Source of the DNA: an uncultured Gammaproteobacteria bacterium
GTDB taxonomy: Bacteria > Pseudomonadota > Gammaproteobacteria > DRLM01
Length of the DNA: 53,782 bases
Direction: 5' to 3'
Assembly: GCA_947259075.1 (NCBI GenBank)
Contig: CAMYKQ010000024.1
Location: 1-53,782 of the forward strand
Part shown: positions 1 to 53,782 of the stretch, piece by piece
Position numbering within the stretch: the stretch's first letter is position 1
Layout of the letters: every line of letters starts with the position of its first letter
The notes under the pieces: model-generated
Database searches by the model: none
What the model was told of the DNA's origin: nothing
The model's input: only the letters and a program-made list of their open reading frames with translations
Translations under genes and position numbers: made by a program

Positions 1-990
1 CACGCGCGCGCGGGCGGGCCGCACGCCGAGGTGCTGGCGCTGCGCGCGGCGGGTGACCGCGCCCGCGGCGCTACCGCTTACGTAAGCTTGGAACCCTGTT
101 GCCATCACGGCCGCACCCCGCCGTGCAGCGATGCGCTGATCGCCGCGGGCGTGGCGCGCGTGGTCGCGGCGATGGGCGACCCCAATCCGCGCGTGGCGGG
201 GCAGGGTTTGGCGCAATTGGCGGCGGCGGGTATCGCGGTGGAGTCCGGCTTGCTGGCGGACGAGGCGGCGGCGCTCAATCCCGGTTTCATCAGCCGCATG
301 CAGCGCGGCCGCCCCTGGCTGCGGGTGAAATTGGCGATGAGCCTCGACGGCCGTACCGCGCTGGCCAACGGCGTCAGTCAATGGATCACCGGCGCGGCGG
401 CGCGCGAGGACGTGCAGCGCTGGCGGGCGCGCAGCTCGGCCATACTCAGCGGCATCGGCACCGTGCTGGCGGACGATCCGGCGCTCAGCGTGCGCCTGCC
501 CCCGGGTGAATGGGCCGAACACGGCGAAGGCGAAGTGCGTCAGCCGTTGCGTGTGGTGTTGGACAGCCGTCTGCGTCTGCCATCGTCCGCGCGCTTGTTG
601 CATGCGCCCGGCGCGACGCAGGTGTTCACCTGTGCGAATGACGCCGAAAAGGCGGCGCGCTTACAGGCGGCCGGTGTCACGGTGACGGTCCTGCCCGCGG
701 GCGCGGGCGGGGTGGATTTGGGCGCCGCGCTCACCGCCTTGGGCGCGCAAGGCATCAATGAGCTGTGGGTGGAGGCGGGCGCGGGGCTGAGCGGCGCGCT
801 GCTGGCGCAGGGCTGGGCCGATGAGTTGATTATCTACATGGCGCCCAAACTCTTGGGCGACGGCGCGCGCGGCTTGTTTCAGCTGCCGCAGTGGCAATCC
901 TTGGCGGAGTGCGTGACGCTCAATATCAGCGACATGCGCGCGCTGGGTGCCGATTGGCGTATCATGGCGCGGGTCGAGCGCAAGCCGTGA
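1..990 (+). CDS. ribD: Riboflavin biosynthesis deaminase/reductase RibD (5' end outside window)
   Basis: Bifunctional enzyme: deaminates the pyrimidine product of GTP cyclohydrolase II, then reduces its ribose side chain with NADPH. The frame is open from base 1, so the start lies upstream; about 40 N-terminal residues are missing compared with the usual ~365. The zinc deaminase signature is visible: HAEV at visible residues 8-11, then LEPCCHHGRTPPC. The reductase domain follows from about residue 110, with VKLAMSLDGRTA and GIGTVLADDP. First visible gene of a rib block, 16 bp ahead of ribE. Confidence 0.97.
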   Translation, partial: HARAGGPHAEVLALRAAGDRARGATAYVSLEPCCHHGRTPPCSDALIAAGVARVVAAMGDPNPRVAGQGLAQLAAAGIAVESGLLADEAAALNPGFISRMQRGRPWLRVKLAMSLDGRTALANGVSQWITGAAAREDVQRWRARSSAILSGIGTVLADDPALSVRLPPGEWAEHGEGEVRQPLRVVLDSRLRLPSSARLLHAPGATQVFTCANDAEKAARLQAAGVTVTVLPAGAGGVDLGAALTALGAQGINELWVEAGAGLSGALLAQGWADELIIYMAPKLLGDGARGLFQLPQWQSLAECVTLNISDMRALGADWRIMARVERKP

Positions 991-1006
991 GCGGGGTTTC
1001 TAAATA

Positions 1007-1678
1007 GTGTTTACTGGGATCGTATTAGCCGTGGGTGAAGTCGCCGCGCTGCAACGCAGCGGTGGCGACGCGCGCCTGCGTATCGCCAGCGGCAAGCTCG
1101 ATTTGGCCGGGGTGGCTATCGGCGACAGCATCGCCGTCAGCGGCGTCTGCCTCACCGCCGTGGCCGTGGACGGCGCGGGTTTCAACGCCGACGTCTCGGC
1201 GGAAACCCTGCGCTGCACTACCTTCGCCAAGCTGCGCGTGGGTGATGCGGTGAATCTGGAAAAATCGCTCACGCCCAGCACGTCCTTGGGCGGGCATTTC
1301 GTCAGCGGCCACGTGGACGGCATCGCCACCCTGAGTGAACGCAACCAGGTCGGCGGCTCGGCGCGCATGGTGTTCACCGTGCCGGCGGCCTTGGCCAAAT
1401 ACATCGCCGCCAAGGGTTCGGTGTGCCTCGACGGCGTGAGTCTCACGGTGAACGCGGTGCGGGGCGCCGAGTTTGACGTGAATATCGTGCCGCATACTTT
1501 GCAAGCGACCACCCTCGGTCGCCTCGCGGTGGGCGGCGGGGTGAATCTCGAAGTGGATTTAGTCGCGCGCTATTTGGAACGCCTGCTCTTGGGCGAGGCG
1601 GCGGCGCGGCCCGAGGGCGGCGGGCTGACGCGCGAGGCGCTGGCCGCACACGGTTTTCTAAAGGGCGAGGCGCGCTGA
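1007..1678 (+). CDS. ribE: Riboflavin synthase, alpha chain
   Basis: Dismutates two 6,7-dimethyl-8-ribityllumazine molecules to riboflavin and the ribitylamino-uracil precursor. The 223 residues form the two expected lumazine-binding repeats, about 1-97 and 98-195. The diagnostic MFTGIV start is encoded from a GTG, and GVCLTAV (repeat 1), GHFVSGHVDG and GVSLTVN (repeat 2) are present. The GTG start is chosen because the N-terminal MFTGI is nearly invariant in the family. Length is normal. Lies between ribD and ribB on the same strand. Confidence 0.96.
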   Translation: MFTGIVLAVGEVAALQRSGGDARLRIASGKLDLAGVAIGDSIAVSGVCLTAVAVDGAGFNADVSAETLRCTTFAKLRVGDAVNLEKSLTPSTSLGGHFVSGHVDGIATLSERNQVGGSARMVFTVPAALAKYIAAKGSVCLDGVSLTVNAVRGAEFDVNIVPHTLQATTLGRLAVGGGVNLEVDLVARYLERLLLGEAAARPEGGGLTREALAAHGFLKGEAR

Positions 1679-1709
1679 GCGCGCCGCCGGTTTCAACGGT
1701 TCATCATTC

Positions 1710-2822
1710 ATGACATTCAGCAGCATTCCCGAAATCATCGACGAGTTGCGCCAAGGGCGCATGGTGGTCATCGTCGATGACGAAGACCGCGAGAACGAAG
1801 GCGATCTGCTCATGGCGGCCGCCAGTACCCGCGCGGAAGACATCAACTTCATGGCGCGTTACGGGCGCGGACTCATCTGTTTGACCCTGACCCGCGAGCG
1901 CTGCGAGCGCCTGCGCCTGCCGCTGATGGTCGCGGGTACCCACGCCAAGCACAGCACCAATTTCACCGTCTCCATCGAGGCGGCCGAGGGGGTGACTACC
2001 GGCATCTCCGCCGCCGACCGCGCCACCACGGTGCGCGCCGCGGTGGCGCCCGAGGCCCAGGCCGCCGACCTGGTGCAGCCGGGGCATATCTTTCCGCTGA
2101 TGGCGCAGCCGGGCGGGGTGCTGACCCGCGCCGGCCACACCGAGGCGGGCTGCGACCTGGCGCGGCTGGCGGGCTTCGAGGCGGCGGCGGTGATCGTGGA
2201 GATCCTCAGCGAGGACGGCACCATGGCGCGGCGGCCGGAGCTGGAGTGCTTCGCCGCCGAGCACGGTCTGAAAATGGGCACCATCGCCGATCTGATTCAT
2301 TATCGCTTGCAGCACGAGAAGACCGTCGAGCCTTTGGGCGAATGCCCTTTGCCCACCGAGTTCGGCACCTTCCGCTTGCTGGCCTTCCGCGACGCGGTGG
2401 GCGGCGATACCCACTTCGCGCTGGTGAAGGGTGTGTTGCGCGCGGAGACGCCGGTGCTGGTGCGGGTGCATATGCTCGATACCTTGAGCGATCTCTTCGG
2501 TGCCGCGCGCGACGATGCCCATTGGTCCTTGCGCGAGGCGCTGGCGCGCTGCGGCCGCGAGGAGAATGCCGTGCTGGTGGTGCTGCGCAAGGCCGACGAG
2601 CCGCGCGCCTTGCTCGCGCGTCTGCGCGATTGCCGTCTGCAGGCGCAGGGCGTGAATACGCCCGCGCCGCCGGCGGGCGATGATCTGCGCACCTACGGCG
2701 TCGGCGCGCAGATCCTCGCTGAGCTGGGCGTGGGCAAGATGCGGGTGCTGGGCACGCCCAAGCGTCTGCATGGTTTGGCCGGGTTTGGATTGGAAGTGGT
2801 GGAATACGTGGGGGACGAATAG
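1710..2822 (+). CDS. ribB: 3,4-dihydroxy-2-butanone-4-phosphate synthase with degenerate GTP cyclohydrolase II-like C-terminus (RibBX type)
   Basis: Makes the four-carbon unit of riboflavin from ribulose 5-phosphate. Residues 1 to about 205 are a complete DHBP synthase: [15 protein letters not shown] metal site, [19 protein letters not shown], and QPGHIFPL followed by RAGHTEAG. Residues 210-370 have the outline of a GTP cyclohydrolase II domain. However, the region that should carry the HSEC...CDCG zinc cysteines reads [17 protein letters not shown] and has no cysteine. This domain is therefore probably not a cyclohydrolase, as in the RibBX hybrids described in other proteobacteria; GTP cyclohydrolase II activity must come from another gene. 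Confidence 0.94.
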
Positions 2823-2873
2823 AATATCCCCCCTGGCCCGATGGGTCTCAGGTTTATTTTAGGAAGCAGCGGC

Positions 2874-3347
2874 ATGACTCAAATCAATACTTTTTCCGGC
2901 GACTTCAACGCGCGCGGCGGGCGTTACGCCCTGGTGGCGGGGCGCTTCAACAGTTTCATCGTCGAGCATCTCATCAATGGCGCGGTTGATACCTTGCGGC
3001 GCCACGGCGTGGAGGCCACGGACATCGACTTGTTTCACGCCCCCGGCGCCTTCGAGATTCCCTTGCTGGCGCAGAAGGCCGCGGCCTCGAAGAAGTACGA
3101 CGCGGTGATCGCCTTGGGTTGCGTGATCCGCGGCGCCACGCCGCACTTTGATTATGTCGCGGGCGAGTGCGCCAAGGGCATCGCTCAAGTCGCGTTGAAA
3201 TACGAACTGCCCGTCGCCTTCGGCGTGTTGACCGTCGACACCATCGAGCAGGCGATCGAGCGCGCGGGCACCAAGGCGGGTAATAAGGGTGTGGACGCGG
3301 CGCTGTCGGCGCTGGAAATGGTCAGCCTGCTGAAGCGGATGGGTTGA
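2874..3347 (+). CDS. ribH: 6,7-dimethyl-8-ribityllumazine synthase
   Basis: Condenses the ribitylamino-uracil with dihydroxybutanone phosphate to lumazine, the substrate of riboflavin synthase. The protein is 157 residues. Family marks are VAGRFN near the start, [24 protein letters not shown] and [12 protein letters not shown]. An in-frame ATG 33 bases upstream exists, but the ATG at 2874 follows an AGGAAG ribosome site at 2861 and gives the normal N-terminus, so I use it. Followed closely by nusB, the usual proteobacterial order. Confidence 0.96.
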
Positions 3348-3404
3348 GACGATGCGCTGTTGTTTGAATCACGCTAAGGCGAGCGCGCGTCGCGGTGCCT
3401 GCTC

Positions 3405-3836
3405 ATGAGCCGCGCCCGCAGCAAGGCGCGGCGTTGCGCGCTGCAGGCCTTGTATCAGTGGCAGATGGCGGGCCAGGATGTGGCCGATATTGAAAAGCAG
3501 TTTCTCACCGAACACGATCTCTCCGGTGCCGATTTGGGGTATTTCAGCGATCTGCTGCATGGCGTGCCGCGTCACGGCGGCGATTTGGACGAGCACTACC
3601 GCGCCCTGCTCGACCGCAGCGTGGAGTCGCTCGATCCGGTCGAGCTGGCGGTGTTGCGCATCGGCGTCTACGAATTATTGCAGCACCCGGAGATTCCTTA
3701 CCGCGTCATCATCAACGAGGCGGTGGAGCTGGCCAAGGCCTTTGGCGCGGATCAGAGTCACCGTTACATCAACGGTGTGCTCGATAAGGTGGCGCGCGAA
3801 CTGCGCGGCACCGAAATCAAGATGAAGGCGCCGTAA
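3405..3836 (+). CDS. nusB: Transcription antitermination factor NusB
   Basis: With NusE (S10), binds boxA RNA in rRNA leader transcripts and supports antitermination. The 143 residues match the all-helical NusB fold: RSKARRCALQALYQWQ at the N-terminus, then DPVELAVLRIGVYEL and PYRVIINEAVELAKAFG, ending in INGVLDKVAREL. Length is normal. It sits between ribH and thiL, a position conserved in gammaproteobacteria. The ribosome site is weak, suggesting translation depends partly on readthrough from ribH. Confidence 0.96.
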   Translation: MSRARSKARRCALQALYQWQMAGQDVADIEKQFLTEHDLSGADLGYFSDLLHGVPRHGGDLDEHYRALLDRSVESLDPVELAVLRIGVYELLQHPEIPYRVIINEAVELAKAFGADQSHRYINGVLDKVARELRGTEIKMKAP

Positions 3837-3919
3837 ATCTTTCCGTCTTGCTCCGTCCGCGCGGGCGGTAAGGCATATCGCCGCTGCATTGTTGTAGCTC
3901 GACTTTCGGTACGATAAGC

Positions 3920-4900
3920 ATGACCCTTTCCGAATTCGACATCATCCGCCGTTATTTCAGCGCCGCCGGCGCGCCCCGCGCCGACGTGGCGGTGGGTGTC
4001 GGTGACGACGCGGCGGTGGTGGAGGTGCCGCCGGGCCAGCAACTGGTGCTGGCCATGGACACCTTGGTGGGCGGCGTGCATTTTCCCGATGACACAAGCG
4101 CTGACGATATCGCCTACAAGGCCTTGGCGGTGAATCTGAGCGATCTCGCCGCCATGGGCGCCGAGCCGGTGTGGGCCACCCTGGCCTTGACCGCGCCGCG
4201 CAACGACCCCGTTTGGCTGGCCGCCTTCGCCGAGGGTTTCAATGCCCTGGCGCGCGCGGCGGATGTGCAATTGATCGGCGGCGATACCACGCGCGGTCCG
4301 CTCACCGTCACCGTGCAAGCGCACGGCTTGGTGCCGCGCGGGCGGGCGGTATTGCGTGGCGGCGCGCGGCCCGGCGATGTGATTTTCGTCACCGGCAGCC
4401 TCGGTGACGCGGGTTTGGCCTTGCAGCGCTGGCGCCAGGGCCTGCCTTCTTTCTCGGCCGACCATACCTATCTTGCCGCGCGCTTGAACCGGCCGTCGCC
4501 GCGGATTCACGAAGGCGTGGCCTTGCGCGGCTTGGCCAGCGCGATGATCGATATCTCGGATGGCTTGGCGGCCGATTTGAGCCATCTATTGGCGGCGAGT
4601 GCCGTGGGCGCCCGCATCGAACTGGCGGCATTGCCGCGTTCGGAGGCCTTCGCGCGCGTATGCGCGGAAATGGGCGAAGCGCAGGGCGCTCAAATCGCGT
4701 TGTCCGCCGGTGATGATTATGAGCTGTGTTTCACCGCGCCCGCCGCGCGGCACGCCGCAGTGACCGCCTTATTCGCGGGCTTTGATTGCGGTTGTCAGGC
4801 GATTGGCCTGATTGAAGCACAAGCCGGTTTACGTGTGTGGCAAGACGATGGCACGCTGCTAAGCGTGGGGCGCGGCGGCTATGACCACTTCGCCTCGTGA
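3920..4900 (+). CDS. thiL: Thiamine-monophosphate kinase
   Basis: Phosphorylates thiamine monophosphate to the active cofactor thiamine diphosphate. The 326 residues start with the family's EFDIIRRYF segment, followed by the nucleotide and metal site GVGDDAAVV, the AMDTLVGGVHF loop, NLSDLAAMGA and the GGDTTRG loop. MIDISDGLAADL and SAGDDYELCF mark the C-terminal half. It is a member of the PurM/SelD-like ATP-binding superfamily. It lies 83 bp after nusB and 59 bp before pgpA, the canonical order. No TPP riboswitch is apparent in the short gap ahead of it. Confidence 0.96.
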   Translation: MTLSEFDIIRRYFSAAGAPRADVAVGVGDDAAVVEVPPGQQLVLAMDTLVGGVHFPDDTSADDIAYKALAVNLSDLAAMGAEPVWATLALTAPRNDPVWLAAFAEGFNALARAADVQLIGGDTTRGPLTVTVQAHGLVPRGRAVLRGGARPGDVIFVTGSLGDAGLALQRWRQGLPSFSADHTYLAARLNRPSPRIHEGVALRGLASAMIDISDGLAADLSHLLAASAVGARIELAALPRSEAFARVCAEMGEAQGAQIALSAGDDYELCFTAPAARHAAVTALFAGFDCGCQAIGLIEAQAGLRVWQDDGTLLSVGRGGYDHFAS

Positions 4901-4959
4901 TGCGCCGTTGCCAGGCGCGTTGCGGCCATGATGATGAATAATGGGGGCGCCGCGCAACG

Positions 4960-5457
4960 GTGAAACGGTCTTACCCGCCTTTACCCGCCGGTTTTTTCCG
5001 GCGCCATCCCGCGCACGTGCTGGCCTTTGGTTTCGGCGCGGGCGCCATCCCTTACGCGCCGGGTACTTGGGGCACGCTGGCCGCGCTGCCTTTTTGTTTC
5101 ATGCTGGAAAGTTTGTCGGCGGCGCAGTACGCCGTGTTTATCGCCGCGGCCTTTGCCTTCGGGGTGTGGTTGTGTCAGCTGACCGGCGGAAACCTGGGCG
5201 TGGCCGATCACCCCGGCATGGTATGGGATGAGATGGTCGGTTATTGGATCGCGGTGGCGGCGCTGCCGCCGCAGTGGACGTGGTGGCTGGCGGCCTTCGT
5301 GCTGTTTCGTATTTTTGATATTTGGAAACCCTGGCCCATCAGCGAACTTGATCGCCGCGTGCATGGCGGTGTCGGGGTGATGCTGGATGACGCGGTGGCG
5401 GGGCTGTTCGCCGGTGTGATTCTGTTCGCCGTTTATCTTTTTATCGCCGCGGGCTAA
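4960..5457 (+). CDS. pgpA: Phosphatidylglycerophosphatase A
   Basis: Inner-membrane lipid phosphatase that removes the 3'-phosphate of phosphatidylglycerophosphate to give phosphatidylglycerol. The 165 residues show GFGAGAIPYAPGTWGT, the strongest family signature, then VWDEMVGYW and FRIFDIWKPWPI, and four hydrophobic stretches. The C-terminal DDAVAGLFAG is also typical. The start is a GTG, since the only nearby ATG (4941) is out of frame. Last gene of the forward block; it converges on the GGDEF/EAL gene with 11 bp between stops. Confidence 0.95.
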   Translation: MKRSYPPLPAGFFRRHPAHVLAFGFGAGAIPYAPGTWGTLAALPFCFMLESLSAAQYAVFIAAAFAFGVWLCQLTGGNLGVADHPGMVWDEMVGYWIAVAALPPQWTWWLAAFVLFRIFDIWKPWPISELDRRVHGGVGVMLDDAVAGLFAGVILFAVYLFIAAG

Positions 5458-5468
5458 TTTTAGCGTGG

Positions 5469-7961
5469 CTAAGCCTGCTGCGAGGTTTTGCTGAGCTTGG
5501 GCCGCCAGCTGGATTCCCGCAGCCAGCGGGTAAGCACCGCCGCCGTTAGCGGCCGGCTGATGTAATAGCCTTGGGCCATATCGCAGCCCATCTCGATAAG
5601 GGTGTTAAGCACCTCTAGCGTTTCGACGCCTTCCGCGACCACGCGCCGGCCCATATTGTGGGCGAGGTCCACCGTGGAGCGCACGATCACCATGTCTTCA
5701 TTATTATCGAGCATGTCGATGACGAAGGATTTATCGATCTTGATTTCGTCCACCGGCAGTTGTTTCAAATAGACCAGCGAGGAGTAGCCGGTGCCGAAGT
5801 CGTCGATGGACAGACCGACGCCCATGATGTCGAGCTGGACGAGGGTGTCCATGGCGCGTAGCGGATTGGCCATGATGGCGCTCTCGGTGATCTCGAACTC
5901 CAGCTTATCCGCCGCCACGCCCCATTGCTGCATGGACGCGGCGATCTTGCCCGCGAGTTGCTCATCTTGCAGATGCCGCGCCGAGAGATTGATGGCCATG
6001 CGCAGTTCGATGTCGGCCTTTTGCCACAAATGAATTTGATGCAGGGCCTCGTCGAGCACGAAAAAAGTGAGCGGGCGGATCAGGCCGGTATGCTCGGCGA
6101 GAGGGATAAATTCATCGGGCAGCAACAAGCCGCGTTGCGGGTGGTCCCAGCGCACCACCGCCTCCACCGCGGTCACCATTCCGGTCTTGAGATCGATCTT
6201 GGGCTGATAGAACAATACCAGCTGTTTGAATTCGATGGCATGGCGCAATTCACCCGCCAGTGACAGGCGGCTGAGGCTGTGTTGATCTTCTTTCGCGTCA
6301 TAAAGGGCGAAGCCGGCGCTGGAACGTTTGGCGACGTACATGGCGACGTCGGCATGCCGCATCAGGGTGGCGCCGTCCTCGCCGTGATCGGGATAGAGCG
6401 CGATACCAACACTGGCGCCGATTTGGAAACTTTGCTCGTCGAGCATGATGGGTTGTTCGAGGGCGCTGACGAGTTTACGCGCGGCGCCGATTGCATCTTC
6501 TTCATTGAGTATGCCCGGTAGCAGCACGGCGAATTCATCGCCGCCGAGACGGGCGATGGTGTCGGATTCGCGTAACGCGCCGCGCATGCGCTCCGCTACT
6601 TGTTGCAGCACCAAGTCACCGTAATGATGGCCAAGGGTGTCGTTGATTTCCTTGAAGCGGTCGAGGTCGGTGATGAGCAGGGCCAAGGGCGCGCGTTTGC
6701 GTTGTGCCGTGAGGATGGCTTGGCGTAAACGGTCTTGCAACAGCAAACGATTGGGCAGCTCGGTCAAGCCGTCGTGCAAGGCTTGATGTTCCAATTCCCG
6801 GTTGAGCGAGGCGAGTTCCCGCGTGCGCTTGATGACCCGCCGTTCCAGATCTTCTTGCAGGGCTTTGAGTTCGGCCTCGGCCTGTTTGCGTTCGGTGATG
6901 TCGCGCATGATGCCGATATAGAGCATGCCTTCGGTGCGTGATAATTCGCTGATCGCCATTTCCATGGGGAAGGTGTGGCCGTCCTTGTGACGGCCCACGG
7001 TTTCGTGCGCGGTGATGCTGGCGATGTTTCCGCTCGGCGCGGCATGGGTAGCGGCCTGCTCGCCGACGTCACAGGCATAGGCCTGGTTCAGCAGAATGTT
7101 AAAATTCTCGCCCGCGATTTCCCCTTGGCCGTAACCGAATATTTTTTGCGCCGCGTGGTTCATGGACTCGACATTGCCGCGCGCGTCGATGGTGACGATG
7201 CCGTCCACCACATTGTCCATGATGGCGCGGATGCGCTGTTCGCGTACCGCTACGGCCTCGGCGTTGCTCACCAGCTTTTGACGCATGCGCTCGAGATCGT
7301 CGGCGAGATCGGCGATTTCATGGATGCTGGAGTGGACGTGCAAATGCTCCACCTCATCGTTATTGGCGATTCTTTGCGCCGCGTCGCGCAACTGGCGTAA
7401 GGGACGGGTGAGCTGGGGGACGACGACCGCCACCAGTAGCAAGGAAAATAAGATATAGCCGATGGCGAGGAGGACGCCGCGCTGATAGGCCTCATGGATC
7501 TGATCCTGCGTGGCGGTTTCGTCATAACCTACGCGTAAGATCGCGGCCGCATGCATCGCCTTGCTGGAAAATGGCACGGCGATGAAATAGGTGTTGTTGT
7601 CGTGTTCGCCGAAGTTGAAGTCTTCCTCGAATTTCGCCGGACTATTTATGCGGACGGCGGAGGAGACTTCCCCGCCGTCCTCGAATATCACTTCCGCGAA
7701 GTTGGCGCGCCCGGAAAATATGGCTTCATCGAGATGGATGCGAATCTGATCGGCGCTTTCTTGTTCTTCCATGCGTTCGGCCAGTTGCAGGGCATCGTGG
7801 CGGACGTAGTTGATGAATTGTTCTTTATAGCCCTCGGCGACGATGAACAGCACGCTGCTGAATAAAAAGGGGATCAATACCAAATGAATGATGACGCCGC
7901 CGAGAATGATGCGGCCGGCGAAACTCTGTACTAATGATTTTAGTCGGTGCTGCCGCGCCAT
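5469..7961 (-). CDS. Membrane sensor with HAMP, PAS, GGDEF and EAL domains (c-di-GMP turnover)
   Basis: The 830-residue transducer has a transmembrane segment at about 17-40, a periplasmic region to about 160, a second transmembrane segment at about 163-185, HAMP to about 235, PAS at about 243-360, GGDEF at about 395-555 and EAL at about 570-815. The cyclase motif GGDEF is intact and preceded by an inhibitory RxxD site (RESD, five residues before). The EAL motif reads EAVVR instead of EALxR, but [17 protein letters not shown] and VVAEGVET are kept, so phosphodiesterase activity is plausible. Its start overlaps the stop of the PBP-like gene by 22 bp; it is third in a porin/PBP-like/transducer operon. 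The ligand is unknown. Confidence 0.93.
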   Translation of the reverse strand: MARQHRLKSLVQSFAGRIILGGVIIHLVLIPFLFSSVLFIVAEGYKEQFINYVRHDALQLAERMEEQESADQIRIHLDEAIFSGRANFAEVIFEDGGEVSSAVRINSPAKFEEDFNFGEHDNNTYFIAVPFSSKAMHAAAILRVGYDETATQDQIHEAYQRGVLLAIGYILFSLLLVAVVVPQLTRPLRQLRDAAQRIANNDEVEHLHVHSSIHEIADLADDLERMRQKLVSNAEAVAVREQRIRAIMDNVVDGIVTIDARGNVESMNHAAQKIFGYGQGEIAGENFNILLNQAYACDVGEQAATHAAPSGNIASITAHETVGRHKDGHTFPMEMAISELSRTEGMLYIGIMRDITERKQAEAELKALQEDLERRVIKRTRELASLNRELEHQALHDGLTELPNRLLLQDRLRQAILTAQRKRAPLALLITDLDRFKEINDTLGHHYGDLVLQQVAERMRGALRESDTIARLGGDEFAVLLPGILNEEDAIGAARKLVSALEQPIMLDEQSFQIGASVGIALYPDHGEDGATLMRHADVAMYVAKRSSAGFALYDAKEDQHSLSRLSLAGELRHAIEFKQLVLFYQPKIDLKTGMVTAVEAVVRWDHPQRGLLLPDEFIPLAEHTGLIRPLTFFVLDEALHQIHLWQKADIELRMAINLSARHLQDEQLAGKIAASMQQWGVAADKLEFEITESAIMANPLRAMDTLVQLDIMGVGLSIDDFGTGYSSLVYLKQLPVDEIKIDKSFVIDMLDNNEDMVIVRSTVDLAHNMGRRVVAEGVETLEVLNTLIEMGCDMAQGYYISRPLTAAVLTRWLRESSWRPKLSKTSQQA

Positions 7962-8404
7962 AACTCACCTATTACCACCACGTTGGGATAGGCTCCCGCG
8001 GTGGAATCCCACATGAAGCTTACCATCCCGGGCCGGTTATGGAGGTTCTCGGCCAAGACTTGGGGTTCAAGGAAGATTTGCGGCAGCTGGCCGCCCAGCT
8101 GCACGACGTTGCTCAATAAGTGCAGCTCGTAGACATTGGCGGACATGAATACAACTTTTTGCAGAAAAACCTGATAGAGCAGGGTGTCGCCTTGGTTGAT
8201 GGCCGCCACCAGTTGTCTGCCGTCTTTGTTGACCGGGAAGCCGAGAAAGAGGCGGCGGATTTCGCTGGTCGAGAGACGGATGATACCGCTATTTTTGTCG
8301 GTGACCAGCACCAGCCGGCGTTCCGTGTCGGCGGATACCGTGCTGGCGTGCGCCAGCACGAAGAGCAAACAAGCCAGCAGGAGGCGCGGCCAGCAACGCG
8401 TCAT
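7940..8404 (-). CDS. Short PBP-like (PstS-related) periplasmic protein
   Basis: The 154-residue protein has a cleavable signal peptide (hydrophobic core LLLACLLFVLAHA, cleavage near VSA). The mature ~125 residues carry the pattern of PstS-like substrate-binding proteins: VTDKNSGI, then STSEIRRLFLG, a DGR turn, FLQKVV, and a late GMVSFMW strand. That is about one lobe of a full binding protein. No ABC permease or ATPase is adjacent. The ATG overlaps the stop of the upstream barrel gene (ATGA), implying coupled translation; a GTG/ATG further upstream would lengthen the n-region without reason. I infer a ligand-capturing partner for the downstream sensor; the ligand, perhaps an oxyanion, is not shown. 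Confidence 0.78.
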   Translation of the reverse strand: MTRCWPRLLLACLLFVLAHASTVSADTERRLVLVTDKNSGIIRLSTSEIRRLFLGFPVNKDGRQLVAAINQGDTLLYQVFLQKVVFMSANVYELHLLSNVVQLGGQLPQIFLEPQVLAENLHNRPGMVSFMWDSTAGAYPNVVVIGELWRGSTD

Positions 8405-9543
8405 GGCAGGGCGGCGCTCCACTGCACGGTGGCTTGGGCGTAGTCTTGCCCGAACTGGTTTTGCTTGGCCAGTTCAAACTTGAGCGCTTGGCCGCGGGCG
8501 ATTTGGTGGCGCACGCCGATTAATGTACGGTGGCGGATATACTCTGGAATTTCCGCGAGATAGAGATTGGCGGCGGCATGCTGGGTCACTTCGGCGCGTC
8601 CATAGAGCAGCCACCTGGCGTTGAGCGTGTATTCGGGTTGCAGATAGCCATAAAGAAACGATTGGTTGACCGTGTTGCCCGATGAGGTGTCGACACCGGT
8701 GCCGATGCGCATGACCGAGCCGCGCAGATACCAGGCGCCCATGCTGTAATTGCTATAGGCCCCGAGGATATTGAGTTTAACTTCATCGATGCCCGCCGCC
8801 GAGGAGGGGACGACGGTGTAGCCTAAATAAATACCGCTGTCGTCGAACGGCTTGTCCATGGGCTGGCGCGAGACCGAGACGGCGGCGAAAAGGTCGTATT
8901 CGCCTTTGCCCGGCTTGAGTATGTCGAGCGACTCCAAATGTCCTGGCGACAATGCAGGACCCACGCCGAAATCGAAGGTGAAATGATCGATGTGGTCGGC
9001 GCCATTGCGGCTGGTCTGCAGGCTCAGGCCCGTGGAATGCGATGGGAGGGCGCCGCCGTCGTCCTCGAATTCGATGATGCCGGGGCGATAAATGGTGGTT
9101 TGCAGGTAGGCGCCGTGGTGATGTTTGCGGTTCCATTGATCGAGGCCGGTGTGAAAGCGGCCAAGCCACAACCGGGTGTTGTCCGTGGCGGCCCAGCCGA
9201 CGGCCAGACGTTCCATTTCCCGCTCTTCATTGTCGAGGTAGAACTCCGCGAGCAAACGGGCTTTGCCATATTCCGCCGAATAGAAAAAATTGACGGCGGC
9301 CTCGGAGCCATGTTGCTCGAGCGAGGGCAGGTCGCGGTCATTGTAGTGGACGGTGACGAGCGGAAAGGGGATGAATTCCCCTTTGTACTCGGCATGCAGT
9401 GCGGGGGTGAATGAAAACAGCATCGTGCCCGCCAATAAGCTGCTCAGGCGGCCAAAGCGCCGTAGGGCAGGGAGGCCGCTCGTTCGTGCCGGCCGCGTGT
9501 TGTTGCAGGGCCGTTGTTGTGCCGCTTGCAGGGGGTTCTTCAT
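8401..9543 (-). CDS. Outer-membrane beta-barrel (porin-like) protein
   Basis: The 380-residue protein has a long basic n-region, then a signal core (LLAGTMLFSFTPALHA) cleaved near residue 51. The mature chain is rich in alternating aromatic and polar residues typical of transmembrane beta strands: ARLLAEFYLD, TRLWLGRFHTG, LKFELAKQNQFG. A residue pattern DQWNRKHHHGAYLQT is shared with uncharacterised porin-like proteins. The chain ends in ALP rather than the usual terminal aromatic. First gene of the three-gene minus-strand operon. No strong ribosome site precedes the ATG, so the true start may be slightly downstream. Confidence 0.72.
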   Translation of the reverse strand: MKNPLQAAQQRPCNNTRPARTSGLPALRRFGRLSSLLAGTMLFSFTPALHAEYKGEFIPFPLVTVHYNDRDLPSLEQHGSEAAVNFFYSAEYGKARLLAEFYLDNEEREMERLAVGWAATDNTRLWLGRFHTGLDQWNRKHHHGAYLQTTIYRPGIIEFEDDGGALPSHSTGLSLQTSRNGADHIDHFTFDFGVGPALSPGHLESLDILKPGKGEYDLFAAVSVSRQPMDKPFDDSGIYLGYTVVPSSAAGIDEVKLNILGAYSNYSMGAWYLRGSVMRIGTGVDTSSGNTVNQSFLYGYLQPEYTLNARWLLYGRAEVTQHAAANLYLAEIPEYIRHRTLIGVRHQIARGQALKFELAKQNQFGQDYAQATVQWSAALP

Positions 9544-9775
9544 GGGGTGCGCGCCCTCGTTCCTTCGTATTGCTACGCTTCGCGCAGTAGGCGGGAAGCC
9601 GATCCTGAACCTCAGGATTCTATGGTTTGTGACCTTGCTTTGCTAGGGTATCGGTTCCGTGCGCGGAAGATTGACGAGATTTGGCGGGGGATAAAGATGG
9701 GGGCTTGTAGCCCCTTCGCGAGGTACGGGGGGTGGTCGCGTTGGCCGGTATTGTTGTACGTTGACGTGCGATTAT

Positions 9776-10591
9776 TCAGCGAGTTTCGGCGGTTTTGTCG
9801 TGCTTGATTTGGGCGTAGGCCGAGTGATTGTGGATGGATTCGAAGTTTTCCGATTCCACGCCGTAGGCGAGGATACGCGCGTCGGCACCGAGGCGGGCGG
9901 CGACGTCGCGCACCATGTCTTCGACGAACTTGGGGTTGTCGTAGGCGCGTTCGGTGATGTATTTCTCATCGGGGCGTTTGATGAGGCCGAAGATTTCGCA
10001 GGAGGCCTCTTCTTCGACGAGGTCGATCAATTCTTCGATGTACACCAGCTCGGCGACGCGGGCGCTCACGGTGACATGGGCGCGCTGGTTATGGGCGCCG
10101 TAGTCGGCGATTTCCTTGGAGCAAGGGCAGAGACTAGTGACCGGCACCAGCACCGTGAGGGTGATGTGGTCCTCAGTGCCATGCCGCTCACCGCTGATAA
10201 TCACGTCGTAATCGAGGGCGCTGGCCACGCCGGAGACCGGCGCCTTTTTGGTGATGAAATAGGGGAAGCGCGCTTCCACGTAGACGCTGTGCGCGGCCAG
10301 GTTCTGCTGGACGGTAATGAGTAGTTGCCGCATGCCCGTCACCGATAAGCTGAGTTCGGCGCTATTGAGAATTTCCACGAAGCGCGACATATGCGTGCCG
10401 CGGCGGTCGTGCGGCAGACCGACGTACATGGCGAAGTGGGCCACGGTGTGTTGTTCGCCGCCGTTACGGGTAGTGACGCGCGCCGGGTGGCGGATGCCTT
10501 TGATACCGACTTTGTCGATGGCGATGCGGCGCGCGTCGGCGGCGCCTTGCACGTCGGCGATGGAGGCCGTTTGGTTTGCTGTATTACTCAT
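9776..10591 (-). CDS. folE2: GTP cyclohydrolase FolE2 (type IB)
   Basis: Converts GTP to dihydroneopterin triphosphate, the entry point for folate and queuosine, using a metal other than strictly zinc in the described members. The 271 residues show [32 protein letters not shown], the catalytic [11 protein letters not shown] cysteine segment and [11 protein letters not shown]. An AAGGAAG ribosome site precedes the ATG. It lies 18 bp after queD on the same strand, which suggests the product is fed to queuosine synthesis. FolE2 genes are often zinc-regulated, but I see no clear Zur box here. Confidence 0.95.
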
Positions 10592-10609
10592 GGCCGTGCT
10601 TCCTTAAGT

Positions 10610-10990
10610 TCACTCTTCGCTGTAGCGCACGCAGGCGCGCTCGGTTTCCCACAGGGTCACCGCGCCGATGCGGGTGCGCGGGCCATTGAGGCTGTGCGCC
10701 AGCTCGCGATAGAGATAGGCGGCGATATTTTCCGCCGTGGGGTTGATCTTGTCGAAGGGCGGTATTTCATTGAGGTGATGGTGGTCGAGGCGGGCGATGA
10801 CCTCTTTCGCCGCGGCCTTGATGGCCTTGAAATCCAGGCCCATGCCGACCTCGTCGAGGGCCGTGGCGATGAGTTCCACCTCCACCTTCCAATTATGGCC
10901 GTGCAGGCGGCTGCACTGGCCGGGGTAGTCGCGGAGTAAATGGGCGGCGGCGAAATCGGTGACCACCTTCAATGTGTAACGGGCTGCCAT
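10610..10990 (-). CDS. queD: 6-carboxy-5,6,7,8-tetrahydropterin synthase
   Basis: Second step of queuosine biosynthesis: turns dihydroneopterin triphosphate into 6-carboxytetrahydropterin. The 126 residues have the zinc histidines (AAAH and HGHNW), the catalytic cysteine in CSRLHGH, the DHHHLNE segment and the substrate-binding WETERACVRY at the C-terminus. Length is normal. It stands between dxs (19 bp upstream) and folE2 (18 bp downstream), all on the minus strand and likely co-transcribed. Its pathway partners queE and queC are 24 kb away. Confidence 0.95.
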   Translation of the reverse strand: MAARYTLKVVTDFAAAHLLRDYPGQCSRLHGHNWKVEVELIATALDEVGMGLDFKAIKAAAKEVIARLDHHHLNEIPPFDKINPTAENIAAYLYRELAHSLNGPRTRIGAVTLWETERACVRYSEE

Positions 10991-11009
10991 AGGTCGATGC
11001 TTGAGTTAA

Positions 11010-12896
<1,887 letters not shown>

Positions 12897-13092
12897 AGGA
12901 TGGGTCGTCACTGACTTGACCAAAAAGTGAACAGCGCATTATCCGGGCTTGGGGTGGCTCTGGCAAGGCCGATAGCCGTCGGCACCCTATAAACGGGTGT
13001 TTAGCGGAATGTCTTGGGTGTTCGTCCGCCCCTCGTGGTCTTGGGCGCGGCGCGCGCGTTATAGTGCCCGGGTCTATCGCTGAGGGATAAGC

Positions 13093-13935
13093 ATGAACGA
13101 ATGGCTCTTGGAGCACGAGCTGGCGGTCCGCCTCGGGTTTTTCATCGGCGTGTTCGTGCTGATGGCGGCCTGGGAGCTGGCGGCGCCGCGGCGGGTCTTG
13201 AGCGTGCCCAAGCTGGCGCGCTGGGTCAATAATCTTGCCCTCGTCGCGCTGAACACCGTGGTGCTGCGCCTGCTGTTTCCCGCGGCGGCCGTGGGTGTGG
13301 CGCTCTTCGCCGCGCGCGAGGGTTGGGGGCTGTTCAATTATCTCGATGCGCCGGGCTGGCTGGCGCTGCTGCTGTCGGTGCTCGTGCTCGATTTTGCGAT
13401 TTATTTGCAGCACGTCATGTTTCACGCCATCCCGCTGTTGTGGCGGCTGCACCGGGTGCACCACGCCGATCTAGACATCGACGTCACCACCGGCGCGCGT
13501 TTTCATCCCATCGAGATCGTGCTGTCTATGCTCATCAAGTTCGCGGTCATCGCGGTGCTGGGGCCGCCGGTGGCGGCGGTGGTGATCTTCGAGGTGCTGC
13601 TCAATGCGACCGCGATGTTCAATCACAGCAATGTGCGTTTGCCGCTGGCCGTGGACCGTGTTTTGCGCACGCTGATCGTGACGCCGGATATGCACCGCGT
13701 CCACCACTCGGTGGAGGATTTCGAGACCAACAGTAATTTCGGTTTCAATCTATCACTGTGGGACCGGCTGTTCGGTACCTACCGCGCCCAACCCATCGCC
13801 GGGCACGAAGGTATGACCATCGGCATCCGCACCTTTCGCGACCCGCGTCTGTGCGCGCGCCTGCCGGGGATGCTGCGCATCCCGTTCATTGGCCGGGTGT
13901 CGGATTACGTGATTAACCGGCGCGAGTGGTCTTGA
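13093..13935 (+). CDS. Sterol desaturase / fatty acid hydroxylase family membrane protein
   Basis: The 280-residue integral membrane protein has hydrophobic segments at about 10-30, 45-75, 90-110 and 150-180. It carries the family's di-iron histidine clusters: QHVMFH (HxxxH), HRVHH (HxxHH), a central HS..., and HRVHHS late in the chain. These enzymes hydroxylate or desaturate lipids; the substrate here cannot be read from sequence. It lies on the opposite strand to dxs and ispA and splits that conserved pair, so it is likely a later insertion. Divergent from dxs with a 196-bp shared upstream region. Confidence 0.9.
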   Translation: MNEWLLEHELAVRLGFFIGVFVLMAAWELAAPRRVLSVPKLARWVNNLALVALNTVVLRLLFPAAAVGVALFAAREGWGLFNYLDAPGWLALLLSVLVLDFAIYLQHVMFHAIPLLWRLHRVHHADLDIDVTTGARFHPIEIVLSMLIKFAVIAVLGPPVAAVVIFEVLLNATAMFNHSNVRLPLAVDRVLRTLIVTPDMHRVHHSVEDFETNSNFGFNLSLWDRLFGTYRAQPIAGHEGMTIGIRTFRDPRLCARLPGMLRIPFIGRVSDYVINRREWS

Positions 13936-14111
13936 GCATATAGCAAGCATCCCTATTCCAGATTTCTGGCGCCACGCAACCCATTCAGTTTGGTTGCCCG
14001 CGCATCCAGGGGTTCAAAATATTCCTTTGAGTCATAGCCCAATATGGCCGTTAACCCTTATGGCAAACCATCAGCCAGCTTAGGCGTCGTCAGAAATTGG
14101 GATTTTGCTAT

Positions 14112-14972
14112 ATGACAAGCTCCGGTCATGGAATCAGATATTGCAGCCGTTTGTTCGTGGGCGTGCTGCTGTCTGCCGCGCCGGCCATGGTTTTCGCCGC
14201 CTTTACTTTTAATTGGGGGCCGTTGAACGGTACCTATATCATCCCGGATTCGCGCTGCAATGTGCCGAGCTTTACCAATCAAAATTGCGCGACTAACCGC
14301 GTTGCCAACCCGGACCCGACGCGGTTCGTGCAAGAGACCGTCAACGAAGGCGGGGTGAATTATTACCATGTCGTGGTCGGCGATCCGGCGGCCGGTTTTG
14401 CCTCCGAGGTGTATATCCGTCAGGGCGGGGTTTCATGTAACGGCTTCGCCCAGTCGACGAGCCCGGGTAATTGCAATAACGATGCGAATGTCTTTGCCGC
14501 TGCCACCGGCGTGCTCACCGGTTCGGGTTCGGGCGGCGGTCATCCTAACTATACGGTGATGAAGCAGGTGTTGAACGATGCGGATATCAATCAGGTGTTT
14601 TTTAAAGGGGGTTTGAACACCAAGCCGGTCATTACTCAAGACATCGTGAACGCGGAGATCGATATGCGTTTCAGTCTGGATATGAGCAATAGCGATTACA
14701 ACACCAGCACCACGACCGGCATCATCCTCAATACCTTGACCTTGTTCGAGCCGGGCCTGAGTAATGCGGCGGATTATAATTTCGCGACCGATAACCAGTT
14801 CTCAACCGTCACCGCTGGCCGCTATAGCTGGGCAACGGGTCCCGGTTACTCCAGCAGCTACGGCACTTATACGTATGAAACCGGTGGCTTCGGTATTTAT
14901 AGTGTCGATTGGTTGAAGTATCGCAGCGCTACCCAGAATCCCAGCGGCGGCGGCTGCAGCGGTCCCTGTTGA
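14112..14972 (+). CDS. Secreted protein of unknown function
   Basis: The 286-residue protein begins with a clear signal peptide (core LFVGVLLSAAPAMVFA). The mature chain is rich in N, T, S, G and Y, with eight visible cysteines (SRCNVPSFTNQNC, GVSCNGF, GNCNND, and the tail GGGCSGPC), suggesting an extracellular disulfide-bonded beta-rich protein. I do not recognise a family. ATG 14112 is preferred over the in-frame TTG 14097 because the latter only adds residues before the signal peptide. No partner gene is close: the desaturase-family gene ends 176 bp upstream and ispA converges 38 bp downstream. Confidence 0.75.
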   Translation: MTSSGHGIRYCSRLFVGVLLSAAPAMVFAAFTFNWGPLNGTYIIPDSRCNVPSFTNQNCATNRVANPDPTRFVQETVNEGGVNYYHVVVGDPAAGFASEVYIRQGGVSCNGFAQSTSPGNCNNDANVFAAATGVLTGSGSGGGHPNYTVMKQVLNDADINQVFFKGGLNTKPVITQDIVNAEIDMRFSLDMSNSDYNTSTTTGIILNTLTLFEPGLSNAADYNFATDNQFSTVTAGRYSWATGPGYSSSYGTYTYETGGFGIYSVDWLKYRSATQNPSGGGCSGPC

Positions 14973-15010
14973 ATCTTGGATAAGCGCCCTTCGATTTGCT
15001 TACCCTGCGT

Positions 15011-15919
15011 TTAGTGCCCGCGTTCGATGATGTAATGCGACACGCCGCGCAGCGCGTCGGCGCGCTCATCAAACTGCTCCAAACTCGCCAAGGCATCTTC
15101 GTGCAGCAAACGCGCCCGTTCTTTGGCTTCATCCAAACCGAGCAGGGAGGGGTAGGTGGGTTTGGCGCGGGCGATGTCCGCGCCTTGGCGTTTGCCCAAG
15201 GTTTCAGTGTTGGCTTCCACGTCGAGGATATCGTCGCGGATTTGAAAGGCCAGCCCCACGCATTTGGCGTAGCGGTCGAGGCTGCGCAGGGTGGCGGCGT
15301 CGAGTCCGGGCGCGCACAGCGCGGCCAATTGCACCGCGGCGCGGATGAGCGCGCCGGTTTTATGAATGTGCATGTCTTCGAGCTGGGCGATGTCCAGCGG
15401 CTGTCCCACCGCGGCGAGGTCGATGGCTTGGCCGCCGCACATGCCGCGCGAGCCGGCGGCGATGGCGAGGTGGGCGATCATCTCCACCCGTGCCGCCGCG
15501 CTGGCGGCCAGCGCCGCGTCACGGGCCAGGATTTGGAAGGCGAGGGCTTGCAGGGCATCGCCCGCCAGAATGGCGCTGGCCTCGTCATAGGCGCGGTGAC
15601 AGGTGGGTTTGCCGCGGCGCAGATCGTCGTTGTCCATGGCGGGCAGGTCGTCATGCACCAGCGAGTAGGCGTGAATCAATTCCACCGCGCAGGCGGGGCC
15701 GTCCAGCCGCTCTTCCGGCAAACCGAGGGCGAGCCCGGTGGCGTAGACCAGCACGGGCCGCACCCGCTTGCCGCCGCCCAAGACCGCGTAGCGCATGGCC
15801 TCGTGCAAGCGGGCGGGGTGCAGATTGGCGGCGGGCAGGCAACGGCTCAGCGCCTGTTCCGCCCGCGCGCGCCAGTCCGGCATGCGCCGGGTTAATTCAG
15901 CGAGGGCCTCAGTTGTCAT
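15011..15919 (-). CDS. ispA: (2E,6E)-farnesyl diphosphate synthase
   Basis: Chain-elongating prenyltransferase that builds farnesyl diphosphate from IPP and DMAPP, for quinones and undecaprenyl phosphate. 302 residues. GGGKRVRPVLVYA, the first aspartate-rich motif VHDDLPAMDNDDLRRGKPT, the Q-rich GGQAIDL segment, and the second motif FQIRDDILD are intact. A longer open frame exists upstream but it only overlaps xseB; the ATG at 15919 gives the normal N-terminus and overlaps the xseB stop by 11 bp. Forms an operon with xseB; dxs, the usual third gene, is separated. Confidence 0.96.
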   Translation of the reverse strand: MTTEALAELTRRMPDWRARAEQALSRCLPAANLHPARLHEAMRYAVLGGGKRVRPVLVYATGLALGLPEERLDGPACAVELIHAYSLVHDDLPAMDNDDLRRGKPTCHRAYDEASAILAGDALQALAFQILARDAALAASAAARVEMIAHLAIAAGSRGMCGGQAIDLAAVGQPLDIAQLEDMHIHKTGALIRAAVQLAALCAPGLDAATLRSLDRYAKCVGLAFQIRDDILDVEANTETLGKRQGADIARAKPTYPSLLGLDEAKERARLLHEDALASLEQFDERADALRGVSHYIIERGH

Positions 15920-16145
15920 CGGTGAAGGGCTTGATTTCGGACTGACCTTCTTTTTCCAACAGGATTTCCACTTTTTGTTCGGCTTCCTGCAAGGCCTGCT
16001 GGCACTGACGGGTGAGGGCGATCCCGCGCTCGAAGTTCTGCAGCGAATCTTCGAGGCTGAGCTCACCCTGCTCCATTTTTTCCACCAGGGTTTCCAGTTC
16101 TTTGAGCGCGTCTTCGAAGGGGGCGGGCGATTTTTTCTTGGCCAA
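15909..16145 (-). CDS. xseB: Exodeoxyribonuclease VII small subunit (TTG start)
   Basis: Small subunit of the single-strand-specific exonuclease VII, which binds XseA to form the active complex. The predicted protein is 78 residues: an AKKK start, FEDALKELETLVEKMEQGELSLEDSL, and FERGIALTRQCQQ. I place the start at TTG 16145 because a GGAG ribosome site lies exactly seven bases before it and the resulting N-terminus matches the family; the next TTG upstream (16172) would add nine unrelated residues. Overlaps ispA. Confidence 0.93.
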   Translation of the reverse strand: MAKKKSPAPFEDALKELETLVEKMEQGELSLEDSLQNFERGIALTRQCQQALQEAEQKVEILLEKEGQSEIKPFTDDN

Positions 16146-16248
16146 GGCTAAGCTCCATTTGCGAGGACGCAACGTTAGCGCACCACCCCTTTTGGGTCAA
16201 CGTGGTTCACCCGGCTTGACCCCGCCGCCAGGGCTGGCATGCTGGCGG

Positions 16249-16301
16249 TTGACAGTCTGGGCGCCACGGCTTAGAGTGGGCTCGAATTAGACTTATTCTA
16301 A
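16249..16301 (+). promoter_or_regulatory. Predicted sigma-70 promoter with Fur-family-like operator ahead of rubrerythrin
   Basis: A perfect -35 box TTGACA (16249-16254) is followed after exactly 17 bp by TAGAGT (16272-16277). Just after the expected transcription start lies the inverted repeat TTAGACTTATTCTAA (16287-16301), a near-perfect 6-3-6 or 7-1-7 palindrome. It resembles binding sites of the Fur superfamily (PerR- or Irr-type). Repression under metal or peroxide control is inferred, not shown. Confidence 0.55.
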
Positions 16302-16366
16302 GTTGATGCGCGGCCCCCGCCCCTAGCGAGGGGATTAGGATCGATGTCTACAATGGAGGATGCACA

Positions 16367-16786
16367 ATGGCACTGAAAAACAGCAAGACTGAAGCGAATC
16401 TGAAGGCGGCCTTCGCCGGTGAGTCCCAGGCCAACCGCCGTTATCTCTACTTCGCGGCCAAGGCCGATGTCGAAGGTTACAACGACGTGGCGGCGGTGTT
16501 CCGTTCCACCGCGGAGGGTGAGACCGGTCACGCCCACGGCCACTTGGAATATCTGGAAGAGGTGGGTGATCCCGCCACCGGCCTGCCCATCGGCGGCACC
16601 GGCTTGAACCTCAAGGCCGCCATCGCCGGTGAGACCCACGAATACACCGATATGTACCCCGGCATGGCCAAGACCGCGCGCGATGAGAGTTTCGATGAGA
16701 TCGCCGATTGGTTCGAAACCTTGGCCAAGGCCGAACGCTCGCACGCCAATCGCTTTCAAAAGGCCTTGGACAGCCTCGGCAGTTAA
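16367..16786 (+). CDS. Rubrerythrin-family di-iron protein (no rubredoxin domain)
   Basis: Ferritin-like four-helix protein, cytoplasmic, probably a peroxide reductase. 139 residues, the length of the di-iron domain alone; the C-terminal rubredoxin-like CxxC knuckle of classical rubrerythrin is absent. Iron-ligand segments are visible: [39 protein letters not shown] and [10 protein letters not shown] strong GGAGG ribosome site (16355-16359) lies seven bases before the ATG. First gene of an operon with an Fe-S protein and a DUF3501 protein, which may supply its electrons. Confidence 0.94.
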
Positions 16787-16800
16787 GCGGCTGTAATAGC

Positions 16801-16827
16801 GCGCTGGGGGCGGCCGGTCCCCAGCGC
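16801..16827 (+). other. Stable hairpin between rubrerythrin and the Fe-S gene
   Basis: GCGCTGGGG (16801-16809) pairs perfectly with CCCCAGCGC (16819-16827) around a nine-base loop. No run of T follows, so this is not a classical intrinsic terminator. It could protect the 3' end of the abundant rubrerythrin message or lower expression of the downstream genes. Confidence 0.6.
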
Positions 16828-16868
16828 CTCCCTTACCCCCACCTCGCCTTGAGTCATAAGGACCGTAT

Positions 16869-18215
16869 ATGACGGACGCGACCATCCCCCCGCGCGAAGG
16901 CAGTCTCGAAGCGCCGACCCGCCACCCCCTGGATTGGAAGAACCCCGAGTTTTATAACGAAGGCGCGCTCTTCAAAGAGCTGGAGCGCGTCTACGACATC
17001 TGCCACGGCTGCCGCCGCTGCTTCAGCCTGTGTAATGCCTTTCCCACCTTGTTCGATGCCATTGATAACTCCGAGACCCTGGAGTTGGATGGTGTCGCTA
17101 AGCGCGTGTACTGGGATGTGGTGGACCAGTGCTATCTCTGCGATATGTGTTACATGACCAAGTGCCCCTACGTTCCGCCCCACCCGTGGAATGTGGATTT
17201 CCCCCATCTCATGCTGCGCGCCAAGGCGGTGAAGTTCAGCAAGGGTGAAGTGAAGCCGCGCGACAAGCTGCTCAGCGCCACCGACGCCGTCGGCAGGCTG
17301 GCGAGTATTCCGGTGGTGGCGGAGATGGTGAATGCCGCCAACAGCAACAAGCTCGCGCGCAAGGCGCTCGACAAGGTGCTGGGCGTGCACCCCGATGCCC
17401 TGCTGCCGCACTACCACAGCCGCACCCTCGCCAAGGCCTACGCCGAGCACCAGGCGCCCGCTCTGACGCCGCAGCCCGCCGCGGGGACACAGGGCAAGGT
17501 GGCCTTGTTCGGCACCTGTTACGGCAATTACAACGAACCGCGCCTGGGCGAGGATCTACTGGCGGTGTTCGAACACAACGGCATCCCCGTCACCTTGGTG
17601 AATGACACGCGCTGCTGCGGCATGCCCAAAATGGAATTGGGTGATCTGGACGCCGTGGCCGCCGCCAAGGATCACAATATTCCCCTGCTGGCCGCCTTGG
17701 TGGATGCGGGCTATGACATCGTCGCGCCCGTGCCCTCTTGCGTGCTGATGTTCAAACAAGAACTGCCGCTGATGTTCCCCGATGATGCGGCGGTGGCCAA
17801 GGTACGCGCGGCGATCTTCGATCCCTTCGAATATCTCGCGCTGCGTCACAAGGCGGGTAAATTCAACACCACATTCGAAAACCCGCTGGGCACGGTGGCC
17901 TACCACGTCGCCTGCCACCTGCGGGTGCAGAACATCGGTCTCAAGACCCGCGATATTTTGAGTTTGGTGCAAGACACTCAAGTCGAAGCCATCGAGCGCT
18001 GCTCCGGCCACGATGGCACTTACGCGGTGAAGAGCGAATTTCATGACGCCGCGATGAAGATCGGCAAGCCGGTCGTCAGCCGCGTGCAAAAGGCCGAGGC
18101 CGATCATTACAGCAGCGATTGCGCCATGGCCGGCCATCATATTCAAAATGGATTGAACGACGGCAGCGAGCCTATTCACCCCATGAGTTTGCTGCGGCGC
18201 GCCTACGGCATTTGA
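16869..18215 (+). CDS. Heterodisulfide reductase-like Fe-S protein (two 4Fe-4S sites plus CCG domains)
   Basis: The 448-residue soluble protein has two ferredoxin-like clusters near the N-terminus (CHGCRRCFSLCNAF at about 40-53 and CYLCDMCYMTKCPY at about 82-95). Two cysteine-rich CCG-type regions follow: RCCGMPK at about 250 with PSCVLM, and CHLRVQNIG with CSGHDGTY. This resembles GlpC/HdrD-type subunits that pass electrons to a membrane or soluble partner. No flavin oxidase subunit is nearby. Lying between a rubrerythrin and a DUF3501 gene, it is plausibly the electron donor of the rubrerythrin; that role is inferred. Confidence 0.88.
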   Translation: MTDATIPPREGSLEAPTRHPLDWKNPEFYNEGALFKELERVYDICHGCRRCFSLCNAFPTLFDAIDNSETLELDGVAKRVYWDVVDQCYLCDMCYMTKCPYVPPHPWNVDFPHLMLRAKAVKFSKGEVKPRDKLLSATDAVGRLASIPVVAEMVNAANSNKLARKALDKVLGVHPDALLPHYHSRTLAKAYAEHQAPALTPQPAAGTQGKVALFGTCYGNYNEPRLGEDLLAVFEHNGIPVTLVNDTRCCGMPKMELGDLDAVAAAKDHNIPLLAALVDAGYDIVAPVPSCVLMFKQELPLMFPDDAAVAKVRAAIFDPFEYLALRHKAGKFNTTFENPLGTVAYHVACHLRVQNIGLKTRDILSLVQDTQVEAIERCSGHDGTYAVKSEFHDAAMKIGKPVVSRVQKAEADHYSSDCAMAGHHIQNGLNDGSEPIHPMSLLRRAYGI

Positions 18216-18226
18216 CGAGGACCATC

Positions 18227-18811
18227 ATGAAAAAACTCAGCCGAGAAGATTTATTGAGTTTGGAGACGTATTCCACCGAGCGTGCGGCCTTTCGTGAACG
18301 CGTCATCGCCCACAAAAAAACCCGCCGTGTGCGCTTGGGCGAACACGCCACCTTGTGTTTCGAAGACAGGCTGACCATTCAATATCAAGTGCAGGAAATG
18401 CTACGCATCGAGCGTATTTTTGAAGCGGCGGGTATCGCCGCGGAACTTGAAGCCTACAACCCGCTCATCCCTGACGGCAGCAACTGGAAAGCCACCTTCA
18501 TGGTGGAATATGAAGACGTCGAGGAACGCCGCGTTGCGCTGCAACGCTTGGTCGGCATCGAAAATAAAGTGTGGGTGCGGGTGGACAGCTTTCCGCCCGT
18601 GTTCGCCATCGCCGATGAGGACATGGAGCGCAGCACGCAGAACAAGACCTCCGCCGTGCATTTCCTGCGTTTCGAGTTGACACCGCAGATGATCGCCGCC
18701 GCCAAGGAAGGCGCCGCCATTGCCATGGGTATCGATATGTCCGCCTATCGCTACGAGCATGACCCCGTGCCCGCGCCGGTGCGCGAGGCCTTGGTGCGGG
18801 ATTTGGATTGA
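18227..18811 (+). CDS. DUF3501 family protein
   Basis: The 194-residue cytoplasmic protein has no signal peptide or membrane segment. It matches the DUF3501 family: an N-terminal LSREDLLSLETY, RRVRLGEHATLCFEDRLTIQYQVQEMLRIERIF, NPLIPDGSNWKATFMVEY, and FLRFELTPQMIAAAKEGA. Function is unknown. The ATG at 18227 follows a GAGG site (18217-18220); a longer frame upstream only overlaps the Fe-S gene. Third gene of the rubrerythrin operon, 11 bp after the Fe-S gene; members of this family repeatedly accompany these two neighbours. Confidence 0.88.
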   Translation: MKKLSREDLLSLETYSTERAAFRERVIAHKKTRRVRLGEHATLCFEDRLTIQYQVQEMLRIERIFEAAGIAAELEAYNPLIPDGSNWKATFMVEYEDVEERRVALQRLVGIENKVWVRVDSFPPVFAIADEDMERSTQNKTSAVHFLRFELTPQMIAAAKEGAAIAMGIDMSAYRYEHDPVPAPVREALVRDLD

Positions 18812-18860
18812 GCCGGCGGCGCGGCGCTTGCCGTGTGGCGCTTTTTCGCTCCTCGCCTTT

Positions 18861-19736
18861 TCACCCTGTAATTTCCGGTGCCGTGCCCCGTTTCTTCGCG
18901 CCGCCGTCGCGTTCGCGCGGGCCTTCCCAATGCGGGCACATCCGCACGCCTTCGGCATTGCCGCTCTCGCACAGCGTCCACAATTCCGGCGTCACTGTTT
19001 TGTTCGCCATGTGTTTGTGAACATAGGGGCAGAACGTGGAGTGCACCCCGGCCAGAATATCGTCGATGATGGGGCGCACGGCGCTGGGGCGCACGTCGGG
19101 TTCGTAATTTTCTTGAAAGACACGCTTGTGGATGCGCTCCAAGTCGAGAAACAGACCGAGCAGAATGAGCGTGGTGCGGCTGAGGTATTGTTCGTAATAC
19201 AAGCCGCGTTCGTAGTCTTGCGTCACGTACAACATCTGAGTTTTGCCGCGGGCCCGGCGCACGAAGACCAGGTTGACGAGGTGGCCCAAGGCCGCCAGCA
19301 AGAGCCCGCTGCCCCATAAGGCGACGCCCGACAGTCCGAGTTGCTGCGCCACGGTCACGCCGCCGGCGGCGCCGATGGTCATGCTCGGCAGTGATTTGAG
19401 GAAGTCTTGAGCCTTGGCGCCGAAGTTCAAGCTTTCCTTCACCGAGTCCAGATAGGCGGCGCGCAGTTTCTCGTTTTCCTCGAAATTCAGGGTGCGGCCT
19501 TTGTAGGCGGTGTCGAGGCTGCGCAGGCTGGATTTCATGGTGGCGGTCGCGGCGGTGATGTAGCTCTTTTCGTCGGTGCCGGTGCCGGGCGCTTGCGCCT
19601 GCTCTTCTATGCTTTTAAGCGCGTCTTCGACGTAGAGCGACATTTTTTGCGAGGCCTCGTCGTCGGAGAACTTGCCGGTCATGGACCAGACCATGCGAAC
19701 GGCGGTGACGGTGGGGAGGAGGGCGGTCTTTGCCAT
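18861..19736 (-). CDS. Membrane protein of unknown function with Cys/His-rich tail
   Basis: The 291-residue protein has no recognisable family. A cytoplasmic, largely helical region (about 20-110) is followed by one or two hydrophobic helices at about 115-158 (TIGAAGGVTVAQQLGL and GSGLLLAALGHLVNLVFV). A second helical region (about 165-235) contains YERGLYYEQYLSRTTLILLGLFL. The tail holds FCPYVHKHM, LWTLCESG and RMCPHW, three cysteines and several histidines that could bind a metal. An AAGGAAT ribosome site precedes the ATG. It converges on the DUF3501 gene; no operon partner is evident. Confidence 0.7.
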   Translation of the reverse strand: MAKTALLPTVTAVRMVWSMTGKFSDDEASQKMSLYVEDALKSIEEQAQAPGTGTDEKSYITAATATMKSSLRSLDTAYKGRTLNFEENEKLRAAYLDSVKESLNFGAKAQDFLKSLPSMTIGAAGGVTVAQQLGLSGVALWGSGLLLAALGHLVNLVFVRRARGKTQMLYVTQDYERGLYYEQYLSRTTLILLGLFLDLERIHKRVFQENYEPDVRPSAVRPIIDDILAGVHSTFCPYVHKHMANKTVTPELWTLCESGNAEGVRMCPHWEGPRERDGGAKKRGTAPEITG

Positions 19737-19950
19737 AGGATGTCATTCCTTTTATCGGGCGCGAGGCGCCGTGTTTTGCCGTGAGTATGGTATTCGCGCC
19801 CCGGGCCGTCAATGCGGCTCGGGTGATCCATTGCTGGATTCCCCCGCGCGCGGGAATCCAGTACCCTAGCCGACAGCATCCGCCCGAGACGGTGGACGGC
19901 GCCCGTGCAGAGGGGCACGCAATATAAAATCACTCGACTGAGAGCCAGGC

Positions 19951-20340
19951 ATGACTATCAAATCCATTATGACCGCGCTGCTGCTAGGCGGCGTCGCGCT
20001 GCTCGCGGCTTGCGAGCAGCAAGGGACCGGCTCGACCGGCTCGCACGGGGAATTGGAGAGCGAGCTGTTCAAATTGGCGCACATGAATGGCTGCATTGAA
20101 TGTCACACGGTGAGCGCGACCACGGTGGGACCCTCGTGGCAGGCGATCGCCGATCGTTATAAAGACGCGCCGCGTGAAGAGACGCGGGCCTTGTTGATCG
20201 ACAGCGTAAAGAATGGCAGCAAAGGGAAGTGGCTGACCTGGAAGGGGGGTGATGGCATGCCGCCTTTAGGGAGACGGGTCGCGCAGGATCACATTGAGCG
20301 CTTGGTGGATTTTATCTTGTCGTTGACGCCGCGTAAGTAA
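19951..20340 (+). CDS. Lipoprotein monohaem cytochrome c
   Basis: The 129-residue protein has a lipoprotein signal ending in LLAAC (lipid-modified Cys at residue 21). The mature domain has one haem site CIECH at about residue 48 and an axial methionine in GGDGMPPLG at about 98-106. This is the class I small cytochrome c pattern, like cytochrome c5 or c-551. It is anchored to a membrane facing the periplasm and probably carries electrons to an oxidase or peroxidase. It is a single gene with no cytochrome partner adjacent. Confidence 0.88.
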   Translation: MTIKSIMTALLLGGVALLAACEQQGTGSTGSHGELESELFKLAHMNGCIECHTVSATTVGPSWQAIADRYKDAPREETRALLIDSVKNGSKGKWLTWKGGDGMPPLGRRVAQDHIERLVDFILSLTPRK

Positions 20341-20395
20341 ACGCCGTGTTTTTGTTTATCAGTGGCAGCCGCGCGGCATTGCCCCCGTGAATTTG

Positions 20396-20998
20396 ATGAA
20401 GCCCTATTCCGAAGCCTGCGACCGTAACCGCGATCCCATTTTCGCGGTGATTCAGCCGCTGTTCGCCGCACGGTCCGCGGTGCTGGAAATCGGCAGCGGC
20501 ACGGGACAACACGCGGTGTACTTCGCCGCGCGCCTGCCGCATTTGATTTGGCACGCCAGCGACCGCGAGGAGAATCACCCCGGCATTCACCTGTGGCTGG
20601 ATGAGGCGGGCTTGGAAAACACGCGCCCGCCGCTGACCTTGGATGTGACGCAAACCGCGTGGCCCGCGCTGGCGGTGGATGCGGTGTACACTGCCAATAC
20701 CGCGCACATCATGCACTGGCCGGAGGTGGAGGCGCTGTTCGCGGGGGTGGGTGTTTTGCTAGCGGCCGGAGGTGTGTTCGTGCAGTACGGCCCGTTCAAT
20801 TATGGCGGGGCTTACACCAGCGAAAGCAACGCGCGTTTTGATGAGCGTTTGAAAGCTCGCGACCCGCTCAGCGGTATTCGTGATGTCGAGGCCTTGAATA
20901 TTTTAGCCGTGGCGGCGGGCATGCGTTTGCGCGAGGATGTGGCGATGCCGGCCAATAATCGCATCCTGATTTGGGAAAAGCCCGGCGCCTCACCCTGA
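20396..20998 (+). CDS. DUF938 family SAM-dependent methyltransferase-like protein
   Basis: The 200-residue cytoplasmic protein has a Rossmann methyltransferase core: motif I VLEIGSGTGQHAVYFA, DREEN after strand 2, and AVYTANTAHIMHW. The N-terminal KPYSEACDRNRDPIF and YGPFNYGGAYTSESNARFDERL are specific to the DUF938 family. Substrate unknown. The in-frame GTG at 20387 is an alternative start; I prefer the ATG because family members begin at this MKP. It stands alone, convergent with msrAB. Confidence 0.88.
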   Translation: MKPYSEACDRNRDPIFAVIQPLFAARSAVLEIGSGTGQHAVYFAARLPHLIWHASDREENHPGIHLWLDEAGLENTRPPLTLDVTQTAWPALAVDAVYTANTAHIMHWPEVEALFAGVGVLLAAGGVFVQYGPFNYGGAYTSESNARFDERLKARDPLSGIRDVEALNILAVAAGMRLREDVAMPANNRILIWEKPGASP

Positions 20999-21020
20999 CG
21001 GCGCCGGCGGCGGTTTCGGC

Positions 21021-22148
21021 TTACGAACCCTTGTCCTGCGAAAACAAACCGGCGAATTGCGCATAGCCTTCTTGTTCCAGCGCCTCTTTCGGAATGAAAC
21101 GCAAGGCCGCGGAGTTGATGCAGTAACGCAGGCCGGTGGGCGCGGGACCGTCCTTGAATACATGGCCGAGGTGCGAGTCGCCGTAGCGGCTGCGCACTTC
21201 GGTGCGCGGCAGCACCAGCAGGCGGAAATCACGTTTTTCGACGATCAGTGATTTGTCCAGCGGCCGGGTGAAACTGGGCCAGCCGGTGCCGGAATCGAAC
21301 TTGTCCTGCGAGGAAAACAACGGCTCGCCGCTGACGATGTCGACGTAGATGCCCTCGTGTTTTTCATCCCAGTATTCATTCTTGAACGGCGCTTCGGTCG
21401 CTTCGTTCTGCGTCACCTCGTATTGCAGACGGGTGAGGCGTTGACGCAATTCCGCGTCGGCGGGTTTGCGGTATTGAGTTTGGGCGCCGCCGCTGGGCGC
21501 GTATTGGCTGTAGTCCACGTGTAATTCCTTTCCCCAAGTCTTTTCCAAGTATTGATCGCGGCCGGAACGGTGGCGGTAAAAGCTGTAGCGCACCGGACTC
21601 TTGCTGTGAAAATCCTGATGGTAATCCTCCGCCGGGTAGAATTTTTCCGCGGCTCGTATCGGCGTGACGATGGGCTGGCTGTAACGGCCGCTGGCGGCGA
21701 GCGCGTCGCGGGATTTTTCCGCGGCGAGTTTTTGCGCTTCATCGTGATAGAAGATCGCCGTGCTGTATTGTTGGCCGCGATCGACGAATTGGCCGCCCGC
21801 GTCGGTGGGATCGACGGTGCGCCAAAAGGCCGCGAGCAGACCTTCGTAGCTGATGCGCGCGGGGTCGTAATAGACCTCCACGCTTTCTAAATGGCCGGTG
21901 CCGCCGGCGGAGACTTGTTTATAACTGGGGTCGGCGAGCGTGCCGCCGGTGTAGCCGGAAATGGTCTTTACCACGCCGGGCACCTCGTCGAAATTGGATT
22001 CCACGCACCAGAAACAGCCGCCCGCGAAGGTGGCCATGGCCAGGGGTGATTCAGTCGCGGGCGGCGCTTGTGTGGTGTCGGGTGCGGCCAGCAGCAGCGC
22101 CGCGCCGGTGAGACTCAGAGTCAGGCCGATGAGTAGTTTGTTTAGCAT
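21021..22148 (-). CDS. msrAB: Exported MsrA-MsrB fusion, methionine sulfoxide reductase
   Basis: Repairs both stereoisomers of oxidised methionine, here in the periplasm. 375 residues: a signal peptide ([16 protein letters not shown]), MsrA at about 35-195 with catalytic GGCFWC, GYTGG, YHDEAQ and YHQDF, then MsrB at about 240-370 with [18 protein letters not shown] and catalytic cysteine in [11 protein letters not shown]. The zinc-binding CxxC pairs of many MsrBs are missing (GEPLF instead of CGxPLF), so this is the non-zinc form. ATG 22148 is chosen because it begins the signal peptide. The electron donor is unidentified. Confidence 0.94.
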
Positions 22149-22332
22149 GGTTATGCACCGTTGGTGAGAGTGAAGAAGAACCCTGGTTGTGACCCCGCCG
22201 CTGGCCGGATGTTTCATCCGCCGCCCGACCCTGGAGCATGTAATAATCCCGGATCAGGTATGCGGGCGGTGTCAGGGCTTAGTCGCCACGGGTAACGGGA
22301 CCTTACAGGGTTATTAAGGCTGGAAAAGGACA

Positions 22333-22755
22333 ATGCTGCAAATTTCCAATAATGTGAGTATCCCCGAGGCGGAAATCGAGATCAGCGCGATCCGCGCCCA
22401 GGGCGCGGGCGGACAGAACGTCAATAAGGTGTCCAGCGCCATTCATTTGCGTTTCGACATCGGCGCGTCGTCATTGCCGGAGTTTTATAAGCAACGGCTA
22501 TTGAATCTCAGCGACCGGCGCATCAGCAAGGACGGGGTGATCATCATCAAGGCGCAGCAGTACCGCAGCCAGGAGAAGAATCGCGATGAGGCCCTGGAGC
22601 GTTTGCGCGAGCTGATTAAAAGCGTGGCGGCGACGCGTAAAAAACGCGTTGCCACCGCGCCCAGCAAGGGTGCGCGCCAGCGACGTTTGGAGCAAAAGGG
22701 TCAGCGCGCTAAAGTGAAGGTCTTGCGCGGCAAGGTATCGGGTGAAGGCGATTGA
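22333..22755 (+). CDS. arfB: Alternative ribosome-rescue peptidyl-tRNA hydrolase ArfB
   Basis: Releases nascent chains from ribosomes stalled on mRNA without a stop codon. The 140 residues contain the release-factor catalytic loop [16 protein letters not shown] (GGQ), the IHLRFD and [17 protein letters not shown] segments, and a basic tail ([21 protein letters not shown]) that enters the mRNA channel. Length matches the family and excludes a full release factor. An AAAGGA site precedes the ATG. The truncated globin gene starts 43 bp downstream. Confidence 0.94.
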
Positions 22756-22797
22756 GCCGGGTCGTGTTGTTGAATTTCTGGCGGATTGGAGTTGAGC

Positions 22798-23181
22798 GTG
22801 AATCAAGATTTATCACCCTACGCCCGCATGGGCGGCGAGCAGGCGGTGCGGCGTTTGGTGGACCGTTTTTACGATTTGATGGACAGCCTGCCCGAGGCGC
22901 GCGGTATACGCGCGCTGCACCCGGCGGATTTGAGCGGCTCGCGCGATAAGCTGTTCAAGTTTCTCTCCGGCTGGCTGGGTGGACCGGCGTTGTATATCGA
23001 GGAATACGGCCACCCGCGCCTGCGTATGCGGCACTTGCCCTTTGCCATCGCCGAGGCGGAGCGCGACGCCTGGATGTCGTGCATGAGGCAGACGCTGGCG
23101 GAAATGGAGATGGATGATTTTCTGCGCGAGCAATTGCTGCAGTCCTTGAGCAACACGGCGGATCATATGCGCAATCGCTAG
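22798..23181 (+). CDS. Group II truncated haemoglobin-like protein
   Basis: The 127-residue cytoplasmic globin has a 2-on-2 fold pattern: MGGEQAVRRLVDRFYDLMD, KLFKFLSGWLGGP, the proximal histidine in HPRLRMRHLPF at about residue 76-83, and DAWMSCMRQTL carrying the group II G8 tryptophan. Such globins bind oxygen or nitric oxide; the role here is unknown. The start is GTG 22798, because GGAG at 22788-22791 lies six bases before it; the in-frame TTG 22786 overlaps that site. Next gene begins 39 bp downstream. Confidence 0.9.
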   Translation: MNQDLSPYARMGGEQAVRRLVDRFYDLMDSLPEARGIRALHPADLSGSRDKLFKFLSGWLGGPALYIEEYGHPRLRMRHLPFAIAEAERDAWMSCMRQTLAEMEMDDFLREQLLQSLSNTADHMRNR

Positions 23182-23220
23182 CGCGATGCGCGCTCAGAGT
23201 GAACACGAGGGAGTGCTGAC

Positions 23221-24111
23221 ATGACCCGAATCAATCTCATGGCCCTGCGCCACTCGGCGTTTTACAGCCCTTATCTTTTGACTGTCGCCGGCGGTTATTT
23301 GCGCGAAGAGGGTTTGGATCCGGCGTACGCGGTGGCGAACCCGCAACGCGGGGTGGCGGAAAGTCTGCGCGATGGCGGTTGTCACGTGGCTCAATCGGCG
23401 GTGGCGACGTCCTTCGCGGCGCTGGAGCGCGGCGAGACGCCGGACATCGTTCACTTCGCGCAGATCAACGGCCGCGATGGCTTTTTCATCGCCGCGCGCC
23501 AGCCCGACCCGCAATTCACTTGGGACAAACTCGCGGGCCGGCGGGTGCTGGTGGATCATTTTTTTCAACCGCTGGCGATGTTCAAGTACGGCCTGCACCG
23601 CGCGGGCGTGGACTACGCCGCGCTGGAGGTGATCGACGCCGGTGACGTCGACGCCATCGAGCGTGCCTTTCGCGCCGGTGCGGGGGATTACGTACACCTG
23701 CAAGGCCCGGCGCCGCAACAAATGGCGCACGAGGGTATCGCCTTCGTGGTGGCGGCGGTGGGCGAGGCGGTGGGGCCGGTGGCTTTTAGCAGTCTGTGCG
23801 CGGCGCGCGCGTGGTTGACCAGCGAAATGGCGCGCGCCTTCATGCGCGCCTACCGCAAGGCCTTGGCCTATGCCGTCGCCGCGCCGGCGGAGGAGATCGC
23901 GGCGCGGCAGCAGGCGGCGGGATTTTTCACCACCGTTCACCGCAAGGTGCTGGCGGAGACCATCGCCGCTTATCAGCGGCTGGGCTGTTGGACGGAGACA
24001 GCTGAAATTCCTAGAGGCGATTATGAAAATCTGCTGCGGGTGTTTGAGTTCAGCGGTTTGATCAGCCGGGCGCACGCCTATGAGCGGGCGGTCGTGGCGC
24101 CGCCCGGCTGA
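23221..24111 (+). CDS. SsuA/THI5-like protein without signal peptide
   Basis: The 296-residue protein has the type-II periplasmic-binding fold pattern: HSAFYSPYLLTVAGGYLREEGLD, a ligand-loop region RGVAESLRDGGCHVAQSAVA, GRDGFFIAAR, LAGRRVLVDHFFQPLAMFKYGL, and a late helical MARAFMRAYRKALAYA. It starts directly with the first strand (MTRINLMALRH), so no export signal is present. Related proteins either bind pyrimidines, sulfonates or nitrates for ABC import or, in the THI5 group, make the thiamine pyrimidine. The Cys-rich THI5 signature is not visible, so the function is open. Confidence 0.78.
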   Translation: MTRINLMALRHSAFYSPYLLTVAGGYLREEGLDPAYAVANPQRGVAESLRDGGCHVAQSAVATSFAALERGETPDIVHFAQINGRDGFFIAARQPDPQFTWDKLAGRRVLVDHFFQPLAMFKYGLHRAGVDYAALEVIDAGDVDAIERAFRAGAGDYVHLQGPAPQQMAHEGIAFVVAAVGEAVGPVAFSSLCAARAWLTSEMARAFMRAYRKALAYAVAAPAEEIAARQQAAGFFTTVHRKVLAETIAAYQRLGCWTETAEIPRGDYENLLRVFEFSGLISRAHAYERAVVAPPG

Positions 24112-24133
24112 GGGGCGGCGCCGCGCGCGTTGC

Positions 24134-24616
24134 TCAGTAACGGCCGTGGGTCTTGTTGATGTAATTGCTCAGTTGTTGCGTTTCCTGGTTCATGCGCATC
24201 AGATTGGTGTGGGTGATGCGGAACAGGGCGCGCATGACTTTATAGACCACGCGCGGGTGGTGCTCCAAGAGTGATTCGAAGGCGTCCGGTTCCAAGGTGA
24301 ACACCGTGGCCGCGCCCAAGGCCCGCAGACTCGCTTTGCGCGGGGCGCGGTCGACGAAGGCGCGGGTGCCGGCGCATTCGCCCGCGGTCATGGTGTAGAC
24401 CGGCTGATCGACGCCGTCGATATTGCTGAGCACGCTGAGCTTGCCTTCGGCCAGCACATAGAGGGTGTGCGCCGCGCCGCCCTCGGCGCTGAGCAACTCG
24501 CCGTCGCGCAGCTGGCGCAGGCCCATGACTTGGGCGAGGACCTTGGCCTCGTCTTCATGGAGTTCAGTACCCAGCGCCGAGGCGCGGACTTTATTGTGCT
24601 CCGGTTGATCGCTCAT
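24134..24616 (-). CDS. Cyclic nucleotide-binding domain protein without DNA-binding domain
   Basis: The 160-residue cytoplasmic protein consists of one Crp-like cNMP-binding beta barrel: LRQLRDGELLSAEGGAAHTLYVLAEGKL, then AGECAGTRAFVDRAPRKASLRALGAATVFTL, a phosphate-cassette-like stretch, ending in a helix. No helix-turn-helix follows, so it is not a transcription factor on its own. The ATG at 24616 is set by a GGAGAG ribosome site; an upstream in-frame ATG adds 14 residues. It converges on the THI5-like gene with 22 bp between stops. Partner unknown. Confidence 0.85.
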   Translation of the reverse strand: MSDQPEHNKVRASALGTELHEDEAKVLAQVMGLRQLRDGELLSAEGGAAHTLYVLAEGKLSVLSNIDGVDQPVYTMTAGECAGTRAFVDRAPRKASLRALGAATVFTLEPDAFESLLEHHPRVVYKVMRALFRITHTNLMRMNQETQQLSNYINKTHGRY

Positions 24617-24847
24617 CGTCGTCGCTCTCCTCTCAGTGCCCAGGTTCAAGCCGCTCATTCTAGTGCAATCGGGCCGCGGGACGTAGCCCTTGAACGTATT
24701 TATTTAACGGCCCCATTTCCGTGAAATTGATGGTGATTCGCCGCGCGGCGGCGCTGGCCGCGCGCCCCGGACGGCACCGTGACCCTCCCCCCGGCGAGCT
24801 GCTACACTAGCGCAATTTTTCGATTCCCATGATTTTTGAGGCGGAGT

Positions 24848-25594
24848 ATGGCAGGGCATAGCAAATGGGCCAATATTCAACACCGCAAGGGCGTGCAGGA
24901 CGCCAAGCGCGGCAAGCTCTTCACTAAACTGATACGCGAGATCACCGTCGCCGCCCGCATGGGCGGGGCGGACGCCGCCTCCAATCCCCGCTTGCGCACC
25001 GCCATCGACAAGGCCTTGACCGCCAATATGACCCGCGACACCGTCGAGCGCGCGATCAAACGCGGCGCCGGCGAACTTGAAGGCCAGAATTACGAAGAGG
25101 TGCGCTACGAAGGCTACGCCTCCGGCGGCGTGGCGGTGATGGTGGATTGCATGACCGACAACCGTAACCGCACCGTCTCCGACGTGCGCCATGCCTTCAA
25201 CAAATGCGGCGGCAATCTCGGCACCGAAGGTTCGGTCGCCTATCTGTTCACCAAGGCCGGCATCCTCAGCTATCCCGCGGGCTGTGATGAAGACCGCATC
25301 ATGGAACTGGCCTTGGACGCGGGTGCCGAGGACATCATCAACTACGAGGACGGCTCCATGGACGTGCTCACCACACCCGAGGACTTCGATGCCGTGAAAG
25401 AGGCGATGACGGCGGCCGACCTGGCGCCGGAGTCGGCCGAGGTCACCCTGCGCGCCGCCATCAACGTGGCCCTGGGCGCCGAGGATGCGGCGAAAATGGT
25501 GAAGATGCTGGAAATGCTGGAAGACCTGGATGATGTGCAGAACGTCTATTCCAATGCGGATATCTCCGAAGAGGTGCTGGCGGAGCTTGAATGA
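24848..25594 (+). CDS. yebC: YebC/PmpR family (TACO1) translation-associated regulator
   Basis: Member of a family that relieves ribosome stalling and was earlier described as a transcriptional regulator. 248 residues, normal length. Invariant marks: [66 protein letters not shown], and [16 protein letters not shown] 24848 is used because MAGHSKW is the conserved start; GAGGCGGAG stands before it. Normally directly followed by ruvC; here a small AT-rich gene intervenes. Confidence 0.96.
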
Positions 25595-25632
25595 GAGGAT
25601 TATTGAAGCCTCAAATCAAAACAGGAGTCAAT

Positions 25633-25968
25633 ATGAAACTGAAATGTATTGTGAGTGCTTTGATATTTTCATGCGCGGGAAATATTGCTGCGAGTGAGAG
25701 TAATGGCAAAGTCATAGATTATTGGATTCATAACAACCACGATAGCTTCGCATTTAGTATTGAGAACCAAACGGGGAGGCCGGGCTGCGCGACCTTTGGA
25801 AGCCCGTCGGGAAGATATGTTGTGGATACAAGAACTGAAAGGGGAAAAATAGTTGTTTCCGCAATTATGGCTGCAAAAGTAAGCGGATCAAATGTCAGAG
25901 CAGGCGGCTCAAACTTGTGCAATTACTATGGCGATTCGGAAGATCTTTTATGGGTGCATGTTAAATAG
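25633..25968 (+). CDS. Small secreted protein of unknown function (cassette-like)
   Basis: The 111-residue protein has a signal peptide (CIVSALIFSCAGNIAA). The mature part has two cysteine sites (GRPGCATF and GSNLCNYY) and no known family. A good AGGAG ribosome site (25623-25627) fixes ATG 25633. Base composition is clearly more AT-rich than yebC and ruvC on either side, with many AT-ending codons (ATA, AGA, AAT). Its TAG stop abuts an attC-like inverted repeat. I infer a captured gene cassette inserted between yebC and ruvC. No promoter of its own is evident; it may read through from yebC. Confidence 0.65.
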   Translation: MKLKCIVSALIFSCAGNIAASESNGKVIDYWIHNNHDSFAFSIENQTGRPGCATFGSPSGRYVVDTRTERGKIVVSAIMAAKVSGSNVRAGGSNLCNYYGDSEDLLWVHVK

Positions 25969-26035
25969 TTCAAACAAGGCCAGCAGTTCACTGTGTTCCG
26001 GGCTTGCCAGTTAGACCCGCTGTGGTTTGTTAGGT
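25969..26035 (+). repeat. attC-like recombination site (integron cassette type)
   Basis: About 67 bp with imperfect dyad symmetry. The left end TTCAAAC (25969-25975) pairs partly with the right core GTTAGGT (26029-26035), which fits GTTRRRY. The inner arms GCCAGCAG (25979-25986) and CGCTGTGG (26019-26025 region) also pair, and a second GTTRRRY (GTTAGAC, 26010-26016) lies inside. It begins directly after the cassette-like gene's stop, as in integron cassettes. The left core deviates from RYYYAAC, so the call is tentative. No integrase gene is in the window. Confidence 0.45.
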
Positions 26036-26132
26036 GTAATTTTGGGGGAGGGTGAAGTATGTTGAATCACCGCGCTTTGAAGTCTTATAACACTTATCGC
26101 GAAATGCGAAATCCGCTTGCCTGCGAGTCGCG

Positions 26133-26651
26133 ATGCGTATCCTAGGCATCGACCCCGGTTCCCGCGTCACCGGTTACGGCATCATCGAAATCAGCGGCCG
26201 CAAGCAGGTGTATCTCAGTTCGGGCTGTGTGCGCATGGAAGACCAAGACTTCCCCGAGCGCTTGCGCACGATCTTCGATGGCCTCAGCCGCATCGTCGCG
26301 GAGTTTCAGCCGCGGGAAGTGGCGATCGAAAAGGTCTTCGTGCAGCGCAATGTCGATTCCGCGCTGAAGCTGGGCCAGGCGCGCGGCGCGGCGCTGTGCG
26401 CGGTGATGAGTCATGATGTGCCGGTGGCGGAATATGCCCCCAGCCAAATCAAGCAGGCCCTGGTGGGGCGGGGCGCGGCGAGCAAGGAGCAAGTGCAACA
26501 TATGGTGCGGACCTTACTGCAACTCTCAGCCACGCCGCCGGCCGATGCCGCCGACGCGCTGGCTTGCGCCTTGTGTCACGCCAATACCCGGCAAACCTTG
26601 GCGGCGCTGCCCGCCGGGGTGCGCGGCCTGCGCGCGGGGCGCTGGCGATGA
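26133..26651 (+). CDS. ruvC: Holliday junction endonuclease RuvC
   Basis: Cuts Holliday junctions symmetrically during recombinational repair, working with RuvAB. 172 residues, normal. The RNase H-like acidic active site is visible: first Asp in RILGIDPGSRVTGYG, Glu in VAIEKVF, and the late DAADALACALCH. The QRNVDSALKLGQARG segment contacts DNA. Its stop overlaps the ruvA start (ATGA). The 97 bp ahead of it, after the attC-like site, may carry its promoter. Confidence 0.97.
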   Translation: MRILGIDPGSRVTGYGIIEISGRKQVYLSSGCVRMEDQDFPERLRTIFDGLSRIVAEFQPREVAIEKVFVQRNVDSALKLGQARGAALCAVMSHDVPVAEYAPSQIKQALVGRGAASKEQVQHMVRTLLQLSATPPADAADALACALCHANTRQTLAALPAGVRGLRAGRWR

Positions 26652-27256
26652 TAGGCCGGCTGCGCGGAAAATTAGTGGCGAAGCAGGCGCCGCACGTGCT
26701 CATCGACGTGCAGGGCGTGGGCTACGAGGTGGAGGTGCCGCTCACCACTTATTTCAAATTACCCGCCATCGGCGATGACACCCTGCTGCACACCCATCTC
26801 ATCGTGCGCGAGGACGCGCATGTGCTCTATGGTTTCGCCAGCGAGGCGGACCGCGCGCTGTTCCGCGATCTGATAAAGGTGAACGGCGTCGGCGCCAAGC
26901 TGGCGGCGGGCATCCTCTCCGGCATCGGCGTGGATGATTTCGTGCGCTGCGTGCGCGACAATGACGCGGCCCGGCTCACCCGCCTGCCCGGCGTCGGCAA
27001 AAAGACCGCCGAGCGTTTGGTGCTGGAGATGCGCGACCGCCTCAAGGCCAAGGCCGAGACGGTGGCGCTGACGAAGTCCGAGGCCGCGGCGGGTGAGCTG
27101 CCGCCGCCCTCCAGCGCGGTCAATGACGCCATCAGCGCCTTGGTGGCGCTGGGTTACAAACCGCCGGACGCCAGCCGCATGGTGTTGCGCGTCGAGGGTC
27201 AGGGGCTGGCGTGCGAGGAGCTGATCCGCCGCGCGCTGCAAGCATTGCACAAATGA
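26648..27256 (+). CDS. ruvA: Holliday junction branch migration protein RuvA
   Basis: Tetrameric junction-binding subunit that loads RuvB. 202 residues: MIGRLRGKL start, LLIDVQGVGYEVEVP-like OB fold, then helix-hairpin-helix segments KVNGVGAKLAAGILSGIG and LPGVGKKTAERLVLEMRDRL, and a C-terminal RuvB-binding domain NDAISALVALGYKPPDASRMV. The start overlaps the ruvC stop, implying translational coupling. An earlier in-frame start lies inside ruvC and is rejected. Confidence 0.97.
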   Translation: MIGRLRGKLVAKQAPHVLIDVQGVGYEVEVPLTTYFKLPAIGDDTLLHTHLIVREDAHVLYGFASEADRALFRDLIKVNGVGAKLAAGILSGIGVDDFVRCVRDNDAARLTRLPGVGKKTAERLVLEMRDRLKAKAETVALTKSEAAAGELPPPSSAVNDAISALVALGYKPPDASRMVLRVEGQGLACEELIRRALQALHK

Positions 27257-27380
27257 AGCCGGTGATAGCGCGCATATCACACAGGCAAGATCAAGACGGC
27301 GCGGACGGGTGCGGCCTCGTTGTTTTAATCGCGCCGAGTCAAGCTAGGCAAGCCAGTCCACCAATGCGGTGCTCACAACC

Positions 27381-28445
27381 ATGATAGAGAATGACCGTCT
27401 TACCGCCGGCGTGGCGCGCCCCGAGGACGAGGCCATCGACCGCGCCATCCGTCCCAAACACTTGGCCGATTACGTGGGCCAGCCCGCGGTGCGCGAGCAG
27501 ATGGAAATCTTCATCCACGCCGCCCGCAAGCGCGGCGAGGCCCTGGATCACACCCTCATCTTCGGGCCGCCGGGCTTGGGTAAAACCACCCTGGCGCACA
27601 TCATCGCCAATGAGCTGGGCGTGAATCTGCGTCACACCTCCGGCCCGGTGCTGGAGCGGCCCGGCGACCTCGCCGCGCTGCTTACCAATCTTGAACCGCG
27701 CGATGTGCTCTTCGTTGATGAGATCCACCGCTTGAGTCCGGTGGTCGAAGAGGTGCTCTATCCGGCGATGGAGGACTACCAGCTCGATATCATGATAGGC
27801 GAGGGTCCGGCGGCGCGTTCCATCAAGCTCGACCTGCCGCCCTTCACTCTGGTGGGGGCCACCACCCGCGCGGGCCTGCTCACCTCGCCGCTGCGCGACC
27901 GTTTCGGCATCGTCCAGCGTCTGGAGTTTTACAGCGTCGATGATCTCATCGCCATCGTCGAGCGCTCGGCGCGGCTGCTGGGTTTGGAGATGGCGCGCGC
28001 GGGCGCCACGGAAATCGCGCGGCGCTCGCGCGGCACCCCGCGCATCGCCAACCGCCTGCTGCGGCGGGTACGCGACTACGCCGAGGTCAAGGCCGACGGC
28101 CGGATCAGTGGCGATGTCGCCGATCTCGCCCTCAATCTGCTGGACGTGGACCGCGAGGGCTTCGATATGATGGACCGCAAACTGCTGCTCACCCTCATCG
28201 ACAAATTCGACGGCGGCCCGGTGGGCATCGACAACTTGAGCGCCGCCATCGGCGAGGAGCGCGGCACCATCGAGGACGTGCTGGAGCCCTTCCTGATCCA
28301 ACAGGGTTTTCTCATGCGCACCTCGCGCGGGCGGGTGGCCACCCGCCACGCCTATCTCCACTTTGGCCTGCGGGTGCCCGCCGCGCTGGAGCGGGAAGAA
28401 ACCGCCGCCCTGGCCTTGTTTCCCGAGGACGGTCCGCCGCGATGA
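27381..28445 (+). CDS. ruvB: Holliday junction branch migration helicase RuvB
   Basis: AAA+ hexameric motor for branch migration. 354 residues: [11 protein letters not shown], Walker [14 protein letters not shown], Walker [10 protein letters not shown], sensor 1 [19 protein letters not shown] (arginine finger region), and a winged-helix C-terminus with [14 protein letters not shown] 27381 gives the family's MIE.DRL start; the GTG at 27369 is an in-frame alternative. 124 bp separate it from ruvA, longer than usual. Confidence 0.97.
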
Positions 28446-28646
28446 CAAAACCGCGGGCGCGGCGTTTTCACAACCCCCTTTCCTCCGCGCGGCGGGGGCG
28501 CTCAAGCATGCCCGCCTCTCTTTCTAAACGGGGCGGCGGGGCGTCAAGTCGGCATTTGCAAGCGGGAACGGGGCACGCTGGGGCGATGAGATAAAACAGG
28601 CTGGTGTCCGGCGAGGCGATCGTCGTGAGGCGGCGACGCTCCTTCA

Positions 28647-28652
28647 TATAAT
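28647..28652 (+). promoter_or_regulatory. Candidate -10 box for the ybgC-tol operon in the 307-bp ruvB-ybgC gap
   Basis: The gap 28446-28752 holds no supported gene. A perfect TATAAT lies at 28647-28652, about 100 bp ahead of ybgC. The sequence 17 bp upstream (CGTGAG) is a poor -35 match, so the promoter may need an activator or be weak. A second, worse pair (TTGTCC ... TAGAAT) has only a 13-bp spacer. Confidence 0.35.
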
Positions 28653-28752
28653 GCTTCGGTGCTGGTTGTGGATTGTCCATGCCCTCCTTAGTAGAATACG
28701 CGCCAATGCTGGGGGCGTGGGGCGCGCGGCGATTTTTCATCAGGCGAAATTC

Positions 28753-29262
28753 TTGGACGCCAAGCGACAGCGGGAACTGCGTATATTTGTCTGGCCGGTG
28801 CGGGTCTATTACGAAGACACCGACAGCGGCGGCGTGGTGTACTACGCCAATTACCTCAAATTCATGGAGCGGGCGCGCAGTGAATGGTTGCGTGCGCTCG
28901 GTGTCGAGCAAGACGAACTAATCAGCGGGCACAATGTCCTATTCGCGGTTCGCGCCGTGCAAGTGGATTATCTGCGCCCCGCGCGTTTCAATGACCTCTT
29001 GGCGGTGACGGCCGAAGTGGCCGAGCGGGGGCGGGCGAGTTTGACGTTCAAGCAGAGTGTGCTGCGCGTGAACAAGTCCGGGCCCGGCGCGCTGGCGCTT
29101 TTTAACGATAACGATAACGATAACGACAGTGAACGTATGCTGGCTGATAATGAAAATAAATTATGCACGGGGCGGATCAAGATCGCCTGTCTCAATGCCG
29201 CGACCCTGCGGCCGTGTCCCATTCCCACTCATTTAATCGCGGAGATGTCTCGTGACGGCTGA
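28753..29262 (+). CDS. ybgC: Tol-Pal-associated acyl-CoA thioesterase YbgC, with a repeat-encoded insertion
   Basis: Hot-dog-fold thioesterase, cytoplasmic, conserved first gene of the tol operon. About 169 residues, longer than the usual ~135. Catalytic segment VRVYYEDTDSGGVVYYANYLKFMERARSEWLR is typical, with DYLRPARFNDLL in the middle. Unlike homologues it carries a loop of FNDNDNDNDSERMLADNEN encoded by a hexanucleotide repeat. No ATG fits; I propose TTG 28753, though another non-ATG start is possible. Its last 11 bases overlap tolQ. Confidence 0.88.
   Translation: MDAKRQRELRIFVWPVRVYYEDTDSGGVVYYANYLKFMERARSEWLRALGVEQDELISGHNVLFAVRAVQVDYLRPARFNDLLAVTAEVAERGRASLTFKQSVLRVNKSGPGALALFNDNDNDNDSERMLADNENKLCTGRIKIACLNAATLRPCPIPTHLIAEMSRDG
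29104..29127 (+). repeat. In-frame hexanucleotide repeat in ybgC
   Basis: Three perfect AACGAT units and one AACGAC unit in tandem encode Asn-Asp four times. Unit number can change without shifting the frame. The repeat falls inside a loop extension that ordinary YbgC proteins lack. Confidence 0.9.
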
Positions 29263-29926
29263 TATGTCGTTTATCCATTTAATCACCAATGCCAGCGTGC
29301 TGGTGCAATTGGTGATGTTGCTGCTGCTGTTATTGTCGGTGCTGTCGTGGTTCGTCATCTTCCGTAAACGCAGCGTGATGAAAAACGCGCGGGAGTCGGC
29401 GCAGCAATTTGAAAGCCGCTTCTGGTCCGGCGGCGATCTCGCCCAGCTCTATCGCGAGGTGTCCCTGCGCCAGGGGCAGATGAACGGCATGGAGAATATC
29501 TTTCACGCCGGTTTCAAGGAATTCGTGCGCATCCGCCAGCAGGGCAATGTCGACAGCCGCGAATTGATGGAAAGCGTGCAGCGCGCCATGCGCGTGGCGC
29601 TCAACCGCGAGACCGAAAGACTGGAAGTGCATCTGCCTTTTCTGGCGACGGTGGGTTCCACCAGCCCCTATGTCGGCCTGTTCGGCACGGTGTGGGGCAT
29701 CATGAATTCCTTCCGCGCCCTGGCCAATGTCAATCAAGCCAGCCTGCCCATGGTGGCGCCCGGCATCGCCGAGGCCCTCATCGCCACCGCCATGGGTTTA
29801 TTCGCCGCCATCCCGGCGGTCATCGGCTACAACCGCTATTCCACCGACCTGGAACGCATCGTCAACCGCTACGACAATTTCCTCGAGGAATTTTCCTCGG
29901 TGTTGCAGCGCCAGGCGCGGGCCTGA
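29252..29926 (+). CDS. tolQ: Tol-Pal system proton-channel subunit TolQ
   Basis: Inner-membrane subunit that with TolR uses the proton gradient to energise TolA for outer-membrane constriction. 224 residues with three transmembrane helices: about 15-38, about 130-155 (LATVGSTSPYVGLFGTVWGI) and about 165-190 (EALIATAMGLFAAIPAVIGYN). GTG 29252 is the start because a GGAG (29241-29244) lies seven bases before it; ATG 29264 would leave the site too far away. It overlaps the ybgC stop. Confidence 0.97.
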   Translation: MTADMSFIHLITNASVLVQLVMLLLLLLSVLSWFVIFRKRSVMKNARESAQQFESRFWSGGDLAQLYREVSLRQGQMNGMENIFHAGFKEFVRIRQQGNVDSRELMESVQRAMRVALNRETERLEVHLPFLATVGSTSPYVGLFGTVWGIMNSFRALANVNQASLPMVAPGIAEALIATAMGLFAAIPAVIGYNRYSTDLERIVNRYDNFLEEFSSVLQRQARA

Positions 29927-29955
29927 GTCCGTGAGCCGCGCAGAGGACGTAAAAC

Positions 29956-30396
29956 ATGGCCGCCGCTAAACGCCAGAAAAAACGCCTGATGGCCGAGATC
30001 AACGTCGTGCCCTACATCGACGTGATGCTGGTGCTGCTCATCATCTTCATGATTACCGCGCCGCTGCTGGCGCAGGGCGTGAAGGTGGATTTGCCCGCGG
30101 CGCCGTCACAGCCCATCGATCAAGAGGCGAAGGAGCCCTTGGTGCTCACCGTCGACGCGCAAGGAAACTATTATCTCGATATCGGCGGCAAGGAAGACGA
30201 GCCGGTGAGCGAGGACGATTTGGTAAACCGCGTCGCCATCGTTCTGCGGCGTCAGCCGGGCATACCCGTGCTGGTGCGCGGCGATCAAGCCGCCAATTAT
30301 GGCCAAGTCGTGTATGCCATGACCTTGCTGCAAAAGGCCGGCGCGCCCAGCGTGGGTTTGCTCACCGACGCGCCCCAGCCCGCCGCGCGCCGCTGA
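29956..30396 (+). CDS. tolR: Tol-Pal system subunit TolR
   Basis: Single-span partner of TolQ in the proton channel. 146 residues: a basic N-terminus, then the transmembrane helix beginning EINVVPYIDVMLVLLIIFM with the proton-relay aspartate, and a periplasmic domain with LPVLVRGD-like strand VLVRGDQAANYGQVV. A GAGGA site lies eight bases before the ATG. It stands 29 bp after tolQ and 35 bp before tolA. Confidence 0.96.
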   Translation: MAAAKRQKKRLMAEINVVPYIDVMLVLLIIFMITAPLLAQGVKVDLPAAPSQPIDQEAKEPLVLTVDAQGNYYLDIGGKEDEPVSEDDLVNRVAIVLRRQPGIPVLVRGDQAANYGQVVYAMTLLQKAGAPSVGLLTDAPQPAARR

Positions 30397-30431
30397 GTGG
30401 CGGCGATGAGCGCTGAGCGAAGAACGCGACG

Positions 30432-31430
30432 ATGCTGAGAGATCTATTTAGTCATCCGCGCGCCTTGCTGTTCGCCGTGCTGGTGCATGTGGTGTTGATC
30501 CTGCTGCTGGTGGTGAGTCTGGAGTGGGTGCAGGAACCGCCCAAACTCCAGGGCAGCGAACAGATCGTGCAAGCGGTGGTGATCGACGAGAGTCAATTGC
30601 GCGCCGAGAAACAACGCAAGCAGGACGACGAGGCCGCGCGGCAGCAGGCCGCCGCTGAGGCCGAGCGCCGTCAGCGCGAAGCGGAACAGCAGCGTCAGCT
30701 GGAGGAGCGGCAGCAGGCCGAGGCCGAGCAGCGCCAGCAACAGCAAGCGGCGGAGCAGAAGCGTCAAGCCGAAGCAGCCGCGCAAGAGAAGCAGCGGCAA
30801 CAGGAACAGCAGCGTTTGGCCGAAGCGGAAAGCAAACGTAAACTGGAAGCGGAACAAAAGCGCAAGGCCGAGGCCGAAGCGCAACGTAAGAACGACGCCG
30901 AGGCCAAGCGCAAGGCGGAAGCAGACGCCAAGCGCAAGGCCGAGGAAGAGGCGAAACGCAAAGCGGCGGCCGAGGCCGAGGCCAAACGCAAGGCGGAAGC
31001 GGAGGCGAAACGTAAAGCGGAAGCGGAGGCGAAGCGCAAGGCCGAGGAAGAGGCGAAGCGTAAAGCGGACGAGGCGCGGCGCCAGCGCGAGGCGGAAGAG
31101 TCGTTGCGGCAGCAGTTAGAAGGTGAACAGCTGCAACAGCAACTGGTCAATCAGGCGCAGCGTTATCTGGAAACAACAATTAAGCAAAGAATTTATAGAG
31201 TCTGGTTGGTGCCAGAAAGTAGTCAGAGTTTAAAATGCACGGTATGGGTTAAATGGCTTCCAAGCGGGGATGTAGTTGAGGTGCGGATTCTTAAAAGTAG
31301 CGGTAATGCTATTTTCGATAAGTCGGTAGAGACGGCGGTGCTCAAAGCTTCGCCGCTACCCGTACCATCAGATCCCGCGATGTTTAATGAATTGCGGACG
31401 TTTACTTTTAATGCCACTCCACAGAAGTAA
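30432..31430 (+). CDS. tolA: Cell envelope integrity protein TolA
   Basis: Links the inner-membrane TolQR motor to Pal and TolB across the periplasm. 332 residues: one transmembrane helix at about 13-34, a long Lys/Glu/Ala/Gln-rich helical domain II at about 55-225 with repeated AEAKRKAE units, and a globular domain III from about 240 (QRYLETTIKQRIYRVW, LKCTVWVKWLPSGDV, SSGNAIFDKSVETAVLKASPLPVP). Domain III is encoded in visibly AT-richer DNA than the rest, starting abruptly near 31165 and running into tolB. Domain III is the part used by group A colicins and filamentous phage in enterobacteria. Confidence 0.95.
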   Translation: MLRDLFSHPRALLFAVLVHVVLILLLVVSLEWVQEPPKLQGSEQIVQAVVIDESQLRAEKQRKQDDEAARQQAAAEAERRQREAEQQRQLEERQQAEAEQRQQQQAAEQKRQAEAAAQEKQRQQEQQRLAEAESKRKLEAEQKRKAEAEAQRKNDAEAKRKAEADAKRKAEEEAKRKAAAEAEAKRKAEAEAKRKAEAEAKRKAEEEAKRKADEARRQREAEESLRQQLEGEQLQQQLVNQAQRYLETTIKQRIYRVWLVPESSQSLKCTVWVKWLPSGDVVEVRILKSSGNAIFDKSVETAVLKASPLPVPSDPAMFNELRTFTFNATPQK

Positions 31431-31443
31431 CGAGGATTAACAA

Positions 31444-32751
31444 TTGGCTATGCCTAAACTAATTCTAAGATTGTTTGCTGCAGCGAGCTTGCTACTACTG
31501 GCAAACTCTGCGCATGCGGTATTGTCATTTGAAATTACCAAAGGCGTAGTTGACGCCCTGCCCATTGCCGTCGTGCCCTTCGGCGTGACGGGTGATCCGC
31601 TGTTGCCGGTGGACGTGGCCGAGGTGGTGGCCGCGGATTTGAAATTCAGCGGCCGCTTCGCGCCCCTGCCGCGCAAGGATATGTTGTCGCGGCCCAGCGA
31701 GGGCAGCCAAGTGAATTTCCGCGATTGGCGCCTGGTCAACGTGGAGAGCCTCGTGGTCGGCAAGGTCAACCGCATGGGCGTGGGTTACGTGGTGCAGTTT
31801 CAGTTGTTCGACGTGTTTCGCGGCGTGCAGCTCGCCGCTTACAGCGTGCGCAGCGACGCTGATGGCTTGCGCCGCGCCGCGCATCAGATCGCCGATATTA
31901 TTTACGAGACGCTGACCGGCGAGCCGGGCGCCTTTTCCACCCGCATCGCCTATGTCACGGTAGAGAACCTGGCCGACGGCAAGCGGCGTTACGCCTTGGA
32001 GGTGTCCGACGCCGATGGCTACGACCCCAAGGTCATCGTCAATTCCGCCCAGCCGTTGATGTCGCCGTCGTGGTCGGCGGACGGCAACCGTCTCGCCTAC
32101 GTGACGTTTGAAAACAAGCGCGCGCAAATTTACGTGCAGGATTTGCAGAGCGCGCAGCGGCAATTGCTGACCTCGTTCGAGGGCATCAACGGCGCGCCGG
32201 CCTGGTCGCCCAATGGCCGTGAATTGGCGCTGACATTGTCGAAGGACGGCAACCCGGAAATCTATGTGATGGACCTCGCCAGTAAACAACTGCGGCGGGT
32301 GACGGAGAGCCTCGGCATCGACACCGAGCCCGCCTGGTCGCCCGACGGCAAGACGATCTACTTCACCTCGGACCGTGGCGGCTCGACCCAGATTTACCGC
32401 GTGGCCGCCAGCGGCGGGCGCGCCGAGCGCGTGACCTTCGAAGGCAGCTATAATGCCCGCGTCTCGGTCTCGCCCGACGGCAAGTATCTGGCGATGATCA
32501 CTCGCGACAATGCCGGCGATCATATCGCGGCCTTGAATCTGCAAAACGGCGCCTTGCAGGTGCTCACCGACGGGCGTTTCGATGAGTCGCCCAGTTTCGC
32601 GCCCAATGGTAGGATGATCATCTATGCCACGCGCGCGGCGGCGCGGCGCGGGGTGTTGGCGGCGGTGTCGGTCGATGGCCGGGTGCAGCAGCGTTTTTCC
32701 GCGCGCGAGGGCGAGGCGCGCGAGCCGGTGTGGTCGCCGTTGCGGCAGTGA
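31444..32751 (+). CDS. tolB: Tol-Pal system beta-propeller protein TolB (TTG start)
   Basis: Periplasmic protein that binds Pal and TolA. 435 residues: signal peptide (LILRLFAAASLLLLANSAHA), an N-terminal alpha/beta domain to about 160, then a six-bladed propeller with repeated WSPDG/DG-type blades (SPSWSADGNRLAYV, APAWSPNGRELALT, EPAWSPDGKTIYFTSDR, SVSPDGKYLAMI). TTG 31444 is preferred because GAGGA (31432-31436) lies seven bases before it; ATG 31450 gives poorer spacing. The first ~38 codons share the AT-rich composition of tolA's end. Confidence 0.95.
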   Translation: MAMPKLILRLFAAASLLLLANSAHAVLSFEITKGVVDALPIAVVPFGVTGDPLLPVDVAEVVAADLKFSGRFAPLPRKDMLSRPSEGSQVNFRDWRLVNVESLVVGKVNRMGVGYVVQFQLFDVFRGVQLAAYSVRSDADGLRRAAHQIADIIYETLTGEPGAFSTRIAYVTVENLADGKRRYALEVSDADGYDPKVIVNSAQPLMSPSWSADGNRLAYVTFENKRAQIYVQDLQSAQRQLLTSFEGINGAPAWSPNGRELALTLSKDGNPEIYVMDLASKQLRRVTESLGIDTEPAWSPDGKTIYFTSDRGGSTQIYRVAASGGRAERVTFEGSYNARVSVSPDGKYLAMITRDNAGDHIAALNLQNGALQVLTDGRFDESPSFAPNGRMIIYATRAAARRGVLAAVSVDGRVQQRFSAREGEAREPVWSPLRQ

Positions 32752-32822
32752 TCCGCCGCGAGAGTTTTCGTTTTAAATTTTAATTGGCTTTTATAACCGC
32801 GTTTCTACTGGAGTTAATGCAC

Positions 32823-33404
32823 ATGAACAAATGGGTGAAATTGGGTGTGGTCTTGGTGCCCTTGCTGATGCTGGGCGCGTGCGGTTCCACCGGCGGCGCG
32901 AAGAAAGGCGGCGGCGCGGCGGCGCCGGGCGGTACGCCATCGACGGATAGCTCGGCCAGCACCTCGCCTTTCGGCTCGGGTAGCGGCGTGGATGTGACGC
33001 CCTTGCCCGGCGCGGGTGGCGGCGACACAATGGCGGCGATGGATCCGTTGAATGATCCTTCGAGTCCGCTGGCCAAACGGGTGATCTATTTCGAATACGA
33101 CAGCAATACGATCCGTCCCGAGGATCGCGCCACCATCGAGGCCCACGCGCAGTATTTGGCGCAACGCGGTAATGTGAAAGTGGCGCTGGAAGGTCACGCG
33201 GATGAGCGTGGTTCGCGTGAATACAATATCGCCCTGGGTGAGCGCCGCGCCAACGCGGTGCGGGATGTCATGAGCTTGCTCGGCGTCGCGTCGTCACAAG
33301 TCAGCACGGTGAGTTACGGTGAAGAGCGTCCGGCGGTGCTGGGTGATGACGAATCGGCGTGGCGGATGAATCGCCGCGTTGAGCTCGTCTATTCCGGGCA
33401 ATGA
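32823..33404 (+). CDS. pal: Peptidoglycan-associated lipoprotein Pal
   Basis: Outer-membrane lipoprotein that holds peptidoglycan through an OmpA-like domain. 193 residues: signal with lipobox LMLGAC, a low-complexity Gly/Ser/Ala linker longer than in E. coli, and an OmpA C-terminal domain with IYFEYDSNTIRPEDR and GHADERGSREYNIALGERRANAV. ATG 32823 is used because GGAG (32810-32813) is nine bases before it; ATG 32817 is too close. The stop overlaps cpoB (ATGA). Confidence 0.96.
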   Translation: MNKWVKLGVVLVPLLMLGACGSTGGAKKGGGAAAPGGTPSTDSSASTSPFGSGSGVDVTPLPGAGGGDTMAAMDPLNDPSSPLAKRVIYFEYDSNTIRPEDRATIEAHAQYLAQRGNVKVALEGHADERGSREYNIALGERRANAVRDVMSLLGVASSQVSTVSYGEERPAVLGDDESAWRMNRRVELVYSGQ

Positions 33405-34201
33405 GCATGCCTCGCCTCGCGCTGAAGGCGGTGTTATTGGGCGGTGCCGTCGCCGTGGCGCTGCCGCTGGCGGCCCTGGCGGCGGATGCGCGCGGCGGTG
33501 CGCCGGTGGTGTCCGCCACCCAGCCCAATAACGAACCGCCGCTGGAGGCGCGCGTCTCGAAGCTGGAGCGTTTGCTCGAAGGGCAGGCGCTGACGGATAT
33601 GCTGCAGCGCATTCAGCGTTTGCAGCAAGACGTGCAAACCCTGCGCGGCGAGCTGGAGGTGCAGGCCAACGAGCTCAACGGCATCAAACAGCGTCAGCGC
33701 GATTTATACATGGACGTCGATCGCCGTCTGGAGCAGCTCAGCACCGCGCCGCCCGCCACGGCGCCCGCGGCGCTGCCCGGTAGCGGTGGCGCGGTGGCCG
33801 CGGCGCCCTCGCCAGAGCAGGAACAGGCGGCGTATCAACAGGCCTTCGATAAAATGAAGGAAGGCCGTTATGACGAGGCCATCATCTTGTTCCGCGGCAT
33901 GCTGGCGAATTACCCCGGCGGTAAGCTGGCCGACAATGCGCAGTACTGGCTGGGCGAAGCCAATTACGTGACGCGGCGTTATCGCGAGGCGGCGGATGAA
34001 TTCAGCAAGGTCATCAGCGGTTATCCGCAAAGCCCGAAGCTGCCCGACGCGCAGTTGAAGCTGGGCTTCAGTTATTACGAGCTGGGTGAGTGGACCAAGG
34101 CGCGCGAGACGCTGGAACAGTTCGTGGGGAGTTATCCGCAGCACCCCGCCGGTGAGCGCGCCAAGGAACGGCTGCAGGCCTTGAAGGCGAAAGGGCGCTG
34201 A
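33401..34201 (+). CDS. cpoB: Cell division coordinator CpoB (YbgF)
   Basis: Periplasmic TolA-associated protein that couples outer-membrane constriction to septal peptidoglycan synthesis. 266 residues: a signal peptide (LLGGAVAVALPLAALAA), a coiled-coil trimerisation region at about 50-112 (VSKLERLLEGQ, MLQRIQRLQQDVQTLRGEL), an Ala/Pro linker, and three TPR repeats from about 140 (YQQAFDKMKEGRYDEAI). Overlaps pal by four bases. Last gene of the tol operon; queE follows 18 bp later. Confidence 0.95.
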   Translation: MSMPRLALKAVLLGGAVAVALPLAALAADARGGAPVVSATQPNNEPPLEARVSKLERLLEGQALTDMLQRIQRLQQDVQTLRGELEVQANELNGIKQRQRDLYMDVDRRLEQLSTAPPATAPAALPGSGGAVAAAPSPEQEQAAYQQAFDKMKEGRYDEAIILFRGMLANYPGGKLADNAQYWLGEANYVTRRYREAADEFSKVISGYPQSPKLPDAQLKLGFSYYELGEWTKARETLEQFVGSYPQHPAGERAKERLQALKAKGR

Positions 34202-34219
34202 ACCGCCCTTTGAGTTGTC

Positions 34220-34861
34220 GTGGAACGCATACGTATCACCGAGATCTTTCTCTCCCTTCAAGGTGAGAGCCGCAGCGTGGGCTTGCCTACGGTGTTCGTG
34301 CGCCTCACCGGCTGTCCGCTGCGTTGCCACTACTGCGACACCGCCTACGCCTTTCACGGCGGTGAGTGGCAGAGTTTGACCGCGATACTGGAGCGGGTGG
34401 CGGAATTTGAAACGCGGCAGGTGTGCGTTACCGGCGGTGAGCCGCTGGGGCAGAAAAGCTGCCTGCCCCTGCTCGCGGCATTGTGTGATGCGGGTTACGC
34501 GGTGTCGCTGGAGACCAGCGGCGCGCTGCCGCTGGACGGCGTGGATCCGCGGGTGGTGAAAGTAGTCGATATCAAGACCCCGGCCTCGGGCGAGAGTGGT
34601 AAAAACCGCTACGACAATCTGCCCCTGCTTACGGCGCAGGATCAAATCAAGTTCGTGATCTGCGACCGCGCCGATTATGACTGGGCCAAGCAGTGCATGC
34701 AGGAACACGCGCTCGCCGCGCGCTGCGAAATTTTATTTTCACCCAGCCATCAGCAGGTCGCGGCGCGCGAACTGGCGGATTGGGTCATCGCCGACCGCCT
34801 GCCGGTGCGTTTCCAGATGCAATTGCATAAATATTTGTGGGGCGATGAGCGCGGCCGCTGA
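34220..34861 (+). CDS. queE: 7-carboxy-7-deazaguanine synthase
   Basis: Radical-SAM enzyme that contracts the ring of 6-carboxytetrahydropterin in queuosine synthesis. 213 residues: FLSLQGES, radical-SAM cluster [10 protein letters not shown] (CxxxCxxC), [16 protein letters not shown], and [10 protein letters not shown] with DQIKFVI. The start is GTG. It sits directly after cpoB, as in many gammaproteobacteria, and overlaps queC by 17 bp. It acts after QueD (10610-10990) and before QueC. Confidence 0.95.
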
Positions 34862-35564
34862 GCATGCGGGCGCCGCGCCCAAGGCGGTGGTGCTGGTGTC
34901 TGGCGGTTTGGATTCCGCCACCGTCTTGGCCATGGCCCGCGCCGCGGGTTATGTCTGTTACGCCTTGAGTTTCGATTACGGTCAGCGCCATCGCGCCGAG
35001 CTGGCGGCAGCGGCGCGGGTCGCGCGCGCCTTGGGCGCGGTCGAGCAGCGCACTATCGTGCTCGACCTGGCCGGCATCGGCGGCTCGGCGCTCACCGACC
35101 CCGCCATCGCCGTGCCGGAGACGGCGGGCGAAGGCATCCCCGTCACCTATGTCCCAGCGCGCAACACGGTGTTTCTGTCGCTGGCCTTGGGCTGGGCGGA
35201 GGTGCTGGGCGCGCGCGACATCTTCATCGGCGTCAACGCGGTGGATTATTCGGGTTACCCCGATTGCCGCCCCGTCTTCATCGCCGCCTTCGAGCAGCTG
35301 GCCCAGCTGGCCACCAAGGCCGGGGTGGAGGGTGCGGCCTTCGCGGTGCGCGCGCCGCTCATCCACATGAGCAAGGCCGAGATCATCGCCGAGGGCCGGC
35401 GCCTCGGGGTGGATTACGGACTCACGGTGTCGTGTTATCAGGCCGACGAACGGGGCCGCGCCTGCGGCCGCTGCGACGCCTGCCGCTTGCGGCAGGCGGG
35501 TTTTCGCGCGGCGGGAGTGGCGGACCCGACGCCGTATCTGCCGGGCCGTGGCGTGCTCGATTAA
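34845..35564 (+). CDS. queC: 7-cyano-7-deazaguanine (preQ0) synthase
   Basis: ATP-dependent conversion of carboxydeazaguanine to preQ0. 239 residues: PP-loop [58 protein letters not shown], and a zinc site of [17 protein letters not shown] near the C-terminus. The start at 34845 overlaps queE; a longer frame inside queE is rejected. Last protein gene before tRNA-Lys. Confidence 0.96.
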
Positions 35565-35682
35565 GGCAGGATGTGGTTATTGCGCTGGATTGCATGCCGC
35601 CAGTCTGGCGCGCAACACGCGGGTTCGCGCTGATCCCGGCGCGTGGAATTGCGCTGAAATAAAAAAGAATTTCCATTAGGCG

Positions 35683-35712
35683 TTGAACCGGGCCGGGTAA
35701 TATGGGTAAAAT
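35683..35712 (+). promoter_or_regulatory. Predicted tRNA-Lys promoter
   Basis: TTGAAC (35683-35688) and TAAAAT (35707-35712) with an 18-bp spacer, followed by a GC-rich discriminator (GCCGCCC), as in stringently controlled stable-RNA promoters. The tRNA begins 15 bp downstream. Confidence 0.6.
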
Positions 35713-35727
35713 GCCGCCCTTTGCTGC

Positions 35728-35803
35728 GGGCCGTTAGCTCAGCCGGTAGAGCAGCGGACTTTTAATCCGTTGGTCGTAAGTTCGAATCTTACACGGCCCA
35801 CCA
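35728..35803 (+). tRNA. tRNA-Lys (anticodon TTT)
   Basis: 76 nt with encoded CCA. Acceptor arms GGGCCGT and ACGGCCC pair fully, discriminator A at 35800. D-arm TAGCTCAGCCGGTAGAGCA, anticodon stem CGGA/TCCG around loop CTTTTAA (anticodon 35761-35763) and T-arm GTTCGAATC are all canonical. Confidence 0.97.
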
Positions 35804-36139
35804 CTTCTTCTACTTCCCGCGCGTTATCCCGCCTGGCCGATGCTTCGTTTGCGAGACCCGGCCCGCGGGCTTCGTCTTTGCCATACATCATATATATAGT
35901 TCGCTAGCCCGCGAAATCGTAGTCCACCAATCAGGCTTGGCGTGCCCGTGGCCTTGCCCGCGAGAAGCCGACTTATTTACTCCAGTAAAGCAAGCCGCTT
36001 TATGGCCGCTATTTTCCCTGGTATAACAACGGCACAACCCAGAGCCAGATAAACATCACTTAGTCGTGAATTGATTGCGCTTATCTTCTAAACTGCGCTA
36101 AACCGCGCGTGAGACATGCATGTTGAGGAAGGGGCAGGC
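35804..36139. other. 336-bp noncoding stretch with a short palindrome
   Basis: No gene is supported here. The one ordered element is TTTACT-CC-AGTAAA (35976-35989), a perfect 6-2-6 palindrome about 150 bp ahead of the CHASE/GGDEF/EAL gene; it could be an operator. An AT-rich run CATATATATAG at 35888-35898 also stands out. No terminator with a T-run follows the tRNA. Confidence 0.35.
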
Positions 36140-39028
36140 ATGGTTGCAGGGGTACGGAAAGAAGGTGTCGCTGTGGCACTCGAAGCGTCATCTTCATCCC
36201 GTGTTTATTTGCCATGGCTGATTATCATCATTGGCGTGGTGACTTCCATCGCCTCTTATTTCTTAGTGCGTGATTGGGAAGAGGCGATTATCGCCGCTGA
36301 TTTTGAATTGTTTTCCGCGACGCATGCCGCCTCCTTGAATCGGGAATTGATCCGCCACATGGATTCCACCGCGGCCTTGGTGGGTTTGTATGATTCCTCG
36401 CAAGAGGTTGAGCGCCAAGAATTCCACGATTTCGCCAGCCATCTTCTGCGTCAGCATAATGATATTCAAACACTGATGTGGGTGCCGCGCGTCGCCGTGG
36501 CGGAGCGCGCGGCGCTGGAACAGCGTGTGGCGCGGGAGGGCTTAAGCGATTTCCGCGTGCGTGAGTTCGCCGGCGGCGGAGCGGCCGCGCCAGGCGAGCA
36601 GCCCGAGGCGTATTTCCCCGCTTTATTCATCGAACCCTTAGAGCCCAATCTTGGTTTTCTGGGATCCGATTTGATGACTGATCCCGTCTACCGCGCCCTG
36701 CTGGAAGCGGCGCGCGATACCGGCGAGGTGGTGGCCTCCGGCCCCATTCAGCTGGATACGGATGGTTTGAAGTACGGTTTGTTGCTGGCGGAGGCGGTGT
36801 ATGAAAAAAATACGGCGCGGACGAGCGTGCTAGAACGGCGTGCCGCGCTGCAAGGATTCGTGCTGCATCTGTTGCGGGTTGGCGAGTTCGTGCATGAGGC
36901 GTTGACGGAAACGGCGGTCTTGGGTTTGGATTTGGACGTCTATTATGAAAAGACGCAGGGTGAGCGTCAGCGGGTTTACTCCTATGCTTCCCGTTCCCGT
37001 CAAGACAACGCATCCGAGCCAAGCAGCGCCGTCACGCTGGGTGCTAACGGCTTGACGTGGCGCACGTCCTTGGGTGTATTGGATCAGCCTTGGGAGCTGG
37101 TGTTCACGCCCGCGCCGCGCTTTCAGGCGATGCACCCCATTTGGCGTTCATGGGTGGTGGCGGGCACCGGCTTAGTCATGTCGTTTTTGTTGGGCTTGTA
37201 TTTGTTTGCCTTGGCGCGGCAATCGAAGCGGTCCGCGGCGCTGGCGCGGCGTTTGGCGCACACCAACCAAAATCTCGAAGCCGAAATCGTCGAGCGTACC
37301 CAGGTGGAGGCGCAGGCGGTGAAGTTGTCACGCGCCATCGAGCAGGCCGCCGACGCGGTGGTGATTACCGATCGCAACGGTATCGTTGAATATGTGAATC
37401 CCGCCTTTGAAACGGTGACCGGCTATACCCGTGACGAGGCCGTGGGCAAGAAGGCGAATCTCGTCAAGTCCGGTCAGCATAACGCGGAGTTTTATACGCT
37501 GCTGTGGGGCGCGATTACCCGCGGCGAGGTCTTTCAGGATGTGCTCATCAACCGCCGCAAGAACGGCGTGATTTACTACGAAGAGAAAACCATCACGCCG
37601 TTGAAGGACCGGGAGGGTAATATCACCCACTTCATCGGGACGGGTAAGGACATCACCGAGCGGATGCAGACGCAGGAACGCCTGCACTATCTCGCGTATA
37701 ACGACCTGCTTACCGATCTGCCGAACCGGCTGTTGTTCTTGGAGCGTCTCGCGCACGCGCTCAAGGGCCGGCATGGGCCGGGTCACAGATTGGCCATCAT
37801 GTTTTTGGACCTCGACCGTTTCAAGGTCATCAACGATACCTTGGGGCATCAGATCGGCGACGCCTTGTTACAGAAGATCGCCGCTTTGATTCTGGCGAAC
37901 GTGGGCGCCGGTGATACCGTGGCGCGTCTGGGCGGTGATGAGTTCGGCGTGTTGCTTGAGGAGGTTGCTTCTCTCGATGCCGTGGCGGTGCTGGCCCGCA
38001 AGATTTTAAGCGCCTTCGCCCAGGCCTTCCACATTGGCGGGCACGAGTTGTATATCACGGCGAGCGTCGGCGTCAGTGTTTATCCCGAAGACGGTAATGA
38101 CGCCAATACACTGTTGAAAAACGCCGACGTCGCGATGTATCGCGCCAAGGATCAGGGCGGCAATAATTACCAGTACTACTCCTCCGAGATGAGTTCCAAG
38201 GCCTTTGAGCGCTTGAGTTTGGAAACCAGTCTGCGCCGGGCTTTGGAACGGGAGGAATTCCGTGTCTACTATCAGCCGCAGATTGATCTGGCTTCAGGCA
38301 AAGTGATGGGCGCTGAGGCCTTGATTCGCTGGCAGCACCCCGACCTCGGTTTAGTGAGTCCCTTGGATTTCATTCCCCTGCTGGAGGAAACCGGCTTGAT
38401 AGTGGCGGTGGGGGACTGGGTGTTGCGCCAGGCTTGCGACTGGGCGGCGGCGTTGCAGCAAGACGGGCCATTCCAGGTGTCGGTGAATTTGTCAGGCAGA
38501 CAGTTCCGCGATGGGCAGCTGGCCGCGCACGTCTTGCAGGCCTTGGAGGACAGCGGACTCCAGCCTGAGCTGCTGGAGCTGGAAATTACCGAAAGCGTGT
38601 TGATGCAGGGAGACAAAACCTCCGCCGACAATTTGCTGGCCTTGGACGATATCGGCGCGCGGCTGGCGATCGATGATTTCGGTACCGGCTATTCATCGCT
38701 GAGCTACATCAAACGCTTCCCCATAAAAACGCTGAAGATCGACCGCGCCTTTATCCGCGACTTGATTAGCGATCAAGATGATGCGGCGATCGTGACCGCC
38801 GTCATCGCCATGGCGCGGGGTTTGAAGGTGGGCGTGGTAGCCGAAGGCGTGGAGACGCCGCAGCAATTGGCCTTGTTGCGGGAGCTGGGGTGCGACACAA
38901 TTCAAGGGTTTCTCGTCAGCCGGGCCTTGCCGGTGGACGAGTTCGAGCGCTTCATGGCGCGTGGACGTCAAGTGCTGGACGGCGCGCGGCTGGATGCGCG
39001 GAACGCAGCCGCGCAGAAAAATTCTTAA
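36140..39028 (+). CDS. CHASE-PAS-GGDEF-EAL membrane protein (c-di-GMP turnover)
   Basis: The 962-residue transducer has a transmembrane helix at about 23-42, an extracytoplasmic CHASE-type sensor to about 320, a second helix at about 338-358, a short coiled coil, PAS at about 395-508 ([25 protein letters not shown]), GGDEF at about 520-685 and EAL at about 690-940. GGDEF is intact, but the inhibitory site reads GAGD instead of RxxD, so product inhibition is unlikely. EALIRW, LEITES and DDFGTGYSS are canonical. ATG 36140 follows GAGGAAGGGG; ATG 36116 is the alternative. CHASE domains sense small amphipathic ligands; the actual one is unknown. Confidence 0.93.
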
Positions 39029-39046
39029 GCCGTTTGCCGCTGGCGT

Positions 39047-39328
39047 TTAGGTGATGATGCCCACGCTGTGGCAGCACAGGGATCTTCCCGCCTCGCTTTG
39101 CTGGTTCGCGTCGAAGGCGGCGCACTCTTTGTCGAAGTGGTAGGCCAAGTCCGCGTCACAGGTAAACCCCTTGCTCTTCTGTTCGTGCGGATTGACGCCC
39201 TCGGGGCTGACACTGAAGGTGGCGGGGTTGGAGGCGGGTTGCGCCGTGGTTTCATCACCCATCGCCGCCGGGGCGCTTAGGGCGGTGCACACTACAACGA
39301 TAGTCATCAATCTGCTTACTGTTTTCAT
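39047..39328 (-). CDS. Small secreted cysteine-containing protein
   Basis: The 93-residue protein has a signal peptide (LMTIVVVCTALSAPAAMG). The mature ~70 residues hold FTCDADLAYHFDKECAAFD and SLCCHSVGI, four cysteines suited to two disulfides or a metal site. No family recognised. A GGAGAG site lies nine bases before the ATG. It converges on the GGDEF/EAL gene with 18 bp between stops. Confidence 0.65.
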   Translation of the reverse strand: MKTVSRLMTIVVVCTALSAPAAMGDETTAQPASNPATFSVSPEGVNPHEQKSKGFTCDADLAYHFDKECAAFDANQQSEAGRSLCCHSVGIIT

Positions 39329-39496
39329 CCGCGCTTGCTCTCCTTTAGCTAGGACATCCCTTTGCTGTCGGGCCTGCCGGGGGCGAAGGTGCCGGCGTGC
39401 GGTGTGCGCGCCGGACCCATGGCACGGCGGGCCGGGTCTCTAGCGACGTTGTCGGCCAGGTCGCGCGCGGGCTTTAGCGAGCGGGGAAGGGGCGGT

Positions 39497-40162
39497 TTAT
39501 TGCGCGGAAAAATACAGTCCGGCGTAATAGGCGGTGGCCTCGCCGCCGCCGTTGTCAGTGTCGGTCATGATGGCCACGGCGTGAATGCGCTCGATGTCTG
39601 CGCCGAAGAGGCGGCGTAAATCCTCACGCACGTTGCGGCGCTCTTCGCGCCACTGGCCGCGCTCGGCGTCACCGGAGCGCAGCGCGAGCATTTTGGCATT
39701 GCCGGTATAGGCATTGGGCCAGCTGTCGCCGATGGGCCGGTTGCTGGACCAGACATAATTCACCGCGCGGGTGCGCCAGAAAAACACGCCGCCCGAGACC
39801 ACGACATACACGCGGGCGGGATAATCGTCGCCGTCTTTGCGGCTCTCGTCATTGGTGCCGAGGGTATTGTCCACCCGCCAGCGCCAGTGCAGATAGGGCG
39901 TTTTGTTCAAGTCGATTTCAATCTCGCGGAACAAGCCCGAGGCGCTGGCGCGGCTGTGCGCCTTGAGCGCGGGCACGCCGTCTGTTTCGATCAGCGTGTA
40001 TTGCGTGCGGCCCTTGAATTCTTTTTCCTCCCAGCCGTGCAGGCTGGCGCCGTCGAAGAGTTCGATGCGTGGTTCCGCGGCGGCGGGCAGGGCGATGAGC
40101 CAGGCGAGCAAGGCCGCGGCGGTGTGTTGCTTCAGAGCGGTGGCGCGGGCGGGATGGGACAT
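39497..40162 (-). CDS. DUF3047 family exported protein
   Basis: The 221-residue protein has a signal peptide (AALLAWLIALPAAA). The mature beta-rich domain matches DUF3047: LHGWEEKEFKGRTQYTLIE, the paired TPYLHWRWRVD and DGDDYPARVYVVV, YVWSSNRPIGDSWPNAYT, and VREDLRRLFGADIERIHAVAIMTDTDNGG. Function unknown; periplasmic location inferred. Divergent from the DUF523/DUF1722 gene. Confidence 0.85.
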   Translation of the reverse strand: MSHPARATALKQHTAAALLAWLIALPAAAEPRIELFDGASLHGWEEKEFKGRTQYTLIETDGVPALKAHSRASASGLFREIEIDLNKTPYLHWRWRVDNTLGTNDESRKDGDDYPARVYVVVSGGVFFWRTRAVNYVWSSNRPIGDSWPNAYTGNAKMLALRSGDAERGQWREERRNVREDLRRLFGADIERIHAVAIMTDTDNGGGEATAYYAGLYFSAQ

Positions 40163-40252
40163 TCGGGTTGCCTTTTTCAGTCGAGCTTACATAATGCCAT
40201 GCTGCGAGCCTTAGTCGATGCCACCCTTTAAACCTTGCGAGGGATGAGAGCG

Positions 40253-41218
40253 ATGAACCACCAGCCGTCCGCGACAGCGGCGAAGATCGTCATCGGTATC
40301 AGCAGCTGTCTCCTCGGCGACAAGGTCCGTTTCGACGGCAACCACAAACACGACGCCTATATCACCGGTACTTTAAGCCAGGTCTTCGACTTCGTGCCGC
40401 TGTGCCCCGAAGTCGCCATCGGCATGGGCGTGCCGCGTCCGCCGATCCGCCTCACGGGTGATTCGCAAGCGCCGCGCGCGGTCGGGGTGAAAGACCCCGC
40501 GCTGGATGTGACCGCGGCCTTGACCGCCTATGGCCGGCGCATGGCGCTGGAGCTCGAAGGCATCAGCGCGTATATCTTCAAGGGCAAGTCGCCCAGTTGC
40601 GGCATGCAGCGGGTGAAGGTCTATGGCGGCGGCGCGCCCAGCACCCAGGGCGTGGGCATCTATGCGCGCGAGATCATGGCGCGCCAGCCGCTGCTGCCCG
40701 TGGAAGAAGAAGGCCGCTTGGGTGATCCGCTGTTGCGCGAGAATTTCATCGCGCGGGTGTTCGCCTACCGCCGCTGGCAAGATCTATTGGCCTCGGGTTT
40801 CAGCGTCGGCAAGCTGGTGGAGTTTCACGCGCGGCACAAATATGTGTTGATGGCGCACGGTTCGGTGTATTACCGCGCGCTGGGGCGGCTGGTGGCGGAG
40901 GCGAAGTCGCAGCGCCCGGGCGCCTTGTGTGAGCGTTACGGCGCCGAGTTCATGGCCGCCCTGCGCCGGCCCGCCACCCGCAAGCGCCACGCTAATGTGC
41001 TGCTGCACCTCATGGGTTATCTGAAAAAACACATCGACGGCGGCGACAAGGCGGAGCTGGTGGAGGTGATCGAGTCCTACCGCCTGGGACGCGTGCCCTT
41101 GATCGTGCCCATCACCTTGCTCAAACATTATTTCCGCCGCTTCCCCGACGACTACATCGCCAAGCAGGTCTATCTCAATCCCCATCCCGCCGAGCTGATG
41201 CTGCGCAACGGGATTTAA
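40253..41218 (+). CDS. DUF523-DUF1722 (YbgA-like) fusion protein
   Basis: The 321-residue cytoplasmic protein. DUF523 spans about 12-160: ISSCLLGDKVRFDGNHKHD, FVPLCPEVAIGMGVPRPPI and the cysteine-bearing KSPSCGMQRVKVY, likely an Fe-S or metal site. DUF1722 spans about 185-305: FHARHKYVLMAHG, YGAEFMAALRRPATRKRHANVLLHLMGYLKK, and VPLIVPITLLKHY. Fusions of this kind occur in DNA photodamage and stress gene groups, but the activity is unproven. ATG 40253 is preferred for spacing from GAGGG. Confidence 0.88.
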   Translation: MNHQPSATAAKIVIGISSCLLGDKVRFDGNHKHDAYITGTLSQVFDFVPLCPEVAIGMGVPRPPIRLTGDSQAPRAVGVKDPALDVTAALTAYGRRMALELEGISAYIFKGKSPSCGMQRVKVYGGGAPSTQGVGIYAREIMARQPLLPVEEEGRLGDPLLRENFIARVFAYRRWQDLLASGFSVGKLVEFHARHKYVLMAHGSVYYRALGRLVAEAKSQRPGALCERYGAEFMAALRRPATRKRHANVLLHLMGYLKKHIDGGDKAELVEVIESYRLGRVPLIVPITLLKHYFRRFPDDYIAKQVYLNPHPAELMLRNGI

Positions 41219-41240
41219 TTCCGCGCTCGGCGAAAGACCG

Positions 41241-42707
41241 TCAGCCCGCCGGACTCAGGTGATGCAGGTCACTGTTGAGCAGCAGATGCACCCAGATGCT
41301 GGCGGCGTAACCCAGCGCGATCGCCCAGGTCCATTTGAGGTGACTGAAGAAGGTGTAATAACCGCGCGCCTGACCCATAAGCGCCACGCCCGCCGCCGAG
41401 CCGATGGACAGCAGCGAACCGCCGACCCCGGCGGTGAGCGTCACCAGCAGCCATTGCGCCAGCGACATATCGGGATTCATGGTGAGCACCGCGAACATCA
41501 CCGGGATGTTATCGACCAGGGCCGAAAGTATACCTACTAAGATATTCGCCCAGGTGGGGCCGAGACCCACGTACATCGCTTCCGACACCAGCGCGAGGTA
41601 GCCAAGAGTACCCAAGCCGCCGACGCAAAGGATCACGCCGTAGAAAAACATCAGGGTGTCCCACTCGGCGCGCTTCATGCTGATAAAAATATCAAAGGGG
41701 CGCTGGCGCGGTTTGTAGTTTTGCCGTACCTCATCGCCGACCTCCAGCTGCTCCGGGCCGCCGATGTGCGGCGGTTGCAGGGTGAGTTCATCGCGGCGCA
41801 GAAAATAGCCGTAGACCTTGAGCAGGCCCAGGCCGGTCATCATGCCCATCACTGGCGGAAAGTGCAGGAAATTGTGGAAGGATACCGCCATGACGATGGT
41901 GAGCAGGAACAGGCCGATGATGATATAGCCGCCCTGTTTGACGGTGACGCGCTCCTGCATCGGCGCGGGGCGGTCCTTGGCCACCGCGAAGGACATCAGC
42001 AGCGCCGGCACCAGCCAGTTCACCGCCGAGGGAATGAACAGGTGAAAGAAATCCCAGAAATGCACGATGCCTTTCTGCCAGACCATCAGCGTGGTGATGT
42101 CACCGAAGGGGCTGAAGGCGCCGCCGGCGTTGGCCGCCACCACGATGTTGATGCAGGCGATGGCGATGAAGGGTGCATTGCCCGCGCCCACCGCCATCAC
42201 CACCGCGCACATGATGAGCGCGGTGGTGAGATTGTCCGCCACTGGTGAGATGAAAAATGCCAGCAAGCCGGTGAGCCAGAAAATAGTGCGCAGCGAAAAG
42301 CCCGAGGACACCAGCCAGGCGCGCAGCGCGTCGAAGACGCGGCGCTCCTGCAAGGTGTTGATGAAGGTCATGGCCGCCAGCAGGAACAGCAGCAGCTCGG
42401 CGTATTCCAGCAAGTTGTGGCGCAGGCTATTGGCCGCGTAACTCGTGTCGCCGTGCATGAGATAGGCGATGCCCACCAGTGCCCAGATCACGCCCGCCGC
42501 CACCAGCACCGGTTTGGATTTACGCAGGTGCAAGAATTCTTCGGCAATGACGAAGCCGTAGGCGATGACGAAAAGTATCAGCGCCGCAATGCCGATTTTG
42601 CTGGTGGTGAGGTCCAGCGCGCCGCCGCTGCCGTCGCCGGCGGCGAATGCGCTTAAAGGGAAGAGGCCGGTGAGGAATGCGAGAAGGGCAACAAGCTGTT
42701 TATTCAT
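41241..42707 (-). CDS. nhaD: Na+/H+ antiporter NhaD
   Basis: The 488-residue inner-membrane transporter has about 12-13 hydrophobic segments and an N-terminal signal-like segment (LLAFLTGLFPLSAFA). NhaD marks: GFVIAEEFLHLRKSKPVL, SPVADNLTTALIMCAVVMAVG, NIVVAANAGGAFSPFGDITTLMVW, and LVDNIPVMFAVL. It exports Na+ or Li+ in exchange for protons, common in marine, haloalkaliphilic or sulfur-oxidising gammaproteobacteria. The start is the ATG before NKQLV. Confidence 0.93.
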   Translation of the reverse strand: MNKQLVALLAFLTGLFPLSAFAAGDGSGGALDLTTSKIGIAALILFVIAYGFVIAEEFLHLRKSKPVLVAAGVIWALVGIAYLMHGDTSYAANSLRHNLLEYAELLLFLLAAMTFINTLQERRVFDALRAWLVSSGFSLRTIFWLTGLLAFFISPVADNLTTALIMCAVVMAVGAGNAPFIAIACINIVVAANAGGAFSPFGDITTLMVWQKGIVHFWDFFHLFIPSAVNWLVPALLMSFAVAKDRPAPMQERVTVKQGGYIIIGLFLLTIVMAVSFHNFLHFPPVMGMMTGLGLLKVYGYFLRRDELTLQPPHIGGPEQLEVGDEVRQNYKPRQRPFDIFISMKRAEWDTLMFFYGVILCVGGLGTLGYLALVSEAMYVGLGPTWANILVGILSALVDNIPVMFAVLTMNPDMSLAQWLLVTLTAGVGGSLLSIGSAAGVALMGQARGYYTFFSHLKWTWAIALGYAASIWVHLLLNSDLHHLSPAG

Positions 42708-43025
42708 GGCGGGGGCTTCGGGTTCCACTGGGTTGTCGCGGCGCCTGTGACGGCGGCGCCGTGGACCGTGCAATATCGGGGCGGAATTCTCCCATGCCGC
42801 GTCGTTTGGGTCCAGCGCGCGGATTGCGCCGCCCGCGCGCGATGCGGCTCCGCGCTGCCTGCCCGGGCATCCGGGGCACGGTCATACCCAAATATTTATT
42901 TTAGGTGTATTGATGAGGCTGAGCACGAGGCTCTCTTGTGCTGACGCGGCCCTGGTATTAGGGTAAGACTCAGTGATCATGAGTGGATCAACGGTCAGCC
43001 CGTTTCGCGGGAAGAAGGAGGTCTC
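42708..43025. other. 318-bp noncoding stretch between nhaD and the phosphoketolase-like relic
   Basis: No gene is supported. The right end contains a strong ribosome site GAAGGAGGT (43014-43022) just ahead of the relic's ATG, evidence that a translated gene once began here. No other clear element is seen. Confidence 0.5.
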
Positions 43026-44136
43026 ATGACGACGTGCATGGAATCACGCCGCCACCGCATCAAGAAACTCGCGGAGATTCACCGCGGACAAGACCCCGCT
43101 GCCGCTGAACGGGCGGCGGGTTACGGCGCGATGCATCACGAAAACGTCACTCAGATGCGAGTCTACGGTATGGCCGGCTTGCTGCATCAGCGCGGCAGGG
43201 AACGAGCGTACCCGCTCATCGCCCGGCCCTGTCCGCTGCCGGAATTCCCCGAGGCGTGGAGCAAGGAAGGCGAACAGTTCTCGACAATGGAAAGTGTGGA
43301 CGATTATTTTTGCTGGCTGCTGAAGGCCAGGCCGGAGTCGCGTCCGCGCGTCGGCAATCCCGGCGCGATGCGCAGCAACCGGCTCAACACCACGCTCGAC
43401 CGCCATCAAGACGAGACCGGTTGCGAACCGTGCCGGTTGTCGCCGGCCGTGGTGCCCGCCGCGCACACTTGGGAAAACGGTAAAAACGGACAGTCGCGGC
43501 AGGCCCCGGCTTTGCGCGAGGCGCTGCCCGGCGAAATGAAGGATTTGCCGCGCGTGGTGTTTCCCGCTGACGGCAATAGCGCGGCGGCCGCATTGTACGC
43601 GGCGCGCGGACAGATCTGGCCGCTGATGGCGCCCGGGCGCGCGCTGCCCGTGCGCCGCAACCGCCAGCAGGCGCGGCAACAATTAGTGAAGAACGGCGCG
43701 CTGGTCTTGCGCGACGCGGGCGCTGATGAGGGCAAGCTGTTGTTGATCGCGGTCGGCGCTTATCAATTGGAAGAAACACTGCGCGCCGCGGAGCGTCCGC
43801 ACGCGCGCGGCGCGGCGCATTGGCTGGTGTATCTGTTCGAGCCCGGCCGTTTCCGTTTCCCGCGCGACGAGCGTGAAGCGGCGCCTATGATTGGCCGATC
43901 GCCGCGCCCGCTGGATAGCGGGCCGGTCACCCGCCCGCGCCTTGGGTTACATCAATCGCGGCGGCATTCTCGACGTTGGCGGCATGTCATTCGCCAATCA
44001 CCGCGCCTGGGCCCATACTCTGGCCGCGGGCGCGCGTCGTTTGCAGCACCCAGTGGACGCGTGAATTTTCGCCGAGGAAGTGGCGGCGATTCACCGCGAG
44101 GGCGATGCGCGCATGGCGATGCGGGCCCGGGCGTGA
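43026..44136 (+). pseudogene. Decayed phosphoketolase / transketolase-like gene
   Basis: The reading matches only pieces of a family of about 800-residue TPP-dependent phosphoketolase-like proteins. The N-terminus is fused directly to a middle segment (VDDYFCWLLKA, RVGNPGAMRSNRLNTTLD), which jumps to AHTWENGKNGQS and RVVFPADGNSAAAALYA, then to VYLFEPGRFRFPRDEREAA. Near 43915-43945 the frame shifts: RALGYINRGGILDVGGM continues in another frame up to a TGA at 44062-44064, then FAEEVAAIHREGDARMAM. The TPP site is missing altogether. Large internal deletions, a frameshift and a stop make it nonfunctional. It lies 9 bp ahead of ackA, the usual partner of phosphoketolase. Confidence 0.75.
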
Positions 44137-44145
44137 GTTGATTAC

Positions 44146-45282
44146 ATGCGGATGTTGACCGTCAACGTCGGTTCCTCGTCGCTCAAACTCGATGTGCGCG
44201 AAAGGGGCGTGGCCGCGCCGCTGCTTAAATTGGAGGCGCGCGGCATTGGAGGCGCACGCGGGACATTAGTTGAAAACAGCGCGCAACTGAGCGAGACGCG
44301 ATTCGACGATCACGCCGCCGCCTTTGCCGCGCTGGCGGCGCGTTTGACCGATACCGGCAAGCTGGCGCGCATCGGCCATCGTATCGTTCACGGCGGCCCG
44401 CGTTATCGCGGGCCAGTTTGGTTTAGCGATGCCGTGCTCGCTGATTTACAGCAGTTACAGCCGCTGAGTCCTCTGCACCTGCCGCCCGCGCTCGCGGTTG
44501 TGCAGGCCTGCCGCGCGCGATTTCCCGCCGTGGCGCAAGCGGCGGTGTTCGATACCGCCTTTCACGCGAGTTTGCCGCCGCGCGCTTATACTTACGCCGT
44601 GCCCGCCGCGTGGCGTGATGCCGGTGTGCGGCGCTACGGATTTCACGGCATCGCCTGCGCCGACGTAGTGGCGCAATTGGGCGCGGCGTTGCGTCCGCGC
44701 GCGGTGATCCTGCATCTCGGCGCCGGATGTTCCGCCACCGCGCTGCGCGCGGGCGTGAGCATTGACACCAGCATGGGCTTCACGCCGCTGGAAGGCTTGA
44801 TGATGGCCAGCCGTGGCGGCGATCTCGATTCCGGCGCGCTGTTGTACGTGCAGCGCACGCTGGGTTTGCCGTTGGATGAAATGGAGCGCGCGCTCAACGA
44901 AGCCAGCGGTTTGTTGGGCGTCTCGGACTACTCAGCGGACATGCGCGCGCTGTTGGCGCGGCAGGACGATGCGCGCGCGGCGCTGGCGGTAGACTTGTTT
45001 TGTTATCGCGCCGCCAAGGCCGTGGGCGCGTTCACCGTCGTGCTGGGCGGACTCGATCAAGTCATCTTCAGCGGCGGCATTGGTGAGAATGCGGCGGCGA
45101 TCCGCGCGCGCATCGCCGCGCAGCTCGTCTGTTTTGGTGTGCATCTGGCCAACGCCGGTCATGCTGACGATGAGATGATTCTGTCCTCCGCGCACAGCGC
45201 GGTGGAGGTGCGCATCGTCCATGTCGATGAAGGCCGGGCCATCGCCGCGGAGCTGGCGGCGCTGCCTCTGCCCAGCATTTGA
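44146..45282 (+). CDS. ackA: Acetate kinase
   Basis: Interconverts acetyl phosphate + ADP and acetate + ATP. 378 residues, slightly short. Motifs kept: NVGSSSLK, GHRIVHGG (substrate arginine), AVFDTAFH, RRYGFHG, DTSMGFTPLEGLMM, SRGGDLD, and SGGIGENAAAIR with the C-terminal VDEGRAIA. The nucleotide loop HLGAGCS differs slightly from HLGNGxS. It looks functional although the phosphoketolase-like gene in front has decayed; acetyl phosphate would then come from another source. ATG 44152 is an alternative start. A relic of a second copy lies at 51112-51505. Confidence 0.9.
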   Translation: MRMLTVNVGSSSLKLDVRERGVAAPLLKLEARGIGGARGTLVENSAQLSETRFDDHAAAFAALAARLTDTGKLARIGHRIVHGGPRYRGPVWFSDAVLADLQQLQPLSPLHLPPALAVVQACRARFPAVAQAAVFDTAFHASLPPRAYTYAVPAAWRDAGVRRYGFHGIACADVVAQLGAALRPRAVILHLGAGCSATALRAGVSIDTSMGFTPLEGLMMASRGGDLDSGALLYVQRTLGLPLDEMERALNEASGLLGVSDYSADMRALLARQDDARAALAVDLFCYRAAKAVGAFTVVLGGLDQVIFSGGIGENAAAIRARIAAQLVCFGVHLANAGHADDEMILSSAHSAVEVRIVHVDEGRAIAAELAALPLPSI

Positions 45283-45314
45283 ATCCGTGCTGGCGCGTGT
45301 TACGGAGTGATGAA

Positions 45315-46265
45315 ATGCGGCCGTCGTTCCTCAAAACGGATTGCACGATGCGCAGGGTGGGACGTAAATCGACCATTGCCTTTCTGCTCGCGGCCCTTGC
45401 CACCGGTTGCAGCTCAATTCAAATTGGCTACGGGCAGCTCGACCGGCTGATCTTCTGGTACGCCGATGACTATTTGCCGCTGACCGCCGCGCAGGAGGCG
45501 GTGTTAAAGCCGCGCGTGGCGAATCTGATCGAATGGCATTGCTCGACGCAACTGCCCGCCTATGCCGATTGGCTGCGCGGCGTGGGGGCGGAACTGAGTG
45601 TAGGCAGCAGCCCCGAACGGCTGGACGCGCGTCTCGAACAGGCCGGCCAGTTCATGCGGGAAATCGCGCGTGCGGCCGTGCCCGATGCGGGCGTGCTGTT
45701 GGCGGGAGTCTCTGAAGAACAGGTCACGGCGCTGCGCGAAGCCATGGAGCAACGCAACCGCGAGTATTTCAAGAAATGGGTGGAGAAGCCGCCGCGCGAA
45801 CTGGAGAACGCGCGCTCCAAACACCTGCGCAAGCGCGTCAAAGCTTGGATAGGTTCCCTCAACCCCGCGCAGGAGCAGGCGATCGACGCTTGGGCGCGTG
45901 GCATCGAAAAAACCGGTGAAGATGCGCTGGAGAGCCGCCGCCGCTGGCAGGCCGCGCTGGGGGAGACGCTCTCGAGGCGAAAGACGAATCCGGCTTTCAC
46001 CGCCGAACTCATGGCGATATTCGTTCACCCCGAAAATTTTTGGACCGCTGCTTACGCCCGTAAGCTGGAGGCCAACCGCGAGCTCACCCTGAACACCTTG
46101 CTGGTGATTGCCGAGAGCATGGACGAAAAACAACGCGGCCGCCTGAGCCGTGAGGTGAACGCCATGGCGGGTGATTTGGAGAAACTTGCCTGCGTTAACC
46201 AACCCGCGTCAGCCGTGCAGCTTGGCGCGGTGCCGCTGTTGTCATTGGCGTTAATGCCGCGGTAG
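45315..46265 (+). CDS. DUF6279 family lipoprotein
   Basis: The 316-residue protein has a basic n-region and lipobox LATGC (lipidated Cys at about residue 32). The mature chain is helical, with YGQLDRLIFWYADDYLPLTAAQ, a family signature, and long amphipathic helices (ENARSKHLRKRVKAWIGSL). Function unknown. ATG 45315 is set by GGAG at 45304-45307, seven bases before. Next to ackA but probably unrelated to it. Confidence 0.82.
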   Translation: MRPSFLKTDCTMRRVGRKSTIAFLLAALATGCSSIQIGYGQLDRLIFWYADDYLPLTAAQEAVLKPRVANLIEWHCSTQLPAYADWLRGVGAELSVGSSPERLDARLEQAGQFMREIARAAVPDAGVLLAGVSEEQVTALREAMEQRNREYFKKWVEKPPRELENARSKHLRKRVKAWIGSLNPAQEQAIDAWARGIEKTGEDALESRRRWQAALGETLSRRKTNPAFTAELMAIFVHPENFWTAAYARKLEANRELTLNTLLVIAESMDEKQRGRLSREVNAMAGDLEKLACVNQPASAVQLGAVPLLSLALMPR

Positions 46266-46546
46266 ATCGATGTTATGAATCGTGTATGGCAGGTAAAGTG
46301 ATATCTATGCGAGGGAGGGCATACATAAAGGACATGGGCGGCGGGTTGCGGCAAGCGTGGCCAACAATGGCGTGCTCTCGGCAGCTCACGCTAGAGGCTG
46401 CATGTCACGTATATGCGTCTCCATGGCGTAAGTCTATTATCCTTCCCCAAATCGTTTCCCGAATTCATTGAGCGTCTGCGTAAGACGACGGATTATCTTG
46501 CCACTTTCACGCTTGAACAGATCGCCTCCAATCAGGATGGTTAGTT

Positions 46547-47608
46547 TTATTCTGGCAGCGTGGGGGGTGTCAACGTTACCGGGGAAGTGAGGGTGTGCAA
46601 GAACGCCAGCAGACCTTGTTTTTCTTCCGCGCTCAGGTTTAAGGGGCGGACGTCGAGCGACAAGCCGTAGCTCTTGTGGTCGCGGCCACCGTTGTTGTAA
46701 AAATCCACGACATCTTCGAGCGTGGTTTCCGAGCCGTTGTGCATGTACGGTGGCGTCAAGGCGACGTTGCGCAGACTCGGCGTCTTGAATGCCTTTTGGG
46801 TATGAAAGAAGGGATAGGGCGTGGTTTGGAATTCACCGGTTCTATCTAATTGGGACCGCCCCGGATCCTCGCCAGCCACGCCGGTGTTATGAAATTTGTC
46901 ATCGGTAAAATTGGGCCCGGCATGGCAACGCGAACATTTTCCCTTGCTGAAAAAGACCTGCATGCCCAGCCGGGCGCTGGGGTCTAGCAGCGTGCTTTCG
47001 CCCCCGATATAGCGATCGAACTGTGAATTATGGGAAACCAGCGTCCTTTCGAAGGCGGCTATGGCCTTGGCGGCGTTCCCCATGCTGATGCCATCGGGGT
47101 AGAGTTTGGCGAATTGCCGGCGATAAAAGTCGACAGCGCTCAAGCGTTGCCGCAGCTCATCCGGGCTGATATTGAATTCGTCGGCGGAGTGCATTACTTC
47201 CACGGCCTGGGCTTCCAGGCTGGTGACACGCCCGTCCCAGAAAAATGTGCGGTTCCATGCCAAATTATATAAATGTGGGGTATGGCGTTTGAGGGTTTTG
47301 TTGTTCAAGCCTCTGGCGAGAGTGAGGCCATCGGTAAAGCCGAGCTCAGGTTTGTGGCAGCTTGCACAGGACATGCTCTTGTCAACGGAAAGACGTGTGT
47401 CGAAAAATAGCAGTTTGCCAAGCTGGACCTCCTCAGCAGAGTGCCGCGACTGCCCAGGATAATTTGCGTCGGGCAAAGCGGCACGTTTGGCGGCGCTTGG
47501 TGCGCTGTCCGTGGCCGCGCAGCCGCTTAGGATAGCAATCAGTATGTAAACCTTGCCGAGCTTAGCCAATTTGGTTAAGGATGCGCGTTTAACGGTCTGC
47601 ATGGGCAT
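46547..47608 (-). CDS. Dihaem cytochrome c peroxidase / MauG-family lipoprotein
   Basis: The 353-residue lipoprotein (lipobox ILSGC) has two haem sites: CASCH at about residue 82 and CSRCH at about 223. Other CcpA/MauG marks are LGKLLFFDTRLS, HTPHLYNLAWNRTFFWDGR, and KTPSLRNVALTPPYMHNG near the C-terminus. It reduces periplasmic peroxide or oxidises a protein partner. It starts 3 bp after the chemoreceptor gene's stop on the same strand, so it is the fourth gene of that operon. Confidence 0.92.
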   Translation of the reverse strand: MPMQTVKRASLTKLAKLGKVYILIAILSGCAATDSAPSAAKRAALPDANYPGQSRHSAEEVQLGKLLFFDTRLSVDKSMSCASCHKPELGFTDGLTLARGLNNKTLKRHTPHLYNLAWNRTFFWDGRVTSLEAQAVEVMHSADEFNISPDELRQRLSAVDFYRRQFAKLYPDGISMGNAAKAIAAFERTLVSHNSQFDRYIGGESTLLDPSARLGMQVFFSKGKCSRCHAGPNFTDDKFHNTGVAGEDPGRSQLDRTGEFQTTPYPFFHTQKAFKTPSLRNVALTPPYMHNGSETTLEDVVDFYNNGGRDHKSYGLSLDVRPLNLSAEEKQGLLAFLHTLTSPVTLTPPTLPE

Positions 47609-47611
47609 GGT

Positions 47612-49192
47612 CTAACATTTGAACGTGGAGATTGATTTGCGCAACACTTCGGCCATGGCGGCGAGGCGTTCGGAGATGCTGCGGGCATCCTCGGCCGCCT
47701 TCTTGGTATTGCGCGCTGCTTCAATCACCTCGCTAACATTGGCATTTATCACGCCGGTAATGTTCTCAGCCTCTTCGAGACGTTTATAAATCTCTTCGGT
47801 GGAGGTGGTCTGCTCCTCGACGGCGCTGGCGATAGCGGTTTGATGACTGCTGATATTCTGAATGGTGTGGGTCGCGTCGCCGATGGCGGCGATAAAGGCC
47901 TTGCTCGCGTCTTGAATCAGTTTGACACGGGCGCCGATATCTTGTGTCGCGCTCGCGGTTTCCGCCGACAGCGATTTGACTTCATTGGCGACGATGGCAA
48001 AGCCTCTGCCGGCCTCACCCGCGCGCGCCGCCTCGATGGCGGCGTTCAATGCCAATAAATTAGTTTTAGAGGCGATGTCGGAAATTATCTTGGTGACATT
48101 ATCGATCTCTGCATTGCTGGTATCGAGTTCGATGATTTTCTCATTGATATGCGCCATTTTTTCAACCGCCATATTGACGGTGTCGACGACGCTGTGCGTC
48201 TCTTTGGAAACGGAATGGATGTTGTCCTTCAGCTGGCCGACGGCAGTGACGATGTACAAGACATGATCAGATATCGTATTGCAGGCATCGGATACCCGCA
48301 CGGTTCTGGAGTCGGTAAGCGCGAAATTATCGCTTATATGCCTGCTGATATCGAGCATCTCATGGGACGAAGTGCTTAAATCTGTGGTGTTTCTGTCAAT
48401 GATGCGCACCATGTCGCGGATGCTCTGTATCGCGCGATTGAGTGATCTGGCGATCTGCGTCACCTCGTCATTGCCTTTTTCTATCAGCGCCTGGGTCAAG
48501 TCGCCATGAGCCATGGCATCCATCACCGGCAGGGTGTCATCCAGGGGCAGTATGCTGTGTTTGATGCGCCTGCTGATTAAGGTCGATACCGTGATTACCA
48601 TGATGCTCGCCAGAATTACCATGACGATGGGTAGCAGCATGTTTTTCTTGATACCGATGAGGGCGATTGTGAGTGATTTGCTGAGCACTAACTCGACTTG
48701 CTTTATTCCCGTGAGCAATTCCGTGTAGAGCTCTTCGGCGATGATCATTTCGATCTGCGCCATCTCGGCCTGACCCTGGGCAAGCTGATTGAAGACAGCT
48801 TGTAAGGGTTTCTTAGTCTGCATATACAACTCATTGAGTCGCGTAATGTCCTCGGTCATCGCGCCAGCAACGTCGATGCCCTGTAGGCTGGCCAGGCTGG
48901 ATTTAAGATTTTCAGACCGTACTTCATATTCGGTCGCGGCGTTCAGGTCGCTGTCCGCGACCGCGCGATGGGTGAATTGGATGAGATCATTAGCCTTCTC
49001 GGCGGCGAGCGCGGTTTCCATGTAGCGTTGAGTCTGTTCGATCAGGGTGATGACCTGATGGCGGGTGATCGTCATGACGGTCACCACCACCAGAACCAGA
49101 ATACATATGAGCGTAGTGACAACCCACGATGAGGTGTTGACCTTCTCCTTGATGGTGAAGTCATTAAATTTCAGTAAGGCGCGCATCTTCAT
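47612..49192 (-). CDS. Methyl-accepting chemotaxis protein
   Basis: The 526-residue chemoreceptor has a transmembrane helix at about 23-43, a helical periplasmic ligand domain at about 45-180 (four-helix-bundle type), a second transmembrane helix at about 183-205, HAMP to about 260, and a cytoplasmic signalling hairpin with [20 protein letters not shown] and [14 protein letters not shown]. No CheR-docking pentapeptide at the C-terminus (ends STFKC). It signals to CheA/CheW. It follows the PBP-like gene by 26 bp in an operon that mirrors the GGDEF/EAL operon at 5469-9543. Confidence 0.94.
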
Positions 49193-49218
49193 CGTGGGCC
49201 ATCCGGGCAGCGGTCAAC

Positions 49219-49674
49219 TCAGAATTCGATTTCAAGCACGGTTTTGACCGTGTCCGTCCCATCAATCGAGGTCTTGTTGACGACGCCAATGCCACCCTTG
49301 AAGGCACCGACAAATTTCATCACGGCGCTGTCGCTGTCCACCTGCATGGGCGGCGGTTCCGCGGTCGCGTATTGTTTTTCGACCCAATACCTGACCAGGT
49401 CCTGGTCACTGAGCTTCAGTACTTGCTTTAAAAACGCGTCGCGTTCCACGCCGTATTTCTGATCGATCTGCCTCACCTTTTCGCCGTCAGGCCAGATTTT
49501 GCGTGACTTCAAAAAGTAACTCTTGACCTCAGTTCCACTCATATTGGCGACGGGGTTGTTTTTATTGACGATGACCACCGCCGTGCCGGCGCTTGCTTCA
49601 AATGCGCCCAAGGACAGTAGTATGAATATCATTCCCCAAAGGGAGTTCGAGTTTATGCGGTGCGTCCTGTTCAT
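49219..49674 (-). CDS. Short PBP-like (PstS-related) periplasmic protein
   Basis: The 151-residue protein has a signal peptide (MIFILLSLGAFEASA). The mature domain shows the pattern VIVNKNNPVANMSGTEVKSYFL, a WPDGEKV turn, RDAFLKQVLKLSDQDLVRYWVEK, and VGAFKGGIGVV. This is about one lobe of a PstS-like protein. It shares the layout and partial sequence pattern (VTDKN or VNKNN, SxxE(I/V), FLG or FLK, DG) with the 7940-8404 protein. No ABC transporter genes adjoin it. I infer a soluble receptor for the chemoreceptor encoded next. Confidence 0.82.
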   Translation of the reverse strand: MNRTHRINSNSLWGMIFILLSLGAFEASAGTAVVIVNKNNPVANMSGTEVKSYFLKSRKIWPDGEKVRQIDQKYGVERDAFLKQVLKLSDQDLVRYWVEKQYATAEPPPMQVDSDSAVMKFVGAFKGGIGVVNKTSIDGTDTVKTVLEIEF

Positions 49675-49688
49675 TTGTGTTCTCCCTA

Positions 49689-50882
49689 TCAGAAGCCGAA
49701 GGCGCTTTGAAACAGGATGCCGTTCGATGGCCTCACGCCATCAAAATGATGGATAAACTCTACCTTCAGACGGTTATGTACGGTGCGGTCGTAGGCAATG
49801 CCCACCATGGCGGCATCGAACTCGGGTACGAAGACGCGGGCGATATCGCCGCCGTCTTCGCGAAGGCCGTAATAGGGGCCGCTGTCCTTGGGAAGATTAG
49901 TGCGGTCATAGCGAATATAGGGATGTACGCGATTGCCCTGTAAATGCAGTGCGACTTCCGCGATGAAGCCGTTGAAGGAATAGCTCTTCTCCGGCAGGCC
50001 GCCCAATTCGTCTTTTTGTTTGGCATAGACATATTCCGCCAGCACGCTGACCTGGCCTATGTTCCACACGAGGTAGGGATTGAAGCCGACTTCACTGAGC
50101 TCCATGGGCGTCGCCGTAGCGGTACTGCTACTGTCGCCGATATTGTCGAGTTGATAACTGGATATCCGGTCCATCCATCCGCTCAAGCCGATACGGCTGT
50201 CCTTATTACCCGGTATGATCCACTCGAACAGCCAGGTGAATTCCTTGGTCTTGGAAGGATCACGTGCGTAGACCGCCTGATCTGGAGCCACGGCGCGGCC
50301 GTTGCCCAGCGAAAAGGCATAATTGATGGAATGTCCGTTATCCAGGAAGCGGCTGCCATACAGACTTAGGCCGATGGTGTGGGTGGGTACCAGATTTAAC
50401 TCCTCTTCGAAGAGGCCGGGGATCTGCACCGAATTCATCAACCACGCGCGTGAATAGAGGAAGCGGTTGAAATAACCTATCGGCGTGAAATACAAGCCGC
50501 CCTGTATATTGAGTTCGGGCGTGAAGGTATAGTCCACGAACATGCGCTCTACATCCAACTCGAGCTCATTGCTCGCGCTCCGTGCCGCCTGCAGATTGAT
50601 TTCGCTCAGGAATCGCATATTGTCAGAGAAGTCGGCGATCACCACGAAATCGGCGCCGGTAATGGAGAATCCGTCGTTAATATTGACTGGGTTTGCACCA
50701 TAACCGTCCGATTCGAAGAGGGCCTGGGCTGCTTCATCGGGTGCTTTGCCATAGGTGTAACCGTAGATTACATCGCCGAAGCCGGAAAAACGCAGATCAA
50801 CCGCCTCGGCATTGACGCTGAGTAACAGGGCGGGAAGTGTTATCAACCATGACCTGATTGAGTTTGCTGCTGGTTTAGGCAT
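49689..50882 (-). CDS. Outer-membrane porin-like protein
   Basis: The 397-residue protein has a signal peptide (WLITLPALLLSVNAEA). The mature chain begins VDLRFSGFGDVIYGYTYG and has strand-like alternation throughout (MRFLSEINLQAARS, FEWIIPGNKDSRIGLSGWMD, RVHPYIRYDRTNLP). It ends in the terminal phenylalanine typical of outer-membrane barrels (FQSAFGF). A GGAG lies eight bases before the ATG. First gene of a four-gene operon (barrel, PBP-like, chemoreceptor, dihaem peroxidase). AT-richer than the surrounding chromosome. Confidence 0.85.
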   Translation of the reverse strand: MPKPAANSIRSWLITLPALLLSVNAEAVDLRFSGFGDVIYGYTYGKAPDEAAQALFESDGYGANPVNINDGFSITGADFVVIADFSDNMRFLSEINLQAARSASNELELDVERMFVDYTFTPELNIQGGLYFTPIGYFNRFLYSRAWLMNSVQIPGLFEEELNLVPTHTIGLSLYGSRFLDNGHSINYAFSLGNGRAVAPDQAVYARDPSKTKEFTWLFEWIIPGNKDSRIGLSGWMDRISSYQLDNIGDSSSTATATPMELSEVGFNPYLVWNIGQVSVLAEYVYAKQKDELGGLPEKSYSFNGFIAEVALHLQGNRVHPYIRYDRTNLPKDSGPYYGLREDGGDIARVFVPEFDAAMVGIAYDRTVHNRLKVEFIHHFDGVRPSNGILFQSAFGF

Positions 50883-50961
50883 GCTCTGTCTCCATATAGA
50901 ACCATAGAACCATCAAATCCATCGAGGCTGGGCAACCCTAATAGGAGTTGTCTTGAATCGC

Positions 50962-50981
50962 TATCGGTTCGATTTCCGATA
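50962..50981. promoter_or_regulatory. Inverted repeat upstream of the porin-PBP-chemoreceptor operon
   Basis: TATCGG (50962-50967) and CCGATA (50976-50981) form perfect 6-bp arms around eight bases, about 80 bp ahead of the porin start. Position suits an operator; the regulator is unknown. A tandem octamer (GGTTCTAT twice on the minus strand) lies between it and the gene. Confidence 0.35.
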
Positions 50982-51111
50982 ACTTGATTAATAGTTAAAT
51001 CATGTGAGCGCGGGTTCGCGGCCTGGCCGTGGACATGGCGCGAGGGGGTGTTAGCTCTCCTTGAATCTTTGCGGAGTGTGGTGTCAATGAAATCGCCGCA
51101 CGACAGACAGG

Positions 51112-51505
51112 GGCCCGCCAGCCTCGCGATTCCGCGCCGCCACTTGGATAGACGAGGCCGTGCTCGCTGGCCTTGAGCGCTAGATATCGCTGAGCCCTTT
51201 GCATCTGCCGTCGGCCTTAACGGTGTTTGGTTGCCGTGCCGCCAAGGCCGTGGCCTCGCTGGCGGTGGCGCTGGGTGGGATGGGGCAAATTCTTTTCAGC
51301 GGCGGCATCGGTGAACACGCGGCGCCGGTGCGCGCGCATTGCCGGGTATCTGGCTCACCTTGGCGTGCGTTTGGACGCGGCCGCCAATCAGACCGGCGCC
51401 GCCGGCATCTCCGCGCCGGATAGCGCGGTGGCGTTGCGGGTGGTCCGGGTGGACGAGGGGCGCGCGCTGGCGGCGGAGGCGGCGGCGCTGCCCCGCGCGG
51501 ATTGA
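51112..51505 (+). pseudogene. Relic of a second acetate kinase gene
   Basis: Pieces align with ackA of this window. TWIDEAVLAGLE then a TAG stop (51181-51183), SLSPLHLPSALTVF, then directly RAAKAVASLAVALGGMGQILFSGGIGEHAA, which skips about 165 residues. After a frameshift near 51335-51345 the tail RLDAAANQTGAAGISAPDSAVALRVVRVDEGRALAAEAAALP follows in another frame. A deletion, a stop and a frameshift make it dead. It lies 5.8 kb from the intact ackA in the same orientation. Confidence 0.85.
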
Positions 51506-51544
51506 AGGCGGGCCGGGTTCAAGCTTGTCAGCCTCCGTTCGATA

Positions 51545-51563
51545 TGGTACATATTAAGTACCA
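51545..51563. promoter_or_regulatory. Palindromic operator candidate for the toxin-antitoxin pair
   Basis: TGGTAC and GTACCA are perfect 6-bp inverted arms around ATATTAA, ending 17 bp before the antitoxin ATG. Antitoxins of this family usually repress their own promoter, and this is a fitting site. Confidence 0.6.
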
Positions 51564-51580
51564 ACTAAAAGGTGATGCCC

Positions 51581-51991
51581 ATGCGTCTTCAGCACATGCA
51601 TACTGATGCCTCGCGGGATATTCGCTCCAAGGAAGGACGTTTGGCCCTGGCCAAGATGGTGGTGCAGTTGTTCGATCACTGGGCGCTAACGCCCACGGAA
51701 CAGGCCGCCCTGCTGGGGTTGTCCACCGAGTCCCGCTCCACGCTGGCCCGTTACCGCAAGGGCCAGCCCTTGGCCGATCAGCGCGATCTCATGGATCGCG
51801 TCGGCCACCTCCTCGCCATGCACAAATCCCTGCGCATCATGTACCCCCATAACCGCGAGCTGGTGTACCGCTGGGTGACGGCGGCCAACGCGCGCTTCAG
51901 CGGGCGGCGGCCGCTGGATGTGATGATGGAGAAGGGCTTTCTCGGCCTGGTGATGGTGCGCCGTTACCTCGACTTCGAACGCGGGCGTTAG
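51581..51991 (+). CDS. Xre/MbcA/ParS-type antitoxin
   Basis: The 136-residue cytoplasmic protein has an N-terminal helix-turn-helix (LALAKMVVQLFDHWALTPTEQAALLGLSTESRSTLARYRKG) and a C-terminal toxin-binding domain (NRELVYRWVTAANARFSGRRPLDVMMEKGFLGLVMVRRYLD), the typical ParS/Xre antitoxin layout. ATG 51581 fits AAGG eight bases before; the earlier GTG 51572 and ATG 51575 are alternatives. The toxin ATG follows its stop directly. Confidence 0.86.
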   Translation: MRLQHMHTDASRDIRSKEGRLALAKMVVQLFDHWALTPTEQAALLGLSTESRSTLARYRKGQPLADQRDLMDRVGHLLAMHKSLRIMYPHNRELVYRWVTAANARFSGRRPLDVMMEKGFLGLVMVRRYLDFERGR

Positions 51992-52690
51992 ATGTTCGAG
52001 GGGCTATTCACGGACGTGGCCGACCTCGACCAGGATATTTACCGCAATATTTGCGGCGTGCGCCAGGGCCAGGACTTGTTTGATGATCTGAGTGACGAAC
52101 CCGAGGATCAGCACTTCGCCATGGCCGCGGAGATGCAAGACAAACCCGCCTCCGCCGCGCCGCTGATCACCCGGCCCTTCGAGTACGGCACGGTCATTAG
52201 TTTTCCCTTCGAGCCGGAAAATTGGCAAGTCAGCCGTTTCAGCGAAGGCGTGGATTTCAGCGTGTGGTACGGCGCCCTCGAATTCTTGACCACGGTGCAT
52301 GAAACCCTGCACCACTGGCTGCGTTTTCAGCGTGACGCCTTCGCGGATTACCCGCACGAGATCATCGCCGAGCGCCGCGTTTATCTGGTGCGTTGCCGGG
52401 GCCTGCTCGTTGACCTGCGCGCTAAATGCCGCGAATTTCCCGCCTTGCTCGACCCGGCCGATTATGATTTCAGTCACCGCGTCGGCGCCTATCTGCATCA
52501 GCAAAATCAAAACGGCCTATTGAGCTGCTCCGCGCGTTGCGAGGGATCCGTCGCGGCGGTTTTGCAAGCCGGCATCCTCGCCAATCCGCGCGATCATTGT
52601 TATCTGACCTATCGCTGGCGGCCCGGTGATGCCGACGTGAAAGTGGAACGGACGCCGGGGCGCGTGTGGCGGCGTGTGGCGGCGGAGTGA
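51992..52690 (+). CDS. RES-domain toxin (NAD+-degrading family)
   Basis: RES toxins break down NAD+, with antitoxin release under stress. 232 residues. Marks: RFSEGVDFSVWYGALEFLTTVHETLHHW, with the conserved Arg, Tyr and Glu of the fold, an upstream ICGVRQGQDLFDDLSD (R..S..D) and LLSCSARCEGSVAAV. Immediately follows the antitoxin, so the two are translationally coupled. Longer than the shortest RES toxins but within range. Confidence 0.8.
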   Translation: MFEGLFTDVADLDQDIYRNICGVRQGQDLFDDLSDEPEDQHFAMAAEMQDKPASAAPLITRPFEYGTVISFPFEPENWQVSRFSEGVDFSVWYGALEFLTTVHETLHHWLRFQRDAFADYPHEIIAERRVYLVRCRGLLVDLRAKCREFPALLDPADYDFSHRVGAYLHQQNQNGLLSCSARCEGSVAAVLQAGILANPRDHCYLTYRWRPGDADVKVERTPGRVWRRVAAE

Positions 52691-52885
52691 GAATGGTGTT
52701 GCGCGACGCGCAATCTGCGGGATATGAGTCGAAGGCCGCGGGCTTAGCCCCCGCCACGCTGATGCCGCACTAGGTCTTAGCGAGGGAGCGCGTGTGTTAT
52801 GAGTATTCCGTGGCCTGGGTTGATCTACATCGGTAGCTTAACGCGACCCTCATGGTGTCACGCTGTGGAGAAAACGCATGCAGCA

Positions 52886-52971
52886 TGCGCGCAAACGCAC
52901 ACCCTTGACGCAAGACATCTTGCGTAGTCCGGGTGAATCCTTGCGCGAAATTATCGATGACATGAGATTGG
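52886..52971 (+). repeat. Left arm of a diverged inverted repeat (5' end of the NERD gene)
   Basis: Matches the reverse complement of 53285-53370. A hand alignment gives about 63 of 86 bases identical without gaps. As protein, ARKRTPLTQDILRSPGESLR here equals ARKRRPLTQDLLCSPGEPLR in the inverted arm. Confidence 0.8.
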
Positions 52972-53284
52972 ACTTTATGTCTTATATTTTCGTGATGTCG
53001 GGAATGCCGCTATTTTTCTATGCGACTTATCTGGAGCAGCGTTCTGCAGGTGCGCAGCTCAGCATTATCTTGGCTGGGATTTATTTGCTTGCTGGCATTG
53101 GCGTCTTCGTTTTTGCTGTGCTCAAGGTCATGAAATTGATGTTGCGTCTTCAATCCCACCGGCTCGGCCTTGATGCGGAGCTGGCGGTTGTTCAAGAACT
53201 CAATCAACTCCTGCGCGACGGTTACCGCGTCTTTCACGACCTGCCCGCCGAACGCTGCAATATCGATCATGTAGTCGAGCGCAT

Positions 53285-53370
53285 CCGATTGCATGTCGAA
53301 AATAGTTTCGCGTAGTGGCTCACCCGGACTACACAATAAATCTTGCGTGAGCGGCCTGCGTTTGCGCGCC
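53285..53370 (-). repeat. Right arm of the inverted repeat (inside the NERD domain)
   Basis: Reverse-complement copy of 52886-52971, lying within the ~118-bp insertion that splits the NERD domain. Read on the minus strand it keeps an open frame similar to the left arm's N-terminal protein. Confidence 0.8.
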
Positions 53371-53782
53371 TCTAGCCCAGGTCCGCACAATGTCGTCGGT
53401 TCCGGCGGCGTATTCGCGGTCGAGACCAAGGGCCGCGCCAAACCGCTAAAATCCGGCGGCAAGGAATGGCAAGTCGACTACGACGCCAAGACGCTGCAAT
53501 TTCCCGGCTGGCGCGAAACGGCGTCCTTGGAACCGGCGCAACCCCAAGCACGCTGGTTGAGTGACTGGCTGTCGTCGGCGGTCGGTGAGCCAGTGAAGGT
53601 GCAGGCGGTGCTGGCTTTGCCGGGCTGGTTCATCAAACGCAGCGCGCCGGGTGGCGTGGCCGTGTTCAACGGCAAGAATCCCGGCTCAGTCTTGCGCGCC
53701 ATCGGCCGCGCGTCATTGAGCGAGATAATGCAACAGCGCATCGCCCATCAGATCGAGGCGCGCTGCCGCAATATCAAACCGC

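Follow-up and report, generated by a model that had tools for sequence, protein, structure and literature searches.

Do a porin-like barrel, a one-lobe protein resembling periplasmic binding proteins (PBPs) and a membrane transducer, encoded side by side, make up a single sensory unit, and can such a unit be connected to different signalling outputs? The question is raised by a contig of an uncultured Gammaproteobacteria bacterium (here ‘the window’, the whole stretch of 53,782 nt that was analysed), in which two such gene sets, modules A and B, lie forty kilobases apart (Table 1). The preliminary description of this DNA, made from the letters and open reading frames, had taken them for two copies, with swapped outputs, of a modular sensing unit that plugs into either c-di-GMP or chemotaxis signalling. 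All three ORFs of module B were confirmed in place and strand, and barrel, lobe and transducer follow one another in the same order and orientation as in module A.

Table 1. Features of modules A and B in the window, with domains of the module B transducer and the adjoining lipoprotein gene.
Feature	Position	Strand	Length and composition	Comment
Module B barrel	49689..50882	-	397 aa; porin-like outer-membrane protein, signal peptide	16-strand model, OprO/OprP-related family
Module B lobe	49219..49674	-	151 aa; periplasmic one-lobe protein	equivalent to PstS second lobe
Module B transducer	47612..49192	-	526 aa; methyl-accepting chemotaxis protein (MCP): TM, ectodomain, TM, HAMP, MCPsignal	
MCP periplasmic ectodomain	48641..49066	-	residues 43-184	helical sequence character, no Pfam family
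MCP HAMP domain	48413..48526	-	residues 223-260	Pfam
MCP signalling domain	47684..48160	-	residues 345-503	MCPsignal
CCP/MauG-family lipoprotein	46547..47608	-	di-haem	3 nt downstream of module B MCP
Module A barrel	8401..9543	-	380 aa	one family with module B barrel
Module A lobe	7940..8422	-	160 aa	diverged subfamily of module B lobe's family
Module A transducer	5469..7961	-	830 aa; ectodomain, HAMP, PAS, GGDEF, EAL	

Module B is transcribed in the order barrel, lobe, MCP and then CCP/MauG lipoprotein, with gaps of 14 nt between barrel and lobe and 26 nt between lobe and MCP. The earlier identification of its transducer as a chemotaxis receptor was borne out by Pfam (HAMP 4.6e-7, MCPsignal 1e-25), and the protein has the TM helices, HAMP domain and MCPsignal hairpin of a chemoreceptor. 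Three CheW-domain matches and further MCP-signal matches were found in its own genome, so the window MCP has machinery to work with. The CCP/MauG lipoprotein is probably encoded in one transcript with the MCP, and at locus L031 of a sister genus its gene likewise follows that of the MCP. Through this neighbour module B could receive a redox input, although the placement is seen only in these two genomes. Upstream of module B lies the remnant of a second acetate-kinase-like gene (51153-51492), with which the intact ackA-like gene (44146-45282) shares 68% DNA identity, and the window also holds, at 51572-52690, a RES-domain toxin paired with an Xre/MbcA/ParS-type antitoxin.

Pairwise BLASTP showed the barrels of modules A and B to be homologous (5e-10). 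It detected no similarity between the two lobes, nor, in direct comparison, between the two transducers, and kinship was therefore examined through profiles. None of the window lobes and barrels scores high enough for membership of a Pfam or NCBIfam family. Against a leave-one-out profile of about 110 other barrels, the window barrels scored 4e-19 and 2e-29. A first search of genome contigs with lobe B gave no match; an iterated search gathered a large lobe family, to which lobe A, itself left out of the profile, matched at 1e-5 (22 members) and at 1.6e-6 over residues 14-139 (118 members). In a shuffling control with the 22-member profile, the best of 200 shuffled sequences reached E 1.1, compared with 2e-6 for the real lobe A sequence. 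An orthologue of lobe A from the same genus (L206, 65% identical), encoded in a barrel-lobe-GGDEF-EAL order like that of module A, scored 1e-14 with the lobe profile. Profile comparison, named in the preliminary description as the means by which its reading could fail, thus placed lobes and barrels in shared rather than unrelated families. The reported likeness of the two PBP-like proteins holds as common family membership, although it does not extend to BLASTP similarity or to all motifs: the family signature YWxxLIFTGxGxPP is lost from lobe A, and lobe B has it in YW...PP and GIGVV versions. In a tree of concatenated barrels and lobes, modules A and B form separate long branches. The two modules are ancient, separate members of a front-end family and not recent duplicates with swapped outputs.

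Both front-end proteins have relatives in phosphate uptake. The predicted model of lobe B (pLDDT 91) superposes on a PstS-type second lobe (Z 14.3, rmsd 1.9 Å, 108 residues of 4gd5), and the lobe is linked to PstS by Foldseek (7e-8) as well as by sequence profile (8e-13). The alignment is confined to residues 107-236 of 4gd5, the first lobe being absent; where a PstS-type protein has two lobes forming a ligand cleft, this protein of 151 aa has one. The columns compared in the lobe alignment were those of the E. coli PstS ligand residues, which we take to be the R...SGT of lobe 2: the phosphate-ligand Arg occurred at the equivalent column in 0/118 lobes, and the SGT motif was mostly replaced (G in 4/118 and T in 10/118 at the equivalent columns). 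The model of barrel B is built of 16 strands, the fifth and sixth joined by a long loop, and it matches porins, including OprP and OprO; together with the family's profile match to OprO/OprP (1e-15), this identifies the barrel as an OprO/OprP-like porin.

Such relatives would fit an ordinary uptake set, in which porin and substrate-binding protein take up a nutrient, be it phosphate or some other anion, that the transducer senses by itself. NCBI annotation points the same way, since the lobe proteins are named ‘phosphate ABC transporter substrate-binding protein’; in Pseudoalteromonas, Pseudomonas and Caballeronia plasmids, such sets are annotated as porin or hypothetical protein, phosphate ABC transporter substrate-binding protein, and MCP or EAL protein. 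Set against the barrel and lobe matches, however, are the missing half of the binding cleft and the lost R...SGT site, and the genes accompanying the pair encode transducers rather than transporters: an ABC ATPase signature lay within two genes of the lobe in 2/118 loci, which is near background and no enrichment. An uptake set of this kind seems quite improbable, and the annotated phosphate-transport role of the front end is probably wrong.

Several loci depart from the simple pair. Five loci, L091-L095, encode the lobe as the tethered C-terminal portion of a longer protein that has a hydrophobic segment, and here too a barrel adjoins, an arrangement that favours the co-receptor model proposed below; in L091 (6240-8264), L092 (7563-9818), L093 (5231-6937) and L094 (6483-8174) it ends proteins of 560-750 aa. 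Tandem lobe genes occur without a barrel in L033 (6375-7395) and L098 (6400-7346) and with several barrels in L047, and two tandem lobes might pair into a clamshell. Several barrels of the same family that lack a lobe (L199-L203) lie beside Sel1-type repeat proteins, not beside full-length PBPs, and apparently represent a second, separate barrel partnership. Read directly from the sequences, the L091-L094 proteins have a J-domain-like N-terminal segment, a TM segment and a long linker, and the Sel1-type neighbours a conserved ARFxSTC(R/H)-like tail.

The company kept by the pair was surveyed across genomes. The lobe profile had matches in 136/369 Gammaproteobacteria genomes, and neighbourhoods were read for 118 lobes; these are largely the stronger lobe matches, some genomes contributed several, and histidine kinases (HKs) were detected by a home-made profile. 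A barrel adjoins the lobe in 108/118 loci. Signal transducers (MCP, GGDEF, EAL or HK) make up 67/200 (33.5%) of the genes directly flanking the pair, compared with about 2% of those at least three positions distant (Fisher p 1e-34, odds ratio 26 for the direct flank). By partner, the 108 pairs divide into MCP 28, GGDEF-EAL 21, GGDEF 6, HK 8 and none 45, and the proposal of a modular unit joined to c-di-GMP or chemotaxis signalling is accordingly upheld and widened to histidine kinases. On an Alteromonas plasmid (L152), a lobe gene and a barrel-sized neighbour lie near type IV CRISPR csf genes.

Could this adjacency be a by-product, with autonomous porin-lobe pairs beside which signalling genes gather without joint function? 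The 45/108 pairs that stand alone agree with such an account, as does the variation in gene order and strand among surveyed pairs; pairs lacking an adjoining transducer, and the 10/63 partner genes on the opposite strand, also count against the co-receptor model proposed below. Scanning of unlabelled neighbours for missed transducers returned mostly unrelated genes. A by-product, on the other hand, sits poorly with the odds ratio at the direct flank, with the many overlapping genes (overlaps or gaps of a few nt to neighbours are frequent for HK and GGDEF partners) and with an ectodomain, EC1, that is nearly confined to lobe loci yet crosses output types. Mere by-product is, on these grounds, highly unlikely. 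The window's own genome has a third lobe-barrel pair (L039, 7275-8847), with no transducer beside it.

Output was mapped on a tree built from the concatenated barrel and lobe of 63 pairs. Output class is clustered on this tree (13 changes, compared with a shuffled mean of 30), but it is far from fixed: the tree requires a minimum of 10 switches between c-di-GMP, MCP and HK outputs, and of 8 within the 59-row subset with a classified ectodomain, exact numbers being soft because this is a quick tree with long branches. The starred branches by themselves force several output changes. These comparisons support the conclusion that the same front end has been joined to MCP, GGDEF, GGDEF-EAL and HK proteins, its outputs having been exchanged repeatedly.

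Partner ectodomains, too, cross output types. EC1 (~155 aa, helical), which reaches no Pfam cut-off and gave one weak CHASE3 match, is carried by MCPs, by two GGDEF proteins and by two HKs whose genes overlap those of their lobes, and EC1 of HK partners matches EC1 of MCP partners at E 5e-23. Genome-wide, 29 of the 30 best-scoring EC1 matches have a lobe within 5 kb, a result that is partly circular, most being in the training set; of ten strong matches outside the training set, seven adjoin a lobe, two of these being closely related to training members, while another is near a barrel alone and the remaining two are near neither. The GGDEF-EAL partners carry EC2 ectodomains of dCache_3 type (for example L130, 4544-5389), whose invariant CxxxC points to a disulfide or a cofactor; EC3 is dCache_1. 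In the comparison of transducer periplasmic domains suggested in the preliminary description, one ectodomain proved common to MCP, HK and GGDEF partners, but both window ectodomains match none of EC1, dCache_3, dCache_1 or the other surveyed types. Membership of the window MCP ectodomain in EC1 was ruled out (hhalign probability 1.5%), and that ectodomain is common to locus L031 only. Because several ectodomain types occur and those of the window belong to none of them, it is hard to point to one docking surface, which also weighs against the co-receptor model.

The pair stays the same where its outputs differ, and a cleft-less lobe beside transducers would make a poor transport protein; for these reasons the lobe is read as a co-receptor. 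We consider it rather probable that barrel and lobe form a conserved sensory front end, in which the lobe acts as co-receptor on the neighbouring transducer. The two would operate with whichever inner-membrane transducer adjoins. The porin, in the outer membrane, would either admit a signal molecule to the periplasm or hold the lobe, serving as gate or anchor, and the lobe, a lone PstS-type second lobe with neither clamshell nor phosphate site, would be a periplasmic co-receptor that binds the transducer ectodomain and shifts the transducer's output. The output would be the chemotaxis array via the MCP in module B, and c-di-GMP via the GGDEF-EAL protein in module A. The analysis establishes that the genes are linked, to which families they belong, what folds are predicted, that outputs are exchanged and that one ectodomain serves different outputs; contact of lobe with ectodomain, the part played by the porin, the ligand and the effect's sign are elements that we infer. 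Precedents for such action by other periplasmic modulators are YfiR on YfiN (PMC3375315, PMC4655355) and DbfQ on DbfS (PMC12714742).

A closer parallel with the YfiBNR system can be drawn, in which the lobe would repress the transducer and the barrel would draw the lobe to the outer membrane under envelope stress. The three-part layout matches (outer-membrane protein, small periplasmic protein and HAMP transducer), the range of outputs equals that of YfiR-YfiN homologues (PMC3375315), and the YfiR fold likewise resembles a periplasmic ligand-binding domain (PMC4655355). The lobe is not, however, a DUF4154 protein by Pfam or by profile comparison, and the porin is no OmpA/Pal-type peptidoglycan binder, so that strict sequestration of this type appears unlikely. 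Assignment of the lobe to DUF4154 (YfiR family, PF13689) was rejected on finding no match among 21 lobes at E 0.1 and an hhalign probability of 6%; a search of the window's own genome for DUF4154 proteins found none. YfiR was not among the best 50 structural matches of the lobe model, though the two may still share a fold.

Taken more broadly, the co-receptor reading would make these sets a previously undescribed class of envelope sensory unit, found in more than one in three of the Gammaproteobacteria genomes sampled, with porin and half-PstS as a general periplasmic adaptor to which chemotaxis, c-di-GMP and phosphorelay receptors couple interchangeably, several of them via a dedicated new EC1 ectodomain; this generalisation we regard as evenly balanced. 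For many chemoreceptors and c-di-GMP enzymes no input is known, and if the pair is the input that such proteins share, a single binding experiment could give access to dozens of orphan receptors. A signalling role is suggested, too, for proteins that carry the annotation of a phosphate ABC transporter binding protein. The pair would be a second family, after the one proposed for YfiR, in which a single periplasmic input serves several outputs.

No description of a porin/half-PstS/transducer set was found in the openly accessible papers that were searched. Its constituent families differ from their nearest relatives. The lobe shares with PstS (PBP_like_2) the second-lobe fold and a sequence profile match, but retains one of two lobes only, has lost the phosphate ligands and is accompanied by no ABC transporter; the barrel shares with the phosphate-selective porins OprO/OprP a 16-strand architecture and the profile match given above, but has ~14% identity to them and is paired with the lobe and transducers. 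DbfQ-DbfRS also comprises a small secreted protein, whose gene adjoins that of the receptor and is over-represented beside signalling genes, but has a PepSY fold, serves two-component systems only and includes no porin (PMC12714742). YfiBNR has in common with the sets described here an outer-membrane protein, a small periplasmic PBP-fold-like protein, a HAMP transducer and swapped outputs (PMC3375315, PMC4655355); its periplasmic protein is DUF4154 rather than half PstS, its outer-membrane partner an OmpA/Pal lipoprotein rather than a 16-strand porin, and the YfiN ectodomain PAS rather than EC1 or dCache. Malone et al. described YfiR-YfiN homologues with GGDEF-EAL, HK or MCP in place of GGDEF (PMC3375315), and modular outputs behind a periplasmic protein are therefore an existing idea. 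The front end differs from YfiBNR in its parts, but a swappable periplasmic input had already been proposed for YfiR-YfiN (PMC3375315).
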